DNA of 64,000 bases from Aliarcobacter lanthieri (lineage in GTDB: Bacteria; Campylobacterota; Campylobacteria; Campylobacterales; Arcobacteraceae), in assembly GCF_013201625.1 (NCBI RefSeq), contig NZ_CP053839.1, positions 1,736,001 through 1,800,000 of the forward strand, read 5' to 3'. The position numbers and the translations under genes were made by a program. Within the stretch, counting starts at the first letter, position 1, and every line of letters begins with the position of its first letter. The notes beneath the pieces were generated by a model. That model did no database searches and was not told where the DNA came from. It worked only from the letters and a program-made list of their open reading frames with translations. Shown in pieces: positions 1 through 64,000 of this stretch.

Positions 1-631
1 TTTTTGCATACTCATTGATAATTATTTCTAAATCTTCATCTTTAGCCCAAAGTTTTGAAAAATTTTTCATTCTTAAATTAGTATTTAAATATATGAATTT
101 CATTCTATTTATATCAACTATCTTAAAAATAAATTCATTATCAACTATTTTTATTAAAATATTTCCTGGACTATAATCGAGATGATAAATACCAGCTTCA
201 TGCAAAAGATATGTAAATTTTGCAAAAGATTTAAGTATATCATCCTTTTGAGGAAAGTCTTTATCTAAAAGGGGCTCTCTAATAGTAAAATCATAATCAA
301 ACTTACAACTTACAAAATAACTATCTTTTAATAATAGACGATCATAAAACTGTATAAAACCAATTGGTATTGGTGTAAAATCTTTTATCTTTAACGCATG
401 TTTATAAGATTTCTTTGCTTTTGAGTTTTTAAAAAATGTATATATAATTCTATTAAAATAATTTGGAACTTTAAAAGACTTTACAATAAAATCTTCATCT
501 TTATATTTTATTACTTTTATTTCATTTCTAGCTTTATGAATTGTACTTTTATTCTCTTGAAAATAACTTTTTATATTTAATAAAAAATCTTGGAAATTTT
601 TATAATGTTCATTGACTCTAAATTTAAACAA
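1..631 (-). CDS. LPS core heptose/Kdo kinase-like protein, 3' end cut by window
   Basis: About 210 codons are open from 631 to the window edge. The frame is closed by a TGA directly upstream of a TTG start. An AAAGGG ribosome site lies 8 nt before that TTG, and no in-frame ATG comes early. The kinase-like catalytic loop HLDYSPGNIL has the His-x-Asp-x4-Asn pattern and is followed by a metal-binding-like DINR. These suit the WaaP/InaA/Kdo-kinase class of small LPS kinases, which phosphorylate inner-core sugars at the cytoplasmic face of the membrane. It is the last minus-strand gene of the glycan locus seen here and is divergent from the GT4 gene at 745. The substrate is not knowable from sequence, and the C-terminus lies outside the window. 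Confidence 0.72.
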   Translation of the reverse strand, partial: MFKFRVNEHYKNFQDFLLNIKSYFQENKSTIHKARNEIKVIKYKDEDFIVKSFKVPNYFNRIIYTFFKNSKAKKSYKHALKIKDFTPIPIGFIQFYDRLLLKDSYFVSCKFDYDFTIREPLLDKDFPQKDDILKSFAKFTYLLHEAGIYHLDYSPGNILIKIVDNEFIFKIVDINRMKFIYLNTNLRMKNFSKLWAKDEDLEIIINEYAK

Positions 632-744
632 TCATGTATCCCTTTTTATTGAATATTGTTTAGATTTTATCTAAAAAGTATTTAATTTAGATTTAACTCA
701 TAAAAAAGTAGAATGGTAAATCTATTTTAAAAAGAAAGAAATTT

Positions 745-1803
745 ATGAAAAATATATTAGAAATTTGCCTTTCTCCAAATTTAGGTGGTCTTGAATTATA
801 TATGAAAAATATTACAAAATATCTTGATACTACTGCTGTTATTAATAAAAAATCAAAACTAAAAAATATTTTCGAAAAAGAAAAACTGAACTATTTTGTA
901 ATTTCAAGATATAACTTTTATAAACTTGCAAAAATTATAGATAAAGAAAATATTGATATAATTCATATTCACTGGACAAAAGACATTCCAATTGTTGTTT
1001 TTGCAAAACTTATTTCAAAAAGAAAACCTAAAATTATACAAACAAGACACATGCATATGACTAGATTTAAAAGTGATTTTTATCATAAGTTTTTATATAA
1101 GAATATTGACATGATAATTGCTGTAACTAATTTGGTAAAAGAACAACTTGAGAAATTTATACCAATAGAAATACAACCTAAAATAAAAACCATATATCTT
1201 GGGGTAGACAATCCAAAAATTTTATCAAATAATGAAAAAATAAATTTAAAACAATCTTTAGCCATTCAAAATGAATTTATAATATGTATAGTTGGAAGAA
1301 TAGAAAAAGCTAAAGGACAACATATAGTTTTAGATGCTGTTGAAAAACTAAGAATTGATAATATAAATGCAAAAGCTTTAATAATAGGACACGCTATGGA
1401 TAAACACTATTTTGACACATTAAAATATAAATATCCACATGATATATTTACAGATTTTGTAATTAATCCAACTGATTATATGCAAATATCTGATTGTGTA
1501 ATTTTATCAACAGAAAATGAAACTTTTGGATTAGTATTAATTGAAGCTATGAAATGTCAAATTTGTGTATTAGGAAGTAATAATGGAGGTCCACGTGAAA
1601 TTATAGATAATCAAGAGAATGGTATTTTATTTACAAGTATGGATAGTGAAGATTTATATAAAAATCTTAAAACAATTTTTTATAATACTAAATTAAAAAA
1701 TAAGCTCGCAAGAAATGGAGAGCTAAAAGCTAATAAATATTTTGATAGTAAAATACAATTTGAAAAAATAAAAAGTATTTTATATGATTGTATTAAAGAA
1801 TAA
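745..1803 (+). CDS. Glycosyltransferase family 4 (GT-B)
   Basis: 352 aa, a normal GT4 length. The N-terminus (residues about 1-25) has the Gly-rich acceptor-side loop SPNLGGLE. The C-terminal Rossmann half contains IVGRIEKAKGQ near residue 180 and the E-x7-E nucleotide-sugar motif ENETFGLVLIE near residue 260. The enzyme should transfer a sugar from a nucleotide donor to a glycan or lipid-linked acceptor at the inner membrane. A purine-rich AAAGAAAG precedes the ATG. The hexapeptide acyltransferase follows two bases after the stop, so the two are probably cotranscribed. This pair runs against the minus-strand flow of the locus and looks like a separate cassette. Sugar specificity is unknown. 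Confidence 0.85.
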   Translation: MKNILEICLSPNLGGLELYMKNITKYLDTTAVINKKSKLKNIFEKEKLNYFVISRYNFYKLAKIIDKENIDIIHIHWTKDIPIVVFAKLISKRKPKIIQTRHMHMTRFKSDFYHKFLYKNIDMIIAVTNLVKEQLEKFIPIEIQPKIKTIYLGVDNPKILSNNEKINLKQSLAIQNEFIICIVGRIEKAKGQHIVLDAVEKLRIDNINAKALIIGHAMDKHYFDTLKYKYPHDIFTDFVINPTDYMQISDCVILSTENETFGLVLIEAMKCQICVLGSNNGGPREIIDNQENGILFTSMDSEDLYKNLKTIFYNTKLKNKLARNGELKANKYFDSKIQFEKIKSILYDCIKE

Positions 1804-1805
1804 AA

Positions 1806-2426
1806 ATGATAAATCTACTACATATTATTCAAATAAAAAACTACTTAAAAGTAAAAAAAAATAACTATATTAAAATTACTGGTAAGTTAAAATTATCTAA
1901 AATAAATATAAAAGGTATAGATAATTCAATAAATATTGATAACTCTAATATTAAAAGGTCTAAAATAGGTATATATGGTAACAATAATATTCTAGAAATT
2001 TATAGTAATTGTTTCATAAGAAATTTAAATATTATGATTATAGGTAATAATCTTAAAATTATTATTAAAAATAATTGTGAAATTGGTGGAGCAACTATTG
2101 TTTGTGCGGGTGATAACAATTCAATATTTATTGAAGAAAATTGTCTTTTTGCTGCAAATATAGAAATTAGAAATAATGATGGACACACAATTTTAGATCA
2201 TCTTGGTAATATAATAAATAGTAGTAAAGACATTACTATTTCAAATAATGTTTGGATTTGTCAAAATGTAAAAATCTTAAAAGGTGTAAAAATTGGTCCA
2301 AACAGTGTAGTCGCTTTAGATACTTTAGTTACAAAAGGAGATTACCCTTCAAATATTATTTTAGCAGGAAATCCTGCTAAAATAATAAAACAAAATATAT
2401 TTTGGAAAAAGGATTTACCAAAATAA
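1806..2426 (+). CDS. Hexapeptide-repeat (left-handed beta-helix) O-acyltransferase
   Basis: 206 aa. The middle and C-terminal parts show hexapeptide-type repeats, and the end carries the typical acetyltransferase stretch KIGPNSVVALDTLV then AGNPAKII, as in WbbJ/LacA/NodL-like proteins. Such enzymes use acetyl-CoA (rarely another acyl-CoA) to acylate a sugar hydroxyl or amino group in the cytoplasm. The catalytic His may be in RNNDGHTIL near residue 125. The N-terminal 70 residues also look like a degenerate beta-helix rich in Asn and Ile. Spacing of 2 nt after the GT4 stop suggests one transcript and one pathway: the GT4 adds a sugar and this enzyme decorates it. It converges with the SGNH gene at 2444. 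Confidence 0.82.
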   Translation: MINLLHIIQIKNYLKVKKNNYIKITGKLKLSKINIKGIDNSINIDNSNIKRSKIGIYGNNNILEIYSNCFIRNLNIMIIGNNLKIIIKNNCEIGGATIVCAGDNNSIFIEENCLFAANIEIRNNDGHTILDHLGNIINSSKDITISNNVWICQNVKILKGVKIGPNSVVALDTLVTKGDYPSNIILAGNPAKIIKQNIFWKKDLPK

Positions 2427-2443
2427 TATTTTTAAAATAATTT

Positions 2444-3622
2444 CTACTTTTCATTAAATATATTTCTGAAAATATCACTTTCTATAATTTTTTTACTAGC
2501 TTTATAACTCCAATGAGTATCATCTACAAAGTATATATCTTTTTCATTATTCTCTAATTCTTTTGTTAATATATACTTTGTATTTATAAATATATAATCC
2601 TTTTGTAAAGTTTCTAAATATTCAAAAAATATACTTTCTTTATAAATATTACTTATTATATAAGGTCTATATAGATTATATTTATCAACTGCAGGCATAA
2701 AGATTAATTTTATTCCTTTTTTTGACAATTCATATGCTAATAAATTAAAATTCTTATTTAATAACTCAATATTTTCTTTTGTTTCCAATTTTAAGTATTT
2801 TAAATCCTCATCATAAAATAATAATTCATTAGATATCTTAGTTGAAAATAAATCCTTATTTAATTTTTCTCTATAAACATGAGAGGACATTAAACCATAA
2901 CCTTTAATTTTAAATCTTAAATTATATTGCAAAGCATTTATATTTAAATTATTGATAACACTTACATCATCATTATATGACTTTGTAAATAGATTATTTA
3001 ATATATATTTCCAAGAAGTAGAATCATATCTATATTCATTATTTATTAATTTCTCATTTATTTTATTTTCTGAATATGTTTTTTTGTTATTTAAAATTAA
3101 AGTTGAAAATTCTTTTATATCTTCTAAACTACTATTTATATTCTCAACAGAAAATCTTTCCAATGCCCTTCTTTGAACTGATTCTATTAACACATACTTA
3201 ACTCCCATTTTATCTAATTCACCAGAGTTTAACAAAGCATAAATATTTTCTATATAATTTTTACTATTTCTTAATATTTTTATATCTAAAACAGATTTAT
3301 CGTATATACTTACTATATAATCTTGGTAATATGGATTTAGACCACCTGCTGCACCATCTGAAAAAGAATCTCCAATAGTTATAACGTCTACTTTTCCTCC
3401 AACATATTCATTATATTTAATATGCTTTTTTTCTAAATTATTTTCAGTTTTTCTACCAGTAATAAGATCAACAGAATAAGTCATTCTTGCTATATCCCCT
3501 ATAATAGTAGAATCTCTTGGAAAAACTTTCCCTACATATAAATAATACATAAGAGGATGAAATGATATAATAACTAATACTAAAAAAATCCATATATAAT
3601 ATATTTTCTTAAATTTACTCAT
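2444..3622 (-). CDS. AlgX/AlgJ-like SGNH O-acyltransferase, membrane anchored
   Basis: 392 aa. One N-terminal membrane segment (about residues 7-25) is followed by a periplasmic domain with the SGNH nucleophile motif ITIGDSFSDG (about residues 80-90) and the C-terminal Asp-x2-His equivalent DDTHWSYKA. The order Gly-Asp-Ser ... Asp-Thr-His-Trp matches the AlgX/AlgJ-type family, which receives acyl groups from an MBOAT partner and places them on a polysaccharide. The MBOAT gene ends 8 bases upstream, so this is the second gene of an MBOAT-SGNH module. The other SGNH-like gene (5130-6260) is only distantly similar, so the two modules probably modify different positions or sugars. The acceptor glycan is inferred from context. 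Confidence 0.82.
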   Translation of the reverse strand: MSKFKKIYYIWIFLVLVIISFHPLMYYLYVGKVFPRDSTIIGDIARMTYSVDLITGRKTENNLEKKHIKYNEYVGGKVDVITIGDSFSDGAAGGLNPYYQDYIVSIYDKSVLDIKILRNSKNYIENIYALLNSGELDKMGVKYVLIESVQRRALERFSVENINSSLEDIKEFSTLILNNKKTYSENKINEKLINNEYRYDSTSWKYILNNLFTKSYNDDVSVINNLNINALQYNLRFKIKGYGLMSSHVYREKLNKDLFSTKISNELLFYDEDLKYLKLETKENIELLNKNFNLLAYELSKKGIKLIFMPAVDKYNLYRPYIISNIYKESIFFEYLETLQKDYIFINTKYILTKELENNEKDIYFVDDTHWSYKASKKIIESDIFRNIFNEK

Positions 3623-3630
3623 ATTTTCAC

Positions 3631-5094
3631 CTAAAAATTGAAATATAAAAATTCAGTATATTTTGACATATTTGATATCGTATAAAATGTTACTAAGACC
3701 ATAATTATAGTATATAAATAAGGTCTTCTAAAAAATATCAATCTAAACTCCATACTATTTTTCAAGAATAGAGTAATAAGAAAACCAGCAATTATAAATA
3801 CTGTTGTATTATTCTTACCTAATATGTTATCATATACCTCTCCAAACTTAAAATATATATTATTATATTCAGAAATAAATTTAAAATATTTTTCTGGTAA
3901 AACAATATTATTCAAGCTGAACATAGAACTTAATACTTTTATAGCATCATCCCAACTCTTAGCTCTAAAAAATACCCATGCTATATTTACAAAATTAAAT
4001 GTTATAAACCATGCGATTATTGTATTCATCCTATATCCCAAACTTTGCCATACTCTATGTATTGCTAATGCAACTCCATGAAGTAATCCCCAAAAAATAA
4101 ATGTCCATCCTGCTCCATGCCACAACCCACCTATTACAAAGGTTGCAATAAGATTTGAATATGTTCGAAAACTACCTTTTCTATTTCCACCAAGTGGAAT
4201 ATATATATAATCTCTTAAAAACCTAGAAAGTGTTATATGCCATCTTCTCCAAAAATCTTGAATACTTAATGCTTTATATGGTGAATTGAAATTTATAGGA
4301 AGCTTTATATTAAACAATAGTGCTAACCCTATTGCCATATCTGTATATCCACTAAAATCAAAATATAACTGAAAAGTATAGCTTAAAGATGTTGCCCAAG
4401 CTTCTATTAAGTTTAATGTAGTTGCTGAATCAAATCCTGCATTAGCCCAAATAGAAAAAGTATCAGCAATTACTACTTTTTTAAATAACCCAATCGAAAA
4501 TATAAATAATCCTAATGCTATATTCTTATAATTCTTTACAAAATTATATTTACTCGCAAATTGTGGCATCATCTCTTTATGATGAACAATAGGTCCTGCA
4601 ATTAATTGTGGGAAAAATGTAATAAATAAAGAGTAGTTTATAAAATCATTTTCTTTAGTATATCCTTTATAACTATCTACAAGAAATGCTATTTGTTGAA
4701 ATGTTACAAAAGATAAAGCTAATGGTAAAGCTAAATGAAGTAGATTTATACTACTTCCACTTATTACATTAAAATTATCAATAAAAAAATCTGCATATTT
4801 AAAATAACCTAGCAAACTTAAATTTACTAAAATACCAAAAATTAATACTGATTTCTTTGAAAAAGATTTATTAAATTCTTTAGTTGATAATATATTCCCT
4901 ATAACATAATTAAATAATACGCTACTCAATATTATTGGTAAATATAATATATTCCACCAAGAATAAAAAAATAAACTTGAAAATACTAAAAATGCTTTCG
5001 CTCCTACAACTAACCTTTTATGCATTAGATAAAAATATATTATAAATACTAATGGTAAAAATGCAAATATAAATTCATAACTATTAAATAGCAT
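3631..5094 (-). CDS. MBOAT-family O-acyltransferase, AlgI-like (intact copy)
   Basis: 487 aa, a normal length for AlgI/PatA/DltB-type MBOAT proteins, with about 10-12 membrane segments. The MBOAT core is clear: FDFSGYTDMAIG near residue 245, DFWRRWHITLS near 280, and the catalytic-His region GGLWHGAGW near 325. The protein should move an acyl group from a cytoplasmic donor across the membrane to the SGNH partner encoded just downstream. Its first 450 or so residues match the broken copy at 6271-7730. Only the last 40 or so residues differ, and both end in EFLYFNF. Its ribosome site GGAGAG lies inside a 30-nt piece of the 3' end of the GT2 gene at 7731, so this copy appears to have been moved together with its translation signal. 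Confidence 0.9.
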   Translation of the reverse strand: MLFNSYEFIFAFLPLVFIIYFYLMHKRLVVGAKAFLVFSSLFFYSWWNILYLPIILSSVLFNYVIGNILSTKEFNKSFSKKSVLIFGILVNLSLLGYFKYADFFIDNFNVISGSSINLLHLALPLALSFVTFQQIAFLVDSYKGYTKENDFINYSLFITFFPQLIAGPIVHHKEMMPQFASKYNFVKNYKNIALGLFIFSIGLFKKVVIADTFSIWANAGFDSATTLNLIEAWATSLSYTFQLYFDFSGYTDMAIGLALLFNIKLPINFNSPYKALSIQDFWRRWHITLSRFLRDYIYIPLGGNRKGSFRTYSNLIATFVIGGLWHGAGWTFIFWGLLHGVALAIHRVWQSLGYRMNTIIAWFITFNFVNIAWVFFRAKSWDDAIKVLSSMFSLNNIVLPEKYFKFISEYNNIYFKFGEVYDNILGKNNTTVFIIAGFLITLFLKNSMEFRLIFFRRPYLYTIIMVLVTFYTISNMSKYTEFLYFNF

Positions 5095-5124
5095 CTACTC
5101 TCCTAATCTTACTAACTTTTGATT
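3748..5124. repeat. Long direct repeat, copy A (MBOAT plus GT2 tail)
   Basis: About 1377 bp that read the same as 6385-7760, offset 2637 bp. The visible exception is one extra A in the run near 4092 (six A here, five in copy B). The left edge is the point where ACTCCAT here becomes TCTCCAT in copy B. The right edge is just after CTTTTGATT, which lies inside the last codons of the GT2 gene in copy B. The unit covers most of the MBOAT gene, its ribosome site and 30 nt of the GT2 3' end. Confidence 0.95.
5095..5124 (-). pseudogene. 30-nt remnant of the GT2 gene 3' end
   Basis: Read on the minus strand, these bases give the last nine codons and the TAG stop (NQKLVRLGE-stop) of the glycosyltransferase at 7731-8663. 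The rest of that gene is absent here. The fragment lies 5 bases after the SGNH stop codon (5130) and directly before the MBOAT ATG. It supplies that gene's GGAGAG ribosome site. It is a copying scar, not a gene. Confidence 0.9.
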
Positions 5125-5129
5125 TATTT

Positions 5130-6260
5130 CTATTCATCAAAAACTTCTTTAATATATTTTTTTATATCAATAAATTTAATCCTATCATCTCTTAGTTTTT
5201 CTATATGAGTATCTATATTACTACTAGTTATGATAACTCCAAAATCTTTATAATTTGATTTATCTATTAATCTATCTAAAACTATATTACCTAAATTTTT
5301 TTTATAATGACTTCCTTCCCAATGATATTTCATCTTAACTTTAGAATCCGTAGGTACTTCTTCTGCTGTAAGTTTATGATATACTGAAAAATCCATAACT
5401 CTAAATGGTTTTTTATGATGTTTATTAGCAATACTTTCTACATTTAAGATAATATCTTTTTTCCATTGTAGTAAGGTTTCATAGTTCTTATAATAAGCAA
5501 ATGCTTCCCATTGTCTAATATGAGATGGTCCAAAAACAATATCGAGATTTATATTATTTTTATAACATTCATCTAAAATTTTATTAAAATCACTGAAACT
5601 ATTAATATTTGTATTTTTATATAAATTATGATTTGAAGATATTATTTTATAATAAACTCTTTCTTCATTTTTCATTAATGAAAGATGTCCACCTTGACTG
5701 TCGACATAAGAACTCATATGTGAATCATTAAGTAACCCATTTTTAAAATACATATTTTTTATATTTTGATTCATAATAGTATAAAAGCTATCTTCTAATG
5801 TTTTATAATTCAATAAAAACTTATACTTATTGTATCCATCAAAATATGATTCAAAATCAGGTATTTTTTTCATAACATCATTAAACATCCTCCAATCAGC
5901 TACAAATAATATATTTTTTACACCAATTTTAATGGCTTCTTCTACATAATATTTGGCTTCATAAATAGATAATCCTGCATTAGAAAAATTATATGATGGC
6001 TTAATAAAATATTCATGTTCTGGGTCAATTGACATATCTGCTCTTGAAGTACCTATAACAATAGAAATTGGCTTTTGTTTTCTAATTTCTAATAACTTCA
6101 CTAATCTCATTTGAGAAGCCTGCTTTGGCTTACTTTCAAAAAAATTCATATTATATATACCATAAGGATCCACAATATAATTAAATGAACATACACAAAT
6201 AACAATAGCAAATATCAAATTTACTATAATTTTTACCCATAATTTACTATTAATATTCAT
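5130..6260 (-). CDS. SGNH-like membrane-anchored partner of MBOAT
   Basis: 376 aa. One N-terminal membrane segment (about residues 9-28) is followed by VDPYGIYN, then the nucleophile-type motif VIGTSRADMS near residue 70 (G-T/S-S-R class). A C-terminal WEGSHYKKNLGN supplies a possible catalytic His. This layout is common in uncharacterised proteins encoded beside MBOAT genes and is probably a periplasmic acyl acceptor/transferase. It follows the frameshifted MBOAT copy by 10 bases and precedes the intact one, so it lies between two direct repeats and could be lost by recombination. It is not close in sequence to the AlgX-like protein at 2444. The acyl group and target sugar cannot be predicted. 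Confidence 0.68.
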   Translation of the reverse strand: MNINSKLWVKIIVNLIFAIVICVCSFNYIVDPYGIYNMNFFESKPKQASQMRLVKLLEIRKQKPISIVIGTSRADMSIDPEHEYFIKPSYNFSNAGLSIYEAKYYVEEAIKIGVKNILFVADWRMFNDVMKKIPDFESYFDGYNKYKFLLNYKTLEDSFYTIMNQNIKNMYFKNGLLNDSHMSSYVDSQGGHLSLMKNEERVYYKIISSNHNLYKNTNINSFSDFNKILDECYKNNINLDIVFGPSHIRQWEAFAYYKNYETLLQWKKDIILNVESIANKHHKKPFRVMDFSVYHKLTAEEVPTDSKVKMKYHWEGSHYKKNLGNIVLDRLIDKSNYKDFGVIITSSNIDTHIEKLRDDRIKFIDIKKYIKEVFDE

Positions 6261-6270
6261 TTAAAGTACC

Positions 6271-7730
6271 TTAAAAATTAAAATATAGGAATTCAGAAAT
6301 TTTATTTAATTGGAAAATAGAGTACAACATAAATCCAAAACATATACATAAATTAAAATAATTTGCTTTAAAAGTATCTCTCTTCTCCATACTATTTTTC
6401 AAGAATAGAGTAATAAGAAAACCAGCAATTATAAATACTGTTGTATTATTCTTACCTAATATGTTATCATATACCTCTCCAAACTTAAAATATATATTAT
6501 TATATTCAGAAATAAATTTAAAATATTTTTCTGGTAAAACAATATTATTCAAGCTGAACATAGAACTTAATACTTTTATAGCATCATCCCAACTCTTAGC
6601 TCTAAAAAATACCCATGCTATATTTACAAAATTAAATGTTATAAACCATGCGATTATTGTATTCATCCTATATCCCAAACTTTGCCATACTCTATGTATT
6701 GCTAATGCAACTCCATGAAGTAATCCCCAAAAATAAATGTCCATCCTGCTCCATGCCACAACCCACCTATTACAAAGGTTGCAATAAGATTTGAATATGT
6801 TCGAAAACTACCTTTTCTATTTCCACCAAGTGGAATATATATATAATCTCTTAAAAACCTAGAAAGTGTTATATGCCATCTTCTCCAAAAATCTTGAATA
6901 CTTAATGCTTTATATGGTGAATTGAAATTTATAGGAAGCTTTATATTAAACAATAGTGCTAACCCTATTGCCATATCTGTATATCCACTAAAATCAAAAT
7001 ATAACTGAAAAGTATAGCTTAAAGATGTTGCCCAAGCTTCTATTAAGTTTAATGTAGTTGCTGAATCAAATCCTGCATTAGCCCAAATAGAAAAAGTATC
7101 AGCAATTACTACTTTTTTAAATAACCCAATCGAAAATATAAATAATCCTAATGCTATATTCTTATAATTCTTTACAAAATTATATTTACTCGCAAATTGT
7201 GGCATCATCTCTTTATGATGAACAATAGGTCCTGCAATTAATTGTGGGAAAAATGTAATAAATAAAGAGTAGTTTATAAAATCATTTTCTTTAGTATATC
7301 CTTTATAACTATCTACAAGAAATGCTATTTGTTGAAATGTTACAAAAGATAAAGCTAATGGTAAAGCTAAATGAAGTAGATTTATACTACTTCCACTTAT
7401 TACATTAAAATTATCAATAAAAAAATCTGCATATTTAAAATAACCTAGCAAACTTAAATTTACTAAAATACCAAAAATTAATACTGATTTCTTTGAAAAA
7501 GATTTATTAAATTCTTTAGTTGATAATATATTCCCTATAACATAATTAAATAATACGCTACTCAATATTATTGGTAAATATAATATATTCCACCAAGAAT
7601 AAAAAAATAAACTTGAAAATACTAAAAATGCTTTCGCTCCTACAACTAACCTTTTATGCATTAGATAAAAATATATTATAAATACTAATGGTAAAAATGC
7701 AAATATAAATTCATAACTATTAAATAGCAT
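6271..7730 (-). pseudogene. MBOAT-family O-acyltransferase, frameshifted copy
   Basis: This is a second MBOAT gene with the same sequence as the gene at 3631-5094 over about 1376 bp, but with one base missing in an A run (T run on the coding strand) near 6729-6733. The frame from 7730 therefore ends after 342 aa, just past GAGWTFIF. The remaining 150 or so residues are open in another frame (6271-6759). The break falls right after the catalytic WHG region, so the product should be inactive unless slippage restores the frame. The last 40 or so residues differ from the intact copy, showing that the 3' end has a separate history. It starts immediately after the GT2 stop. It could be a phase-off state, a true pseudogene or a base-calling error. 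Confidence 0.85.
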
Positions 7731-7760
7731 CTACTCTCCTAATCTTACTAACTTTTGATT
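6385..7760. repeat. Long direct repeat, copy B (MBOAT plus GT2 tail)
   Basis: This is the partner of 3748-5124, in the same orientation, 1376 bp because one A is missing. Here the repeat runs without a break into the complete GT2 gene, so this is the likely source position. The 1260 bp between the repeats hold the SGNH-like gene 5130-6260 and the divergent 3' end of the broken MBOAT. Confidence 0.95.
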
Positions 7761-8663
7761 ATATCTAAGACTAAATTTGTTTGAAAAACCATTAATCATA
7801 AATAAAAATATTTTTAATCCATTTCTTTTTTTAAATACTCTAAAAAATAATTTAAAAAACAATATTGTTTTTATTATATATTGTCCTAGTAAATTATGAT
7901 GCTTCTCTATCAAGTGATAATATGAAATATAAAATTCTCTTTCAATTTCAAAGTTTTTATTTGTACTACCTCCAGATTTATGAATAAGTTTGGCTTCCGG
8001 AATAAAATAAATTTTTTTACCATAATCCCAAATTCTTTTACAAATATCTTCTTCCTCACAATATAGAAAGAAGACCGTATCAAATCCACCTATATTACAA
8101 AAATCTTTTGCTCTAAAAAACATACATGAACCACTTATGACTTCTACTTGAGAATTATAATTTAATTTTATTTTGTTGCTTGGAAATTTATATTTATATA
8201 GTTTTCTTTGAATACTATTTCCTAAAAGTTGTTTTAGAATATGAGGAAATTGCTTATAAGAAGAAGAAAAATCACCATTTTCATCTAAAATTTTTGCTGT
8301 ACATAACGCTACATTATCATTAAAATCTAAAAAATCTTTCAAAATTTTTGCAGTATTATTTAGTAAAATACAATCATTATTTATAAAAAAATAGTATTTG
8401 GCTCTAGAATAATTTACTCCAATCATATTACCACTAGAAAAACCACTATTTACACAATTCCTAATTAATAAAATATCTTTATGATTAGTAACAAATTCTT
8501 TCAAAGTCAAAAAATCATCTTTTTGAGAAGCATTATCCACTACAATTATTTCATAAGATATGTTTAAACTATTTTCTTTAATACTATTTATTAAATTTAT
8601 AGTATGTCTAGAAGAATTATAGTTTATTGTAATAAATGAGATATCAATATTATTCTTATTCAA
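7731..8663 (-). CDS. Glycosyltransferase family 2, WbbL-like rhamnosyltransferase type
   Basis: 310 aa, the usual size for this group. The N-terminal GT-A fold shows ISFITINYNS, VVDNAS and the metal-binding NNDC region (about residues 95-98). Near residue 205 is the LYCEEEDICKR motif typical of WbbL-like inverting transferases. Such enzymes add rhamnose or a related sugar to lipid-linked oligosaccharide on the cytoplasmic side. The rmlABCD genes in the same locus make dTDP-rhamnose the obvious donor, but this is inference. The TAG stop directly abuts the ATG of the MBOAT gene, and the last codons provide that gene's ribosome site. Those last 30 nt are also found copied at 5095-5124. Confidence 0.85.
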   Translation of the reverse strand: MNKNNIDISFITINYNSSRHTINLINSIKENSLNISYEIIVVDNASQKDDFLTLKEFVTNHKDILLIRNCVNSGFSSGNMIGVNYSRAKYYFFINNDCILLNNTAKILKDFLDFNDNVALCTAKILDENGDFSSSYKQFPHILKQLLGNSIQRKLYKYKFPSNKIKLNYNSQVEVISGSCMFFRAKDFCNIGGFDTVFFLYCEEEDICKRIWDYGKKIYFIPEAKLIHKSGGSTNKNFEIEREFYISYYHLIEKHHNLLGQYIIKTILFFKLFFRVFKKRNGLKIFLFMINGFSNKFSLRYNQKLVRLGE

Positions 8664-8672
8664 TGTTAGCCT

Positions 8673-9635
8673 TTATAAAGAATAAATTAATAATTTTTGT
8701 AATTTATTTTTTGATGAATACTTTCTTATGTATCTATCGACTTTTTGTTCTTTTTTTATAGCAAATATTTCAGATTTATATTTTTTCAAACATCTATACA
8801 TTTTAAAATTAAAATAACCACTTTCATAATTAGAATAATGTTCTATTATTGTATCTAAAATAATATCCATATCCATATCAATATTTTTTACAGTTTTAAA
8901 AACTGTGCATGAATCTATTAAATTTTTAGCAGTAATTAAATATGAATCTTCTTTTTTTTTGAATCTATCAAATACAGAAATATAATTCCTTTCAATATCT
9001 TTAGTAACTTGTTCACTATACCTTCGATAATAAGTATATGCTGTATCAGTATATGTTATTGTTCCAATAGTTGAAGCAACAAATGCTATCCAGATATCAT
9101 GAAAAGCCATTTTATTAGGAATTGGTAGTATGTACTTAATTAATTCCTTTTTAAACATTAAAGTATTCCCAGATACACAATTATAAAAAATAAATGCTTT
9201 ATTACATTTACCTTTTACTAAATTTCCATTAGGGCGAATCAACTCTTTACCTATTTCTTTTGAATACTTATCTACTAATATTGCATCTGAATAGATTAGT
9301 AAATTATTACCTATATTTTTAATAAAAACATCAATCTTATCTTTTTTCCAAATATCATCTTGATCTGCAAGTGCAATATAATCTCCAGAACACAAGCTAA
9401 TTGCATATTCAAAATTCTTTACAAATCCTAAATTTTTCTTATTCTGAAAAAATTTTATCCTATTGTCTTTTTTTAAATATTCATTTATTATACTTTGCGT
9501 ACTATCTTTTGATCCATCATCTACAATAACTATTTCTATATTTGAATAAGTTTGATATAAAATAGAATCTATTTGTTCTTTTATAAATCTATCTCCGTTG
9601 TAAGTACACATTGCAATAGATACTAAACTATTCAT
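8673..9635 (-). CDS. Glycosyltransferase family 2
   Basis: About 320 aa. I take the ATG at 9635 (MNSLVSIAMCTYNG) over the upstream ATG at 9653, because AAGGA lies 8 nt before it and the upstream start would lie deep in the previous gene. GT-A motifs are clear: CTYNGDRFI, VDDGSKDST and ADQDDIWKKDK near residue 90, with the Asp-Asp metal site. The DQDDIW form is common in rhamnosyl- and alpha-glycosyl-transferases of O-antigen loci. The start overlaps the end of the O-antigen ligase/polymerase gene by 8 nt and the next gene follows 9 nt on, so this is one operon. Donor and linkage are unknown. Confidence 0.83.
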   Translation of the reverse strand: MNSLVSIAMCTYNGDRFIKEQIDSILYQTYSNIEIVIVDDGSKDSTQSIINEYLKKDNRIKFFQNKKNLGFVKNFEYAISLCSGDYIALADQDDIWKKDKIDVFIKNIGNNLLIYSDAILVDKYSKEIGKELIRPNGNLVKGKCNKAFIFYNCVSGNTLMFKKELIKYILPIPNKMAFHDIWIAFVASTIGTITYTDTAYTYYRRYSEQVTKDIERNYISVFDRFKKKEDSYLITAKNLIDSCTVFKTVKNIDMDMDIILDTIIEHYSNYESGYFNFKMYRCLKKYKSEIFAIKKEQKVDRYIRKYSSKNKLQKLLIYSL

Positions 9636-10881
9636 TGATTTTTTCCTTTTCATTATTTGTAGTTACATAGATAATTATCGAAATAAAAACTGCACTAAGT
9701 AGCATTATTTCATGTTGATAAAATAATTCATTAGATATTCCCTGAAAGGTAATAACAAACATATTCGAATATCTAATATAATTAAAATATTGGTCTTCTA
9801 TTTTTATAAAAAATAAATAGCCCCAAAATATTATAAAAATAAGTAACCCAATAAAACCTGTTCCAGCAAATATTGATATATATGTATTGTGTAGATAACC
9901 AAAAGTTGTTGTAAAAATACTATTTTTTCCATATTCCTTTAGCTGAATATCCATTATAATATTATTTAATTTACAGTATCCCATTCCATAAAAGAGATTA
10001 AATCTTTCATCTTTTATAATATTAGGTATTATCATATAAGAAGATAAACGAGCTCCCCAACTCGTATCAAAGTTTTTATCTTTAACGACATAAGATATAT
10101 CTTCAAAACCTTGCATTAACCTATTATTTAAATTTGAACTTAAATTGAAAGCAAGCATACATATAATAGTAAGTGATATTAAACTATATATTATATATTT
10201 TATATTTTTTTTGAAATATATAATTACTAAACAAATTGCTGTCATTAGAAAAGTAAATTGTCCTGTTCTTCCAGATATTATAAATAAATTTACAATTAAT
10301 AAAAAAACAAGAAATACTAAAAATAATTTTAATATTATATTTTTGGATTTAAATAATTTTAAAACTGTTAAGAAGATGGAAAAAGATAAAAATACTGAAT
10401 ATTGAATATAAGTAGATAAAAATGGTATAGGATTGGTATTATTTCCATGAAGAACAAATCCAAACATTCTATCTCCTATAAGCTCAAAGTACATACAATA
10501 TGATATTAATACATTAATAAACATCCCTATTAAAAAAGCATTTATCAAATACTCAATATGTTCTTTTTTTATAGAAGTTATAATTATTATAATAGGTAAT
10601 AAAAAGTACTTAATAAACATTTTATAGCTTTCATAATCTGGATATGAGACAATACTACTAAAACTGATCCATATAAAAAATAATAAAAGTAATATGACTA
10701 TTTTATTGTTTTTTATAAAATAATAAATGTATCTAAAATTTAAAGTTAGTATCCAAATATAAAACATATTATTAATAATATCTCTTCCTATTTGCCAACC
10801 AAATGACATAGAAAAAGCAAGTAAAACTATCATAGTAATAAGAATATAGTATAAAAATTTTTGATATATTTTAATTATCAT
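9628..10881 (-). CDS. O-antigen ligase / polymerase-family membrane protein (Wzy/WaaL type)
   Basis: 417 aa, made almost entirely of hydrophobic segments (about 10-12). A larger periplasmic loop near residues 255-335 ends in YLHNTYISIFAGTGFIGL, which is the Wzy_C/O-antigen ligase signature (His-Asn ... Gly-x-x-Gly). SGRTGQ near residue 205 is the other family mark. The protein would either polymerise repeat units or ligate finished glycan to lipid A-core; sequence alone does not separate the two. It overlaps the neighbouring glycosyltransferase genes at both ends by about 8-11 nt, which shows tight coupling. No flippase (wzx) or ABC exporter is visible in the window. Confidence 0.8.
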   Translation of the reverse strand: MIIKIYQKFLYYILITMIVLLAFSMSFGWQIGRDIINNMFYIWILTLNFRYIYYFIKNNKIVILLLLFFIWISFSSIVSYPDYESYKMFIKYFLLPIIIIITSIKKEHIEYLINAFLIGMFINVLISYCMYFELIGDRMFGFVLHGNNTNPIPFLSTYIQYSVFLSFSIFLTVLKLFKSKNIILKLFLVFLVFLLIVNLFIISGRTGQFTFLMTAICLVIIYFKKNIKYIIYSLISLTIICMLAFNLSSNLNNRLMQGFEDISYVVKDKNFDTSWGARLSSYMIIPNIIKDERFNLFYGMGYCKLNNIIMDIQLKEYGKNSIFTTTFGYLHNTYISIFAGTGFIGLLIFIIFWGYLFFIKIEDQYFNYIRYSNMFVITFQGISNELFYQHEIMLLSAVFISIIIYVTTNNEKEKINE

Positions 10882-11716
10882 TTATTTTTACAATTCCATT
10901 ATCACAAAAAAATTTATCAGAATCAAAATTTTTTTTTAAAATAAGATTATTAACAAAGCCTTGAGTATTATCAAATCTTTTTTTATGATATAAATGAAGT
11001 AGATTTGCATTATATCTACAGGATTTAAGCTCTATGCCTAATCCTCTAAATCTCCAACCTAAATCAATATCTTCTCCAATAGAGGGTAAGGTATAAGTTT
11101 CATCAAAACCATTTATTGATAAGATATCATCTTTAAAAGCTGACCAATTACAACCTATAATATAATTAACATCTTTTTTTACATATGGAGCTAAAAAAGA
11201 TTTATAAGAAATATGTAAAATATCTTCTAAATGTCTAGTTTTGTCTTTTATTAATTTTATTACATATAACCAATAATTATTAGTTAATTTTGAAACTGTT
11301 AATTTTTTAGAACGAATATCTTTTGTAACTTGCTCACCCAACTCTACTCTTTTACCAGCTAAAACTATTTTTTTGGAAGCTTGTCCTAAGTGATTTTCAA
11401 TAAAATCATCAAAAGGTACACAATCTCCATCAATAAATATCAAATATTCATATTTTGAAGCAACTATTGCTCTATTCAAAGCTATATTTTTTCTCCATCC
11501 AATATCTTCTTGAAATAGATGAGTTATATAAAGATTTATATATTTCTTTTTAGCAATTTTTATGTAATCAATCATTTGATTACTATTACCATCTTCTGAA
11601 ACAAGAACTTCATTTGGGATAATAGTTTGATTAGATAAAGATTCTAAAATTATATCTAAACTATCTGTATCTTTATATACTGATATTATAATTGTACATT
11701 TTAGATTATTTGACAT
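10871..11716 (-). CDS. Glycosyltransferase family 2 with galactosyltransferase-type C-terminal domain
   Basis: 281 aa. The N-terminal half has TIIISVYKDTDSL, VSEDGNS and the metal-binding FIDGDCVPF (about residues 93-101). The C-terminal half has GCNWSAFKDD ... NGFDE ... GEDIDLGWRFRGLG, matching the Glyco_transf_7C signature where the Glu-Asp pair acts in catalysis or acceptor binding. It probably adds a hexose or N-acetylhexosamine during oligosaccharide assembly in the cytoplasm. It overlaps rmlB by 11 nt and the ligase/polymerase gene by 11 nt. Donor specificity cannot be given. Confidence 0.83.
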   Translation of the reverse strand: MSNNLKCTIIISVYKDTDSLDIILESLSNQTIIPNEVLVSEDGNSNQMIDYIKIAKKKYINLYITHLFQEDIGWRKNIALNRAIVASKYEYLIFIDGDCVPFDDFIENHLGQASKKIVLAGKRVELGEQVTKDIRSKKLTVSKLTNNYWLYVIKLIKDKTRHLEDILHISYKSFLAPYVKKDVNYIIGCNWSAFKDDILSINGFDETYTLPSIGEDIDLGWRFRGLGIELKSCRYNANLLHLYHKKRFDNTQGFVNNLILKKNFDSDKFFCDNGIVKINDN

Positions 11717-12740
11717 TATATTTTCCTAAATACCAATTAATAGTTTTTACAATTCCTGTATCAAAGTTCTCATCTGCTTTCCAACATAGTTCTTGTTCTA
11801 ACTTTGTTGCATCTATTGCATATCTTCTATCATGTCCTGCTCTATCTTCTACAAATGTTATTAATTCTTTATATGAAGTTGTTTTTGGAACTTCTTTATC
11901 TAAAATCTCACAAATTCTATTTACTATTTGCAGATTTGTTCTTTCATTTCTTCCACCTATATTATAAGTTTCAGCTTTTTTACCTTTATGATAAACAAGA
12001 TCTATTCCTTTACAGTGATCTAATACATACAACCAATCTCTTATATTTTTTCCATCTCCATAAATAGGGATTGAATTTCCTTTTAAAGCATTTCTTATAA
12101 TTGTAGGAATTAATTTTTCATCATGTTGTTTTGGTCCATAGTTATTTGAGCAGTTAGTTATTACTGTATTTAATCCATATGTTTCATTATATGCTCTTAT
12201 TATCATATCTGATGAAGCTTTAGAAGCTGAATATGGAGAATTTGGAGCATAAGGAGTAGTTTCAGTAAACAAATCATTTGGATCTTCTGTTAATGTTCCA
12301 TACACTTCATCTGTTGATATATGATGAAATCTGCAATCTTGATATTTAGCTTTATAAGTAAATGGCTTATTCATCCAATATTTATAAGCAACATCGATTA
12401 GAGTAAAAGTACCATTTACATTTGTTTGCACGAAAACTCCAGGGTTTATAATTGAGTTATCTACATGAGATTCAGCCGCAAAGTGGATAACACCTTTTAT
12501 ATCAAACTCATTAAAAATAAACTCTATCAGTTCACGATTACAAATATCACCTTTAATAAATTTATATCTAGGATTTTTTTCACACTCTTTTAGATTTTCT
12601 AGATTTCCTGCATAAGTTAAAAGGTCAAGGTTTACTAAATTATAGTTTGAATATTTTTCTAAGAAATACGGTACAAAGTTTGAACCTATAAATCCTGCAC
12701 ATCCTGTTACTAGTATTGTTTTATTACTGTTATCGAACAT
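11706..12740 (-). CDS. rmlB: dTDP-glucose 4,6-dehydratase
   Basis: 344 aa, the normal RmlB length. The NAD-binding GCAGFIGSNF is near residue 15, HFAAESHVDNS near 85, the catalytic STDEVYG (Thr-Asp-Glu) near 140, and the YSASKAS Tyr-x3-Lys pair near 175. It converts dTDP-glucose to dTDP-4-keto-6-deoxyglucose, step two of dTDP-L-rhamnose synthesis in the cytoplasm. It is the last of the four rml genes in the transcribed order A-C-D-B. It starts 1 base after the rmlD stop and overlaps the GT2 gene that follows. All key residues are present. Confidence 0.96.
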   Translation of the reverse strand: MFDNSNKTILVTGCAGFIGSNFVPYFLEKYSNYNLVNLDLLTYAGNLENLKECEKNPRYKFIKGDICNRELIEFIFNEFDIKGVIHFAAESHVDNSIINPGVFVQTNVNGTFTLIDVAYKYWMNKPFTYKAKYQDCRFHHISTDEVYGTLTEDPNDLFTETTPYAPNSPYSASKASSDMIIRAYNETYGLNTVITNCSNNYGPKQHDEKLIPTIIRNALKGNSIPIYGDGKNIRDWLYVLDHCKGIDLVYHKGKKAETYNIGGRNERTNLQIVNRICEILDKEVPKTTSYKELITFVEDRAGHDRRYAIDATKLEQELCWKADENFDTGIVKTINWYLGKYNVK

Positions 12741-12741
12741 T

Positions 12742-13623
12742 TTATTTTCTCTCCCCTAATCTTTTTAAACAATCATTTAGCCCATCTTTCCAGTATGGTA
12801 TTTCTATATTAAATGTTGATTTTATCTTATTTTTATTTAAAAGTGAGAAATGAGGTCGTTTTGCTGGTGTTGGATACTGAAATGTTTCTATTGGGTTTAT
12901 TTTACAATCAATTTTTGCCATTTTCATTATCTCTTTTGCAAAATCATACCAACTTAAAACTCCTTCATTTGAATAGTTATAAATTTCTACTTTTTCATTT
13001 TGTATTTTAGGAATAATATTTAAGATAGTGAATGCTAAATCTTTAGCATAGGTTGGAGTTCCTATTTGATCAAATATCACTCCAAGTTCCTTTTTTTCAC
13101 CTCCCAGTCGTAGCATTGTTTTTACAAAGTTATTTCCATAAAAACTATAAACCCAAGAAGTTCTTATGATTATAGAGTCTTTTGGATTTATATTTATAAG
13201 TTCTTTTTCTCCATCAAGTTTTGTTTTACCATAAACTGATTGTGGATTTGTCTGATATTCTTCACAATATGGTTTAAAGTTTCTTCCATCAAATACATAA
13301 TCTGTTGAAATATGAATAAGTTTTATATTTAGTTCTTTAGAAATCAAAGCTAATTTCTTTACAGCTTTTCTATTGACTAAATCAGAATTTAATTCATCGT
13401 TCTCAGCTTTATCTACTGCTGTATAAGCTGCACAATTTATGATTACATTTATATTATTTATTTGACAAAAATTTCTTATATCATCTTTAGAAGTAATATC
13501 TATATCATCTCTAGTTGTAAAGAAAAAACTATATGAATAATCTTTTGCTAACTCTTTTATTTCGCTTCCTACTTGTCCATTTGAACCAGTAACTAAAATA
13601 TTGTAAAAGTTTGAATTAAGCAT
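12742..13623 (-). CDS. rmlD: dTDP-4-dehydrorhamnose reductase
   Basis: 293 aa. The Rossmann motif VTGSNGQVGSEI is near residue 12, followed by NCAAYTAVDKAE, HISTDYVFDG and the Tyr-x3-Lys pair in YGKTKLDGE near residue 133. RmlD performs the last step, NAD(P)H-dependent reduction of dTDP-4-keto-L-rhamnose to dTDP-L-rhamnose. The start codon overlaps the rmlC stop by 8 nt. Together with rmlA, rmlB and rmlC it completes the pathway, so rhamnose is very likely part of this strain's surface glycan. Confidence 0.95.
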   Translation of the reverse strand: MLNSNFYNILVTGSNGQVGSEIKELAKDYSYSFFFTTRDDIDITSKDDIRNFCQINNINVIINCAAYTAVDKAENDELNSDLVNRKAVKKLALISKELNIKLIHISTDYVFDGRNFKPYCEEYQTNPQSVYGKTKLDGEKELININPKDSIIIRTSWVYSFYGNNFVKTMLRLGGEKKELGVIFDQIGTPTYAKDLAFTILNIIPKIQNEKVEIYNYSNEGVLSWYDFAKEIMKMAKIDCKINPIETFQYPTPAKRPHFSLLNKNKIKSTFNIEIPYWKDGLNDCLKRLGERK

Positions 13624-14191
13624 AATAATCTATTCCAAATTCAAATAAATCTTTTGTTTCATTTAATTTTGGTTGTTTTGTATCTTTTAAAGATAGATTT
13701 AATTCTTCTTTATTTAAAATCCAATCTATATTTAAATTTTCATCATCAAAAGCAATTCCTCTATCACATTCAGGGCTATAATAATTATCTACTTTATAAG
13801 CAAACACTGTATTATCTTCAAGAACTACAAATCCATGGGCAAATCCTCTTGGAACTAGTAATTGTCTTTTATTTTCACCAGATAATTCAACTGCTATATA
13901 TTGTCCAAAAGTAAGAGAGTTTTTTCTTATATCTACAGCTACATCTAATACTCGTCCTTGTATAACTCGCACAAGTTTTGTTTGAGCAAATGGGGGAAGT
14001 TGATAATGTAAACCTCTTAATACACCTTTTGAAGATTTTGATTCATTGTCTTGACAAAAATCTATCTTATATCCCAAAAACTCTTCAAGTTTATCAGCAC
14101 GAAATGTCTCTACAAAATAACCACGATTATCACCATGCACTTTTGGTTCAATTATTACTACATCTTTTATATCTGTTCTTATAAATTGCAT
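13616..14191 (-). CDS. rmlC: dTDP-4-dehydrorhamnose 3,5-epimerase
   Basis: 191 aa, a cupin-fold epimerase of the usual length. DNRGYFVETF is near residue 21, the substrate-binding LRGLHYQ (catalytic His) near 60, and PRGFAHGFVVLED near 115. It epimerises C3 and C5 of dTDP-4-keto-6-deoxyglucose to give dTDP-4-keto-L-rhamnose. The gene starts 1 base after the rmlA stop and overlaps rmlD, consistent with a single rml operon. No unusual features were noted. Confidence 0.95.
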   Translation of the reverse strand: MQFIRTDIKDVVIIEPKVHGDNRGYFVETFRADKLEEFLGYKIDFCQDNESKSSKGVLRGLHYQLPPFAQTKLVRVIQGRVLDVAVDIRKNSLTFGQYIAVELSGENKRQLLVPRGFAHGFVVLEDNTVFAYKVDNYYSPECDRGIAFDDENLNIDWILNKEELNLSLKDTKQPKLNETKDLFEFGIDYYA

Positions 14192-14192
14192 A

Positions 14193-15083
14193 TTATTTCA
14201 CTCTTCTTGGTTGATTTGCTCTATTTATCAAGTATTGTCCATATTGATTTTTCTTTAAAGGTTCAGCTAATTCTAAAAGTTTCTCTTTTGAAATATATCC
14301 CATTTCATAAGCTATTTCTTCTAAACAAGCTACTTTTAGACTTTGTCTATTTTCAATAGTTTGAATAAAACTTGAAGCTTCAAGTAAACTTTCATGAGTT
14401 CCAGTATCTAGCCAAGCATATCCTCTTCCCATTAACTCTACTTTTAATCTATTTTCATTTAAGTAATCTTGATTTAAAGTTGTGATTTCAAGCTCTCCAC
14501 GATTACTTGGTTTTACATTCTTTGCTTTTTTTACTACATCATTTGGGTAGAAATATAATCCAACAACAGCATAGTTTGATTTTGGATTATTTGGTTTTTC
14601 TTCGATTGAGATTACATCACCATTATCATTAAATTCAGCAACTCCATATCTTTCAGGATCTTTTACATAATATCCAAAAACCGTTGCTTTATTTTCATCA
14701 TTTATATTTTTTATACTTTTTGCTAAAAGTTGAGTTAAACCATGTCCATAAAATATATTATCTCCCAAAACCAAACAAGCATCATCCCCATCTAAAAACT
14801 CTTCACCTAAAATAAATGCTTGTGCTAAACCATCTGGACTAGGTTGAATTATATATTCAAATCGCATTCCTAAATCACTACCATCTCCTAAAAGATTTAT
14901 AAAACTTTGTTGGTCTTGAGGAGTTGTTATAATTAAAACTTCTTTAATTCCAGCTAGCATTAGAACTGAAAGAGGATAATATATCATTGGTTTATCATAT
15001 ATTGGTACTAATTGTTTTGATACCCCTTTTGTGATTGGATACAATCTTGTCCCACTTCCACCTGCTAGGATTATCCCTTTCAT
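14193..15083 (-). CDS. rmlA: Glucose-1-phosphate thymidylyltransferase
   Basis: 296 aa, typical RmlA length. The nucleotidyltransferase signature [11 protein letters not shown] lies near residues 8-18, with [17 protein letters not shown] after it, the LGDNIFYG metal-site motif near residue 108 and EEKPNNPKS near 160. It makes dTDP-glucose from dTTP and glucose-1-phosphate and is usually feedback-inhibited by dTDP-rhamnose. It is the first rml gene in transcription order. A 35-bp gap with a GGAATTGAT-like ribosome site separates it from the family 9 glycosyltransferase gene upstream. Confidence 0.96.
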
Positions 15084-15118
15084 ATCAATTCCTTTTAAAA
15101 TTTACTCTAATGTATATT

Positions 15119-16117
15119 TTATAATAATTTTGCTTTATATAAAATAGATATAATGTATGATGGCTTAATATTTTTCATACAAATATTATCTTTACAAGTT
15201 TTCATAATTTTTGTTTTATAACATGGAGAACAATTTAACTTCAAAGAAATTGGATAAACTTTATTTTTAGGAGTAATATATGGAGAGTCAATGATAGTAT
15301 CATTAGGTCCCATTAAGACAAATACAGGAGTATTTGTAGCTGCACTAATATGTCCAACTGCTGAATCAGTGCAAATTGTAGCTAAAGCATTCTTTATAAT
15401 TGAAGATAATTCTATAATATTATTTTTTGCTACTAAATCTATTACATTTTTAGGATAAGGTTGTAATAATTTGAAAAATTGTTCTTCCCCTCTAGCTCCT
15501 ACAATAATAACTTGAATCTTTTTAGATAAATAATCTATCAATTCTATCCAATATTTATTTTGCCAAGCTCTATAATTTAATCCACTTCTATTCACATGTG
15601 AATTACTTGGAGCAATTATAATATATTTATCAGCTAAGCCAAACTTTTTTTTTATATTATCAAATTCAATAGTAGCTACTTCAGGATATGATATTTTCAA
15701 ATTATCTTTTGAAATTATTGAATTATAAAAATATTTTTGTTGTTCTCCTCTATTTAACCTACTTGGAATATTTATAATTTCATTAAACCATCCAACTTTT
15801 TTATTTGCTACAATTTTTTCAACTAAACTTTTAAATTGTTTCCCCATTTCAAAATTTATTAATATATCATATGGCTCTTTTTTTGAATATTTTATTATAT
15901 CCTTTTTTTGTGAACTAAAGAAGATAGGTATTTTTTTATGTTTTAAATGAAAAACTTTGTCTACTCTATCATCAAATTCAAATAGTTTTGAAGCAATTGG
16001 TGTTGAAACATAATCTATTTTTACATCTCTATATTCAAATATTAAAGCATTTATTACTGAAGTTGAATATACTAAATCACCTAATGCCCCACATCTTATA
16101 ATTAATATTTTTTTCAT
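15119..16117 (-). CDS. Glycosyltransferase family 9 (heptosyltransferase-like)
   Basis: 332 aa, GT-B fold. The N-terminal IIRCGALGDLVYSTSVINAL is the classic heptosyltransferase opening, and the C-terminal CTDSAVGHISAATNTPVFVLMGPNDT matches the donor-binding site (DSGxxH region). A Cys-rich tail (CSPCYKTKIMKTC ... CMKNI) is also seen in WaaF/WaaQ-type proteins. It probably adds a second heptose or related sugar to the LPS inner core at the cytoplasmic membrane, next to waaC and htrB. It is separate from waaC at 17828 and only weakly similar. WaaF is the simplest guess, but the acceptor is not proven. Confidence 0.8.
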   Translation of the reverse strand: MKKILIIRCGALGDLVYSTSVINALIFEYRDVKIDYVSTPIASKLFEFDDRVDKVFHLKHKKIPIFFSSQKKDIIKYSKKEPYDILINFEMGKQFKSLVEKIVANKKVGWFNEIINIPSRLNRGEQQKYFYNSIISKDNLKISYPEVATIEFDNIKKKFGLADKYIIIAPSNSHVNRSGLNYRAWQNKYWIELIDYLSKKIQVIIVGARGEEQFFKLLQPYPKNVIDLVAKNNIIELSSIIKNALATICTDSAVGHISAATNTPVFVLMGPNDTIIDSPYITPKNKVYPISLKLNCSPCYKTKIMKTCKDNICMKNIKPSYIISILYKAKLL

Positions 16118-16138
16118 ATCCTATCCCATAATTAATAT

Positions 16139-16924
16139 TTATTTTGTATTGATTTTTAAATTATTTAATATTTCAAATAGATCTAAAAAATAGATTAAAT
16201 CACTTCCTAATAATTTTTTAATAAACTTCCTATTAGCAAACCAAATAATAAAACTTATTTTTTTAGCAAATTTATTAAGTCTTATTATAAAATCTTTATT
16301 ATCTGTAAATTCTAAATATTTTTCTATGATATAATAAAAATTTACTTTAATCCTAGATTCTTTTATCTTTATAAAAGATAATATAAAAAGTAAAAAGTCT
16401 CTATATTGTAAAGATTTTATATCTATATTTTCATAGTAACTCTCTTCAAAATCTAAAACATATATTCTTTCTTCTTTGTATGTAAAATTTCTTATTTGAC
16501 TTCCACCATGGAATTGATTAAGATTATGTATTTTGGACAACTCTAGAATTAACTTATCTAAAATAATATAAAATTCATTTTCATTAATATTTTTATACCT
16601 AAAAAAAGCATCAATAGTCTCTCCACTATCTTCAAGAACAAAAAAATCTTCACATTTATATACAATATTTGGAACATTTATTCCCAAAGTTTTAAACTCT
16701 TTAAGTTTCGAACTTTCAAATTCTAAAGCTTCTTTAGGAGTTTTATATAAAGAAGGAATTAATAATTCAAAAGGGAAGAATTTATAAAAAATTTTTTGAA
16801 TGTTATTTGGTTTAGTAGCTCTTGCTTTTTTTAACCAATATTGCTTTTCTTCAAAAATAAATGGAAAAATCTCTTTATCTGAGTTTTCAAACTCTCTTTT
16901 AGCTAAATTTATAAAATTATTCAA
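16139..16924 (-). CDS. BUD32/LPS-kinase-like protein with altered catalytic loop
   Basis: 261 aa. The fold pattern of a small atypical kinase is visible: Lys-rich N-lobe, FFVLEDSGE hinge region near residue 100, HNLNQFHGGSQIRNF catalytic-loop equivalent near 135, and VLDFEES metal-binding Asp near 155. The expected Asp of the His-x-Asp loop is Gly here (HGG), while the Asn and the DFE Asp remain. Family members near LPS loci are taken to phosphorylate core heptose or Kdo. The gene overlaps the htrB stop by 4 nt and the family 9 transferase follows 21 nt later. Activity is uncertain because of the loop change, although HGG forms do occur in BUD32-like families. Confidence 0.6.
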   Translation of the reverse strand: MNNFINLAKREFENSDKEIFPFIFEEKQYWLKKARATKPNNIQKIFYKFFPFELLIPSLYKTPKEALEFESSKLKEFKTLGINVPNIVYKCEDFFVLEDSGETIDAFFRYKNINENEFYIILDKLILELSKIHNLNQFHGGSQIRNFTYKEERIYVLDFEESYYENIDIKSLQYRDFLLFILSFIKIKESRIKVNFYYIIEKYLEFTDNKDFIIRLNKFAKKISFIIWFANRKFIKKLLGSDLIYFLDLFEILNNLKINTK

Positions 16925-17835
16925 TTTAACTTCTTTTTATAAATATCATTATGAAAAGCTTTAAATCTTTTATGTTGCCAAAGCCAAAAATCTGGTTTTT
17001 CAAAAATTTGTTTTGATACAATATCATTTTGTATTTGTGTCAATTCTTTGATTTTATCATTCGTCTTAAAATCAAAACTTCTTACATCAATTGCTTCTTT
17101 TACTTCTATTGTCCAATCTCTAAAACCATTATTTACTGTAAATATTGGAATAATTATTGCGTCAAACTTTATTGCCATTCTTGAAGTTGAATCTGTAGCT
17201 ATTGTTTCTTGCCCTAAAAATTCAACTTCTACTCCACTTCCAATGTGTTGGTCAATTACAACTGCTATACTTTTATTATCTTTAAAAGCTTGAATCATAC
17301 CTTTTGCAGCACTTTGTTTTTCTAGCATTGTTATCTTATTTTTACTTCTTGCTTTTGCATATATTGCTTGAATATGTGGATTATCCATTTTTCTATTTAC
17401 AACAGCTATTTCTCCAAACATCAAAGCAATATATGGTAAAGTTATTTCCCAACCACCATAATGTGCAGTTATATATATAACTTTTCTATTTTCTTTAAAA
17501 GCTTTTTCAATAATATCTTTATTTAAAATATTTGCTTTTTTAAACATATTCTCTTTTGTAATATTTTGATTTTCAATAAATTCATACATATTAAAAACTA
17601 AAGATTTATACGAACTATAAATTATATTTTCTTTTTTTTCTTGAGAAATAGAGTTTCCATAAACTAAATTAAGATTTGCCATTGCAATACTTTTATGCTT
17701 TTTATTAAATTTATATGCAAAAAATGCCATAAATTGTAAAATCTTTTTCATTAAAATTTTTGGAGTAATTAAAAATATAAATATAAATATATTATATAAA
17801 AAAAGTCTAAAATAATCTTTTATCTTTCTATACAT
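16921..17835 (-). CDS. htrB: Lipid A biosynthesis late acyltransferase (HtrB/LpxL family)
   Basis: 304 aa, the normal size. There is one N-terminal membrane anchor (about residues 10-33) and the His-x4-Glu catalytic motif as HYGGWE near residue 125, followed by VVNRKMDNP and IDQHIGSG, all typical of LpxL/LpxM. It transfers an acyl chain from acyl-ACP to Kdo-lipid A at the inner face of the inner membrane. It overlaps waaC by 8 nt and the kinase-like gene by 4 nt. The waaC-htrB order is the same as at the start of Campylobacter LOS loci, which supports the name. Confidence 0.9.
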   Translation of the reverse strand: MYRKIKDYFRLFLYNIFIFIFLITPKILMKKILQFMAFFAYKFNKKHKSIAMANLNLVYGNSISQEKKENIIYSSYKSLVFNMYEFIENQNITKENMFKKANILNKDIIEKAFKENRKVIYITAHYGGWEITLPYIALMFGEIAVVNRKMDNPHIQAIYAKARSKNKITMLEKQSAAKGMIQAFKDNKSIAVVIDQHIGSGVEVEFLGQETIATDSTSRMAIKFDAIIIPIFTVNNGFRDWTIEVKEAIDVRSFDFKTNDKIKELTQIQNDIVSKQIFEKPDFWLWQHKRFKAFHNDIYKKKLN

Positions 17836-18829
17836 ACAAAAGCCCTTTTGCCGTTTCTATAACTTTATTTTCATCAATTTCTTGAATTGAAAAATCAGTT
17901 CTATTTATTTTAAATGGATTTACAACACTAGAAGATTTTATAGTTTTATTTATACTTGTTGTGTAAGTATTTCTATATGCTGGAGTATTTCCAAAAAGTG
18001 TAATAGAAGGAATATTCAAAGCCCAAGCCATATGAGTAGGTCCTGTATCATTACCAATTACCAAATCAACTTTACTAACAATAGCTTTTAGATCATTCAA
18101 ATCCAACTTTGGTAAAACAATAGCCTTAGAATTTTTAGAAATAAACTCTGCAATTTGCTTTTCTTTTTCATTTCCCCAAGCAATTAAAAAACTTTCATCT
18201 AAACTAGAAGCTATTTTAGCAAACTTCTCTTTAGAATACATTTTAGTATCCCAACTAGCTCCAATAACTAATAAAATATTTTTTTTATTTTTTTTTAAAT
18301 ACTCATATATTATATTATTTTCATTTTTGTAAAATAAGAAGGCTTGTTTATCTAAGATTTCATCTTTAGATATTTCAAAATTCAAAGGTTCACTTAAAAT
18401 CTTACAATTTCTAAGTATTGCATTTTCATCATAAGGAATATCGATTTTTTTTGTATAAAAATATGAAGCTAGTTTTTCTCTTGTTGAATTTTTATTAAAT
18501 CCTGCTCTATTATTACCCAATAATCTTGCAACAATGGCAGATTTTATAAGTCCTTGAGCATCAATTATCAAATCATAAGAGTTTTTTCTAAACTTTTTTA
18601 AAAGTTTTATTTGATAGAAGATCTCTTTTTTATCTTTTTTGATACTTTTTAAATCTAGTTTGATTATATTTGAGATATGTGGATTATTTTCTAAAATATC
18701 ACCAAATGCATTTTCAACAAACCAATCAATTTGTATATTTGGATATTTTGCTTTGATAAATTGTAAAGCTATCATAGAATGAATTATATCACCCATTGCA
18801 GATAGCTTTATAATAGCTATTTTTTTCAT
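17828..18829 (-). CDS. waaC: Lipopolysaccharide heptosyltransferase I
   Basis: 333 aa, GT family 9. The N-terminus KIAIIKLSAMGDIIHSM is the WaaC signature (Gly-Asp for the acceptor loop). DAQGLIKSA is near residue 90 and GNDTGPTHMAWALNIPSITLFG near 260, matching the ADP-heptose site. It adds the first L-glycero-D-manno-heptose to Kdo2-lipid A in the cytoplasm. Stop and start overlap by 1 nt with gppA upstream and by 8 nt with htrB downstream. The neighbouring htrB and the second family 9 gene give good context for the WaaC rather than WaaF role. Confidence 0.92.
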   Translation of the reverse strand: MKKIAIIKLSAMGDIIHSMIALQFIKAKYPNIQIDWFVENAFGDILENNPHISNIIKLDLKSIKKDKKEIFYQIKLLKKFRKNSYDLIIDAQGLIKSAIVARLLGNNRAGFNKNSTREKLASYFYTKKIDIPYDENAILRNCKILSEPLNFEISKDEILDKQAFLFYKNENNIIYEYLKKNKKNILLVIGASWDTKMYSKEKFAKIASSLDESFLIAWGNEKEKQIAEFISKNSKAIVLPKLDLNDLKAIVSKVDLVIGNDTGPTHMAWALNIPSITLFGNTPAYRNTYTTSINKTIKSSSVVNPFKINRTDFSIQEIDENKVIETAKGLLYV

Positions 18830-20297
18830 TATAAAATCTCTAAGAATAAATCTTTAGGTGTTTCTAATTTCTCAATATATGATTTTATTAAAAAAGATTT
18901 ATTTGGTAAAGTTACTTTAAGTGTATCTTTTTCTAATAAGTAATCAACTTTAGGTCTTGAAAAATCTTGATTTACTGCAAGATTTAATGCAATCATAAAA
19001 GACATCCATTGCATATCTTCTAATTTTGGTAAAAGCCCTTGATATTCATCTAAATCTATTTGTTTTGGTAAAGATTTTTTAGAAAATTTAAGAGTATACG
19101 CAACTATAACTCTTGAAGTATGTAGAAAATCATAATTCAATCCACTTAGAATAAAATCAAAAGCATTATCATTAGATTTATAGAAGTTAAGTGTTGTTCC
19201 TATAGAATGTAGTTTTGAAGATACAACTAAAAGTGATTTAAACTTTTCATCAAGTTGATGAAAAGGTTGTAATATATCAAAAATATTTTTAGCATTATTA
19301 CCAAAATACGAACTCTGTTTTGGACAAATTTGGAATCTATCTAATAAACTTCGTACACTAACATTAAAATTTTCTGGAAATTTATGATTTGAATTTCTTA
19401 ATAAATCAGTAAGATAAACTCCCTCTCTTACTCCTACTCCAGAAGTTACAACAGTTTTTATTTTAAGTTCATCAATGATAGTTTTAAAAATAAATGTACC
19501 TTCTTTTATTGTATCAAATCTATCTTTTTTTACACCTAGTTCTTCTAGATCATCATTTGAATTAGCATTTAAGATATCTAAAAAAAGCCTACTTTCATCT
19601 TTTACTTTATATGTAAATCCATGAATTGCATCTAAAGGATATCTGTTTTTTTGCATAATCAATTTTGATAAAAATCTTATACTTCCACCAATACCAACAA
19701 CTTTAGAAGGTATTTCTAAACCTAAGTTAAAAACATTTTTTAAATTATCTAAAATATATTTTTTTGCACCATCAATATTGTTTTTATTAAAATATAGTTC
19801 TCGAAGTCTTACTGTTCCAATATTTAATGAAATAGATTTTAAGATTTTACCATTTTTTACAAAACAAAATTCTGTTGAACCACCACCAATATCAACAGTT
19901 ACAAAATCATCATCGTGAAGCAAATTTGATGTAGCAACCCCACCATAATATGCTTCTTTTTCACCATCAATAACTTTGATATTTAAACCTAAATCTTTTC
20001 TAACTCTATTTAAAAAAACTTTTGAATTAGGAGCATCTCTAAGTGCTGATGTTGCTACACAAAAAATTTTTCTTGATTTAAGTGCATTTGAAATATTTAA
20101 AAATGATTTTAATGACTCATAAGCTCTTTGCATAGGTATTTCTTGAAGATTACCACCATTTTCATAGCAACCTTCTGAAATTTTCACTCTACTTTTAGTT
20201 TCATTTATAAGACTAAAAGCAAAACGACTAGATTTTTCTAAAACAACCATCCTCATTGAATTTGAGCCAATGTCGATGATTGTTGTAATTTTTGACA

Positions 20298-20298
<1 letters not shown>
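18829..20298 (-). CDS. Ppx/GppA-family exopolyphosphatase / guanosine pentaphosphatase
   Basis: 489 aa. The sugar-kinase-like ATPase core shows TTIIDIGSNSMRMVV at the start, ATSALRDAPN, the DIGGGSTEF phosphate loop near residue 140 and GVGGSIRFLS-type glycine motifs near 205. The C-terminal 180 or so residues form the helical HD-like region of this family. It hydrolyses polyphosphate and/or pppGpp, so it links to stringent response. Sequence alone does not tell Ppx from GppA, so no symbol is given. It overlaps the ferredoxin and waaC genes by single bases, placing a stress enzyme at the head of the LPS operon. Confidence 0.88.
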
Positions 20299-20561
<263 letters not shown>

Positions 20562-20592
20562 CTAATATATAAAATATGTTTTGGAGTTATAC

Positions 20593-21327
20593 CTAAAAAT
20601 GATTAATAATTTCTTTAAAAAAATTAAATTTATCTTTATCTTTTGTAATAAATATTGTCATATTATCTTGATAAATATTTAAATCTTTACATATATAAAG
20701 CCCTGCTAGAACATCAAAATCTCGAACTTTACCTTTAAATAATACAAAATTATAGTCCATTGAATTTGCAAGACTTAATGCTGTTGCACCTAAACTCCTA
20801 AATTTAATATTTTGCTTATTTAAAGCCTTACAAATATCTGGATACTCATATGCTCTTTCAAAAATAGATATTTTACTTTTATCATTTTTAAATATTTCTT
20901 TTTCTTTCATATTTTGAAGACAAAAATATTTTATTTCATTTTCAAATGCTCTAAAAACAACTGTTTTTATAGACAGGTTTGCTACAAATCCTGCTACAAC
21001 AGCTTCTCCTTTTTTTAAAGCAACAGAAGTTCCAAAATATGGTAAATTTGAATAAAAATTATTACTTCCATCAAGAGGATCAATAACTATTGTGAATTCA
21101 CTATTATTATTTATAAAACCACACTCTTCACTAAAAATATTCCCAAAAATATTTAGATGTTTTATAAAGATATTTTCAAAAATCAAATCTATTTTTAATG
21201 AATTATCTCCACCAAAACCATTTATATTTGTATATTCAAAATCTTCTTTACTCAAATTTTGTTCTATATAATCCAAAATCTCTTTATTAGCCTTTAATAC
21301 AGATTGTATAAATAAATCTTTATTCAA
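20593..21327 (-). CDS. Inositol-monophosphatase-family phosphatase
   Basis: 244 aa, close to the usual 250-270. The two metal motifs are present: SEECG near residue 80 and IDPLDGSNNF near residue 97 (family form DPxDGTxNF), and a late DFDVLAGLYI near residue 205 supplies the third Asp. Family members dephosphorylate inositol phosphates, 3'-phosphoadenosine phosphates (CysQ) or sugar phosphates. The Leu and Ser variants in DPLDGSNNF make the exact substrate unclear. It overlaps the EI24 membrane gene by 8 nt, and CysZ-like plus CysQ-like pairing hints at sulfur metabolism, but this is inference only. Confidence 0.8.
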   Translation of the reverse strand: MNKDLFIQSVLKANKEILDYIEQNLSKEDFEYTNINGFGGDNSLKIDLIFENIFIKHLNIFGNIFSEECGFINNNSEFTIVIDPLDGSNNFYSNLPYFGTSVALKKGEAVVAGFVANLSIKTVVFRAFENEIKYFCLQNMKEKEIFKNDKSKISIFERAYEYPDICKALNKQNIKFRSLGATALSLANSMDYNFVLFKGKVRDFDVLAGLYICKDLNIYQDNMTIFITKDKDKFNFFKEIINHF

Positions 21328-22111
21328 AATTTACCTCTTCTTCTTTTCTTAATTTTATAAGTTCCATAAAATAAGCATTACTTAAATAAATTACATAAAA
21401 AACTGCAACAAAAAGTGTTATAAAAGGAACTGTTGATAAAAAGTATAAAGCCAAAGTTCTAAATCTAAAAGAACTAGAATTATCAACATAAATCTTATTA
21501 TATTCATCTTTACTCAATATTGTAGAACCTACATCAAAATTTAATAACTTATGAAAAAAATAATATAAAGGGAGATATAAAGCTATTATATTTATTATTG
21601 GAATAAAATATAAAGGAATAAACAAAATATATAATAAAATCATTACAAATACTGATTTAACAGCATTTATTATAGCATTTGTTACATTTCCAAATGGTTT
21701 TAATTTCAAATATGCATAATCTTTCTTATGTAAATTATCAACAATCATTGGAGTTAAAAATCCAATAATAAAAAGTGTTAAAATAACTGAAATATGAAAT
21801 ACAAAAATAGTTCCTATTGTGTAAAATAATATACCAGCTAACCAAGAAGTTATAGAGTATTTAAATAAGAATACAATAAAATAGATAAACCAAACTGCAT
21901 AAAATGGTGAACTTTCATCAATAATAACTTCTCCACCTTCTTGTGCAGTTTGAGCAATAGTTCTTAAAGTTTCTATTCCAAAACTTGCCATTCCAAAAAA
22001 TATTAAATATAAAATAATCATTGAAACAATCAAAGGAATTAAAGCTATTTTTAGCATTTTTGAATTAAAAAAATCTTTTACACTTTTTAATATAATTTCT
22101 GTTTCATTCAT
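21320..22111 (-). CDS. EI24/CysZ-like multi-pass membrane protein
   Basis: About 263 aa, starting MNETEIILKSVKDFFNSKM. The ATG at 22111 has AGGA 5 nt upstream; the longer in-frame start at 22144 lies deeper inside the radical SAM gene. Membrane segments are visible near residues 22-45, 80-110, 115-140, 165-200 and 220-250. Two conserved-looking EI24 patches stand out: the N-terminal amphipathic KSVKDFFNSKMLKIALIP and the central PFGNVTNAIINAVKS. CysZ in enterics imports sulfate; in Campylobacterota the family is uncharacterised. It overlaps genes on both sides by 8 nt, so it is translated with the IMPase and radical SAM genes. Confidence 0.78.
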   Translation of the reverse strand: MNETEIILKSVKDFFNSKMLKIALIPLIVSMIILYLIFFGMASFGIETLRTIAQTAQEGGEVIIDESSPFYAVWFIYFIVFLFKYSITSWLAGILFYTIGTIFVFHISVILTLFIIGFLTPMIVDNLHKKDYAYLKLKPFGNVTNAIINAVKSVFVMILLYILFIPLYFIPIINIIALYLPLYYFFHKLLNFDVGSTILSKDEYNKIYVDNSSSFRFRTLALYFLSTVPFITLFVAVFYVIYLSNAYFMELIKLRKEEEVNFE

Positions 22112-23024
22112 ATTTATCCTTTTCAAATCTTGTTCTATATTCACACTTTTGACAAAGTTCCTCTACTAAAATATTTTTTTTAAATCCACTTTTAATATCT
22201 TTAGCCCTTTGCGAATTTAAAATATCTTTAATAGAACTATTTTTAATATTTCCTAAATTCATCTTAGCATCTTTATCTAAACAGCAAGGGACAATATCTC
22301 CTGAAGCTAATATACCAAAATGTGAATCAAGTCCATAACAAAATCCAGTTTTTGAAACAAATTCATTTTGCAAACTTGGCCAATTAAAATATTCATCAAA
22401 GTTTATAAAAGTTTTTCTTGCAATTCTAATATTTTTTGGTTTTTCCTTATAAATATTATCTATATTTAAACATAAATTAAACTCTTTATTCAATATATCA
22501 AAAACTTTTTTATTAAATTCTTTTGCACTTTTTTCTTCATCTAAATTCCAAATTCTAAAATTTATAAAATATTCATGAATTTCTTTCTGTGCATATTTTA
22601 CAAATTCTATAATTGGACTTAAATACTCAGATAAACTTTTTTTATGAGAATTTGCATTATATGAGTTTATAGAGAAATTTATCTGTTTGATAGCATCATT
22701 CAATAATGTTTCATAATGCTTTTTTGAAATATTATTAGCAGTTGTTGTAATATTTACTTTCAAACTATTATTTTTACTAATATCCAAAAAATTATTTAAG
22801 TTTGACAAAACTAAAGGATCACCTACTATATGATACGCTAATTCATTTGTAAATTCTTTTAATTCTTGATTTATTCTAGAAAATAACTCTAAATCCATAG
22901 TTTTATTGGGAAGAGATTTGGGTGGGCAAAATGTACATTTTAAATTACAAATATTTGTAATTTCTATATGTACTTTTCTAAACTTCTTTATAGCTTTTCC
23001 TTTTATTTTTAGCAATTTTACCAA
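22104..23024 (-). CDS. Radical SAM / SPASM-domain protein
   Basis: 306 aa. The SAM-cluster motif is C-N-L-K-C-T-F-C near residue 27, the usual Cys-x3-Cys-x2-Cys. A C-terminal SPASM-like region has FCYGLDSHFGILASGDIVPCC and CQKCEYR, with Cys residues able to hold a second cluster. Family members modify peptides or sugars by radical chemistry. No precursor peptide, cyclophane or sactipeptide cassette lies beside it, so the substrate is open. The stop lies 6 nt after the secretin start direction, and the next gene (EI24) overlaps its end by 8 nt. Similar proteins are widespread as hypothetical radical SAM enzymes. Confidence 0.85.
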   Translation of the reverse strand: MVKLLKIKGKAIKKFRKVHIEITNICNLKCTFCPPKSLPNKTMDLELFSRINQELKEFTNELAYHIVGDPLVLSNLNNFLDISKNNSLKVNITTTANNISKKHYETLLNDAIKQINFSINSYNANSHKKSLSEYLSPIIEFVKYAQKEIHEYFINFRIWNLDEEKSAKEFNKKVFDILNKEFNLCLNIDNIYKEKPKNIRIARKTFINFDEYFNWPSLQNEFVSKTGFCYGLDSHFGILASGDIVPCCLDKDAKMNLGNIKNSSIKDILNSQRAKDIKSGFKKNILVEELCQKCEYRTRFEKDKYE

Positions 23025-23030
23025 AATTAT

Positions 23031-24479
23031 CTAAAAACCATTGTTTGAGTGCTGTTCAAAAAACTCTTTTATTCGTTTTTCATGTAAAGATTTTGAGTCT
23101 ATCTTATCTTCTTTATCTAGTACAACAACTTTTTCACTTTTATCTAAATATTTTAAAGACTCTTCTAAATACCTATCTTCTAAGTTTTTAAGTTCGGTTA
23201 ATTTATCTCTTATGTATGTTAAATCTTTATTTTTTGGAACTAGATAAGGAGTCACAATAATAACTAAATTATTTTTTCTATTTATATTTGTTTCATTTTT
23301 GAAAAGATTACCAACAACTGGAATATCACCTAAAACTGGAATTTTTTCTTCTACATTCTCACTTTTATTTTCTATTAATCCACCAATTATTACACTCTCA
23401 CCATTATTTAATATAGCTGTTGTATTTATCTCTTTTTTGTGAGTATCAGGATTATCCCCTACTCCAACTGATCTTAATTTTACACCTTCAAGTAAAGCAC
23501 TTATTTCTAATGATACTTTTTCATCACTTGCAACTCTTGGTTTTACTTTTAAAGTAAGTCCAACATCTTCTCTTTGATAATTTGTTCTTTCTGTCCCTCC
23601 ATCTGTTATGCTACTTGAAGTTTGAACAGATATTTTTTCTCCAACATAGATAAAACTTTCTTTATTATTGATAGCTAAAATTGATGGTTCTGAAACTATA
23701 TCAACAGCCCCTTGTTGCCTTAATAAATTTAAACTAGCACCTAAAGCTATTCCAGATTTTAAATTTAAATTTTTTATATCTATTCCAAGCAATGATATTG
23801 CATTATCTAATGCATTTGAACCACCATTTAAATTTGTAGAAATAGCTAAAATTCCATCACTTGAAGAATTGGCTTTTAAAATACCATAAGATAGACCTAT
23901 TTTATTGACAAGTTCATTATTTACTTCTATAATTTTAGCTTGAATATATACTTGAGCTTTTTGTTTATCTATATCATCTAAAAAAGTTATAAGTTTATTT
24001 AATTCAGTTTCAACTCCCATTAAAATTATTGAGTTAGATTCACTATCTAAAGTGACAACTGGTTTTGAATGTTCATTTTCAAAAATATTTTTATCTACTA
24101 AAGTTGTTAATATCTTTAATATATTCTCACCATCAACATTTTTTAATTCATATATTTTTGTTGAATAAGACTCTCTTTTTTGCTCTTTAATCTTTCCTAC
24201 TCTAAAAAAACTTCCCATGTCTTCTAAAATATACCCATTATCATCTAAAGTGATTTTTAAAATATTTAAAAGTTCATATTTATTCAAACTTCTATTTGAG
24301 ATAAAATTTACTTTCATATCAAGATTTTCAGATATTAATATGTCTTTATTAAGTATTTTAGAAGTAATTTTTATAAATTCGTTTATATTTAGATTCGAAA
24401 AGTTTATATTTATTTTATCACTTGAATAAACATTTGTTAAAATAAAAAAGATCAAAAAAGCCTTTAGCACCCCTATCAT
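23031..24479 (-). CDS. Type II secretion / competence secretin (GspD/CtsD-like)
   Basis: 482 aa, with a signal peptide (about residues 1-19), an N0/STN-like domain (residues 20-90), one N1-type domain with KIYELKN and LDDIDKQKAQVYIQAKIIEV, and the secretin core ending in PVLGDIPVVGNLFKNE and LVIIVTPYLV. It is shorter than GspD (650 aa) and close to Campylobacter CtsD (about 470 aa), the DNA-uptake secretin. It would form an outer-membrane ring for type IV-pilus-like or competence export/import. No other gsp/pil/cts genes are in the window, so it is an orphan here. The radical SAM gene follows 6 nt later. Confidence 0.85.
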   Translation of the reverse strand: MIGVLKAFLIFFILTNVYSSDKININFSNLNINEFIKITSKILNKDILISENLDMKVNFISNRSLNKYELLNILKITLDDNGYILEDMGSFFRVGKIKEQKRESYSTKIYELKNVDGENILKILTTLVDKNIFENEHSKPVVTLDSESNSIILMGVETELNKLITFLDDIDKQKAQVYIQAKIIEVNNELVNKIGLSYGILKANSSSDGILAISTNLNGGSNALDNAISLLGIDIKNLNLKSGIALGASLNLLRQQGAVDIVSEPSILAINNKESFIYVGEKISVQTSSSITDGGTERTNYQREDVGLTLKVKPRVASDEKVSLEISALLEGVKLRSVGVGDNPDTHKKEINTTAILNNGESVIIGGLIENKSENVEEKIPVLGDIPVVGNLFKNETNINRKNNLVIIVTPYLVPKNKDLTYIRDKLTELKNLEDRYLEESLKYLDKSEKVVVLDKEDKIDSKSLHEKRIKEFFEQHSNNGF

Positions 24480-24511
24480 AAAAGCTCCTCAATTAATAAG
24501 ATAAATGATAA

Positions 24512-25084
24512 TTAGTATATCTTAATTTCTCTTGGAAGTAAAGAAAAAATGTTATCAAATTCTTCTTTGGAAAGTTCGATTGTTAATTTCACATTTGTAC
24601 TAAAATCTTTATTTGTTATTCTAATATTGTGTTGATTCAATATATATTCTAATTGTCCTAGAATACTATATTCGCACTCTAATATATTTGATATTAACTT
24701 TTTATAAGTTTTAAACTCTGATATTTTTATAACTTCGTTTACACTATCAGAATATGCTCTTACAAGCCCACCTGTCCCTAACTTTGTACCACCAAAATAT
24801 CGTACAATTATTACTGCACTATTTATAATTTCTGAACCATTTAAAACAGAAAGTGATGGTTTTCCACTTGTTCCTCTTGGTTCTCCATCATCACTAGAGT
24901 TTTCTACAATTTGTTCAAACTCATTTAAATATCTATAAGCATATACAAAATGTACAGCTTTTATATGTTCAGTTCTTAATCTTTGCATAGTTTTTTCAAA
25001 ATCTAAATATGGAACCAAATAAGCTATAAATTTTGATTTTTTTTCTTCAATCGTTGCACTAAATTCATATTGTACAAATTTCAT
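24512..25084 (-). CDS. YigZ / IMPACT family protein (UPF0029)
   Basis: 190 aa, slightly short of the usual 200-205. The family signature SSDDGEPRGTSGKPSL lies near residues 63-78, followed by VIIVRYFGGTKLGTGGLVRAYSD. The N-terminal domain resembles ribosomal S5 domain-2-like folds, and the C-terminal 60 residues fit the ferredoxin-like DUF1949 domain. Eukaryotic IMPACT regulates GCN2, but the bacterial role is not established. It starts opposite the gene at 25213 across a 128-bp divergent spacer. The name is secure but the function is not. Confidence 0.9.
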   Translation of the reverse strand: MKFVQYEFSATIEEKKSKFIAYLVPYLDFEKTMQRLRTEHIKAVHFVYAYRYLNEFEQIVENSSDDGEPRGTSGKPSLSVLNGSEIINSAVIIVRYFGGTKLGTGGLVRAYSDSVNEVIKISEFKTYKKLISNILECEYSILGQLEYILNQHNIRITNKDFSTNVKLTIELSKEEFDNIFSLLPREIKIY

Positions 25085-25178
25085 CTTATATTTTTATACC
25101 TATGCCTAAAATTCAAATGATTTTATAATATTTAAAGTTAAGAGTGGATAACTATTATAAGATTTAAGTTAATATTGT

Positions 25179-25184
25179 TATAAT
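25179..25184 (+). promoter_or_regulatory. Putative -10 box for the 25213 gene
   Basis: A perfect TATAAT lies 28 bases before the ATG, with T/A-rich sequence and no clear -35, as usual for sigma-70 promoters of Campylobacterota. A ribosome-like AGGGG lies 9-13 nt before the ATG. Confidence 0.45.
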
Positions 25185-25212
25185 TTTTTAATAATTTTGA
25201 TAGGGGTATATT

Positions 25213-25668
25213 ATGCAAATTTCAAATAATTCAAATAATGTTTTAGACTCAGATCTTTACAATATTGATTCTACAAATAAAAAAGAGAACAAAGATAAAT
25301 TTGATTTATTCATGGAAAATAAGCAAAAAGAAAAAGCAAAACAGCAAGAGCAAGAAAATCTTCTAGAAAATATAGATTATATTGCAAGAACTGGATTTAC
25401 GAAGGATGAATTAGAATTAATTAATAATAAATTTGAAGAATTGCAAAAGAAAAGAGCAGAAAGTGGACATGTCCCACAAAATATAGAAGAAGTCTTAGCA
25501 AATCAAAAAGCTGATTTGCAAGCAGCAATTTATGAAGTTACAGGTAAAACAGTAAACTTAGATAAAGAATCTATTGAAAGTTTTATAAAAGGTCAAAATA
25601 CTACTGAATTTAAATCTATTTCTACTGATGAAAGTTTAAGATTAGTAGATGAATTTAAAAATAAATGA
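25213..25668 (+). CDS. Hypothetical protein, hydrophilic, coiled-coil-like
   Basis: 151 aa that I do not recognise. It has no signal peptide and no membrane segment. It is rich in Lys, Glu, Asn and Gln, with a Gln/Lys/Glu run near residues 35-50 (KQKEKAKQQEQENLLE) that should be helical and possibly coiled coil. The C-terminal half has predicted-helix patterns around FTKDELELINNKFEELQKKRAE. The stop overlaps the tlyA start in an ATGA, so it is translated with tlyA. In other epsilon-class genomes small proteins of this look occur near flagellar or tlyA genes, but that link is a guess. Confidence 0.7.
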   Translation: MQISNNSNNVLDSDLYNIDSTNKKENKDKFDLFMENKQKEKAKQQEQENLLENIDYIARTGFTKDELELINNKFEELQKKRAESGHVPQNIEEVLANQKADLQAAIYEVTGKTVNLDKESIESFIKGQNTTEFKSISTDESLRLVDEFKNK

Positions 25669-26372
25669 GATTGGACCTATACTTAACTAATAACTTTGAT
25701 ATTCAAAGTCGTAATAAAGCATGTGAACTTATTAAATCAAATAAAGTAAAATGTAATAATAAAATTTTAACAAAGCCATCATACATAGTAAATTCTAATG
25801 ATATTGTAGAGTTATTAGAAGAAGATTTTTATGTTTCAAGAGCAGCTTATAAACTAAAATACTTTTTAGATGATTTAAAACTAGATCTAAATCATAAAAT
25901 AGCCCTTGATATTGGGAGTAGTACTGGTGGATTTACTCAAATTTTATTAGAAAATAAAGTTTCAAAAGTAGTTTGTGTAGATGTAGGAAGTAATCAACTT
26001 CATCAAAGAATAAAAAATGATAATCGAATTGAATTTTTTGAAAATTGTGATATTAGAGATTTTAAAAATGATATTTGTTTTGACATTGTAACATGTGATG
26101 TATCTTTTATATCTATTTTAAATATTATAAATGCTATAAATTCACTCCAATTTAAAGAAATTGTAATTCTTTTTAAACCACAATTTGAAGTGGGAACAAA
26201 TGTAAAAAGGGATAAAAAAGGCGTTGTTAAAGATATTCAAGCCATACAAAAAGTAAAAGATGATTTTTTAGCATTTACTTTTAATTTAGGTTGGAAATTA
26301 AAATTTAATAATGTAAGTAAACTTCAAGGAAAAGAAGGAAATGAAGAGGAGTTCTTCTATTTTAGTAAATAA
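25665..26372 (+). CDS. tlyA: TlyA-family rRNA 2'-O-methyltransferase
   Basis: 235 aa, normal for the shorter TlyA type. An N-terminal S4 RNA-binding domain (residues about 1-60, RLDLYLTNNFDIQSRNKACELI) is followed by a Rossmann methyltransferase domain with LDIGSSTGGFTQILLE near residue 80 and KPQFEVG near 185. TlyA methylates cytidines of 16S and 23S rRNA, which affects capreomycin sensitivity, and it influences virulence in Campylobacter. It overlaps the upstream small gene by ATGA and ribF by 32 nt. The four genes from 25213 to cmoA look like one operon. Confidence 0.93.
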   Translation: MRLDLYLTNNFDIQSRNKACELIKSNKVKCNNKILTKPSYIVNSNDIVELLEEDFYVSRAAYKLKYFLDDLKLDLNHKIALDIGSSTGGFTQILLENKVSKVVCVDVGSNQLHQRIKNDNRIEFFENCDIRDFKNDICFDIVTCDVSFISILNIINAINSLQFKEIVILFKPQFEVGTNVKRDKKGVVKDIQAIQKVKDDFLAFTFNLGWKLKFNNVSKLQGKEGNEEEFFYFSK

Positions 26373-27180
26373 AGATAATATAGATTCTATAGCAATTGGT
26401 GGATTTGATGGTATGCATATTGCTCATCAACAATTATTTAATAATTTAACAAAAGATGGAGCAATCATAAGTATAGAAACTGGTTATGCAACTTTAACTC
26501 CAAAAAATTATCGTCAAGAATATACACCTTTCCCTATTTTTTATTATGATTTAAAAAATATAAAAGAATTAAATGGAGTAGAATTTATAAAACTTTTAAA
26601 AAATGATTTTAAAAATTTAAAAAAAATTATTGTTGGTTTTGACTTTTGCTTTGGAAAGGATAGAACCTGTACTGTAAATGATTTAAAAAAAGTTTTTGAT
26701 GGAGAGGTAGTAATAGTTTCTGAAATTAAATTAGATAATTTTCCAGTACATTCAAGATATATTAGAGAATTTTTATTAAATGGGGATATTGAAAAAGCAA
26801 ACAATTTTTTAGGGAAAGAGTACAAAATATATGGAAAACATATAGTTGGTCAAGGAATTGGTAAAAAAGAGTTTGTAGCAACTATAAATTTAAATGTAGC
26901 AGAATTTTTACTTCCACAAAGTGGAGTTTATATAACAAAAACTGTAGTTAATAATTATGAATATAATTCTATTTCATTTTTAGGTCATAGAGAAACAACT
27001 GATGGAAATTTTGCAGTAGAAAGTCATATTTTAAATATAGATGATTTGGAAGTAAAAGATGAAATAATTCAAATAAAATTTATAAAACAAATAAGACAAA
27101 ATAAAAAATTTAGTAGCTTTTTAGAACTAAAAAATCAAATTCTAGAAGATATAAATATTGCAAAAAAATATTTTTATTAA
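26341..27180 (+). CDS. ribF: Bifunctional riboflavin kinase / FAD synthetase
   Basis: 279 aa, shorter than the 310-aa Gram-negative norm but usual for Campylobacterota. The nucleotidyltransferase domain begins with IAIGGFDGMHIAHQQL (a form of the GxFDGxHxGH motif, with Ala replacing the second Gly). The riboflavin kinase domain is in the C-terminal half, with SGVYITK near residue 198 and SFLGHRETTDGN near 217. It makes FMN and FAD from riboflavin and ATP. The start is uncertain because it lies 32 nt inside tlyA. The later ribH gene (36486) serves the same pathway but is in another operon. Confidence 0.9.
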   Translation: MKRSSSILVNKDNIDSIAIGGFDGMHIAHQQLFNNLTKDGAIISIETGYATLTPKNYRQEYTPFPIFYYDLKNIKELNGVEFIKLLKNDFKNLKKIIVGFDFCFGKDRTCTVNDLKKVFDGEVVIVSEIKLDNFPVHSRYIREFLLNGDIEKANNFLGKEYKIYGKHIVGQGIGKKEFVATINLNVAEFLLPQSGVYITKTVVNNYEYNSISFLGHRETTDGNFAVESHILNIDDLEVKDEIIQIKFIKQIRQNKKFSSFLELKNQILEDINIAKKYFY

Positions 27181-27200
27181 ATTTTAGATAAAATATTAAG

Positions 27201-27908
27201 ATGATAGATAAAGTATTTAATAAAACAATTTCAAAACAGTTTGAGTTTGATGAAGAAGTAGCTAGTGTATTTGATGATATGCTAAATAGATCTGTTCCTT
27301 TTTATAAACAAATGCAAAAACTATCTATATCTTTTGCGAATAACTTTTTAGAAGAGAATTCTAAAGTTTATGATTTGGGTTGTTCAACTGCTTCTACTTT
27401 AATTGAACTTAGTAAAAGTAGCCAATATAATCTAAGTTTAGTTGGAATTGATAACTCAAAAGCTATGTTAGAACGTGCTAGTAAAAAATCAAAGGCATTT
27501 GGAGTTGAAATAGAGTTCTTAAATGCTGATATTTTTGATGTTGATTTAAAAGATGCTAAAGTTGTTCTTTCAAACTATACTTTACAATTTATTCGTCCAT
27601 TAAATAGAGAAAAGTTAGTAAAGAAGATTTATGATAGTTTAGAAGATAATGGAGTTTTTATATTTAGTGAAAAATTAGTTTCACAAAATAGTTTTTTAAA
27701 TAAACAATTTATAGATGAATATTATAGTTTTAAAAAAACTCAAGGATATAGTGAATTTGAAATTTCTCAAAAAAGAGAAGCTTTAGAAAATGTACTTATA
27801 CCTTACACTGAAGATGAGAATAAAAGAATGATAAAAGATGCTGGATTTAAGCATTGTGAAACAGTTTTCAAATGGGTAAATTTTGCTCTTTTTATAGCAA
27901 TAAAATAA
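27201..27908 (+). CDS. cmoA: tRNA uridine-5-carboxymethyl transferase-type CmoA (carboxy-SAM synthase)
   Basis: 235 aa, standard length. The SAM-binding [16 protein letters not shown] lies near residue 55, then [14 protein letters not shown], and LSNYTLQFI near residue 130, which is the CmoA-specific stretch. CmoA converts SAM and prephenate to carboxy-SAM, used by CmoB to make cmo5U at tRNA position 34. The window contains no cmoB. The gene begins 20 nt after ribF and ends just before the bcp ribosome site. Confidence 0.92.
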
Positions 27909-27919
27909 AGGAGAATTAT

Positions 27920-28429
27920 ATGTTAAAAGTTGGAAATAAAGCACCAAGTTTTTGTGCTTTTAATCAAGATGATACAGAAATTTGTTTAAGAGATATTATT
28001 GGTAGTTGGATTGTTTTATATTTTTATCCTAAAGATTTAACTCCAGGTTGTACAACACAAGCATGTGATTTTACTAATAATCAGTTTTTATTTGATAATT
28101 TAAATGCAACAATTATAGGAGTAAGTCCAGATGATAGTGAAAAACATAGAAAATTTATAGAAAAATATGATTTAGGTATTACTCTTTTGGCAGATGTTGA
28201 TAAACAAATATGTCAAGATTATGGTGTTTGGCAACTAAAAAAATTTATGGGCAAAGAATTTATGGGAGTTGTAAGAACTACTTTTATAATAAATCCAAAA
28301 GGTGAAATAGCTGCTATTTGGGATAAAGTAAGTGTAAGAAAGACTAAAAGTGTAAAAGGTGAAAAAATAGAAATTTTACATGTTGATGAAGTTAGAAAAA
28401 AATTAGAAGAGCTTCAAGCTCAAATTTAA
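27920..28429 (+). CDS. bcp: Thioredoxin-dependent thiol peroxidase (BCP/PrxQ)
   Basis: 169 aa, starting MLKVGNKAPSF. AAAGGAG lies 6 nt before this ATG, so I reject the longer start at 27872, which lies inside cmoA. The peroxiredoxin motif PGCTTQACDF holds the peroxidatic Cys near residue 44 and a resolving Cys five residues on, the atypical 2-Cys PrxQ pattern. It reduces peroxides in the cytoplasm using thioredoxin. It follows cmoA by 11 bases. It was first named bacterioferritin comigratory protein. Confidence 0.94.
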   Translation: MLKVGNKAPSFCAFNQDDTEICLRDIIGSWIVLYFYPKDLTPGCTTQACDFTNNQFLFDNLNATIIGVSPDDSEKHRKFIEKYDLGITLLADVDKQICQDYGVWQLKKFMGKEFMGVVRTTFIINPKGEIAAIWDKVSVRKTKSVKGEKIEILHVDEVRKKLEELQAQI

Positions 28430-28441
28430 AAAAGGAAAAAA

Positions 28442-29455
28442 ATGTTTAAAAAAAGTTTGTTTTTTGCTTGTCTTAGTGTATTTACACTAAATTTATCTGC
28501 GTTAGAAACTATTTGTTATAAAAATGGTTTAGATAATCCTTCACAAATTGAAAATGCAAAACTTGAAGGTGGTTTTTGTGCTGGAAAAGTAACTGTTGAT
28601 GATATGAAAAAAGATGGTTGGAATACTTTAGATATAAAAGTAACTATCGATCAAGGAAAACTAAGCTACTCATATTATTTTTACAAAAATACTAAAAAAG
28701 GTTTGAGTAGTGGAAACTATGCTTCAAAACTTGATAGTGGTAAAAATGAATTTTCAATACAACCAATTGGTGCAAAAGTTGAGAATTTAAATGATAATAA
28801 AAGTGTTATTGCAGTAGGAAATTTATTAGTTGGTCAATCTGGAATTGTAGTTCATATTTATGACAATGATAAAAGACTAATAGTATCAAATGCAAAAGTT
28901 GTAAGTTCAAATGATAATTCTTCTGTTGTTGAATATTTTCCTTTTGACGATTTAAAACAAGATGCTATTCCAACAACAAATAGAACAATTGAAAATGGTG
29001 ATGTTATTATTTTAAATTATATGTATGATCAATCATTATTAATTGCTCCAGATTTCAATAGCTACCAAGCAGTAAGAGAAGATTTTGCACAAAACAACTT
29101 TATACATCCAGATATCTTTGGAGCTACATTAAAATTTGATAATCAACCTCTTCCAAAAAAAGAAGATTTCCAGAAATTTTCAATTGATCAAAATTTAGGA
29201 ACAATATTTTTTGTTGTAGCTAAAAAAATATATATTTTAGATGCAAAAACATTTTCAATTTTAGATTCATATAGTTTTCCTTATGCTTCAAATGAAAAAC
29301 AAATGCCATTCTTTACAAGGGTAGAAGAGATAAAAGGTCCTTTAATTGATTTTAAAAATATCCCTTTTGTATCTGAAGCTTTAGGCTTAAAAGATGATAG
29401 TATAGATAGTTCAAACTATGATAACTACTATAAAAGTATTTTAGGAATAAAATAA
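28442..29455 (+). CDS. PgbA-like plasminogen-binding-type surface protein
   Basis: 337 aa with a clear signal peptide (about residues 1-20, cleavage near LSALE). Two Cys in TICYKNG and GGFCAGK open the mature protein and may pair. The order signal protein then glcD is the same as HP0508 (pgbA, plasminogen-binding) and HP0509 (glcD) in Helicobacter, and the N-terminal pattern fits that PgbA_N family. Plasminogen binding has been shown for H. pylori PgbA; here it is inference. A C-terminal Lys, which helps plasminogen binding, is present (ILGIK). The stop overlaps the glcD ATG by 1 nt. It is probably periplasmic or outer-membrane associated. Confidence 0.68.
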   Translation: MFKKSLFFACLSVFTLNLSALETICYKNGLDNPSQIENAKLEGGFCAGKVTVDDMKKDGWNTLDIKVTIDQGKLSYSYYFYKNTKKGLSSGNYASKLDSGKNEFSIQPIGAKVENLNDNKSVIAVGNLLVGQSGIVVHIYDNDKRLIVSNAKVVSSNDNSSVVEYFPFDDLKQDAIPTTNRTIENGDVIILNYMYDQSLLIAPDFNSYQAVREDFAQNNFIHPDIFGATLKFDNQPLPKKEDFQKFSIDQNLGTIFFVVAKKIYILDAKTFSILDSYSFPYASNEKQMPFFTRVEEIKGPLIDFKNIPFVSEALGLKDDSIDSSNYDNYYKSILGIK

Positions 29456-30843
29456 TGATTGAAAAAAAACATTTAGATTATTTTACATCTATTGTTGGTG
29501 AAGATAATGTAAAAAGTGATAAAGCTCATTTAATTGCTTTTTGTTACGATGCAACAAAAAATAGATTTGAACCAGATGCTGTTGTTTTTCCACGACATGA
29601 ACAAGATGTAAGTGATATTTTAAAATATTGTAATGAACATAAAATCATAATAGTTCCAAGAGGAGCAGGAAGTGGATTTACTGGAGGAGCATTACCTTCA
29701 AATGGTGGAATAATATTAAGTTTAGAAAGACATATGAATAAACTTTTAGAAATTGATATGCAAAATATGGTTGGAGTTGTACAACCAGGACTTATAAATA
29801 TGCAGTTTCAAAAAGCTGTTGAAGAAGTAGGACTTTTTTATCCTCCAGATCCAGCAAGTGAAGAATATTCAACATTAGGTGGGAATGTAAGTGAAAATGC
29901 AGGTGGTATGAGAGCCGCAAAATATGGTATTACAAAAGACTATGTTATGGCTTTACGAGCAGTATTACCAAATGGGGATATTATTGTTGCAGGTAAAAAA
30001 ACAATTAAAGATGTAGCAGGATATAACACAGCTGGTATTTTAATAGCAAGTGAAGGAACACTTGCAGTTATTACTGAAATTACTTTAAAACTTATTCCAA
30101 AACCAAAGTTTAAAAAAACTTATATGGGAGTTTTTCCTAGTGTAAATAGTGCAATGACTGCGGTATTTAAATCACTAGCAAGTGGAGCAAATCCAGTTGC
30201 TATGGAATTTCTAGATGCTTTAGTAATAAAAGCTTTAAAACAGAAGTTTCCACATATAGAATTACCAGAAAATGCAGGTGGTATTTTAATTGGGGATGTA
30301 GATGCAAGTAGTATTGCCGAAATTGATGAACAACTAAATATTTTAAAAGCGTCTTTTAGCGAAAATGGCTCTATTGATTTTATAGAAGCAAAAGATGATG
30401 AAGAAGGTAAAAAATTATGGTTTGCAAGACGAAATGCAAGCCCTGCAACTATGGTTTTTGGAACAAAAAAACTAAACGAAGATATTTCAGTTCCAAGAAG
30501 TAAACTACCAGTTGCTCTTGATGAAATTTATAAAATTGGTGAGAAATATGGTTTCCAAGTTCCTTGTTTTGGACATGCTGGAGATGGCAATATTCACGTA
30601 AATGTTATGGTAAAAGATAAAACAAATGAAAAAGAGATGGAAGATGGGCATAAGGCTATAGAAGAAATTTTCCAACTTGTTGTTGATATGGGTGGAACTT
30701 TAAGTGGTGAACATGGTATTGGTATATCAAAAGCTCCATTTATGAATATTGCATTTACAGAAGCTGAAATGAATCTATTTAGAAATATCAAAAAAGCTTT
30801 TGACCCAAACAACATTTTAAATCCATTTAAAATGGGATTATAG
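29455..30843 (+). CDS. glcD: FAD-linked glycolate/D-lactate oxidase subunit GlcD-like
   Basis: 462 aa, normal for GlcD. The PCMH-type FAD domain shows PRGAGSGFTGGALP near residue 65, and GGNVSENAGGMRAAKYG near 145. The C-terminal domain carries the GHAGDGNIHVN metal site near residue 375 and GTLSGEHGIG near 425. It oxidises a 2-hydroxyacid such as glycolate or D-lactate and passes electrons to the respiratory chain. No glcE or glcF genes are adjacent, so it may act alone, as a D-lactate dehydrogenase. Sequence does not fix the substrate. Confidence 0.88.
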   Translation: MIEKKHLDYFTSIVGEDNVKSDKAHLIAFCYDATKNRFEPDAVVFPRHEQDVSDILKYCNEHKIIIVPRGAGSGFTGGALPSNGGIILSLERHMNKLLEIDMQNMVGVVQPGLINMQFQKAVEEVGLFYPPDPASEEYSTLGGNVSENAGGMRAAKYGITKDYVMALRAVLPNGDIIVAGKKTIKDVAGYNTAGILIASEGTLAVITEITLKLIPKPKFKKTYMGVFPSVNSAMTAVFKSLASGANPVAMEFLDALVIKALKQKFPHIELPENAGGILIGDVDASSIAEIDEQLNILKASFSENGSIDFIEAKDDEEGKKLWFARRNASPATMVFGTKKLNEDISVPRSKLPVALDEIYKIGEKYGFQVPCFGHAGDGNIHVNVMVKDKTNEKEMEDGHKAIEEIFQLVVDMGGTLSGEHGIGISKAPFMNIAFTEAEMNLFRNIKKAFDPNNILNPFKMGL

Positions 30844-30845
30844 TT

Positions 30846-31625
30846 TTGCAAGAAAAAACTATTTTTAGAAAAATCATAGATAGTATTGAATCATTTTTCA
30901 ATGACGATACTACCTATTTTGCAGCTAGTCTTAGTTTTTTCACTATATTTTCTATATTGCCAATAATAGCTTTAGGAATTGCAATAATTTCAAAGTTTCC
31001 AGAGTTTGATGCTTATTTAGATACTTTTACAAACTTTTTATTAAATTTTCTAAATCCAACTCACTCTGAAGAAATTATAAGTACTTTAAAAAACTATATT
31101 TCAAATTCTAATAAACTAGGTTTTATAGGGATTTTTTATATGCTCTTTGTATATATTATGTTTTTTAAAGATTATGATTATATTATAAATAAAATCCATA
31201 ATGCAAAAAGAAGAGCTATATATAAATCATTTTTTATTTATACAATATTTTTTATAGTTTTTCCAGCAATTTTTATATTTTTAAATACACTTTTATCACT
31301 TCATAATAGTAGTTTATTTAAAAGTTTTTTATTCTTTTTATTTACTTGGAGTATATTTTTTCTATTATTTAAACTAAGTGTAAATAAAAAAATATCATCA
31401 AAATCTGCAATGATTTCATCATTTTTAACTTTAAGTGTATTGAGTATTACAAAAAATCTTTTTGTATATTATATAGTTTATAATAAAACTTATTCAACGA
31501 TTTATGGTTCTTTATCTACTCTTCTATTTTCATTTTTATGGATTTATATTTCATGGATAATATATTTATATGGTGTAAAATTTTGTCATAGATTAAATAC
31601 TAAAGAATTAAACAAAATTATATAA
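30846..31625 (+). CDS. YihY/BrkB-family inner-membrane protein
   Basis: 259 aa, starting at a TTG two bases after the glcD stop. The family start FFNDDTTYFAASLSFFTIFSILP is present (residues about 17-40), followed by five or six membrane segments with the late YGSLSTLLFSFLWIYISWIIYLYG. YihY/BrkB proteins have been called ribonuclease BN by mistake; the true role is unknown, and they may be transporters or envelope factors. It converges with the HNH gene, with an 18-nt overlap of the two ends. The C-terminus is hydrophilic and short. Confidence 0.86.
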   Translation: MQEKTIFRKIIDSIESFFNDDTTYFAASLSFFTIFSILPIIALGIAIISKFPEFDAYLDTFTNFLLNFLNPTHSEEIISTLKNYISNSNKLGFIGIFYMLFVYIMFFKDYDYIINKIHNAKRRAIYKSFFIYTIFFIVFPAIFIFLNTLLSLHNSSLFKSFLFFLFTWSIFFLLFKLSVNKKISSKSAMISSFLTLSVLSITKNLFVYYIVYNKTYSTIYGSLSTLLFSFLWIYISWIIYLYGVKFCHRLNTKELNKII

Positions 31626-32165
31626 CTCATCTCTTATTTTTAAAGGTATTTCAAAAATATTTCTACTTTCATTTGTTAATATTTTGTGACAGTCAAAGCA
31701 TAAAATAGCTATATTTTCAAGATTATATCCACCACCATTTTCTGCTTCTAATATTAAAAGTGTGTGGGCATCACTTAATTTATCCATTTTATTTCCACAT
31801 CTATTACAAGTCCCTTTATCCCTAAAGAAAGCAACCTCTTTTCTTCTCAAAAAATCTTGTGGTTTTTTTAAATTTGGAATAGAATTTATTCCATATCCAT
31901 TCCAAAGAAGCTCTTTTTTTACAGACTCTTGAGTCTTTTTTAAATATTCAAAATCAAGGAACTGTCGGACTACCTCATCTATAAAAAGAGTTTTTCTAAT
32001 TTTAAAATTTTCTTCTTTTAAAATCTCATCAATAATAGATAAATCAAATTTAATCTTTGGATGTTCTCTTTTTAAATAAGAATCTAATAAACCTAAAAAA
32101 ATATCAAATTTATTATTTTTTTTATCATCTTCTTGAAATAGTAAATTCTTTAATTTATCTAACAT
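31608..32165 (-). CDS. HNH endonuclease-type protein
   Basis: 185 aa. The C-terminal 70 residues form an HNH/McrA-like zinc-ribbon nuclease motif: C-N-R-C-G near residue 116, DAHTLLILEAENGGGYNLENIAILCFDCHKI with the second Cys pair and a His. The N-terminal 110 residues are helical and Lys/Glu rich with no family I can name. HNH proteins act as homing, restriction, repair or phage enzymes; here it is a single chromosomal gene in a housekeeping region with no methyltransferase or phage genes beside it. It starts 1 base into the murA stop, so it is cotranscribed with murA. Confidence 0.76.
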   Translation of the reverse strand: MLDKLKNLLFQEDDKKNNKFDIFLGLLDSYLKREHPKIKFDLSIIDEILKEENFKIRKTLFIDEVVRQFLDFEYLKKTQESVKKELLWNGYGINSIPNLKKPQDFLRRKEVAFFRDKGTCNRCGNKMDKLSDAHTLLILEAENGGGYNLENIAILCFDCHKILTNESRNIFEIPLKIRDELYNFV

Positions 32166-33433
32166 CAGTTATCTTTTAACCTTCTAACATCTGCACCAAT
32201 ATTACTTAATTTTTCTTCTAAATTTTCATATCCTCTATCTAAGTGATATATTCTATGTATATTTGTTTCACCTTTAGCTACAAGAGCAGCTAGAACTAAA
32301 GCAGAAGATGCTCTTAAATCTGTTGCCATTACATCTGTTCCACTTAAACTATCCTTTTTACCTATAATAGTAGCTATATTACCATTTAAGTGTATTTCTG
32401 CACCAAGTCTTAATAGTTCACTAACATGCATAAATCTATTTTCAAATAATCTTTCATCAATTGTGCTAGTTCCATTTGCTTGAGTTGATAATGCCATAAA
32501 TTGGGCTTGCATATCTGTTGGAAAACCTGGATATTCAGTAGTTATTATATTTACAGGTTTTATTTCTTGTGTAGGCAATATTGTTAGACTATTCTCAGTT
32601 TGTAAAATTTCAAAATTCATCTCTTCAAGTTTTGAAATTACTGCTTCAAGATGTGCAGGAACAATATTACTAATAGTCAATTTCTGATTAGTAATAGCAG
32701 CTGCACACATATAAGTTCCAGCTTCAATTCTGTCGGGAATTACTGCAAATGGTTTCATCTCGAGTAACTTTCTATTTGTTCCTTCAATTACTATTTTTGA
32801 AGTCCCAATACCATCTATTTTTACCCCTGAATTTGCTATTACTTCACAAAGTTGTACTATTTCAGGCTCTTTTGCTGCATTAATAATTGTTGTTACACCA
32901 TTTGCAAGTGCTGCTGCCATAACTATATTTTCAGTTCCACCCACAGTTACTTTGTCAAATACTATTTTTGCACCTTTTAAACCTTCAGGTGCCGTTGCTT
33001 TTATATATCCTTGCAATATCTCAATATTTGCTCCCATTTGTTCTAATGCTTTTAAATGTAAATCAACTGGTCTTTGTCCTATTGCACAACCACCAGGAAG
33101 TGAAACTTCACAGTGTCCAAATCTTGCTAACAATGGACCTAAAACTAGAATAGAAGCTCTCATGGTTTTTACAATATCATATGTTGCTGTTGTATTATCT
33201 ATACTACTTGTATCAATAATAGCACTATTTTTATCTTTTTGAAAAGTTCCACCAAGCTTTGATATAAGCTTTAAAAAAGTATTTATATCAGCAACATTTG
33301 GTAAATTGTTTATAGTGATTTTATTTTTTCCTAAAATTGTACTTGCTATCAATGGCAATGCTGCGTTTTTTGCTCCAGAGATACTAACATCACCAGATAT
33401 TTTTTTATTTCCAATAATCTTTAAATATTCCAT
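32165..33433 (-). CDS. murA: UDP-N-acetylglucosamine 1-carboxyvinyltransferase
   Basis: 422 aa, standard MurA length. The N-terminal [19 protein letters not shown] contains the conserved Lys-Asn (K22-type), and the catalytic loop [15 protein letters not shown] near residue 115 keeps the Cys that fosfomycin alkylates. [13 protein letters not shown] is near the C-terminus. It carries out the first committed step of peptidoglycan synthesis, joining PEP to UDP-GlcNAc in the cytoplasm. The Cys means the enzyme should be fosfomycin-sensitive in principle. It is divergent from the EamA gene and followed at once by the HNH gene. Confidence 0.96.
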
Positions 33434-33444
33434 AGATTTCCTAA

Positions 33445-33468
33445 AAATAGAGTTTAAAATAGAGTTTA
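33445..33468. repeat. 12-bp tandem repeat, two copies
   Basis: AAATAGAGTTTA occurs twice in direct succession between murA and the EamA gene, in the upstream region of murA. It may be a simple duplication or a paired regulator site. Confidence 0.7.
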
Positions 33469-33504
33469 TATTATCTAAAAATTGCTTTATTTTAGTAATC
33501 TTAC

Positions 33505-33510
33505 TATAAT
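33505..33510 (+). promoter_or_regulatory. Putative -10 box for the EamA gene
   Basis: TATAAT lies 22 bases before the ATG at 33532. No good -35 is seen, and the upstream sequence is T-rich. Confidence 0.45.
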
Positions 33511-33531
33511 ACTAACTTTTTTAAAGAAGGA

Positions 33532-34416
33532 ATGAATTTGGAAGAAAATGTAAATAAAGCTATAAAATATATGCTTCTTGCTTCATTTTTATTTGCTCTT
33601 ATGGGAGTTACAGCTAAAGAGCTAAGTGATAGTTTATCAACAATTGAAGTAGTATTTTTTAGAAATGTTTTTGGAGTTTTTATAATACTTTATTCTATTT
33701 ATAATTCTCCATTAAAACAAGTTGGTGGGAAATTCTGGTTACTTATTTTTAGAGGAACAATAGGATTTATATCTCTACTTTTTTTCTTTTATAATATAGC
33801 TAATATTCCACTTGGAGAAGCTATGACATTTTCAAAAACTTCTACAATCTTTACAGCTTTGCTAGCTTACTTTTTTCTAAAAGAGGAGCTTGGTTTTAAA
33901 GGTTGGATTGGAGTATTTATTGGATTTATTGGTATATTATTTATAACAGAATTTAATGGAAGTAGTTTAGAAAAAACTGATTATTTAGGTATTTTATCAG
34001 GAGTTGGAGCAGCACTAGCTTACACTTCTATAAGAGAACTTAGAAAATACTATGATGGAAGAGCAATAGTTTTATCTTTTATGGCTATGGGAACTATTTG
34101 TCCATTAGTTTTAATGATAATTAGTGAATTTTATACAAATCCTAGCTTAGATTTTATGCTAGGAGAATTTGTAGTTCCTAAAAATAGTGATTGGATTATT
34201 ATAATATTATTAGGACTTTTTTCAACTTATGCACAAATATATATGACAAAAGCATACTCTTTTGCAAAAGCTGGAATTGTAGGAACTATTTCGTATAGCA
34301 ATATTGTTTTTTCTATAATTTTGGGACTATTTATAGGAGATAGTTTTCCATCATTTATAATAGTTTTAGGTATAATATTAATTGTAATTAGTGGAATTTT
34401 AGTAAGTAAAAAATGA
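33532..34416 (+). CDS. EamA/DMT-family transporter
   Basis: 294 aa with ten hydrophobic segments in two EamA halves, typical of the drug/metabolite transporter superfamily. The first half has MGVTAKELSDSLSTIEVVFFRNVFG, the second IREL then FSTYAQIYMTKAYSFAKAGIVG. Such proteins export amino acids, purines or other small metabolites; the substrate is not predictable. An AAGAAGGA sequence touches the ATG at 33532 and sits 6 nt before a TTG at 33538, so the TTG may be the true start. A hairpin follows before kdsA, so the two may not be a strict operon. Confidence 0.86.
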   Translation: MNLEENVNKAIKYMLLASFLFALMGVTAKELSDSLSTIEVVFFRNVFGVFIILYSIYNSPLKQVGGKFWLLIFRGTIGFISLLFFFYNIANIPLGEAMTFSKTSTIFTALLAYFFLKEELGFKGWIGVFIGFIGILFITEFNGSSLEKTDYLGILSGVGAALAYTSIRELRKYYDGRAIVLSFMAMGTICPLVLMIISEFYTNPSLDFMLGEFVVPKNSDWIIIILLGLFSTYAQIYMTKAYSFAKAGIVGTISYSNIVFSIILGLFIGDSFPSFIIVLGIILIVISGILVSKK

Positions 34417-34462
34417 TAATTCCACAAAATAGGCTTCATTCTTGAAGTAGTTTAATATGAGT

Positions 34463-34489
34463 GGTTTCTATTAATCTTAATTAGAAACC
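34463..34489 (+). other. Hairpin upstream of kdsA
   Basis: GGTTTCTA (34463-34470) pairs with TAGAAACC (34482-34489) across an AT-rich loop. No T run follows, so it is a weak terminator or a leader hairpin. It ends about 21 nt before the kdsA start, close to the AAAAGGAA ribosome site. Confidence 0.45.
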
Positions 34490-34510
34490 TATTAATTAAA
34501 AGGAATTTAT

Positions 34511-35308
34511 ATGGTAGTTATGACAGGACCTTGTGTTTTAGAAGATATGGATACAGTTTTAAAAATAGCTGAGAAATTAAAACCTTTAAGTGAGGATAAA
34601 AGAATTGATTTTTATTTTAAAGCAAGTTTTGATAAAGCAAATAGAACAAGCTTAAGCTCATTTAGAGGACCAGGACTTGATGAAGGTTTAAAAATTTTTG
34701 AAAGAATTAAAAAAGAATTTGGATATAAAGTTGTAACAGATATTCATGAATCATATCAAGCAAAGCCTGCTGGTGAAGTGATGGATATACTTCAAATTCC
34801 AGCATTTTTATGTAGACAAACTGATTTGCTTGTAGCTGCTGCAAAAACACCTGCAAAAATAAATATCAAAAAAGGACAATTTCTAGCAGCAGATGCTATG
34901 AAACATCCAGTTGAAAAAGTATTAAATACTAGAGGAATAACAGAAGTAACTTATGAAAATAGTGATAAAGCTGGAGTTTGGCTTTGTGAAAGAGGAAATA
35001 CTTTTGGTTATGGTGCTTTAGTTGTAGATATGAGAAACTTATTACTATTAAGACAATATGCTCCAGTTATTTTTGATGCAACTCATAGTGTACAAATTCC
35101 AAGTACTGGGGGAACAACAGGAGGGAATAGTTCATTTGTTCCATATATGGCAAGAGCTGCTGCAAGTGTTGGCGTAGATGGTTTTTTCTTTGAGACACAT
35201 ATAGACCCAACTATAGCTAAAAGTGATGGTCCAAATATGCTACATATTGATACTTTATATAAAACTATAAATGAAATCTTTTCTATAAAAGATGCTTTAA
35301 AAATTTAG
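34511..35308 (+). CDS. kdsA: 3-deoxy-8-phosphooctulonate synthase (Kdo-8-P synthase)
   Basis: 265 aa, near the normal 270-280. The N-terminal MTGPCVLED, then KASFDKANRTSLSSFRGPGLDEGL near residue 42 and CRQTDLL near 118, with DATHSVQIPS near 197, match KdsA. The enzyme condenses arabinose-5-phosphate with PEP to make Kdo-8-phosphate, the precursor of the inner-core Kdo on which WaaC acts. Many Campylobacterota have a Cys in the MTGPC position, marking the metal-dependent class; the Cys is present here. In relatives kdsA is followed by ribH; here a Dyp peroxidase gene lies between. Confidence 0.94.
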   Translation: MVVMTGPCVLEDMDTVLKIAEKLKPLSEDKRIDFYFKASFDKANRTSLSSFRGPGLDEGLKIFERIKKEFGYKVVTDIHESYQAKPAGEVMDILQIPAFLCRQTDLLVAAAKTPAKINIKKGQFLAADAMKHPVEKVLNTRGITEVTYENSDKAGVWLCERGNTFGYGALVVDMRNLLLLRQYAPVIFDATHSVQIPSTGGTTGGNSSFVPYMARAAASVGVDGFFFETHIDPTIAKSDGPNMLHIDTLYKTINEIFSIKDALKI

Positions 35309-35323
35309 TTCATTTTGTTTAAG

Positions 35324-35360
35324 AATTTGTAAGTCTTATGATTTAAAAGACTTACAAATT
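35324..35360 (+). terminator. Rho-independent terminator after kdsA
   Basis: AATTTGTAAGTCTT pairs perfectly with AAGACTTACAAATT (14 bp) across a 9-nt loop, followed by TACATTTTTA on the plus strand. It lies between two convergent genes and could also stop minus-strand transcripts of the Dyp gene, although the T run is on the kdsA side. Confidence 0.85.
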
Positions 35361-35367
35361 TACATTT

Positions 35368-36318
35368 TTATAATTCTTCTGCTAGTTCTTCAAGTAAATC
35401 AAATGTTGGTATAAAAAACAATGTTCCTGTAACTGCTGTACTAAAGTCTAGTAACCTATCGTAATTTCCAATAGGCTCACCAATAAACATATTCTCAAGC
35501 ATTTTTTTTGTTGTTGTAAATGTACTTGCATATCCAATAAAATAAGTACCAAACTCATTCTTACTTGGATTTGAAAATGGCATGTTTGCACGAACTATTT
35601 TAAGCTCATTTCCATCTTTATCTTCAATATTTGTAACAGCATTATGGGCATTTTTTGGTTTTTCTTCATCACTTAATTCTACATCATTAAACTTTTTTCT
35701 TCCAATTACTTTTTCTTGTTCATTTGTAGAAAGAGAATTCCATTTAGACATATCATGAAGATATTTTTGAACAAAAGCATAACTTCCTCCTTTAAACTTT
35801 TTATCATTATCACCTATTATAGCAGAGCTTAGAGCCTCTAAGTTTTCTGGATTCTCAGTTCCATCAACAAATCCAATAATAGATCGTCCATCAAAATATC
35901 TAAATCCATGAACTTCATCTATATGTTCAACAACTCCAGAAAGTTTTTCATTTAAAATCGAAGCAATTTCATAACAAGCAGCTACTCTTTTTGCACGAAT
36001 ATGAAAAAACAGATCCCCCTTTGTTGATGGAGCAATATGCTTTTCTCCTCTAATTTCTTTAAAAACTTCTAATTCTTTTGGTTTATCAAATTTAGGGAAA
36101 AGTTTATTCCAAGCATTACTTCCAAATCCAACAATTCCACTTATTTCAAGTTCAGGGTATCTTCCTTTCATACTTCTTATAATAGCTGCAAAATTACTAC
36201 ATAAATCTTTAATCTTTTCGTTTGTATCTTTATTATATAAAACATTATAAACAATAAATAATGCACTTTCTCCTGGTTTATCTGTAACTGATTGATGATT
36301 TATTTTATTAAAATCCAT
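35368..36318 (-). CDS. Dyp-type peroxidase
   Basis: 316 aa. The family motif G-F-V-D-G-T-E-N-P (GxxDG) lies near residue 150, with the proximal heme His expected in NAHNAVTN near residue 225 and the distal Arg in IVRANMPFSNP near 245. There is no Tat signal, so it is cytoplasmic. The C-terminus (LLEELAEEL) lacks the usual encapsulin-loading tail. The enzyme uses peroxide to oxidise dyes or other substrates, and the natural role is unclear. It stands alone on the minus strand inside an otherwise plus-strand kdsA-ribH-nusB-pyrF neighbourhood. Confidence 0.88.
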   Translation of the reverse strand: MDFNKINHQSVTDKPGESALFIVYNVLYNKDTNEKIKDLCSNFAAIIRSMKGRYPELEISGIVGFGSNAWNKLFPKFDKPKELEVFKEIRGEKHIAPSTKGDLFFHIRAKRVAACYEIASILNEKLSGVVEHIDEVHGFRYFDGRSIIGFVDGTENPENLEALSSAIIGDNDKKFKGGSYAFVQKYLHDMSKWNSLSTNEQEKVIGRKKFNDVELSDEEKPKNAHNAVTNIEDKDGNELKIVRANMPFSNPSKNEFGTYFIGYASTFTTTKKMLENMFIGEPIGNYDRLLDFSTAVTGTLFFIPTFDLLEELAEEL

Positions 36319-36446
36319 AAAAAATCCTATATTTATTTTTAGTATTATTCAATGGTATAAGAATTTTTATGAATTTTAGTTTAAGTGAATTGCAAGATAA
36401 GATATCTATACAATAATAGTAATTTAAATATTAAGCCCACTTTTTG

Positions 36447-36452
36447 TATAAT
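36447..36452 (+). promoter_or_regulatory. Putative -10 box for ribH-nusB-pyrF
   Basis: TTGTATAATC contains a perfect TATAAT, 34 bases before the ribH ATG. The ribosome site is CGGAGAA. There is no clear -35. Confidence 0.55.
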
Positions 36453-36485
36453 CACTACTTATTGAAAACAATCTCGGAGAAATAA

Positions 36486-36956
36486 ATGAAAATAATAGAA
36501 GGTGTTTTAAGACTAAAAGGAAACGAAAAAATTGCGATTATAAATGGTAGATTTAATCATATTATAACTGATAGATTAGTTGAAGGAGCACGTGATGCTT
36601 TCAAAAGACATGGGGGGAATGATGATAATTTAGATTTAATTTTAGTTCCAGGTGCTTTTGAAATTCCTTTTGCTCTAGAAAAAGCATTATCAAGTGGAAA
36701 ATATGATGCTGTTTGTTGTGTGGGAGCAGTAATTAGAGGTGCAACTCCACATTTTGATTACATCAGTGCAGAAGCTACAAAAGGTATAGCAACTGTTGCT
36801 TTAAAATATGGAAAGCCTGTATCAAATGGAGTTTTAACAACTGATTCAATAGAACAAGCAATTGAAAGAGCTGGTTCAAAAGTTGGAAACAAAGGTGCTG
36901 AAGCTATGATTACAATCATTGAAATGCTAGATTTATATAACGAAATGGGAAAATAA
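36486..36956 (+). CDS. ribH: 6,7-dimethyl-8-ribityllumazine synthase
   Basis: 156 aa, normal. [12 protein letters not shown] opens the protein, [15 protein letters not shown] is near residue 57, and [15 protein letters not shown] near residue 80 holds the catalytic His region. RibH condenses 5-amino-6-ribitylaminouracil with dihydroxybutanone phosphate, the step before riboflavin. A run of six G near 36612 encodes conserved Gly-Gly and is not a phase-variable tract. nusB begins 1 base after the stop, the same order as in Campylobacter jejuni. Confidence 0.96.
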
Positions 36957-36957
36957 T

Positions 36958-37353
36958 TTGGCAACAAGAACACAAGCAAGAGAGTCAGTAATTGGACTAT
37001 TATATGCATATGATTTAGGGAATAATGAAATATCAAAATTTGTTGATGAACTTTTAGAAGAAAAAAAAATAAGAAATAATCAAAAAGAATTTGCTTTAAA
37101 TTTATTTAATGGAACAATTAACAATTTAAGTACAATTGATGATCAAATAAAAGCTTTCATAACGCAAGGAAACTTAGAAGATATAGGTTCTGTTGAAAAA
37201 TCTATTTTAAGACTTGCTATTTATGAAATTTTATTTGAAAACTTACCAAAAGCAGTTATTATTAATGAAGCTATTGAATTATCAAAAAGATTAGCAAGTG
37301 ATGGTGCACCAAAATTTGTAAATGCAATTTTAGATCAAGTAAAAAAGGCTTAA
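36958..37353 (+). CDS. nusB: Transcription antitermination factor NusB
   Basis: 131 aa, normal, starting at a TTG directly after rib[21 protein letters not shown] opens the RNA-binding helix bundle, and [24 protein letters not shown] near residue 80 is the family signature. NusB with NusE (S10) binds boxA RNA and helps rRNA operon transcription. The TTG start is supported by the spacing from ribH and by family alignment of the ATRxxAR start. pyrF follows 1 base after the stop. Confidence 0.95.
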
Positions 37354-37354
37354 G

Positions 37355-38053
37355 ATGAAAAAAGATATGAAACTTTGTGTATCTTTAGATTTGGAAAGTT
37401 CAAAAGAAAATCTAGCTCTTGTAGAAAAAATAAAAGATTTTGATGTATGGTTAAAAGTAGGATTTAGAACATATTTAAGAGATGGAAAAAAATTTTTAGA
37501 AGATTTAAAAGCTATAAATCCAAATTTTAAAATATTTTTAGATTTAAAACTATACGATATTCCAAATACTATGGCAGATGCAGCTCAAGATATATCTAAT
37601 TTTGGAATTGTTGATATGTTCAACGTTCATGCAAGTGCAGGAAGCCATGCTATGAAATCAGTTATGGATAGAATCAAAGATATACCAAATCGTCCTTTGG
37701 TATTAGCTGTTACAGCTCTTACTTCTTTTGATAATGAAAGCTTTAAAACAATATATAATGAAGATATAGATGAAAAAGCAAGAAAATTTGCAAAAGCTAC
37801 ATTTGAAGCTGGACTTGATGGAGTTGTTTGTTCTGCTTTTGAAAGCCTCGATATCAAAAATAACACTTCAAAAGAGTTTATTACACTTTGTCCTGGTATT
37901 CGTCCATTTGGAGAAGATAGTGGGGATCAAAAAAGAGTTGCAGATATAAAATTCTCAAAAGATAATGCTGTAGATTTTATTGTAGTGGGAAGACCTATAT
38001 ATAAAAGTGAGAATCCACAAGAAATTGTTAAAAAAATTCTAGAAAATATCTAA
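37355..38053 (+). CDS. pyrF: Orotidine 5'-phosphate decarboxylase
   Basis: 232 aa, normal. The catalytic Asp-Lys-Asp array is in [12 protein letters not shown] near residue 70, CVSLDLES is at the start, and the phosphate-binding CPGIRPFG near residue 180 and [11 protein letters not shown] near 210 close the active site. It converts OMP to UMP, the last step of UMP synthesis. It is the third gene of the ribH-nusB-pyrF run, and about 80 bp separate it from the tRNA cluster. Confidence 0.96.
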
Positions 38054-38092
38054 TATTCATAAATTTTAAGGGTGTTTTAAGTCATAGACTAT

Positions 38093-38098
38093 TATAAT
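38093..38098 (+). promoter_or_regulatory. Putative -10 box for tRNA-Ser and tRNA-Ile2
   Basis: TATAAT lies 35 bases before tRNA-Ser, followed by a G/C-rich CCCGTCC which may be near the start site (a discriminator typical of stable RNA promoters). Confidence 0.5.
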
Positions 38099-38132
38099 TC
38101 CCGTCCTGATTTTATGAATATAAGATTAGAAA

Positions 38133-38220
38133 GGACAGTTGGGTGAGTTGGCTGAAACCACCTCCCTGCTAAGGAGACGTACTGGTAACGGTACCGAGGG
38201 TTCAAATCCCTCACTGTCCG
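38133..38220 (+). tRNA. tRNA-Ser (GCT)
   Basis: A long type II tRNA. The acceptor GGACAGT pairs with ACTGTCC, the anticodon loop CTGCTAA has GCT, and there is a long variable arm. The T arm is GAGGG TTCAAAT CCCTC. Discriminator G, then CCA is encoded (to 38223). First of a seven-gene cluster. Confidence 0.95.
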
Positions 38221-38225
38221 CCACT

Positions 38226-38299
38226 GGGTCGTTAGCTCAGCTGGTTAGAGCACTCGGCTCATAACCGAGTGGTCGAAGGTTCGAGTCCTTCACGACCCA
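38226..38299 (+). tRNA. tRNA with CAT anticodon, probably Ile2 (lysidine type)
   Basis: The acceptor GGGTCGT pairs with ACGACCC, anticodon CAT, CCA encoded to 38302. Three CAT tRNAs lie in this cluster. The anticodon arm and T arm here (ACTCGGCTCATAACCGAGT) resemble tRNA-Ile2 of other bacteria, where CAT is changed to lysidine-AU by TilS. An elongator-Met reading remains possible. Confidence 0.85.
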
Positions 38300-38344
38300 C
38301 CAGTTAACTTTAAAGATATTAAGTTCAATTTAATATTTTTTCAG

Positions 38345-38350
38345 TATAAT
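38345..38350 (+). promoter_or_regulatory. Putative -10 box for the tRNA-Gly to Gln segment
   Basis: CAGTATAATTCC holds TATAAT 35 bases before tRNA-Gly. It sits in the 80-base gap after tRNA-Ile2, so the cluster may have two promoters. Confidence 0.5.
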
Positions 38351-38384
38351 TCCAACCTTAAAATTGAAAAGTTTTAAAGTTTAT

Positions 38385-38458
38385 GCGGGAGTAGCTCAGT
38401 TGGCTAGAGCTTCTGCCTTCCAAGCAGACTGTCGCGAGTTCGAGTCTCGTCTCCCGCT
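38385..38458 (+). tRNA. tRNA-Gly (TCC)
   Basis: The acceptor GCGGGAG pairs with CTCCCGC, anticodon loop CTTCCAA (TCC), discriminator T, CCA encoded to 38461. Its sequence is the same as the minus-strand copy at 61594-61667. Confidence 0.96.
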
Positions 38459-38491
38459 CCACTTTTTTATAAAGTGCGTTCTTTTATTTAT

Positions 38492-38565
<74 letters not shown>

Positions 38566-38583
38566 CCAAATTTCAATTTTTAT

Positions 38584-38657
38584 GTCAAAGTAGCTCAGCT
38601 GGCTAGAGCGCTGGTCTCATAAGCCGGAGGTCGAGAGTTCAAGTCTCTCTTTTGACA
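38584..38657 (+). tRNA. tRNA-Met (CAT), elongator
   Basis: The acceptor GTCAAAG pairs with TTTTGAC (one G-T), anticodon CAT, CCA encoded to 38660. The D arm GTAGCTCAGCTGGCTAGAGC and variable GAGGTCG resemble elongator Met tRNAs. The other CAT gene at 38226 better fits Ile2. Confidence 0.88.
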
Positions 38658-38679
38658 CCATTAAAAATAATATAAAAGT

Positions 38680-38753
38680 GCTGGTGTAGCTCAGTTGGCT
38701 AGAGCAGCTGATTTGTAATCAGCAGGTCGGGGGTTCGACTCCCTTCACCAGCT
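38680..38753 (+). tRNA. tRNA-Thr (TGT)
   Basis: The acceptor GCTGGTG pairs with CACCAGC, anticodon TGT in ATTTGTAAT, discriminator T, CCA encoded to 38756. Same sequence as the minus-strand copy at 61819-61892. Confidence 0.96.
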
Positions 38754-38773
38754 CCACTTTTATTTAATCCTTC

Positions 38774-38845
38774 TGGGGTATCGCCAAGCGGTAAGGCAAC
38801 GGTTTTTGGTACCGTCACTCGAAGGTTCGAATCCTTCTACCCCAT
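38774..38845 (+). tRNA. tRNA-Gln (TTG)
   Basis: The acceptor TGGGGTA pairs with TACCCCA, anticodon TTG in TTTTGGT, CCA encoded to 38848. The D loop is short. It is the last gene of the cluster; the 145 bases that follow hold only a hairpin and the end of tpsB. Confidence 0.95.
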
Positions 38846-38922
38846 CCATATATAAAATCTCTTAATTTTTTTATCACTTTATTTTGTTGTTTAAATATAC
38901 TTATTTATAATATTAAAGTTTC

Positions 38923-38960
38923 TCAAAGAGAGTAATTATATTTTATAAAATTCTCTTTGA
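38923..38960. other. Hairpin between tRNA cluster and tpsB
   Basis: TCAAAGAGA (38923-38931) pairs with TCTCTTTGA (38952-38960) across a 20-nt AT-rich loop. It may stop the tRNA transcript or the tpsB transcript. No strong T run is seen on either side. Confidence 0.5.
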
Positions 38961-38990
38961 AAAATATGAAAGAAGTAAAGCTTCTAAGCT

Positions 38991-40655
38991 CTAAAATAAG
39001 ATTCCTGCTTGAAATAATAATTTACTATTTTTATGACCTCTATTTTCACTTTGAACTTGATCAGAATTTAATGTCCATGCCATTTGAGCTTTTGCAAAAA
39101 AATCTTTATATCCTACATAATATCCAATTCCTATATCTTTTAATGTTTTTCTTTTAAATGTTGAATCTGTATTTACCTCTTGATATACATTTCCCATGTC
39201 GTAGAATAAGCCAACTTTATGAGAATAAAAATTTATACTAGGTAGTTTAGATAATAATTCAAAATTTAATATATAACCATTATCTGCACTTTGTTCACTA
39301 TCTGGATATACTTTAACAGCATAAGCTCCACCTAAAGACAAATCTTCACTACCATCAAGATTCTTATTGCCTAATACTTTTTGTGCAGTTAAATTAGAGT
39401 TAAAAGAAAGAATTTCATTGAATACTATTTCATTTGATATATAAGTATCTATTTTATTATAATTTCCATCATCTGCATTTAGACTAGATAAATTACCTGA
39501 TGTAAAATTAAAATTTACAAATAATCGTGAAGGTAAATCTCCTAAAAAGTAACTTTTTTCATAATCAACACTTGCAACAAAAGAGTTTATATTTTTATCT
39601 TCATATTTTAAATCTGATACATAATCATTAAAATCTTTATGGTAATATTTTAATCTTGTCCAAAGAGATTCATCTGTAGTTCTAAGAATAGGATAAGATA
39701 AGCCTACTTCATATATATTTGAATTGCCATCATAGTTTGAACTTTTATACTCTTTTATCAAATTATAATCTATCCTACTATATGAGAAATTTGCTTTTAA
39801 TCCATAAGAATTTAAAGGTAGTTCATAAGCCAATCTTCCATTTCTCAAATCTGCTCCATTTGAAACTAATCCAGAAAGAGTTAATTTATCTCCAATATTA
39901 AAAGGGCTATTTACATTCGCTAATGCTTGAAGTCTATTATATCCTGTATATCTACTTCCATAATTATCAAGTACTACATAACCATCTATCCTTTGTTGGC
40001 CTTGTGTTTCTATATTAAAATCACTACTTCCTACTTGTTCTCCTGGGCTTATTTGAGCTTTAGATACTCTCACACCTGCTCTATCATTGATAAGTAACAT
40101 AGATCTTTCAATAGTTTTACTATTAATAACAGTTTGTTTTTTTGTATTATCAAATATTTGTTGAATGATACTATTATCTACTAAAGAGTTATTTTCTATA
40201 TTAAAACTACCATAAGTACCCTCTAATATTGTAATAATTAATATATTTTCATTTTCAACAATATCTTGTTTACCTACATAAGATCTAGCTACAAAATAAC
40301 CTTTATCTCTATAAAGTTTTGTAACTACACTTAGAATTTCTTGAATTTGATTAAATGTTAAATCTTGATTTTCAAATTCTTTTATAGTATTTAAAATATC
40401 ATCTGATGATATTTTTGTATTACCATTTACTTGAAATTTTTTTATAAATATTGTTTCAGAACTACTATCACTTTTTATACTATCACTAATCTCTGAAGTA
40501 TCAACAGTAGATATACTTTTATTTTTTAAAGGTACATCTTTTGGTACTTGTATTTGTCTTTCTATTGTACTACTATTTACATTTGGTATATTTGCTCCTA
40601 GTAGAATTACACTACTAAATATTGACAAACTGATTATCTTATTTATTTTTATCAT
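38991..40655 (-). CDS. TpsB / ShlB-FhaC family outer-membrane transporter
   Basis: 554 aa from the ATG at 40655 (MIKINKIISLSIF), which has AAGGA 7 nt upstream. The longer start at 40682 would overlap the tpsA stop. Layout: signal peptide (1-25), POTRA 1 (IFIKKFQVNGNTKISSDDIL near residue 70), POTRA 2 (near 140-215), then a 16-strand barrel ending in Phe (AGILF), typical of outer-membrane proteins. It exports the TpsA protein encoded just upstream, with a 10-bp gap. The region from residue 185 (RAGVRVSKAQISPG) marks the POTRA-to-barrel link. Confidence 0.9.
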   Translation of the reverse strand: MIKINKIISLSIFSSVILLGANIPNVNSSTIERQIQVPKDVPLKNKSISTVDTSEISDSIKSDSSSETIFIKKFQVNGNTKISSDDILNTIKEFENQDLTFNQIQEILSVVTKLYRDKGYFVARSYVGKQDIVENENILIITILEGTYGSFNIENNSLVDNSIIQQIFDNTKKQTVINSKTIERSMLLINDRAGVRVSKAQISPGEQVGSSDFNIETQGQQRIDGYVVLDNYGSRYTGYNRLQALANVNSPFNIGDKLTLSGLVSNGADLRNGRLAYELPLNSYGLKANFSYSRIDYNLIKEYKSSNYDGNSNIYEVGLSYPILRTTDESLWTRLKYYHKDFNDYVSDLKYEDKNINSFVASVDYEKSYFLGDLPSRLFVNFNFTSGNLSSLNADDGNYNKIDTYISNEIVFNEILSFNSNLTAQKVLGNKNLDGSEDLSLGGAYAVKVYPDSEQSADNGYILNFELLSKLPSINFYSHKVGLFYDMGNVYQEVNTDSTFKRKTLKDIGIGYYVGYKDFFAKAQMAWTLNSDQVQSENRGHKNSKLLFQAGILF

Positions 40656-40665
40656 TTTAATTTCC

Positions 40666-43600
40666 TTATTTATCATTTTCATCTAAGTTTATATCTATAG
40701 CAATATTTTCTGGCATTTTTATACCACCATCTATTATTCTAATATTTTGATTTGAACTCAATGCTATCACTTCTACATTTTGATTTATATCTATTTTAGA
40801 ACTATCTTTATCTGGTATGTTATTTGTAGATTGATATTCTCTAGTATTTATATGTGTAATCCTATCTATACTATCTACTATTTTTTGCATATTTGGTTGT
40901 GGTTCAGGTTGTGGTTCAGGTTGTGGTTCAGGTTGTGGTTGTGGTTCAGGTTGTGGTTTTGGCTCAACTTGTGCTAAAACAAATAAATATGCACCTTGAT
41001 AACTTACATCATAATTCTTATTTACACTTTCTACACTAGAATCTAACCAAATATTATAAGTTCCAGCTGGACTTGTAGTTGTTGCATTTGTTTGTAAAAT
41101 CACATTTAAAGTATCTCCATCTATTAAACCATTTGCTACATAAGTTAATTGTGGATTTTCTTCTCCTTGTTTTTTACTTTTACTATCTACTGCTAAATTG
41201 ATAATTTTTTTGCTGATTGTATATGTTCCGTTTGTATATGAAATATTATAGTTATCTGAATTCAATCCACTTAAGTTTGTAGTATATGTTCCTGCATTTT
41301 TCTCTGATATTTTACCACTTAATATTCCAGTTAAAACTGTTTGATTTTCATTATTTACAAATCCATCATATTGTAAAGCACTATTATAAACTAATCCATC
41401 ATAAGTTTTTGAACCACTTGATGCTATAACAGATAAATCTGCTTTATTTATAACTAAACTTCCAACACTATTTCCAGTGTTTGCAGTTTCATATCCACTT
41501 TTTAAAACTTGAATTAATATATTATTATATGTTCCAGCATTGATATAGCTTGTAAGAATATTGTTATTACTATCTACAAAATTATAATCTGTTCCAAGTA
41601 TCCAAGAAGCATAATCAACTCCAAAAATAGTTGAAGAATTCCACAATGAACTTAAAAATATATTCTGTCCATTATAAGTTTTTGTTTGAGTATCTAAAGT
41701 ATATGCCAAAGATACTATAGGATTTGGATTTATATACCATTTTCCATCTCTTAAGATTGGTGTTCCCAATTCTAAATCATTATCTTCAAATATATTCCAA
41801 CTAGCATTTTTAAAAGTATTTATATTTTGAAGTTCTGATGTTGTTTTTCCATAGTTAGATTCATCAATCATATTTGGATTTACTGTTTTATTATAAAAAG
41901 AGTGTGTAGTTATCCCAAGATTATCACCAACTAATCCTCCTTTATTCATTCCACTACTTTCTACTTTTCCACTTGAATAGGAATTTTCTATTAAACCTGC
42001 TGCATAGTTAGATCCAACTAAGCCACCTACCTTATTATTTCCTTTTACATCTGCTATTGCATATGAATTTATTATTTTTCCAATATTTCCTCCAACTAAA
42101 CCACCTACTATTTGATTATATGATACTACTTTCCCAATATAATAAGAATTTTCTATTAAACCTCCTTCAGAGTTAAATCCAGCTAATCCCCCTAAATTAA
42201 TATATCCAGCTGTTACATCTACTTTTGAATAAGAGTTTATTATCTTTCCAGCATTATTTTTTCCAATTAATCCCCCAGATTCAGACCCAGCAAATATTTT
42301 TCCTGTAGAATAAGAATTTTCTACTATTGTATTATACATATCTCCTATTAACGCTCCAGTACGAGATGAAGCCTTAATATCTACATCTTCTAATCCAATA
42401 TTTTTTATTGTTGCATTTTCTGTAACTCCAAATAAACCTCTCTCACTAGAAGAAGTATCTATTTTTAAATTAGATATAGTATGCCCTAAACCATCAAACC
42501 TTCCAGTAAATTTATTTATTTTATCACCTATTGGTGTCCAATTTAATCCAGTTAAATCAATATCAACTCCTAAAACATAGTTTCCAGATTTATTATTATT
42601 CATATTTTCTACTTGTACTGGATTATAAATTATACTCCAGTTTATTTCACTATTATTTCCTTTTTTTGTACTAAATGTATTACCATAATATATAAAATTG
42701 ATTTTTCCATCTTTTCCAAAATAGTAATTACCATTTACAACATTTTTTGAATAATTTAATCTTATAGAAGCGCTATTAGCATTTATATTTTTATTTATGT
42801 ATATACTATTTCCCGAAATCAAGTTTATACCCTGCATATTTGGAGGGAACATTGGTTCTCCATAAATATCAATATTTTCATTTATGTATATACTATCTCC
42901 AGCTTCTAAAGTTATCATATTAAGTACAGGAATAGTTAATGTTTCATTTACATAGATATTTTCATCAGCTTGAATTGTTACATTTCCACCATGTAGAGCA
43001 GATTGAATAGCAGTTGCACTTATACTCTCTCCACTTAGATTACTTCCACCATTTGATTCTATTGTTACATTTACAGGGTCTATTAGCCAAGTTCCAGTTG
43101 TGATTTTTGCACCATCAGTCACATTTAAACTTTTTCCACTTGTTTCAACAAATCCATTTTTTGCTTCTATAGTTCCACTTATATTTGCTTTTCCACCATG
43201 TGCAAAGACTATAACTTCACTTTTTAAGTTATCTATACTATTTGCTTCTATAATCCCACTATTATTTACAACACCTTTAAGTAATTCGTTCTTTGCATTT
43301 GTTGTAAGATATACATTTCCACCATTTGCAACAATTAAATTATCATTTTCTATAAGAGCATCAAGTACTCCTTTATTTACTTTTAAAGAGATATTTGAAT
43401 TATCATCTAAAGTCAAATTTATATCACTTGCTCCTACTAAATGTATAGTTCCTTTATGTACTTCTATTTTCCCTTTATTTGTAACACTATTTGCTATAAA
43501 CGTTGCATAAGTTTTTTCTAAAGATTTTATCTCTCCTTCATTTAAAATTGTTACTTTTGAATTTCCTTTAAAATTATAATTACCATTTAAAAAATCTTCA

Positions 43601-44010
43601 TTCAAAATATCTTTTGTAGAGGCTAAAATACCTGAAGTATTTACTTTTGCATTTTTGCCAAATAATATTCCATTACTATTTATAAGCCAAACTTGTCCAT
43701 TTGCATTCAATGCACCATCTATAATAGACTTTTCACTACCTACAACTCTATTTAAAGTAATTGAGTTAGAATTGGGTTGATTAAAATTTACTGTTTCTCC
43801 ATTTGCTATATTAAAACTTTGCCAATTTATGATAGATTTATTTGTACTTTGATTTATATTTGTTGTATTTCCAACTTGATTTATAGTTGCTGTACCATTT
43901 ACTACTGTTCCTCCACTTGGTGTTCCATATAAATTTGAAGCAACTACAAGTGATATTAATCCACCTTTTAATATACGAAATCTTGAGCTAAACTCAAATA
44001 CCTTTTTCAT
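40666..44010 (-). CDS. TpsA exoprotein, filamentous haemagglutinin-like adhesin
   Basis: 1114 aa, short for the family. The extended signal peptide (residues 1-29) ends at LYGTP. The haemagglutination-activity domain (about 30-150) has QSFNIANGETVNFNQP and VWLINSNGILFGKNAKVNTSG, the TPS signature. Beta-helix follows, then about five GLUG-type repeats (residues 545-700, GGLVG/ENSYS units), then two or three MBG/YDG-like domains (near 780-1000), a PEPQ-rich linker (about 1013-1038) and a short tail. It is secreted by TpsB. Adhesion is the usual role; the target is unknown. Confidence 0.88.
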   Translation of the reverse strand: MKKVFEFSSRFRILKGGLISLVVASNLYGTPSGGTVVNGTATINQVGNTTNINQSTNKSIINWQSFNIANGETVNFNQPNSNSITLNRVVGSEKSIIDGALNANGQVWLINSNGILFGKNAKVNTSGILASTKDILNEDFLNGNYNFKGNSKVTILNEGEIKSLEKTYATFIANSVTNKGKIEVHKGTIHLVGASDINLTLDDNSNISLKVNKGVLDALIENDNLIVANGGNVYLTTNAKNELLKGVVNNSGIIEANSIDNLKSEVIVFAHGGKANISGTIEAKNGFVETSGKSLNVTDGAKITTGTWLIDPVNVTIESNGGSNLSGESISATAIQSALHGGNVTIQADENIYVNETLTIPVLNMITLEAGDSIYINENIDIYGEPMFPPNMQGINLISGNSIYINKNINANSASIRLNYSKNVVNGNYYFGKDGKINFIYYGNTFSTKKGNNSEINWSIIYNPVQVENMNNNKSGNYVLGVDIDLTGLNWTPIGDKINKFTGRFDGLGHTISNLKIDTSSSERGLFGVTENATIKNIGLEDVDIKASSRTGALIGDMYNTIVENSYSTGKIFAGSESGGLIGKNNAGKIINSYSKVDVTAGYINLGGLAGFNSEGGLIENSYYIGKVVSYNQIVGGLVGGNIGKIINSYAIADVKGNNKVGGLVGSNYAAGLIENSYSSGKVESSGMNKGGLVGDNLGITTHSFYNKTVNPNMIDESNYGKTTSELQNINTFKNASWNIFEDNDLELGTPILRDGKWYINPNPIVSLAYTLDTQTKTYNGQNIFLSSLWNSSTIFGVDYASWILGTDYNFVDSNNNILTSYINAGTYNNILIQVLKSGYETANTGNSVGSLVINKADLSVIASSGSKTYDGLVYNSALQYDGFVNNENQTVLTGILSGKISEKNAGTYTTNLSGLNSDNYNISYTNGTYTISKKIINLAVDSKSKKQGEENPQLTYVANGLIDGDTLNVILQTNATTTSPAGTYNIWLDSSVESVNKNYDVSYQGAYLFVLAQVEPKPQPEPQPQPEPQPEPQPEPQPNMQKIVDSIDRITHINTREYQSTNNIPDKDSSKIDINQNVEVIALSSNQNIRIIDGGIKMPENIAIDINLDENDK
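40895..40960. repeat. 12-bp repeats coding PEPQ linker in tpsA
   Basis: The unit GGTTGTGGTTCA is seen in a tandem run (three full units, a 6-bp half unit, one full unit and a variant). All units are multiples of three, so gain or loss changes only the length of a Pro-Glu-Pro-Gln linker. Confidence 0.9.
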
Positions 44011-44041
44011 ATTAATAACTCTCCTTTTGAAATTTTATTTG

Positions 44042-44047
44042 ATTATA
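44042..44047 (-). promoter_or_regulatory. Putative -10 box for tpsA
   Basis: Minus-strand TATAAT lies 31 bases before the tpsA ATG, with AAAAGGAGAG as the ribosome site. It lies in the 125-bp divergent spacer shared with the response regulator gene. Confidence 0.5.
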
Positions 44048-44135
44048 TTTCGTTAAAGTCGTAGAAAAGTCAAATAAAAAAAGTTTTCTTAAATTTTTAG
44101 TTACAATTTTTAAGCTATAAAAAATAAGGGGAAAT

Positions 44136-44816
44136 ATGATAAAACTTAAAAATTTTAATATCTTATTCGTAGAAGATGATTTAAAAATACAATCAAATAT
44201 GAATAAAATATTAGGGATGATTTTTAATAAAGTTTTTATAGCAAATGATGGTTTAGAGGCTCTTAAAATTTTTGATGAAAATATTATTCATCTTATAATC
44301 ACAGATTATGAGATGCCAAATATGGATGGATATGAATTTTCAAAAAAAATGAGAGAGAGAAGTTTTAACATACCTATAATAATTTTAAGTAACCATACAG
44401 ATAAAGATAAACTTCTAAAATGTATTCCTCTAAATCTCACTTCGTACTTAGAAAAACCAATAATTTATGAAAAACTACTTAAAGTTTTAATGATATGTGA
44501 AAAACAAATTGATGAATCTTCTATTTTTAAATATAAATTAGATAATCAAACTATTTATAATTTTAGAACTAAAGAATTAATACAAAATAAAACTTTTACT
44601 AAACTAACTGCACTAGAAATAATAGTTTTTGAATATTTATTAGATAAAAAAAATCAAATCGTATCCAAAGAAGAATTACTATATATTTTGAACAAGGATG
44701 ATTATTATGATGATATATCCTTAAAAAATATTATTTATAGATTAAAAAAGAAATTTAAGAACAACTCTTTAATTGTAAATCAAAAAAATTTTGGATATAT
44801 GTTGAAAATACAATGA
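44136..44816 (+). CDS. OmpR-family response regulator
   Basis: 226 aa. The receiver domain (1-120) keeps the acid pair in FVEDD, the phosphorylated Asp near residue 56 in ITDYEMPNMDG, Ser in ILSNHT and Lys near 106 in LEKPI. The C-terminal winged helix (about 135-226) has LTALEIIVFEYLLDKK and NIIYRLKKKFK. It is divergent from tpsA and overlaps the sensor kinase gene by 4 nt (ATGA), so the pair is one unit. It probably controls nearby genes, with tpsAB the first candidates because they share the spacer. AGGGG gives a strong ribosome site. Confidence 0.9.
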   Translation: MIKLKNFNILFVEDDLKIQSNMNKILGMIFNKVFIANDGLEALKIFDENIIHLIITDYEMPNMDGYEFSKKMRERSFNIPIIILSNHTDKDKLLKCIPLNLTSYLEKPIIYEKLLKVLMICEKQIDESSIFKYKLDNQTIYNFRTKELIQNKTFTKLTALEIIVFEYLLDKKNQIVSKEELLYILNKDDYYDDISLKNIIYRLKKKFKNNSLIVNQKNFGYMLKIQ

Positions 44817-46687
44817 TAAAAAAATTACTTATATTTATACTCTTCTCAAACTTTGTATTTGCAGAGATTATTATAGAAAACTCATCTTTTAATAAGGTAT
44901 ATTTAGAACAATATACTAAAGTATTTATAGATGAAAGTTCTAATTTAGGTTTTGAAGATATCAAAAATAAAGAGTTTAAATTTACTTCAAGATTTAATTA
45001 TACTGCTACAAAATCAGCTATTTGGAGCTCTTTTAGTATAAAATCTCTACAAAATATAGAAGTTTATTTTGAAAATATAAAAGCTGGTGTTGATTTAATT
45101 GATGTTTATATTGTAAAAGATGGTAGCTTATTAAAAAAAATAGAATTGGGTGATTATAGAGATATCAAGAATAGGGAAATTCAAACAAGGAATAGTGCTT
45201 TTGTTTTGAATTTAGAAGAAAATTCTACTTATGACTTTTTTATAAAACATAACTCATATAGTGGTATTTCGGTTATTTGGGAGATTTATAATAACTCAAA
45301 TTATACACAACTTTTAAGTTTTCGTTCACTTATATGGGGTATTTTTATAGGAACTATATTCGTACTAGCTTTTCATAATATATTTATATATTTTTCTATA
45401 AAAGAGAAAGCTTTTTTGTTTTATGTAATTTTTATAATATCTTCATCAATATATCAACTGATTGCAAATGGTATTTTTTATGAATATTTTAGAGATATTG
45501 ACCTAAATATTTTAAATGGACTTAATTGGATTTTCGCATATACTACCCTCTTTTTAGTACTAATTTTTCATTTATTTGTATTAAAACCTAAAAAAGAGTC
45601 TTTTAGTTTTAAATTAATTATTTTATCAATAGTACTTGTACTTTTAACAATAATTTACTACTCATTTTCTTTTAAATATCCAGATATTAGGTACAATGTA
45701 ATATATACAAACTATATCTCATATTTTTCTATATTTACTTTATTATTTACTAGTTTTTTATCATATAGAAAAGGTAAAAAAGATGCAAAAAAATATTTTA
45801 TAGTATTAATTATTTATATACTCTTGCTATTTTATGTAGTATATATTTTAATTGGAAATTTTGAGTATTTTGAAAACTTTTGGCTTTTTATTCCACTACT
45901 TACACTAATTGATGTATCTTTATTTACAATAATTTTATATTCAAAGCTAAAAGATATAGAAAAACAAAGAAATGACCAAGTACATTTTATAATCTCACAA
46001 TCTAGATTTACAAGTCTTGGCAATAATGTTGCAAATATGATTCATCAATGGAAAAATCCTATTGCTCAAATAGGTTCTCAAGTAACATTACTTGAAGCAA
46101 CATATAATCTTGACAATAAAAATTATATAAAAACTTCAAAAGAGATAATTCCCCATATAAAATCTAGTATTTTATTTCTAAAAGATACAATGAATGATAT
46201 ATATAATTTTTATAGAAATCCTAGTGAAAAAGAAAGATTTTTCATTCAAGAACAAATAGATACTTTACTTAGAATTTTAAAAAATGAACTAGAAATAAAT
46301 TATATAAAAGTAAATTTAGATATTGAAAATATAGAACTTTATAACTATAAAACTAGTTTTCTAAATATTATTATGATATTACTTGAAAATGCTATATTTC
46401 AGTTAAAATATTTTAAAAAAGAAGATAGAAGAATAGTGATAATTGCAGAAAAATCATCAGATAATACAGTCAAAATTATAATTGAAGATAATGGAGGAGG
46501 AATTCCCAAAGAACATCTAAACTCCATATTCGATTTAAATTTTAGTACAAAAAATAAATCTGGTAGTGGTATTGGATTAGCATTAGCAAAAACATTAGTT
46601 GAAACAAGATTAAATGCTAAAATAGAAGTAATAAATAGTACTAAAGGTGCTAAATTTACAATTACTTTAAATAACTATGAAAAATAA
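44813..46687 (+). CDS. 7TMR-DISM sensor histidine kinase
   Basis: 624 aa. The signal peptide (1-18) is followed by a periplasmic 7TMR-DISMED2 domain (about 20-150), seven membrane segments (about 165-365), a linker, then the His-box NMIHQWKNPIAQ with His near residue 411. The ATPase domain has LENAIFQ near 525, EDNGGGIP near 558 and GSGIGLALAK near 585. The ligand of DISMED2 domains is often a sugar or carbohydrate-related signal, but here it is unknown. It phosphorylates the regulator encoded directly upstream. Its 3' end overlaps the PIN gene by 11 nt. Confidence 0.9.
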   Translation: MIKKLLIFILFSNFVFAEIIIENSSFNKVYLEQYTKVFIDESSNLGFEDIKNKEFKFTSRFNYTATKSAIWSSFSIKSLQNIEVYFENIKAGVDLIDVYIVKDGSLLKKIELGDYRDIKNREIQTRNSAFVLNLEENSTYDFFIKHNSYSGISVIWEIYNNSNYTQLLSFRSLIWGIFIGTIFVLAFHNIFIYFSIKEKAFLFYVIFIISSSIYQLIANGIFYEYFRDIDLNILNGLNWIFAYTTLFLVLIFHLFVLKPKKESFSFKLIILSIVLVLLTIIYYSFSFKYPDIRYNVIYTNYISYFSIFTLLFTSFLSYRKGKKDAKKYFIVLIIYILLLFYVVYILIGNFEYFENFWLFIPLLTLIDVSLFTIILYSKLKDIEKQRNDQVHFIISQSRFTSLGNNVANMIHQWKNPIAQIGSQVTLLEATYNLDNKNYIKTSKEIIPHIKSSILFLKDTMNDIYNFYRNPSEKERFFIQEQIDTLLRILKNELEINYIKVNLDIENIELYNYKTSFLNIIMILLENAIFQLKYFKKEDRRIVIIAEKSSDNTVKIIIEDNGGGIPKEHLNSIFDLNFSTKNKSGSGIGLALAKTLVETRLNAKIEVINSTKGAKFTITLNNYEK

Positions 46688-47099
46688 ATATTTTATTGCA
46701 ACTGATATTTTAATGGATTATATAATCTATGATAAATTTACAAAAGAAGATACTAATGATTCTTGTGAATATATAAAAAATATTTTAAAAGATAATAAAA
46801 ATATTTGTGTAGTAAATAATTCATCATTGATAGAAATATTATATTATTCAAAAAATAAATCTTTTATTAACAAAATAGCAAATTTATTGATATGTTTTTA
46901 TAATGATACAGATAAATGGCAAGTTGTAGAAGAAAATGAAAATATCATAGAAGATACTTTAGAATATTGTAAAAAAACAAATATGAATTATAAATATGCT
47001 TTACAATATTTTTGTGCTTTAAATAGTAGATGTAAAACTATAGTTTCAAATGATATAAGTTTTTTAGATTTAGATTTTCCAATTATTGGAACAAAATAA
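46677..47099 (+). CDS. PIN-domain protein (VapC-like), probably degenerate
   Basis: 140 aa, the usual PIN size. The first acid is in IATDILMDY near residue 10 and the second in SSLIEILYY near residue 54. The third motif reads NYKYALQYFCAL, where active relatives have Asp-Ala-Leu, so this Asp is replaced by Tyr. The fourth, VSNDISFL, is intact. PIN toxins cut RNA using four acids; loss of one suggests weak or no activity. No antitoxin gene is visible before it; the gene starts 11 nt inside the kinase gene. It may be a leftover or a regulator adapted to the two-component pair. Confidence 0.72.
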   Translation: MKNKYFIATDILMDYIIYDKFTKEDTNDSCEYIKNILKDNKNICVVNNSSLIEILYYSKNKSFINKIANLLICFYNDTDKWQVVEENENIIEDTLEYCKKTNMNYKYALQYFCALNSRCKTIVSNDISFLDLDFPIIGTK

Positions 47100-47121
47100 T
47101 AAGCCCTAAAAAGAGCTTATT
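47098..47121 (+). terminator. Possible terminator after the PIN gene
   Basis: AATAAGC pairs with GCTTATT (7 bp) across a 10-nt loop, overlapping the PIN stop codon, with only a short T-rich tail. It lies between convergent genes. Weak. Confidence 0.45.
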
Positions 47122-47132
47122 TGAGTTAATTT

Positions 47133-47420
47133 TTAGTTTTTTGGTAGAACTTTTATAGGAACCATCTGGAATTCATCCATATTCCAAACATTATTTTTTA
47201 CATAAGGTTCATTTAAAAGCCATTCATCAATCTCTTCATCCGTATCAAAATCAACAAATAAAGTCGATCCAACCATTACATCTTCTTCAATTAATGCACC
47301 AGCATTTAATATTTTACCCTCATTCATTAATTTTCTAGTACCTTCAATATGAGCATCTCTAGATTCTAATCTTCTATCTATTGCTCCTTCATTATCATAA
47401 GCGATTACTAAATATTGCAT
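47133..47420 (-). CDS. YciI-family protein
   Basis: 95 aa, the usual size. The MQYLVIAYDNEGAIDRRLESRDAHIE start fits the YciI/YCII ferredoxin-like fold, with the conserved His in RDAHI near residue 24 and Asp in VGSTLFVDFD. Members are small putative enzymes or binding proteins of unknown function. It converges with the PIN gene and lies downstream of the small membrane protein gene, with no overlap. The ribosome site AAGGAATA is 4-6 nt before the ATG. Confidence 0.88.
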   Translation of the reverse strand: MQYLVIAYDNEGAIDRRLESRDAHIEGTRKLMNEGKILNAGALIEEDVMVGSTLFVDFDTDEEIDEWLLNEPYVKNNVWNMDEFQMVPIKVLPKN

Positions 47421-47465
47421 AAATATTCCTTTTATAAAATTTTTTAGATTTTAACACAATTTTAA

Positions 47466-47849
47466 TTATAAAGATGAAGAAAGTAAGAATAAGATTGGAT
47501 ATATAAGAACATTCAAATATCTTAAAACTGGTGATATAGCAATGTTAAAAGGTATAATATCCTCCATATTGTTTCCACTTGATAGCTTTTTCATAAGTGT
47601 TAATTTAAAACTAATATCTAAAAATTTCAATACAATTATTGTACTCATAAAGAATCCAAAATTATTCAAACTAATAGCTAAATAAAGTGAATAGAAAAAA
47701 GATAGGTGTAAAATAAAATATATAAATATATTTTTTTTATATGCTAAAAAATTATTATAAATTAGTCCATATAAAGTATTAGATTTTTGCCAGTTAGTTT
47801 CAAAAAGTTCAATCGCAATAAAAATAAAAAAAAAGTAGATAATTTCCAT
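47466..47849 (-). CDS. Small multi-pass membrane protein, unknown
   Basis: 127 aa with four hydrophobic segments (about residues 2-17, 40-60, 63-82 and 105-125). I do not recognise the family. A conserved-looking WQKSNTLYGLIYNNF stretch lies between segments 1 and 2, and GNNMEDIIPFN before the last. It follows rpoC on the same strand across the hairpin at 47862-47881, so it is the first gene after that block. No function can be given. Confidence 0.7.
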   Translation of the reverse strand: MEIIYFFFIFIAIELFETNWQKSNTLYGLIYNNFLAYKKNIFIYFILHLSFFYSLYLAISLNNFGFFMSTIIVLKFLDISFKLTLMKKLSSGNNMEDIIPFNIAISPVLRYLNVLIYPILFLLSSSL

Positions 47850-47861
47850 AAGAGTTCTTAT

Positions 47862-47881
47862 AATAGGGCAAACGCCCTATT
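47862..47881 (-). terminator. Hairpin after rpoC, possible terminator
   Basis: AATAGGGC pairs with GCCCTATT (8 bp, G/C-rich core) with a 4-nt loop. It lies directly after the rpoC stop. The longer T run is on the plus-strand side, so in the rpoC direction the U tract is poor and stopping may be partial. Confidence 0.6.
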
Positions 47882-47883
47882 TT

Positions 47884-56643
<8,760 letters not shown>

Positions 56644-56665
56644 AGCCTTCAAAGATGCTAAACTA

Positions 56666-56687
56666 TATATAGGGAAATCCCTATATA
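56666..56687 (-). other. Hairpin in the rplL-rpoB spacer (rplL side)
   Basis: TATATAGGG pairs with CCCTATATA across a 4-nt loop, 22 bases after the rplL stop. The rplL-rpoB junction is an attenuation and RNase III processing site in enterics; here that role is inference. Confidence 0.6.
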
Positions 56688-56708
56688 CCGTTAAGTTTAA
56701 AGTTAAAA

Positions 56709-57080
56709 TTATTTAACTTCTACTTTAGCTCCAGCAGCTTCTAACTGAGCTTTAATTGCATCAGCATCAGCTTTAGAGATTCCTTCTTTAATTGTTGAAG
56801 GAGTTTGCTCAGCTGCATCTTTAGCTTCTTTTAATCCTAAACCAGTAATTGCTCTGATTTCTTTAATTACATTGATTTTTTTGTCTCCTGAATCTAAGAT
56901 GATAACATCAAATTCAGTTTTTTCTTCAGCAGCTTCAACAGCAGCAACTGCTCCACCAGCAACTGCAACAGGTTGTGCAGATACACCAAATTTTTCTTCA
57001 AATTCTTTTACTAACTCTGATAATTCTAGTACAGATAAACCAGAGATAAATTCTAAAACATCTTCTTTAGAAATTGCCAT
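56709..57080 (-). CDS. rplL: 50S ribosomal protein L7/L12
   Basis: 123 aa, normal. The N-terminal dimer domain ([22 protein letters not shown]) is followed by an Ala-rich hinge ([17 protein letters not shown]) and the C-terminal factor-binding domain with [15 protein letters not shown]. It forms the ribosome stalk with L10 and recruits EF-Tu and EF-G. It is cotranscribed with rplJ, 45 bases downstream. Confidence 0.97.
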
Positions 57081-57125
57081 TTTCTATCCTTTTTATATTT
57101 TTTTGTTATTTATTAGCTTAAATAA

Positions 57126-57614
57126 TTAAGCAGCCTCTTCTTCTTTTTTTCTTCTAAGAGCATCAAGACCAATAGTAAAGTTTCTAACTGGTCCCATCCA
57201 TACAGATGCAAGCATTCCAAGAAGTTCTTCTCTAGATGGTAATTTAGCAAATGCATTAACTCTAGCAACATCTGCAATTTCACCTTCAATAATTCCTGAT
57301 TTAATAGCAAACTTATCTTTGTTAGATGAAGCAAATTTATCAGCAACTTTACAAGCTGAAATTTGATCTTCTGACCACAAATAAATATTTGTTCCACTTA
57401 AATCAATATCACCTAATTCAGCAGCTTGAACAGCTTTTACAACTAAAGTATTTTTAATAACTTGAACTTTAGTATTATTAGCTTTTGCTTCTTTTCTTAA
57501 AGATTCTAACTCTCTATGAGTAAGACCTTTATAATCACAAACAACAACTGCTAAAGAGTTTTTAAATTCAGATGATAAATGGTTTATAATTTCTGATTTT
57601 TCTTGTCTTGTCAT
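57126..57614 (-). CDS. rplJ: 50S ribosomal protein L10
   Basis: 162 aa, normal. TRQEKSEIINHLSSEFKNS opens the rRNA-binding part, CDYKGLTHRELESLRKEAKANN is the family mark and the C-terminal helix binds L7/L12 dimers. A strong AAAGGAGG ribosome site lies 6 nt before the ATG. The 160-nt leader in front carries the L10 regulatory RNA, so the L10-L12 complex probably represses its own translation. Confidence 0.97.
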   Translation of the reverse strand: MTRQEKSEIINHLSSEFKNSLAVVVCDYKGLTHRELESLRKEAKANNTKVQVIKNTLVVKAVQAAELGDIDLSGTNIYLWSEDQISACKVADKFASSNKDKFAIKSGIIEGEIADVARVNAFAKLPSREELLGMLASVWMGPVRNFTIGLDALRRKKEEEAA

Positions 57615-57776
57615 TATTATTTTCCTCCTTTCAAAACATCATCCTAGGCGGGCTTTACAAGAAACGAAGGAAGTTTCTTACCAGCTGTCTTCAGTTTTAT
57701 GTCAGTGCTTTGAATAACACTCAAAAATATTGAAATACATTCAACACTTCTGAATATTAAAAAGACAAGGAAAACC
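57615..57776 (-). promoter_or_regulatory. Ribosomal protein L10 leader (rplJ-rplL autoregulation)
   Basis: The stretch GCTGGTAAGAAAC then GTTTCTTGTAAAGCCCGCC, read on the minus strand, matches the conserved core of the bacterial L10 leader, including a hairpin AAGAAAC/GTTTCTT. L10(L12)4 binds such leaders to stop translation. The identity is by pattern. Confidence 0.8.
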
Positions 57777-57781
57777 TTATC
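57757..57781 (-). terminator. Terminator/attenuator after rplA
   Basis: GATAAGG pairs with CCTTGTC (one G-T) with a TTTT loop, followed by TTTTTAA on the minus strand. The stem includes the rplA stop codon. It would reduce transcription from rplKA into rplJL. Confidence 0.7.
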
Positions 57782-58475
57782 TTATTTCTAATAATTCCAT
57801 ATTATCTAATGTAATTGATGGACTCATAGTTAAACTAATAGCTGCATTAGTGATATATCTTCCTTTTGCAGTTGATGGTTTAGCTTTGTTAATAGCTGAT
57901 ATAAATGCTTCTGCATTCTCTTTAATAGCTTCTGAACTAAAAGAAACTTTTCCAATAGCAGCTTGCATATTACCTTTTTTATCAACTCTATATGTCACTT
58001 GACCACCTTTAGCATCGTTAACTGCTTTAGTAACATCCATAGTAACTGTTCCAGTTTTAGGATTTGGCATTAAACCTTTTGGTCCTAATATTCTTCCTAC
58101 TTTACCAACAATTCCCATACAATCAGGAGTTGCTATTAATACATCAAAGTTAATGTTTCCAGCTTGGATAGCTTCTGCTAAATCGTCATTTCCAACAATA
58201 TCAGCACCAGCAGCTTTTGCTTCATCAAGCTTTACACCTTTTGCAAATACTGCAACTCTAACAGTTTTTCCTGTACCATTTGGAAGCACAACTGCTCCTC
58301 TAATCATTTGATCTGCATGTCTTGGATCTACATTTAAGTTAAGAGCGATTTCAACACTCTCATCAAATTTAGCAGATTTTAATTCTTTTAAAGTTGTACA
58401 AGCTTCAGCTAAAGAGTATTTTCTATCTTCAACTTTTGCACTCAATGCTTTATATCTTTTTGAAATTTTTGCCAT
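57777..58475 (-). CDS. rplA: 50S ribosomal protein L1
   Basis: 232 aa, normal. [18 protein letters not shown] opens the protein, then [20 protein letters not shown] near residue 40 and [16 protein letters not shown] near residue 129, the L1 signature. It binds 23S rRNA at the E-site stalk and represses rplKA translation in many bacteria. It follows rplK by 80 nt, and a terminator overlaps its stop codon. Confidence 0.97.
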
Positions 58476-58555
58476 ATTCTTCTCCGCAATATTTATTTTT
58501 TTGCTTCCACTATTTAAAAGACTAGTGGTTAGACTTTATATATCAAAACAGAATA

Positions 58556-58981
58556 TTATAATTCTGTTTCAATTCCTATTGATCTAGCTGAACCAGCAAC
58601 AATTTTTGCTGCAACTTCTCTATCATCAGTATTTAAATCTTTGATTTTCATATCAACGATTTCCATAATTTGATCTTTAGATAATTTCCCAACTTTATTT
58701 TTAAGTGGATTATCACTACCTTTTTTAACTCCAGAAACTTTTTTAATAAGTTCTGTCATAGGTGGTTGTTTTACTTCAAAAGTAAAACTTTTATCTGCAT
58801 AAATAGTAATAATAACTGGTAATCTATATCCAGCTTTTTCTTTTGTTTTCTCATTGAATGCTTTACAGAATTCCATGATATTAACACCTCTTTGCCCTAA
58901 TGCTGGACCAACTGGAGGAGATGGGTTTGCTGCACCTGCAGGTATTTGTAGTTTTAAATAACCTTGAATTTTCTTAGCCAT
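58556..58981 (-). CDS. rplK: 50S ribosomal protein L11
   Basis: 141 aa, normal. [30 protein letters not shown] is split by the conserved Pro-Pro-Val-Gly; [11 protein letters not shown] and the C-terminal [14 protein letters not shown] complete the family. It supports GTPase-centre rRNA and RelA sensing of uncharged tRNA. A 21-bp hairpin lies in the 101-nt spacer from nusG. Confidence 0.97.
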
Positions 58982-59018
58982 GCTATTCCTTTAAAAAATT
59001 TTAATGATTTTAATGATT

Positions 59019-59070
59019 AGACATTAGGCAAAAAAACTAAAAAAGAAGCTAGTTTCTTTGCCTAATGCCT
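59019..59070 (-). promoter_or_regulatory. 21-bp hairpin in the nusG-rplK leader
   Basis: Read on the minus strand, bases 59070-59050 pair with 59039-59019 over 21 positions with only two G-T pairs, leaving a 10-nt loop (GCTTCTTTTT). No T run follows. The likely role is a leader or processing structure before rplK (L1 operator or RNase III site), but the fold has no internal bulge as known L1 sites do. Confidence 0.8.
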
Positions 59071-59082
59071 AAAATTAAAAAT

Positions 59083-59610
59083 TTATACTATTCTTTCAAC
59101 TTGAGTATACGATATTTCTACTGGTGTATTTCTTCCAAAAATAGAAACATTAAGTTTTAAGACACCTGATACCATATCAAAGTCTTCAACTATACCATTG
59201 AAGTTTGCAAATGGACCTTCATTTATTCTTACCATTTCTCCTTCATCAAAAGAGATTTTTGGTTTTGCTGCTGCTTTATTTTTAGCTTTTTCTAAAATAA
59301 GATTTATATCTTTATCACTTAAAGCTGTTGGCTTTTTTGATTCTCCAATAAATCTTCCAACCTTCGGCATTGATTGAATTCTATGCCATAATGCTGTATC
59401 TAAGTCAATTTTAGCAAATGCATAAGCTGGATACAAAGGTCTTTCAACTATAGTTTTTTTACCTTTTTTTACTTCAATTAAGTCTTCAGTAGGAACTAAA
59501 ACTTCAGCAATTCTATCATCTGCCATTTCATCAGCTAATTTAACTAATGCTTTTTTTACAGATAATTCACTTCCTGAATAGGTTTGTATTGCGTACCATT
59601 TATGTGCCAT
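59083..59610 (-). CDS. nusG: Transcription termination/antitermination protein NusG
   Basis: 175 aa, normal. The NGN domain (1-110) starts HKWYAIQTYSGSE and contains RPLYPAYAFAKIDLD; the KOW domain (about 122-175) has EGEMVRINEGPFANFNGIVEDFD. It binds RNA polymerase and links it to Rho or ribosomes. The secE stop lies 8 nt upstream. Confidence 0.97.
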   Translation of the reverse strand: MAHKWYAIQTYSGSELSVKKALVKLADEMADDRIAEVLVPTEDLIEVKKGKKTIVERPLYPAYAFAKIDLDTALWHRIQSMPKVGRFIGESKKPTALSDKDINLILEKAKNKAAAKPKISFDEGEMVRINEGPFANFNGIVEDFDMVSGVLKLNVSIFGRNTPVEISYTQVERIV

Positions 59611-59618
59611 ATTTTTCC

Positions 59619-59801
59619 TTAATTAATTATTGAAGATAAACTAATTGACATAATTCCATCAATTATAGCTAAGAATATAGTTATAACAGTCACAACAATA
59701 AATACAGATAAGTATGCAGTTCTTATTTGTTCTTTTATAGGAAAGATAACTTTAGACAACTCTGATTTTACATTATTGAAATAACTACTAACTTTACTCA
59801 C
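59619..59801 (-). CDS. secE: Preprotein translocase subunit SecE
   Basis: 60 aa, the short one-helix SecE type. It starts at a GTG with GGAG 6 nt upstream. An amphipathic part (VSSYFNNVKSELSKVIFPIKEQIR) is followed by one membrane helix (about residues 30-55). It clamps SecY in the Sec channel. It sits between tRNA-Trp and nusG, the standard order. Confidence 0.95.
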   Translation of the reverse strand: MSKVSSYFNNVKSELSKVIFPIKEQIRTAYLSVFIVVTVITIFLAIIDGIMSISLSSIIN

Positions 59802-59882
59802 TAACTTCTCCGATTCTACAATTTGATCTTTAAATTCTATAAAAGGAACTTTTTAAGAACACTTTATAAAACTTAAAAGTGG

Positions 59883-59955
59883 CAGGCCAGGAGGGACTCG
59901 AACCCCCATCACTCGGATTTGGAATCCGATGCTCTACCATTGGAGCTACTGACCT
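59883..59955 (-). tRNA. tRNA-Trp (CCA)
   Basis: The acceptor AGGTCAG pairs with CTGGCCT (G-T present), anticodon CCA in TTCCAAA, discriminator G, CCA encoded (to 59880). It lies between rpmG and secE, with the rpmG terminator immediately upstream. Confidence 0.96.
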
Positions 59956-59988
59956 AAAAAGATTAAGTCTGCATTAGCAGACTTAATC
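59956..59988 (-). terminator. Terminator between rpmG and tRNA-Trp
   Basis: GATTAAGTCTGC pairs perfectly with GCAGACTTAATC (12 bp, TAAT loop), followed by TTTTT on the minus strand, only 3 nt after the rpmG stop. The T run abuts the 5' end of tRNA-Trp. Confidence 0.85.
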
Positions 59989-59991
59989 TCA

Positions 59992-60162
59992 TCAAGATTT
60001 TAACTTTACTTCTTTATGTGTAGTATGTTTTTTTAATCTTGGACAATATTTTCTAACCTCAAACTTTTCAGTATGAGTTTTTGGATTTTTCCAAGTAGTG
60101 TAGTTAATGTCTCCACTTTCTTGACATTTTAATCCAATTTTAATTCTTACTGCATTTGCCAT
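59992..60162 (-). CDS. rpmG: 50S ribosomal protein L33
   Basis: 56 aa, too short for most ORF cut-offs. The protein starts [15 protein letters not shown], then [23 protein letters not shown] and ends [11 protein letters not shown]. Only two of the four zinc Cys of the C-plus form remain (GLKC and KYC), so this is the zinc-free type. It follows tuf by 9 nt and is the usual partner in the tuf-rpmG-trnW-secE-nusG order. Confidence 0.95.
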
Positions 60163-60171
60163 CAATAATCC

Positions 60172-61380
60172 TTATTTAATTATTTCTGAAACAACTCCAG
60201 CACCTACAGTTCTTCCACCTTCTCTAATAGCGAATTTAGTTCCTTTATCTAAAGCGATTGGAGCAACTAATTCAACTGTCATTTCTACGTTATCACCTGG
60301 CATAACCATTTCAGTACCTTCAGCTAAAGTACAAGAACCTGTTACGTCTGTTGTTCTAACATAGAATTGTGGTCTATATCCACTAAAGAATGGAGTATGT
60401 CTTCCACCTTCTTCTTTTGAAAGGATATAAACTTCACATTTAAAAGTTGTATGTGGAGTAATTGTTCCTGGTTTAACAAGAACTTGTCCTCTTTCAACAT
60501 CTTCTTTTTTAATACCTCTTAAAAGAATACCGCAGTTATCTCCAGCTTGACCTTGTTCCATCTCTTTTCTAAACATTTCAACACCAGTAACTGTTGTTTT
60601 TCTTGTATCAGAGAATCCAACGATTTCAATCTCTTCACCAACTTTAATAGTACCTTGCTCAATTCTTCCAGTAACAACTGTTCCTCTTCCTGAAATAGAG
60701 AAAACATCTTCAACTGGCATTAAGAAAGATTTTTCAGTATCTCTTTCTGGAGTTGGAATATATTCATCAACTGCATCCATTAATGCAACGATTTTTTCAG
60801 CCCATGGTCCAACAGCACCTTTTTTAGCTTCTTCTAAAGCTTGGAATGCAGAACCAGCAACGATTGGAGTATCATCACCTGGGAAATCATACGTAGATAG
60901 TAATTCTCTAATTTCCATTTCAACTAATTCTAACATTTCATCTTTGTCAGAAGGATCTAATTGATCTTCTTTATTTAAGAATACAACGATATATGGAACA
61001 CCTACTTGTTTAGATAATAGGATATGCTCTCTTGTTTGAGCCATTGGTCCATCAGTTGCAGCAATAACTAAGATAGCTCCATCCATTTGAGCAGCACCAG
61101 TAATCATGTTTTTAACATAATCGGCGTGACCTGGACAATCTACGTGTGCATAGTGTCTTTTATCAGTTTCATACTCAATATGAGAAGTAGCAATAGTAAT
61201 TCCTCTTTCTCTTTCTTCTGGAGCATTGTCGATTTGATCGTAATCTTTCATTTCTCCACCATATTTAAGTGCCAATACTGCAGAAATTGCAGCAGTTGTA
61301 GTAGTTTTACCGTGGTCAACGTGTCCAATTGTACCAATGTTTACGTGCGGCTTATTTCTTGAAAACTTTTCTTTTGCCAT
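60172..61380 (-). CDS. tuf: Elongation factor Tu
   Basis: 402 aa, normal for Campylobacterota (394 in E. coli). GTP motifs are [14 protein letters not shown] near residue 19, DCPGHADY near 82 and NKEDQLD near 137, the last with Glu where enterics have Cys. Domains 2 and 3 are complete. It carries aminoacyl-tRNA to the ribosome. The leader (61381-61490) carries a strong hairpin, and four tRNA genes lie just upstream on the same strand. Confidence 0.97.
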
Positions 61381-61417
61381 AGGAATTCCCCTTCTAAATT
61401 TATTTTACTTAATTTTG

Positions 61418-61459
61418 CCCTCTGAGTAGATAAGCCAGCAGGCTTCTCTATTCAGAGGG
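61418..61459 (-). promoter_or_regulatory. Structured 5' leader of tuf
   Basis: CCCTCTGA pairs with TCAGAGGG, and inside it AGAGAAGCC pairs with GGCTTATCT (one mismatch) around a TGCT loop. No T run follows. It lies between the putative tuf promoter and the ribosome site AAGGGGAA. Confidence 0.75.
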
Positions 61460-61487
61460 GGATTTGTTTTACACAAATTGAATGTGT

Positions 61488-61493
61488 ATTATA
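61488..61493 (-). promoter_or_regulatory. Putative -10 box for tuf
   Basis: Minus-strand TTAATATAATAC holds TATAAT, 107 bases before the tuf ATG and upstream of the leader hairpin. Confidence 0.55.
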
Positions 61494-61536
61494 TTAACTA
61501 AATACTAAAAACTAAATTAATGGGATATAAAAATTA

Positions 61537-61567
61537 GAGTTATAAAAAAAATTTGCGTTTATAACTC
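61537..61567 (-). terminator. Possible terminator of the tRNA Phe-Thr-Tyr-Gly operon
   Basis: GAGTTATAAA pairs with TTTATAACTC (10 bp), loop CGCAAATTTTT, then TAATTTTTATA on the minus strand, 24 bases after the CCA of tRNA-Gly. Confidence 0.6.
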
Positions 61568-61593
61568 AGCTCCCAGTAATCAATAAATAATGG

Positions 61594-61667
61594 AGCGGGA
61601 GACGAGACTCGAACTCGCGACAGTCTGCTTGGAAGGCAGAAGCTCTAGCCAACTGAGCTACTCCCGC
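61594..61667 (-). tRNA. tRNA-Gly (TCC), second copy
   Basis: Same sequence as 38385-38458 on the other strand, CCA encoded to 61591. Last gene of the Phe-Thr-Tyr-Gly group. Confidence 0.96.
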
Positions 61668-61679
61668 AACATTGCGTGG

Positions 61680-61761
61680 TGGTGAGAGAAGGATTTGAAC
61701 CTTCGAAGCCGTAGGCGGCGGATTTACAGTCCGCAGGATTTGACCACTCTCCAACCTCACC
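61680..61761 (-). tRNA. tRNA-Tyr (GTA)
   Basis: A long-variable-arm tRNA. The acceptor GGTGAGG pairs with TCTCACC (one G-T), anticodon GTA in CTGTAAA, discriminator A, CCA encoded to 61677. Confidence 0.96.
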
Positions 61762-61818
61762 GTTGAAAAATTATTGTTCTGGTCAAGCGCTGTTTCTTAA
61801 ACTTACGCAAGACAATGG

Positions 61819-61892
61819 AGCTGGTGAAGGGAGTCGAACCCCCGACCTGCTGATTACAAATCAGCTGCTCTAGCCAACTGAGCTACACCAGC
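61819..61892 (-). tRNA. tRNA-Thr (TGT), second copy
   Basis: Same sequence as 38680-38753 on the other strand, CCA encoded to 61816. Confidence 0.96.
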
Positions 61893-61906
61893 ACCAAATA
61901 AAATGG

Positions 61907-61979
61907 TGGTTCGAGACAGAATCGAACTGTCGACACAAGGATTTTCAATCCTTTGCTCTACCGACTGAGCTATCGAACC
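61907..61979 (-). tRNA. tRNA-Phe (GAA)
   Basis: The acceptor GGTTCGA pairs with TCGAACC, anticodon GAA in TTGAAAA, discriminator A, CCA encoded to 61904. First gene of the minus-strand tRNA group. Confidence 0.96.
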
Positions 61980-61997
61980 ACTGTAAATTGGAGTGAG

Positions 61998-62003
61998 ATT
62001 ATA
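61998..62003 (-). promoter_or_regulatory. Putative -10 box for the tRNA-Phe operon
   Basis: Minus-strand GCTGTATAATCT holds TATAAT 18 bases before tRNA-Phe. It lies just past the murD stop at 62022. Confidence 0.55.
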
Positions 62004-62021
62004 CAGCTTAAAATATTAATT

Positions 62022-63182
62022 CTAACTTAAATTTTTAACATATTTTTTGAATTCCTCTCCTCTTTCAGCATAAGATTTAAATTGATCTAAAGAAGCTGCT
62101 GCAGGAGATAAAAATCCAATACTATTTTCTTTCATATTAATATCTATAATTTTTACTGCATTTTCTAAAAAGTCACATTTATTTACTTTTATATTAAATT
62201 TACAGCAGAAATCTACTATTTTTTGTGAATTTGAACCAATAGAATAAACTTCAATATCTAAATTCTTAATATTATCAAAAAGTGGTTCAAGATTTGCACC
62301 TTTATCATCTCCACCTAATATAATATGTATATTATTATTTTTATATGGAACTAATGCATTTATAGTTGCATCAACATTCGTAGCTTTACTATCATCAATC
62401 CATAATCTATTTTTAATATCCTTAAATTCTTCAACTTTGTGTTTATCTATTTTGAATTGATTAATTAAGTCATAATTTACATCATTAGTTAATATTTTTC
62501 TAACACTCATAGCTAAAAGTGCATCTAATAAAAATGGTTCCTTAAAAAGCAAATTATCTTTTTTAAATCCAAAATATTTGCAAATATCATCGCTATTATT
62601 ATATGTAATTAAAAAAGCATCTGTTTTTATATTTTTAAATTCATCTGGAATTATTGCAATATCATTTTCTTGCATAAACATAAGTGGTTTAAGTTTTGCT
62701 TTTTTATATTCTTCAAAACTTCCATGCCATGTTATATGATCTTCAGTTATTGGTAAAAGAATATAAATATTTGGCTTAGCTTTATTTGTATAATGTAAAG
62801 TAAAAGATGAAGTTTCTAAAATCCAAATCTTTTTATTAATATCCAGTCCACTTAAAGGAACACCAATGTTACCACCATAAATAGAATCATATTTTTCAAG
62901 AAGATGTTGTGTCATTTGAGTTGTAGTTGTTTTCCCATTTGTTCCACTAATCCATATAGAAAAAGGCATCTCTTTATAAAATAAATCATAATCACTTAAT
63001 AAATTTTTTGAATATTTTACAAGTTCGTTATAAGGAGGAATTCCAGGACTTACAACTGTAATATCATCAGAGTATTTATCAAATTTATCTAAATCTACAT
63101 CATCAAAAAGCTTCGCATTTGGAAACCTTTTCTTTAATGCATTTGCTGTTTTCCCTTTTCCTAAAATTCTCAAATTATCCAA
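62022..63182 (-). CDS. murD: UDP-N-acetylmuramoylalanine-D-glutamate ligase
   Basis: 386 aa, shorter than the 438 of E. coli but usual for Campylobacterota; the N-terminal domain is reduced. The ATP-binding WISGTNGKTTTT is near residue 78, ILETSSFTLH near 115, TEDHITWHGSFEEY near 145 and LWIDDSKATNVDA near 262. It adds D-Glu to UDP-MurNAc-L-Ala in peptidoglycan synthesis. It starts at TTG 12 nt after the mraY stop, the order seen in dcw-like clusters. Confidence 0.94.
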   Translation of the reverse strand: MDNLRILGKGKTANALKKRFPNAKLFDDVDLDKFDKYSDDITVVSPGIPPYNELVKYSKNLLSDYDLFYKEMPFSIWISGTNGKTTTTQMTQHLLEKYDSIYGGNIGVPLSGLDINKKIWILETSSFTLHYTNKAKPNIYILLPITEDHITWHGSFEEYKKAKLKPLMFMQENDIAIIPDEFKNIKTDAFLITYNNSDDICKYFGFKKDNLLFKEPFLLDALLAMSVRKILTNDVNYDLINQFKIDKHKVEEFKDIKNRLWIDDSKATNVDATINALVPYKNNNIHIILGGDDKGANLEPLFDNIKNLDIEVYSIGSNSQKIVDFCCKFNIKVNKCDFLENAVKIIDINMKENSIGFLSPAAASLDQFKSYAERGEEFKKYVKNLS

Positions 63183-63194
63183 AGTATCTCTCTT

Positions 63195-64000
63195 TTATCT
63201 TAATTTTAAACTTAATAATGCAACTAAATTTGCCATAAATGAAATAATCCAGAATCGAACTATTATCTTATTTTCTTTCCAACCTTTTTGTTCAAAATGG
63301 TGATGAATTGGAGCCATTAAAAAAACTCTTTTTTGTCTTAGTTTATATGAACCAACTTGAAGCATAACTGAAACTGTTTCTAAAACAAATATAAATCCTA
63401 TTGCTAAAAGAAGAAGTTCTGATTTAGAAACAATTCCTAAATATCCCATAAAAGCACCTAATGGTAAAGAGCCACTATCTCCCATAAAAACCTCAGCAGG
63501 ATAAGCATTAAACCATAAAAATCCTATTAATGCTCCAACAATCCCTGCTCCCATTACAGCTAATTCGCCTGCAATAGTAATATTAGGTAATAATAAATAA
63601 TTAGCAAAAATAGCATGCCCTACAACATACACTAAAATAGACAATGTTGTAAAAGCTAGTATAGAAGGAACAGTTGCAAGTCCATCAAGTCCATCCGTAA
63701 GGTTTACCGCATTAGATGAACCAACGATTACAAACATCCAAAAAACTATTGAAAAAGCTCCCATTTCAAAAAGTGGAAATTTATAAAATGGTGTATACAA
63801 ATCTGTTGTATGTCCAAAATAATATAAAGTTCCTACAACAATTAATGCACTTAAAAATTGTAAAATAAGCTTCATTCTAGCACTTAACCCTGCATTGTTT
63901 TTTGCTTTTAAAATTTTTGACAAGTCATCTTGTATTCCAATAAATGAGAATAAACCTAAAGTTAATAATCCACCAACAACATAAAAGTTATTTAGTTTTG
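63195..64000 (-). CDS. mraY: Phospho-N-acetylmuramoyl-pentapeptide transferase, 5' end cut by window
   Basis: The frame stays open to the window edge (about 268 codons), so the apparent TTG start at 63923 is not the real one. Upstream in frame lies [31 protein letters not shown], the Asp-Asp site of MraY (split in two parts here). Inside are [10 protein letters not shown] with the second Asp pair and [15 protein letters not shown] near the end, the MraY signature. About 90 N-terminal residues are outside. It moves phospho-MurNAc-pentapeptide to undecaprenyl phosphate, making lipid I. murD follows 12 nt on. Confidence 0.94.

Follow-up and report, generated by a model that had tools for sequence, protein, structure and literature searches.

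The tuf locus and its leader hairpin

The window, i.e., the whole 64,000-nucleotide stretch of Aliarcobacter lanthieri DNA that was analysed (contig NZ_CP053839.1, positions 1,736,001 to 1,800,000), carries the tuf gene for elongation factor Tu (EF-Tu) downstream of a tRNA cluster. The features of the locus are listed in Table 1.

Table 1. Features of the tuf locus, in positions of the window
Feature	Position	Strand	Remarks
tuf, elongation factor Tu, 402 aa	60172..61380	minus	gene behind the leader, start at 61380
tuf ribosome site AGAAGGGG	61388..61395	minus	from sequence
tuf leader hairpin	61418..61459	minus	17 pairs (8 + 4 + 5) in three stems parted by A.C and G.A; loop TGCT
Lower stem, 3′ arm TCAGAGGG	61418..61425	minus	strongly conserved
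Lower stem, 5′ arm CCCTCTGA	61452..61459	minus	strongly conserved
Predicted tuf -10 box TATAAT	61488..61493	minus	sequence match and relatives
Two-part inverted repeat, then T-rich tract	61519..61586	minus	conserved; between tRNA-Gly and the tuf promoter
tRNA-Gly(TCC)	61591..61667	minus	last of the upstream Phe-Thr-Tyr-Gly tRNA cluster

The leader of tuf contains an imperfect hairpin, which reads on the minus strand, from 61459 to 61418, CCCTCTGA-A-TAGA-G-AAGCC-TGCT-GGCTT-A-TCTA-C-TCAGAGGG. A preliminary description of this DNA had placed it between the tuf promoter and the ribosome site, in agreement with the sequence matches to TATAAT upstream and AGAAGGGG downstream. The same description gave about 17 pairs in two stacked stems with a TGCT loop; the 17 pairs, the loop and the coordinates stand, whereas the stems number three (8 + 4 + 5). 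The 57-nt segment 61410–61466 folds with an energy of −26.6 kcal/mol and a z-score of −6.6, and none of 200 dinucleotide-preserving shuffles (mean −10.4, sd 2.45) was as good. For the whole spacer (61380–61590), z was −5.3, again with 0 of 200 shuffles as good, and for a longer piece including the first tuf codons z was only −2.4 (4/200). The 17 pairs lie within a 19-layer helix, a double-stranded extent of the long, near-continuous kind found in RNase III sites. Compared with riboswitches by inspection, the element is a single hairpin with a variable apical loop.

The predicted -10 box ends at 61488, which would put the transcript start near 61482 and give a leader of about 100 nt. A transcript start downstream of 61418 had been named as counter-evidence to a structured leader; the start predicted from the box lies upstream of the hairpin. 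The mean 5′ UTR of C. jejuni is given as 30.6 nt in an excerpt of PMC3847290. Where the tuf transcript is predicted to begin (61461–61483, minus strand, and the same place in genus g1), there is a small AT-rich fold of varying sequence, e.g., CACAATTTGTG in some species, with a mean z of −2.1 over 19 distinct segments from the genus.

Conservation and covariation in Arcobacteraceae

Matches to tuf were found in 96 of 104 Arcobacteraceae genomes, with a single match in 95 of these 96. The exception, G073, has a second EF-Tu match (G073:C19:404-1579) that is 66% identical and contains 11 in-frame TGA codons; this frame probably comes from a contaminant in which TGA codes for an amino acid. Leaders were read in 90 of the 96 genomes (G019, G038, G047, G050, G074 and G102 were left out), and the hairpin was present in all 90. 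The consensus core was found in 87 leaders, and the remaining three (G036, G037 and G039, genus g5) have a diverged sequence in which the stem is still formed. Conservation is strong across 18 of the 19 genera read, the nineteenth being diverged. In G102, outside the 90, the covariance model of the hairpin also finds it before tuf.

The alignment of 70 distinct hairpins has standard pairs in 1162 of its 1180 pair cells, whereas control structures slid by 1–3 columns never exceed 48%. Both sides have changed in 6 of the 17 pairs, in 24 cells, where cells count related sequences and not independent events. The clearest paired change turns CTCTGA/TCAGAG into CTTTGA/TCAAAG, the pair concerned being C-G in 56 sequences, U-A in 8 and U-G in 6. 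Four of five covariation measures were higher than in any of 500 shuffles; the measure for further pair types was not, its value being reached by 66 of the 500. The lack of paired changes among relatives, which had likewise been named as counter-evidence, does not apply, given the two-sided changes in these six pairs.

Sequence is kept as well as pairing. The A.C mismatch is retained in 63 of the 70 distinct sequences (G-C in 3, A-U in 3); at the second mismatch, 49 sequences have G.A and 19 have U-A. Between genera, identity is 0.92 in the 5′ arm and 0.96 in the 3′ arm, compared with 0.64 at four-fold sites within tuf codons 1–33, 0.38 in the 30 nt upstream of the hairpin, 0.48 in the 20 nt downstream and 0.56 in the 20 nt that directly precede the tuf start; these values (87 leaders, 18 genera, 3171 genome pairs) are raised by the choice of leaders by consensus core, which left out the three of g5. 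The 3′ end of the hairpin lies 25–43 nt before the tuf start codon in all 87 leaders measured. The structured tuf leader proposed in the preliminary description has strong support from covariation and conservation. Comparison of relatives shows selection on both sequence and pairing in a conserved structure before tuf.

The surroundings of the hairpin follow two layouts. In 71 of the 90 leaders (one of them, G034, partly masked in this stretch), over 90 nt separate the hairpin from the last tRNA called, which is tRNA-Gly in 70, and a -10-like box lies 28–100 nt upstream of the hairpin in 64 of the 71. In the other 19 leaders, from 8 genera, tRNA-Thr is found 11–87 nt upstream (11–41 nt in 13), and a -10-like box at 28–100 nt is present in only 2 of the 19, a difference due in part to the smaller room in these leaders. 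The hairpin is kept across both layouts, which suggests that it is part of the tuf transcript and not of the promoter. The tRNA order Thr-Tyr-Gly-Thr-tuf is found in many relatives, in E. coli tufB and in most of the other-family regions read, and is likely to be ancestral since E. coli tufB and most of those regions have it in common.

Distribution of the hairpin and relation to known RNAs

In its own genome, the covariance model found one strong place (E = 2.2e-18), which scored on the opposite strand too; the next match (L093, E = 0.014) covered the inner part only. An order-wide search of 298 genomes (30 from the family, 268 others), with stricter filters under which weak matches are lost, gave E = 7.5e-12 or better in 29 of the 30 family members. 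G038 was missed because its contig begins at the tuf gene and the leader is absent from the record. Of the 268 genomes from outside the family, 25 yielded a match at E ≤ 0.1, and the best match (G189, E = 8.6e-5) lies inside an apparent coding sequence. In 20 other families of the order, represented by 59 tuf upstream regions, two model matches at E ≤ 1 were obtained, one of E = 0.0045 that overlaps the start of tRNA-Tyr (L180) and one of E = 0.97, and neither represents the hairpin, which was not found in these leaders at this threshold. A search for covariation in Campylobacterota had been proposed in the preliminary description; covariation is found within Arcobacteraceae and does not extend to the phylum at large, the 59 other-family regions being without the hairpin.

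A pattern scan of 84,980 species genomes returned 48 stretches. ATGGCNAAR follows within 70 nt downstream in 47, and in 46 of these the frame begins with the EF-Tu-like MAKEKF.R.KPH, the record of the 47th ending after six codons. The 48th stretch, from a record labelled Desulfitobacterium, is a perfect inverted repeat of an unrelated kind. Matches at the same locus include records named Arcobacter, Aliarcobacter, Malaciobacter and Poseidonibacter. The comparison supports the hairpin as a putative cis-acting element of the tuf 5′ UTR that is specific to Arcobacteraceae. One record labelled Lutibacter (L211, DQTL01000060.1) contains an Arcobacteraceae-type tuf locus with the hairpin and has probably been mis-binned.

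Other structures occur in front of tuf elsewhere in the order. Three of the four genomes of family f4 (L127–L130) have another strong tuf-leader hairpin, GGGTGCCTCTGTAAA..TTTGCAGAGGTACCC or nearly so; the fourth, G141 (L129), has the 3′ arm only, and TTTGCAGAGGTACCC is common to all four. A short palindrome, AAGTTTYGGCCRAARCTT, stands behind tRNA-Thr in ten tuf leaders of four other families (L126, L139–L142, L144, L146, L147, L179 and L185). Folds that reach at least −15 kcal/mol in stability within 60 nt occur in 18 of the 59 other-family leaders, seven of them from f6, where the hairpin lies, by eye, upstream of a promoter-like box. For 10 of the 20 families, none of the tuf leaders sampled contains a 60-nt stretch with a fold below −10 kcal/mol.

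A scan with Rfam 15 gave only tRNAs at gathering scores within the window, and the 22 matches to 61360–61590 were all below gathering. The hairpin was not described in the literature searched for tuf leaders or motifs, structured RNAs of Arcobacter and the tufB RNase III site. Stav et al. 2019 (PMC6429828) screened the intergenic regions of Arcobacter sp. L, and most of the Arcobacter-confined candidates are left unnamed there. These candidates resemble the tuf hairpin in being intergenic and from the Arcobacter group; the main text of PMC6429828, its supplement aside, contains no tuf, EF-Tu or elongation factor, and the tuf leader region may be listed in that supplement. The tuf leader hairpin could become a new Rfam family.

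The Salmonella-type autoregulatory tufB leader reportedly involves two competing stem-loops; in the Arcobacteraceae leaders, no clear co-evolution of the 5′ arm with the ribosome site was seen. The preliminary description knew of no named leader of this type for tuf; this holds for Rfam 15 and the literature searched, although the tufB mRNA of Salmonella is known to be structured and autoregulated (Brandis et al. 2016 as cited in PMC10882980, excerpt). The tufB genes of Salmonella and E. coli are similar to the Arcobacteraceae locus in having mRNA structure within a tRNA-tuf operon, and many of the relatives have their tRNA order, Thr-Tyr-Gly-Thr-tuf. The excerpt of PMC10882980 states that the first 65 codons of Salmonella tufB matter and that mutations close to the start codon shift the structure towards an open conformation; that structure takes in the start-codon region and early codons, whereas the Arcobacteraceae hairpin ends before the ATG. 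The hairpin model gave nothing better than E = 2.3 in the E. coli tufB stretch. The E. coli tufB spacer (L238:831-944) ends with CUUAGAGGGACAAU followed by CG, which by eye is like the 3′ arm and flank of relatives, CUCAGAGGGCAAU; this likeness is possibly due to chance, the model being without a match there.

Leaders of ribosomal-protein genes carry a conserved hairpin before a translation gene, and in this respect the tuf hairpin is like them. It differs from them in the gene, tuf, in having no Rfam match and in having no convincing likeness to rRNA, so that mimicry of rRNA of the ribosomal-protein-leader kind was rejected after model searches of rRNA loci and alignments of the arms against shuffles. 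The rRNA loci searched were 21, the own genome and 20 relatives, and 20 of 41 genomes searched gave no match. The strongest model hit in the own loci (14.1 bits, E = 0.0067) falls within the spacer immediately upstream of 23S; 8 of its positions do not pair, and the model did not recover it in the rRNA loci of the 20 relatives. A weak match (10.9 bits, E = 0.42) recurs at one place in 12 of the 21 loci, and the rRNA locus L247 has one match at E = 0.026. One arm shares a 9-base match with the 16S locus, reached by 43 of 300 shuffles, and the arm alignments were within the shuffle range.

Possible role of the hairpin

Of all bacterial proteins, EF-Tu is usually one of the most abundant. To our knowledge, the control of its level has been little studied where only one tuf gene is present, and a small RNA element with sharp limits before tuf makes this question directly testable. 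The position and conservation of the hairpin point to a possible control of the tuf message, and we infer that it acts in the mRNA and is recognised by an RNase or a protein. We give a probability of about 0.4 to its being a post-transcriptional 5′-UTR element that would set the processed 5′ end or the stability of tuf mRNA. It would most likely act after transcription, the stable stem with its kept mismatches, 25–43 nt before the start codon, marking the processed 5′ boundary of the tuf message. The stem might be cut by a double-strand-specific RNase such as RNase III, or it might block a 5′ exonuclease, and in this way it could determine how long a very abundant mRNA lasts and how it is translated. 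In leaders with a promoter-like box for tuf itself, the hairpin would sit about 15–80 nt inside the transcript, and where tuf follows tRNA-Thr, it lies 11–87 nt past the tRNA 3′ end that would be exposed by processing. Control of tuf mRNA stability, which had been suggested in the preliminary description, is plausible; a response to tRNA or EF-Tu level, the other suggestion made there, is conceivable.

Processing or stability is favoured because the hairpin is indifferent to the promoter layout, because it sits just before the region covered by the starting ribosome and because unrelated strong hairpins precede tuf in some other families, which would suit a generic structural role. It is also favoured because the excerpt of PMC5371410 counts E. 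coli tufB among the known RNase III sites; that source does not give the place within tufB, and its Table 1 of known RNase III sites is without tufB. The E. coli site and the Arcobacteraceae leader are alike in that both belong to the mRNA of a tRNA-tuf operon with possible double-stranded RNA processing, and they differ in that the Arcobacteraceae hairpin is conserved beyond the RNase III need reported in that excerpt. According to the same source, RNase III recognises structure and not sequence; a pure processing or stability stem therefore needs no arms kept nearly letter for letter, which counts against this explanation. So does the finding that 10 of the 20 other families are without a strong leader fold, since such a stem is then not generally needed. 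The pair counts alone leave the strand undecided, and this counts against an mRNA-level reading.

The conservation of the lower stem and mismatch beyond the needs of RNase III favours sequence-specific, perhaps autogenous, control, which is the main rival and only somewhat less probable; in it, a protein (EF-Tu, a ribosomal or other RNA-binding protein) would read the lower stem and the A.C mismatch and exert feedback on the translation or stability of tuf. Arms conserved beyond the needs of pairing and a mismatch kept in 63 of 70 sequences agree with such a regulatory leader, as do the one strong place in the own genome, the tuf-bound position of 47 of the 48 pattern matches and the autoregulation of tufB in Salmonella described in the excerpt of PMC10882980. 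However, there is no convincing rRNA likeness to suggest a borrowed ribosomal-protein site, and other families of the order do without the hairpin. The narrower case, in which free EF-Tu or linked machinery would bind the lower stem and A.C mismatch and limit tuf expression, seems unlikely; if true, the hairpin would be a direct autogenous EF-Tu leader in single-tuf bacteria. It would also differ from the control of Salmonella tufB, for which a translation-speed model is said to hold. A translational switch is very unlikely; in it, opening of the hairpin would let CCCC of the 5′ arm pair with GGGG of the ribosome site. In the own genome, CCCCCTCT of the 5′ arm could pair with AGAAGGGG, and the 16 nt before the start are computed to be unpaired at only 0.54 on average (lowest 0.39), so that the ribosome site is not strikingly free. 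The duplex of arm and ribosome site is stronger in native combinations (−8.88 kcal/mol) than in those swapped between genera (−8.43 kcal/mol, one genome per genus), but the difference is small, and the native and swapped duplexes give no clear co-evolution of the 5′ arm with the ribosome site. Several genera have AAGGA or AAAGG as the ribosome site, with no GGGG, and the hairpin (−19 to −29 kcal/mol) is far more stable than the duplex.

A strong stem between tRNA genes and tuf might also be an intrinsic terminator or an attenuator of tRNA read-through, yet this is the least credible of the readings and the sequence contradicts it: the tail on the tuf strand, GGGCAAAATTAAG, is without a U-tract in the own genome, and a terminator scan gave nothing at the hairpin on this strand. 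Moreover, 17 of the 19 near-tRNA-Thr leaders have no -10-like box 28–100 nt upstream, and with tuf directly behind the stem, termination there would silence it. A DNA-level feature, i.e., an operator for a transcription factor or an element read on the other strand, is quite unlikely. When the mismatch positions are included, the other strand pairs in slightly more cells than the tuf strand (1204 vs. 1187 of 1320), and the scan of the plus strand shows a terminator-like site. On the other hand, when these positions are dropped, more cells pair on the tuf strand than on the other (1162 vs. 1115 of 1180), and no steady plus-strand T-run is seen by eye in relatives. An imperfect stem of 17 pairs is long for an operator, and the hairpin stays at its steady distance from the start codon while promoter-like boxes vary.

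A second element lies upstream of the tuf promoter, at the inverted repeat given in Table 1. Its sequence, TTGATTACTGGGAGCTGAGTTATA, is found with up to three mismatches in 55 of the 104 family genomes, once in each, and consists of an inner repeat GAGTTATA/TATAACTC and an outer repeat TGGGA/TCCCA, followed by the T-rich tract. A relic of tRNA-Thr was considered and rejected, the alignment score being reached by 211 of 500 shuffles. By pattern, both stems are present in 53 of the 67 leaders carrying the element; the RNAalifold consensus gave only four pairs, so the two stems are taken from the reading of the sequence and the pattern counts and not from covariation. The element may end the tRNA transcript as a possible terminator of the tRNA operon.
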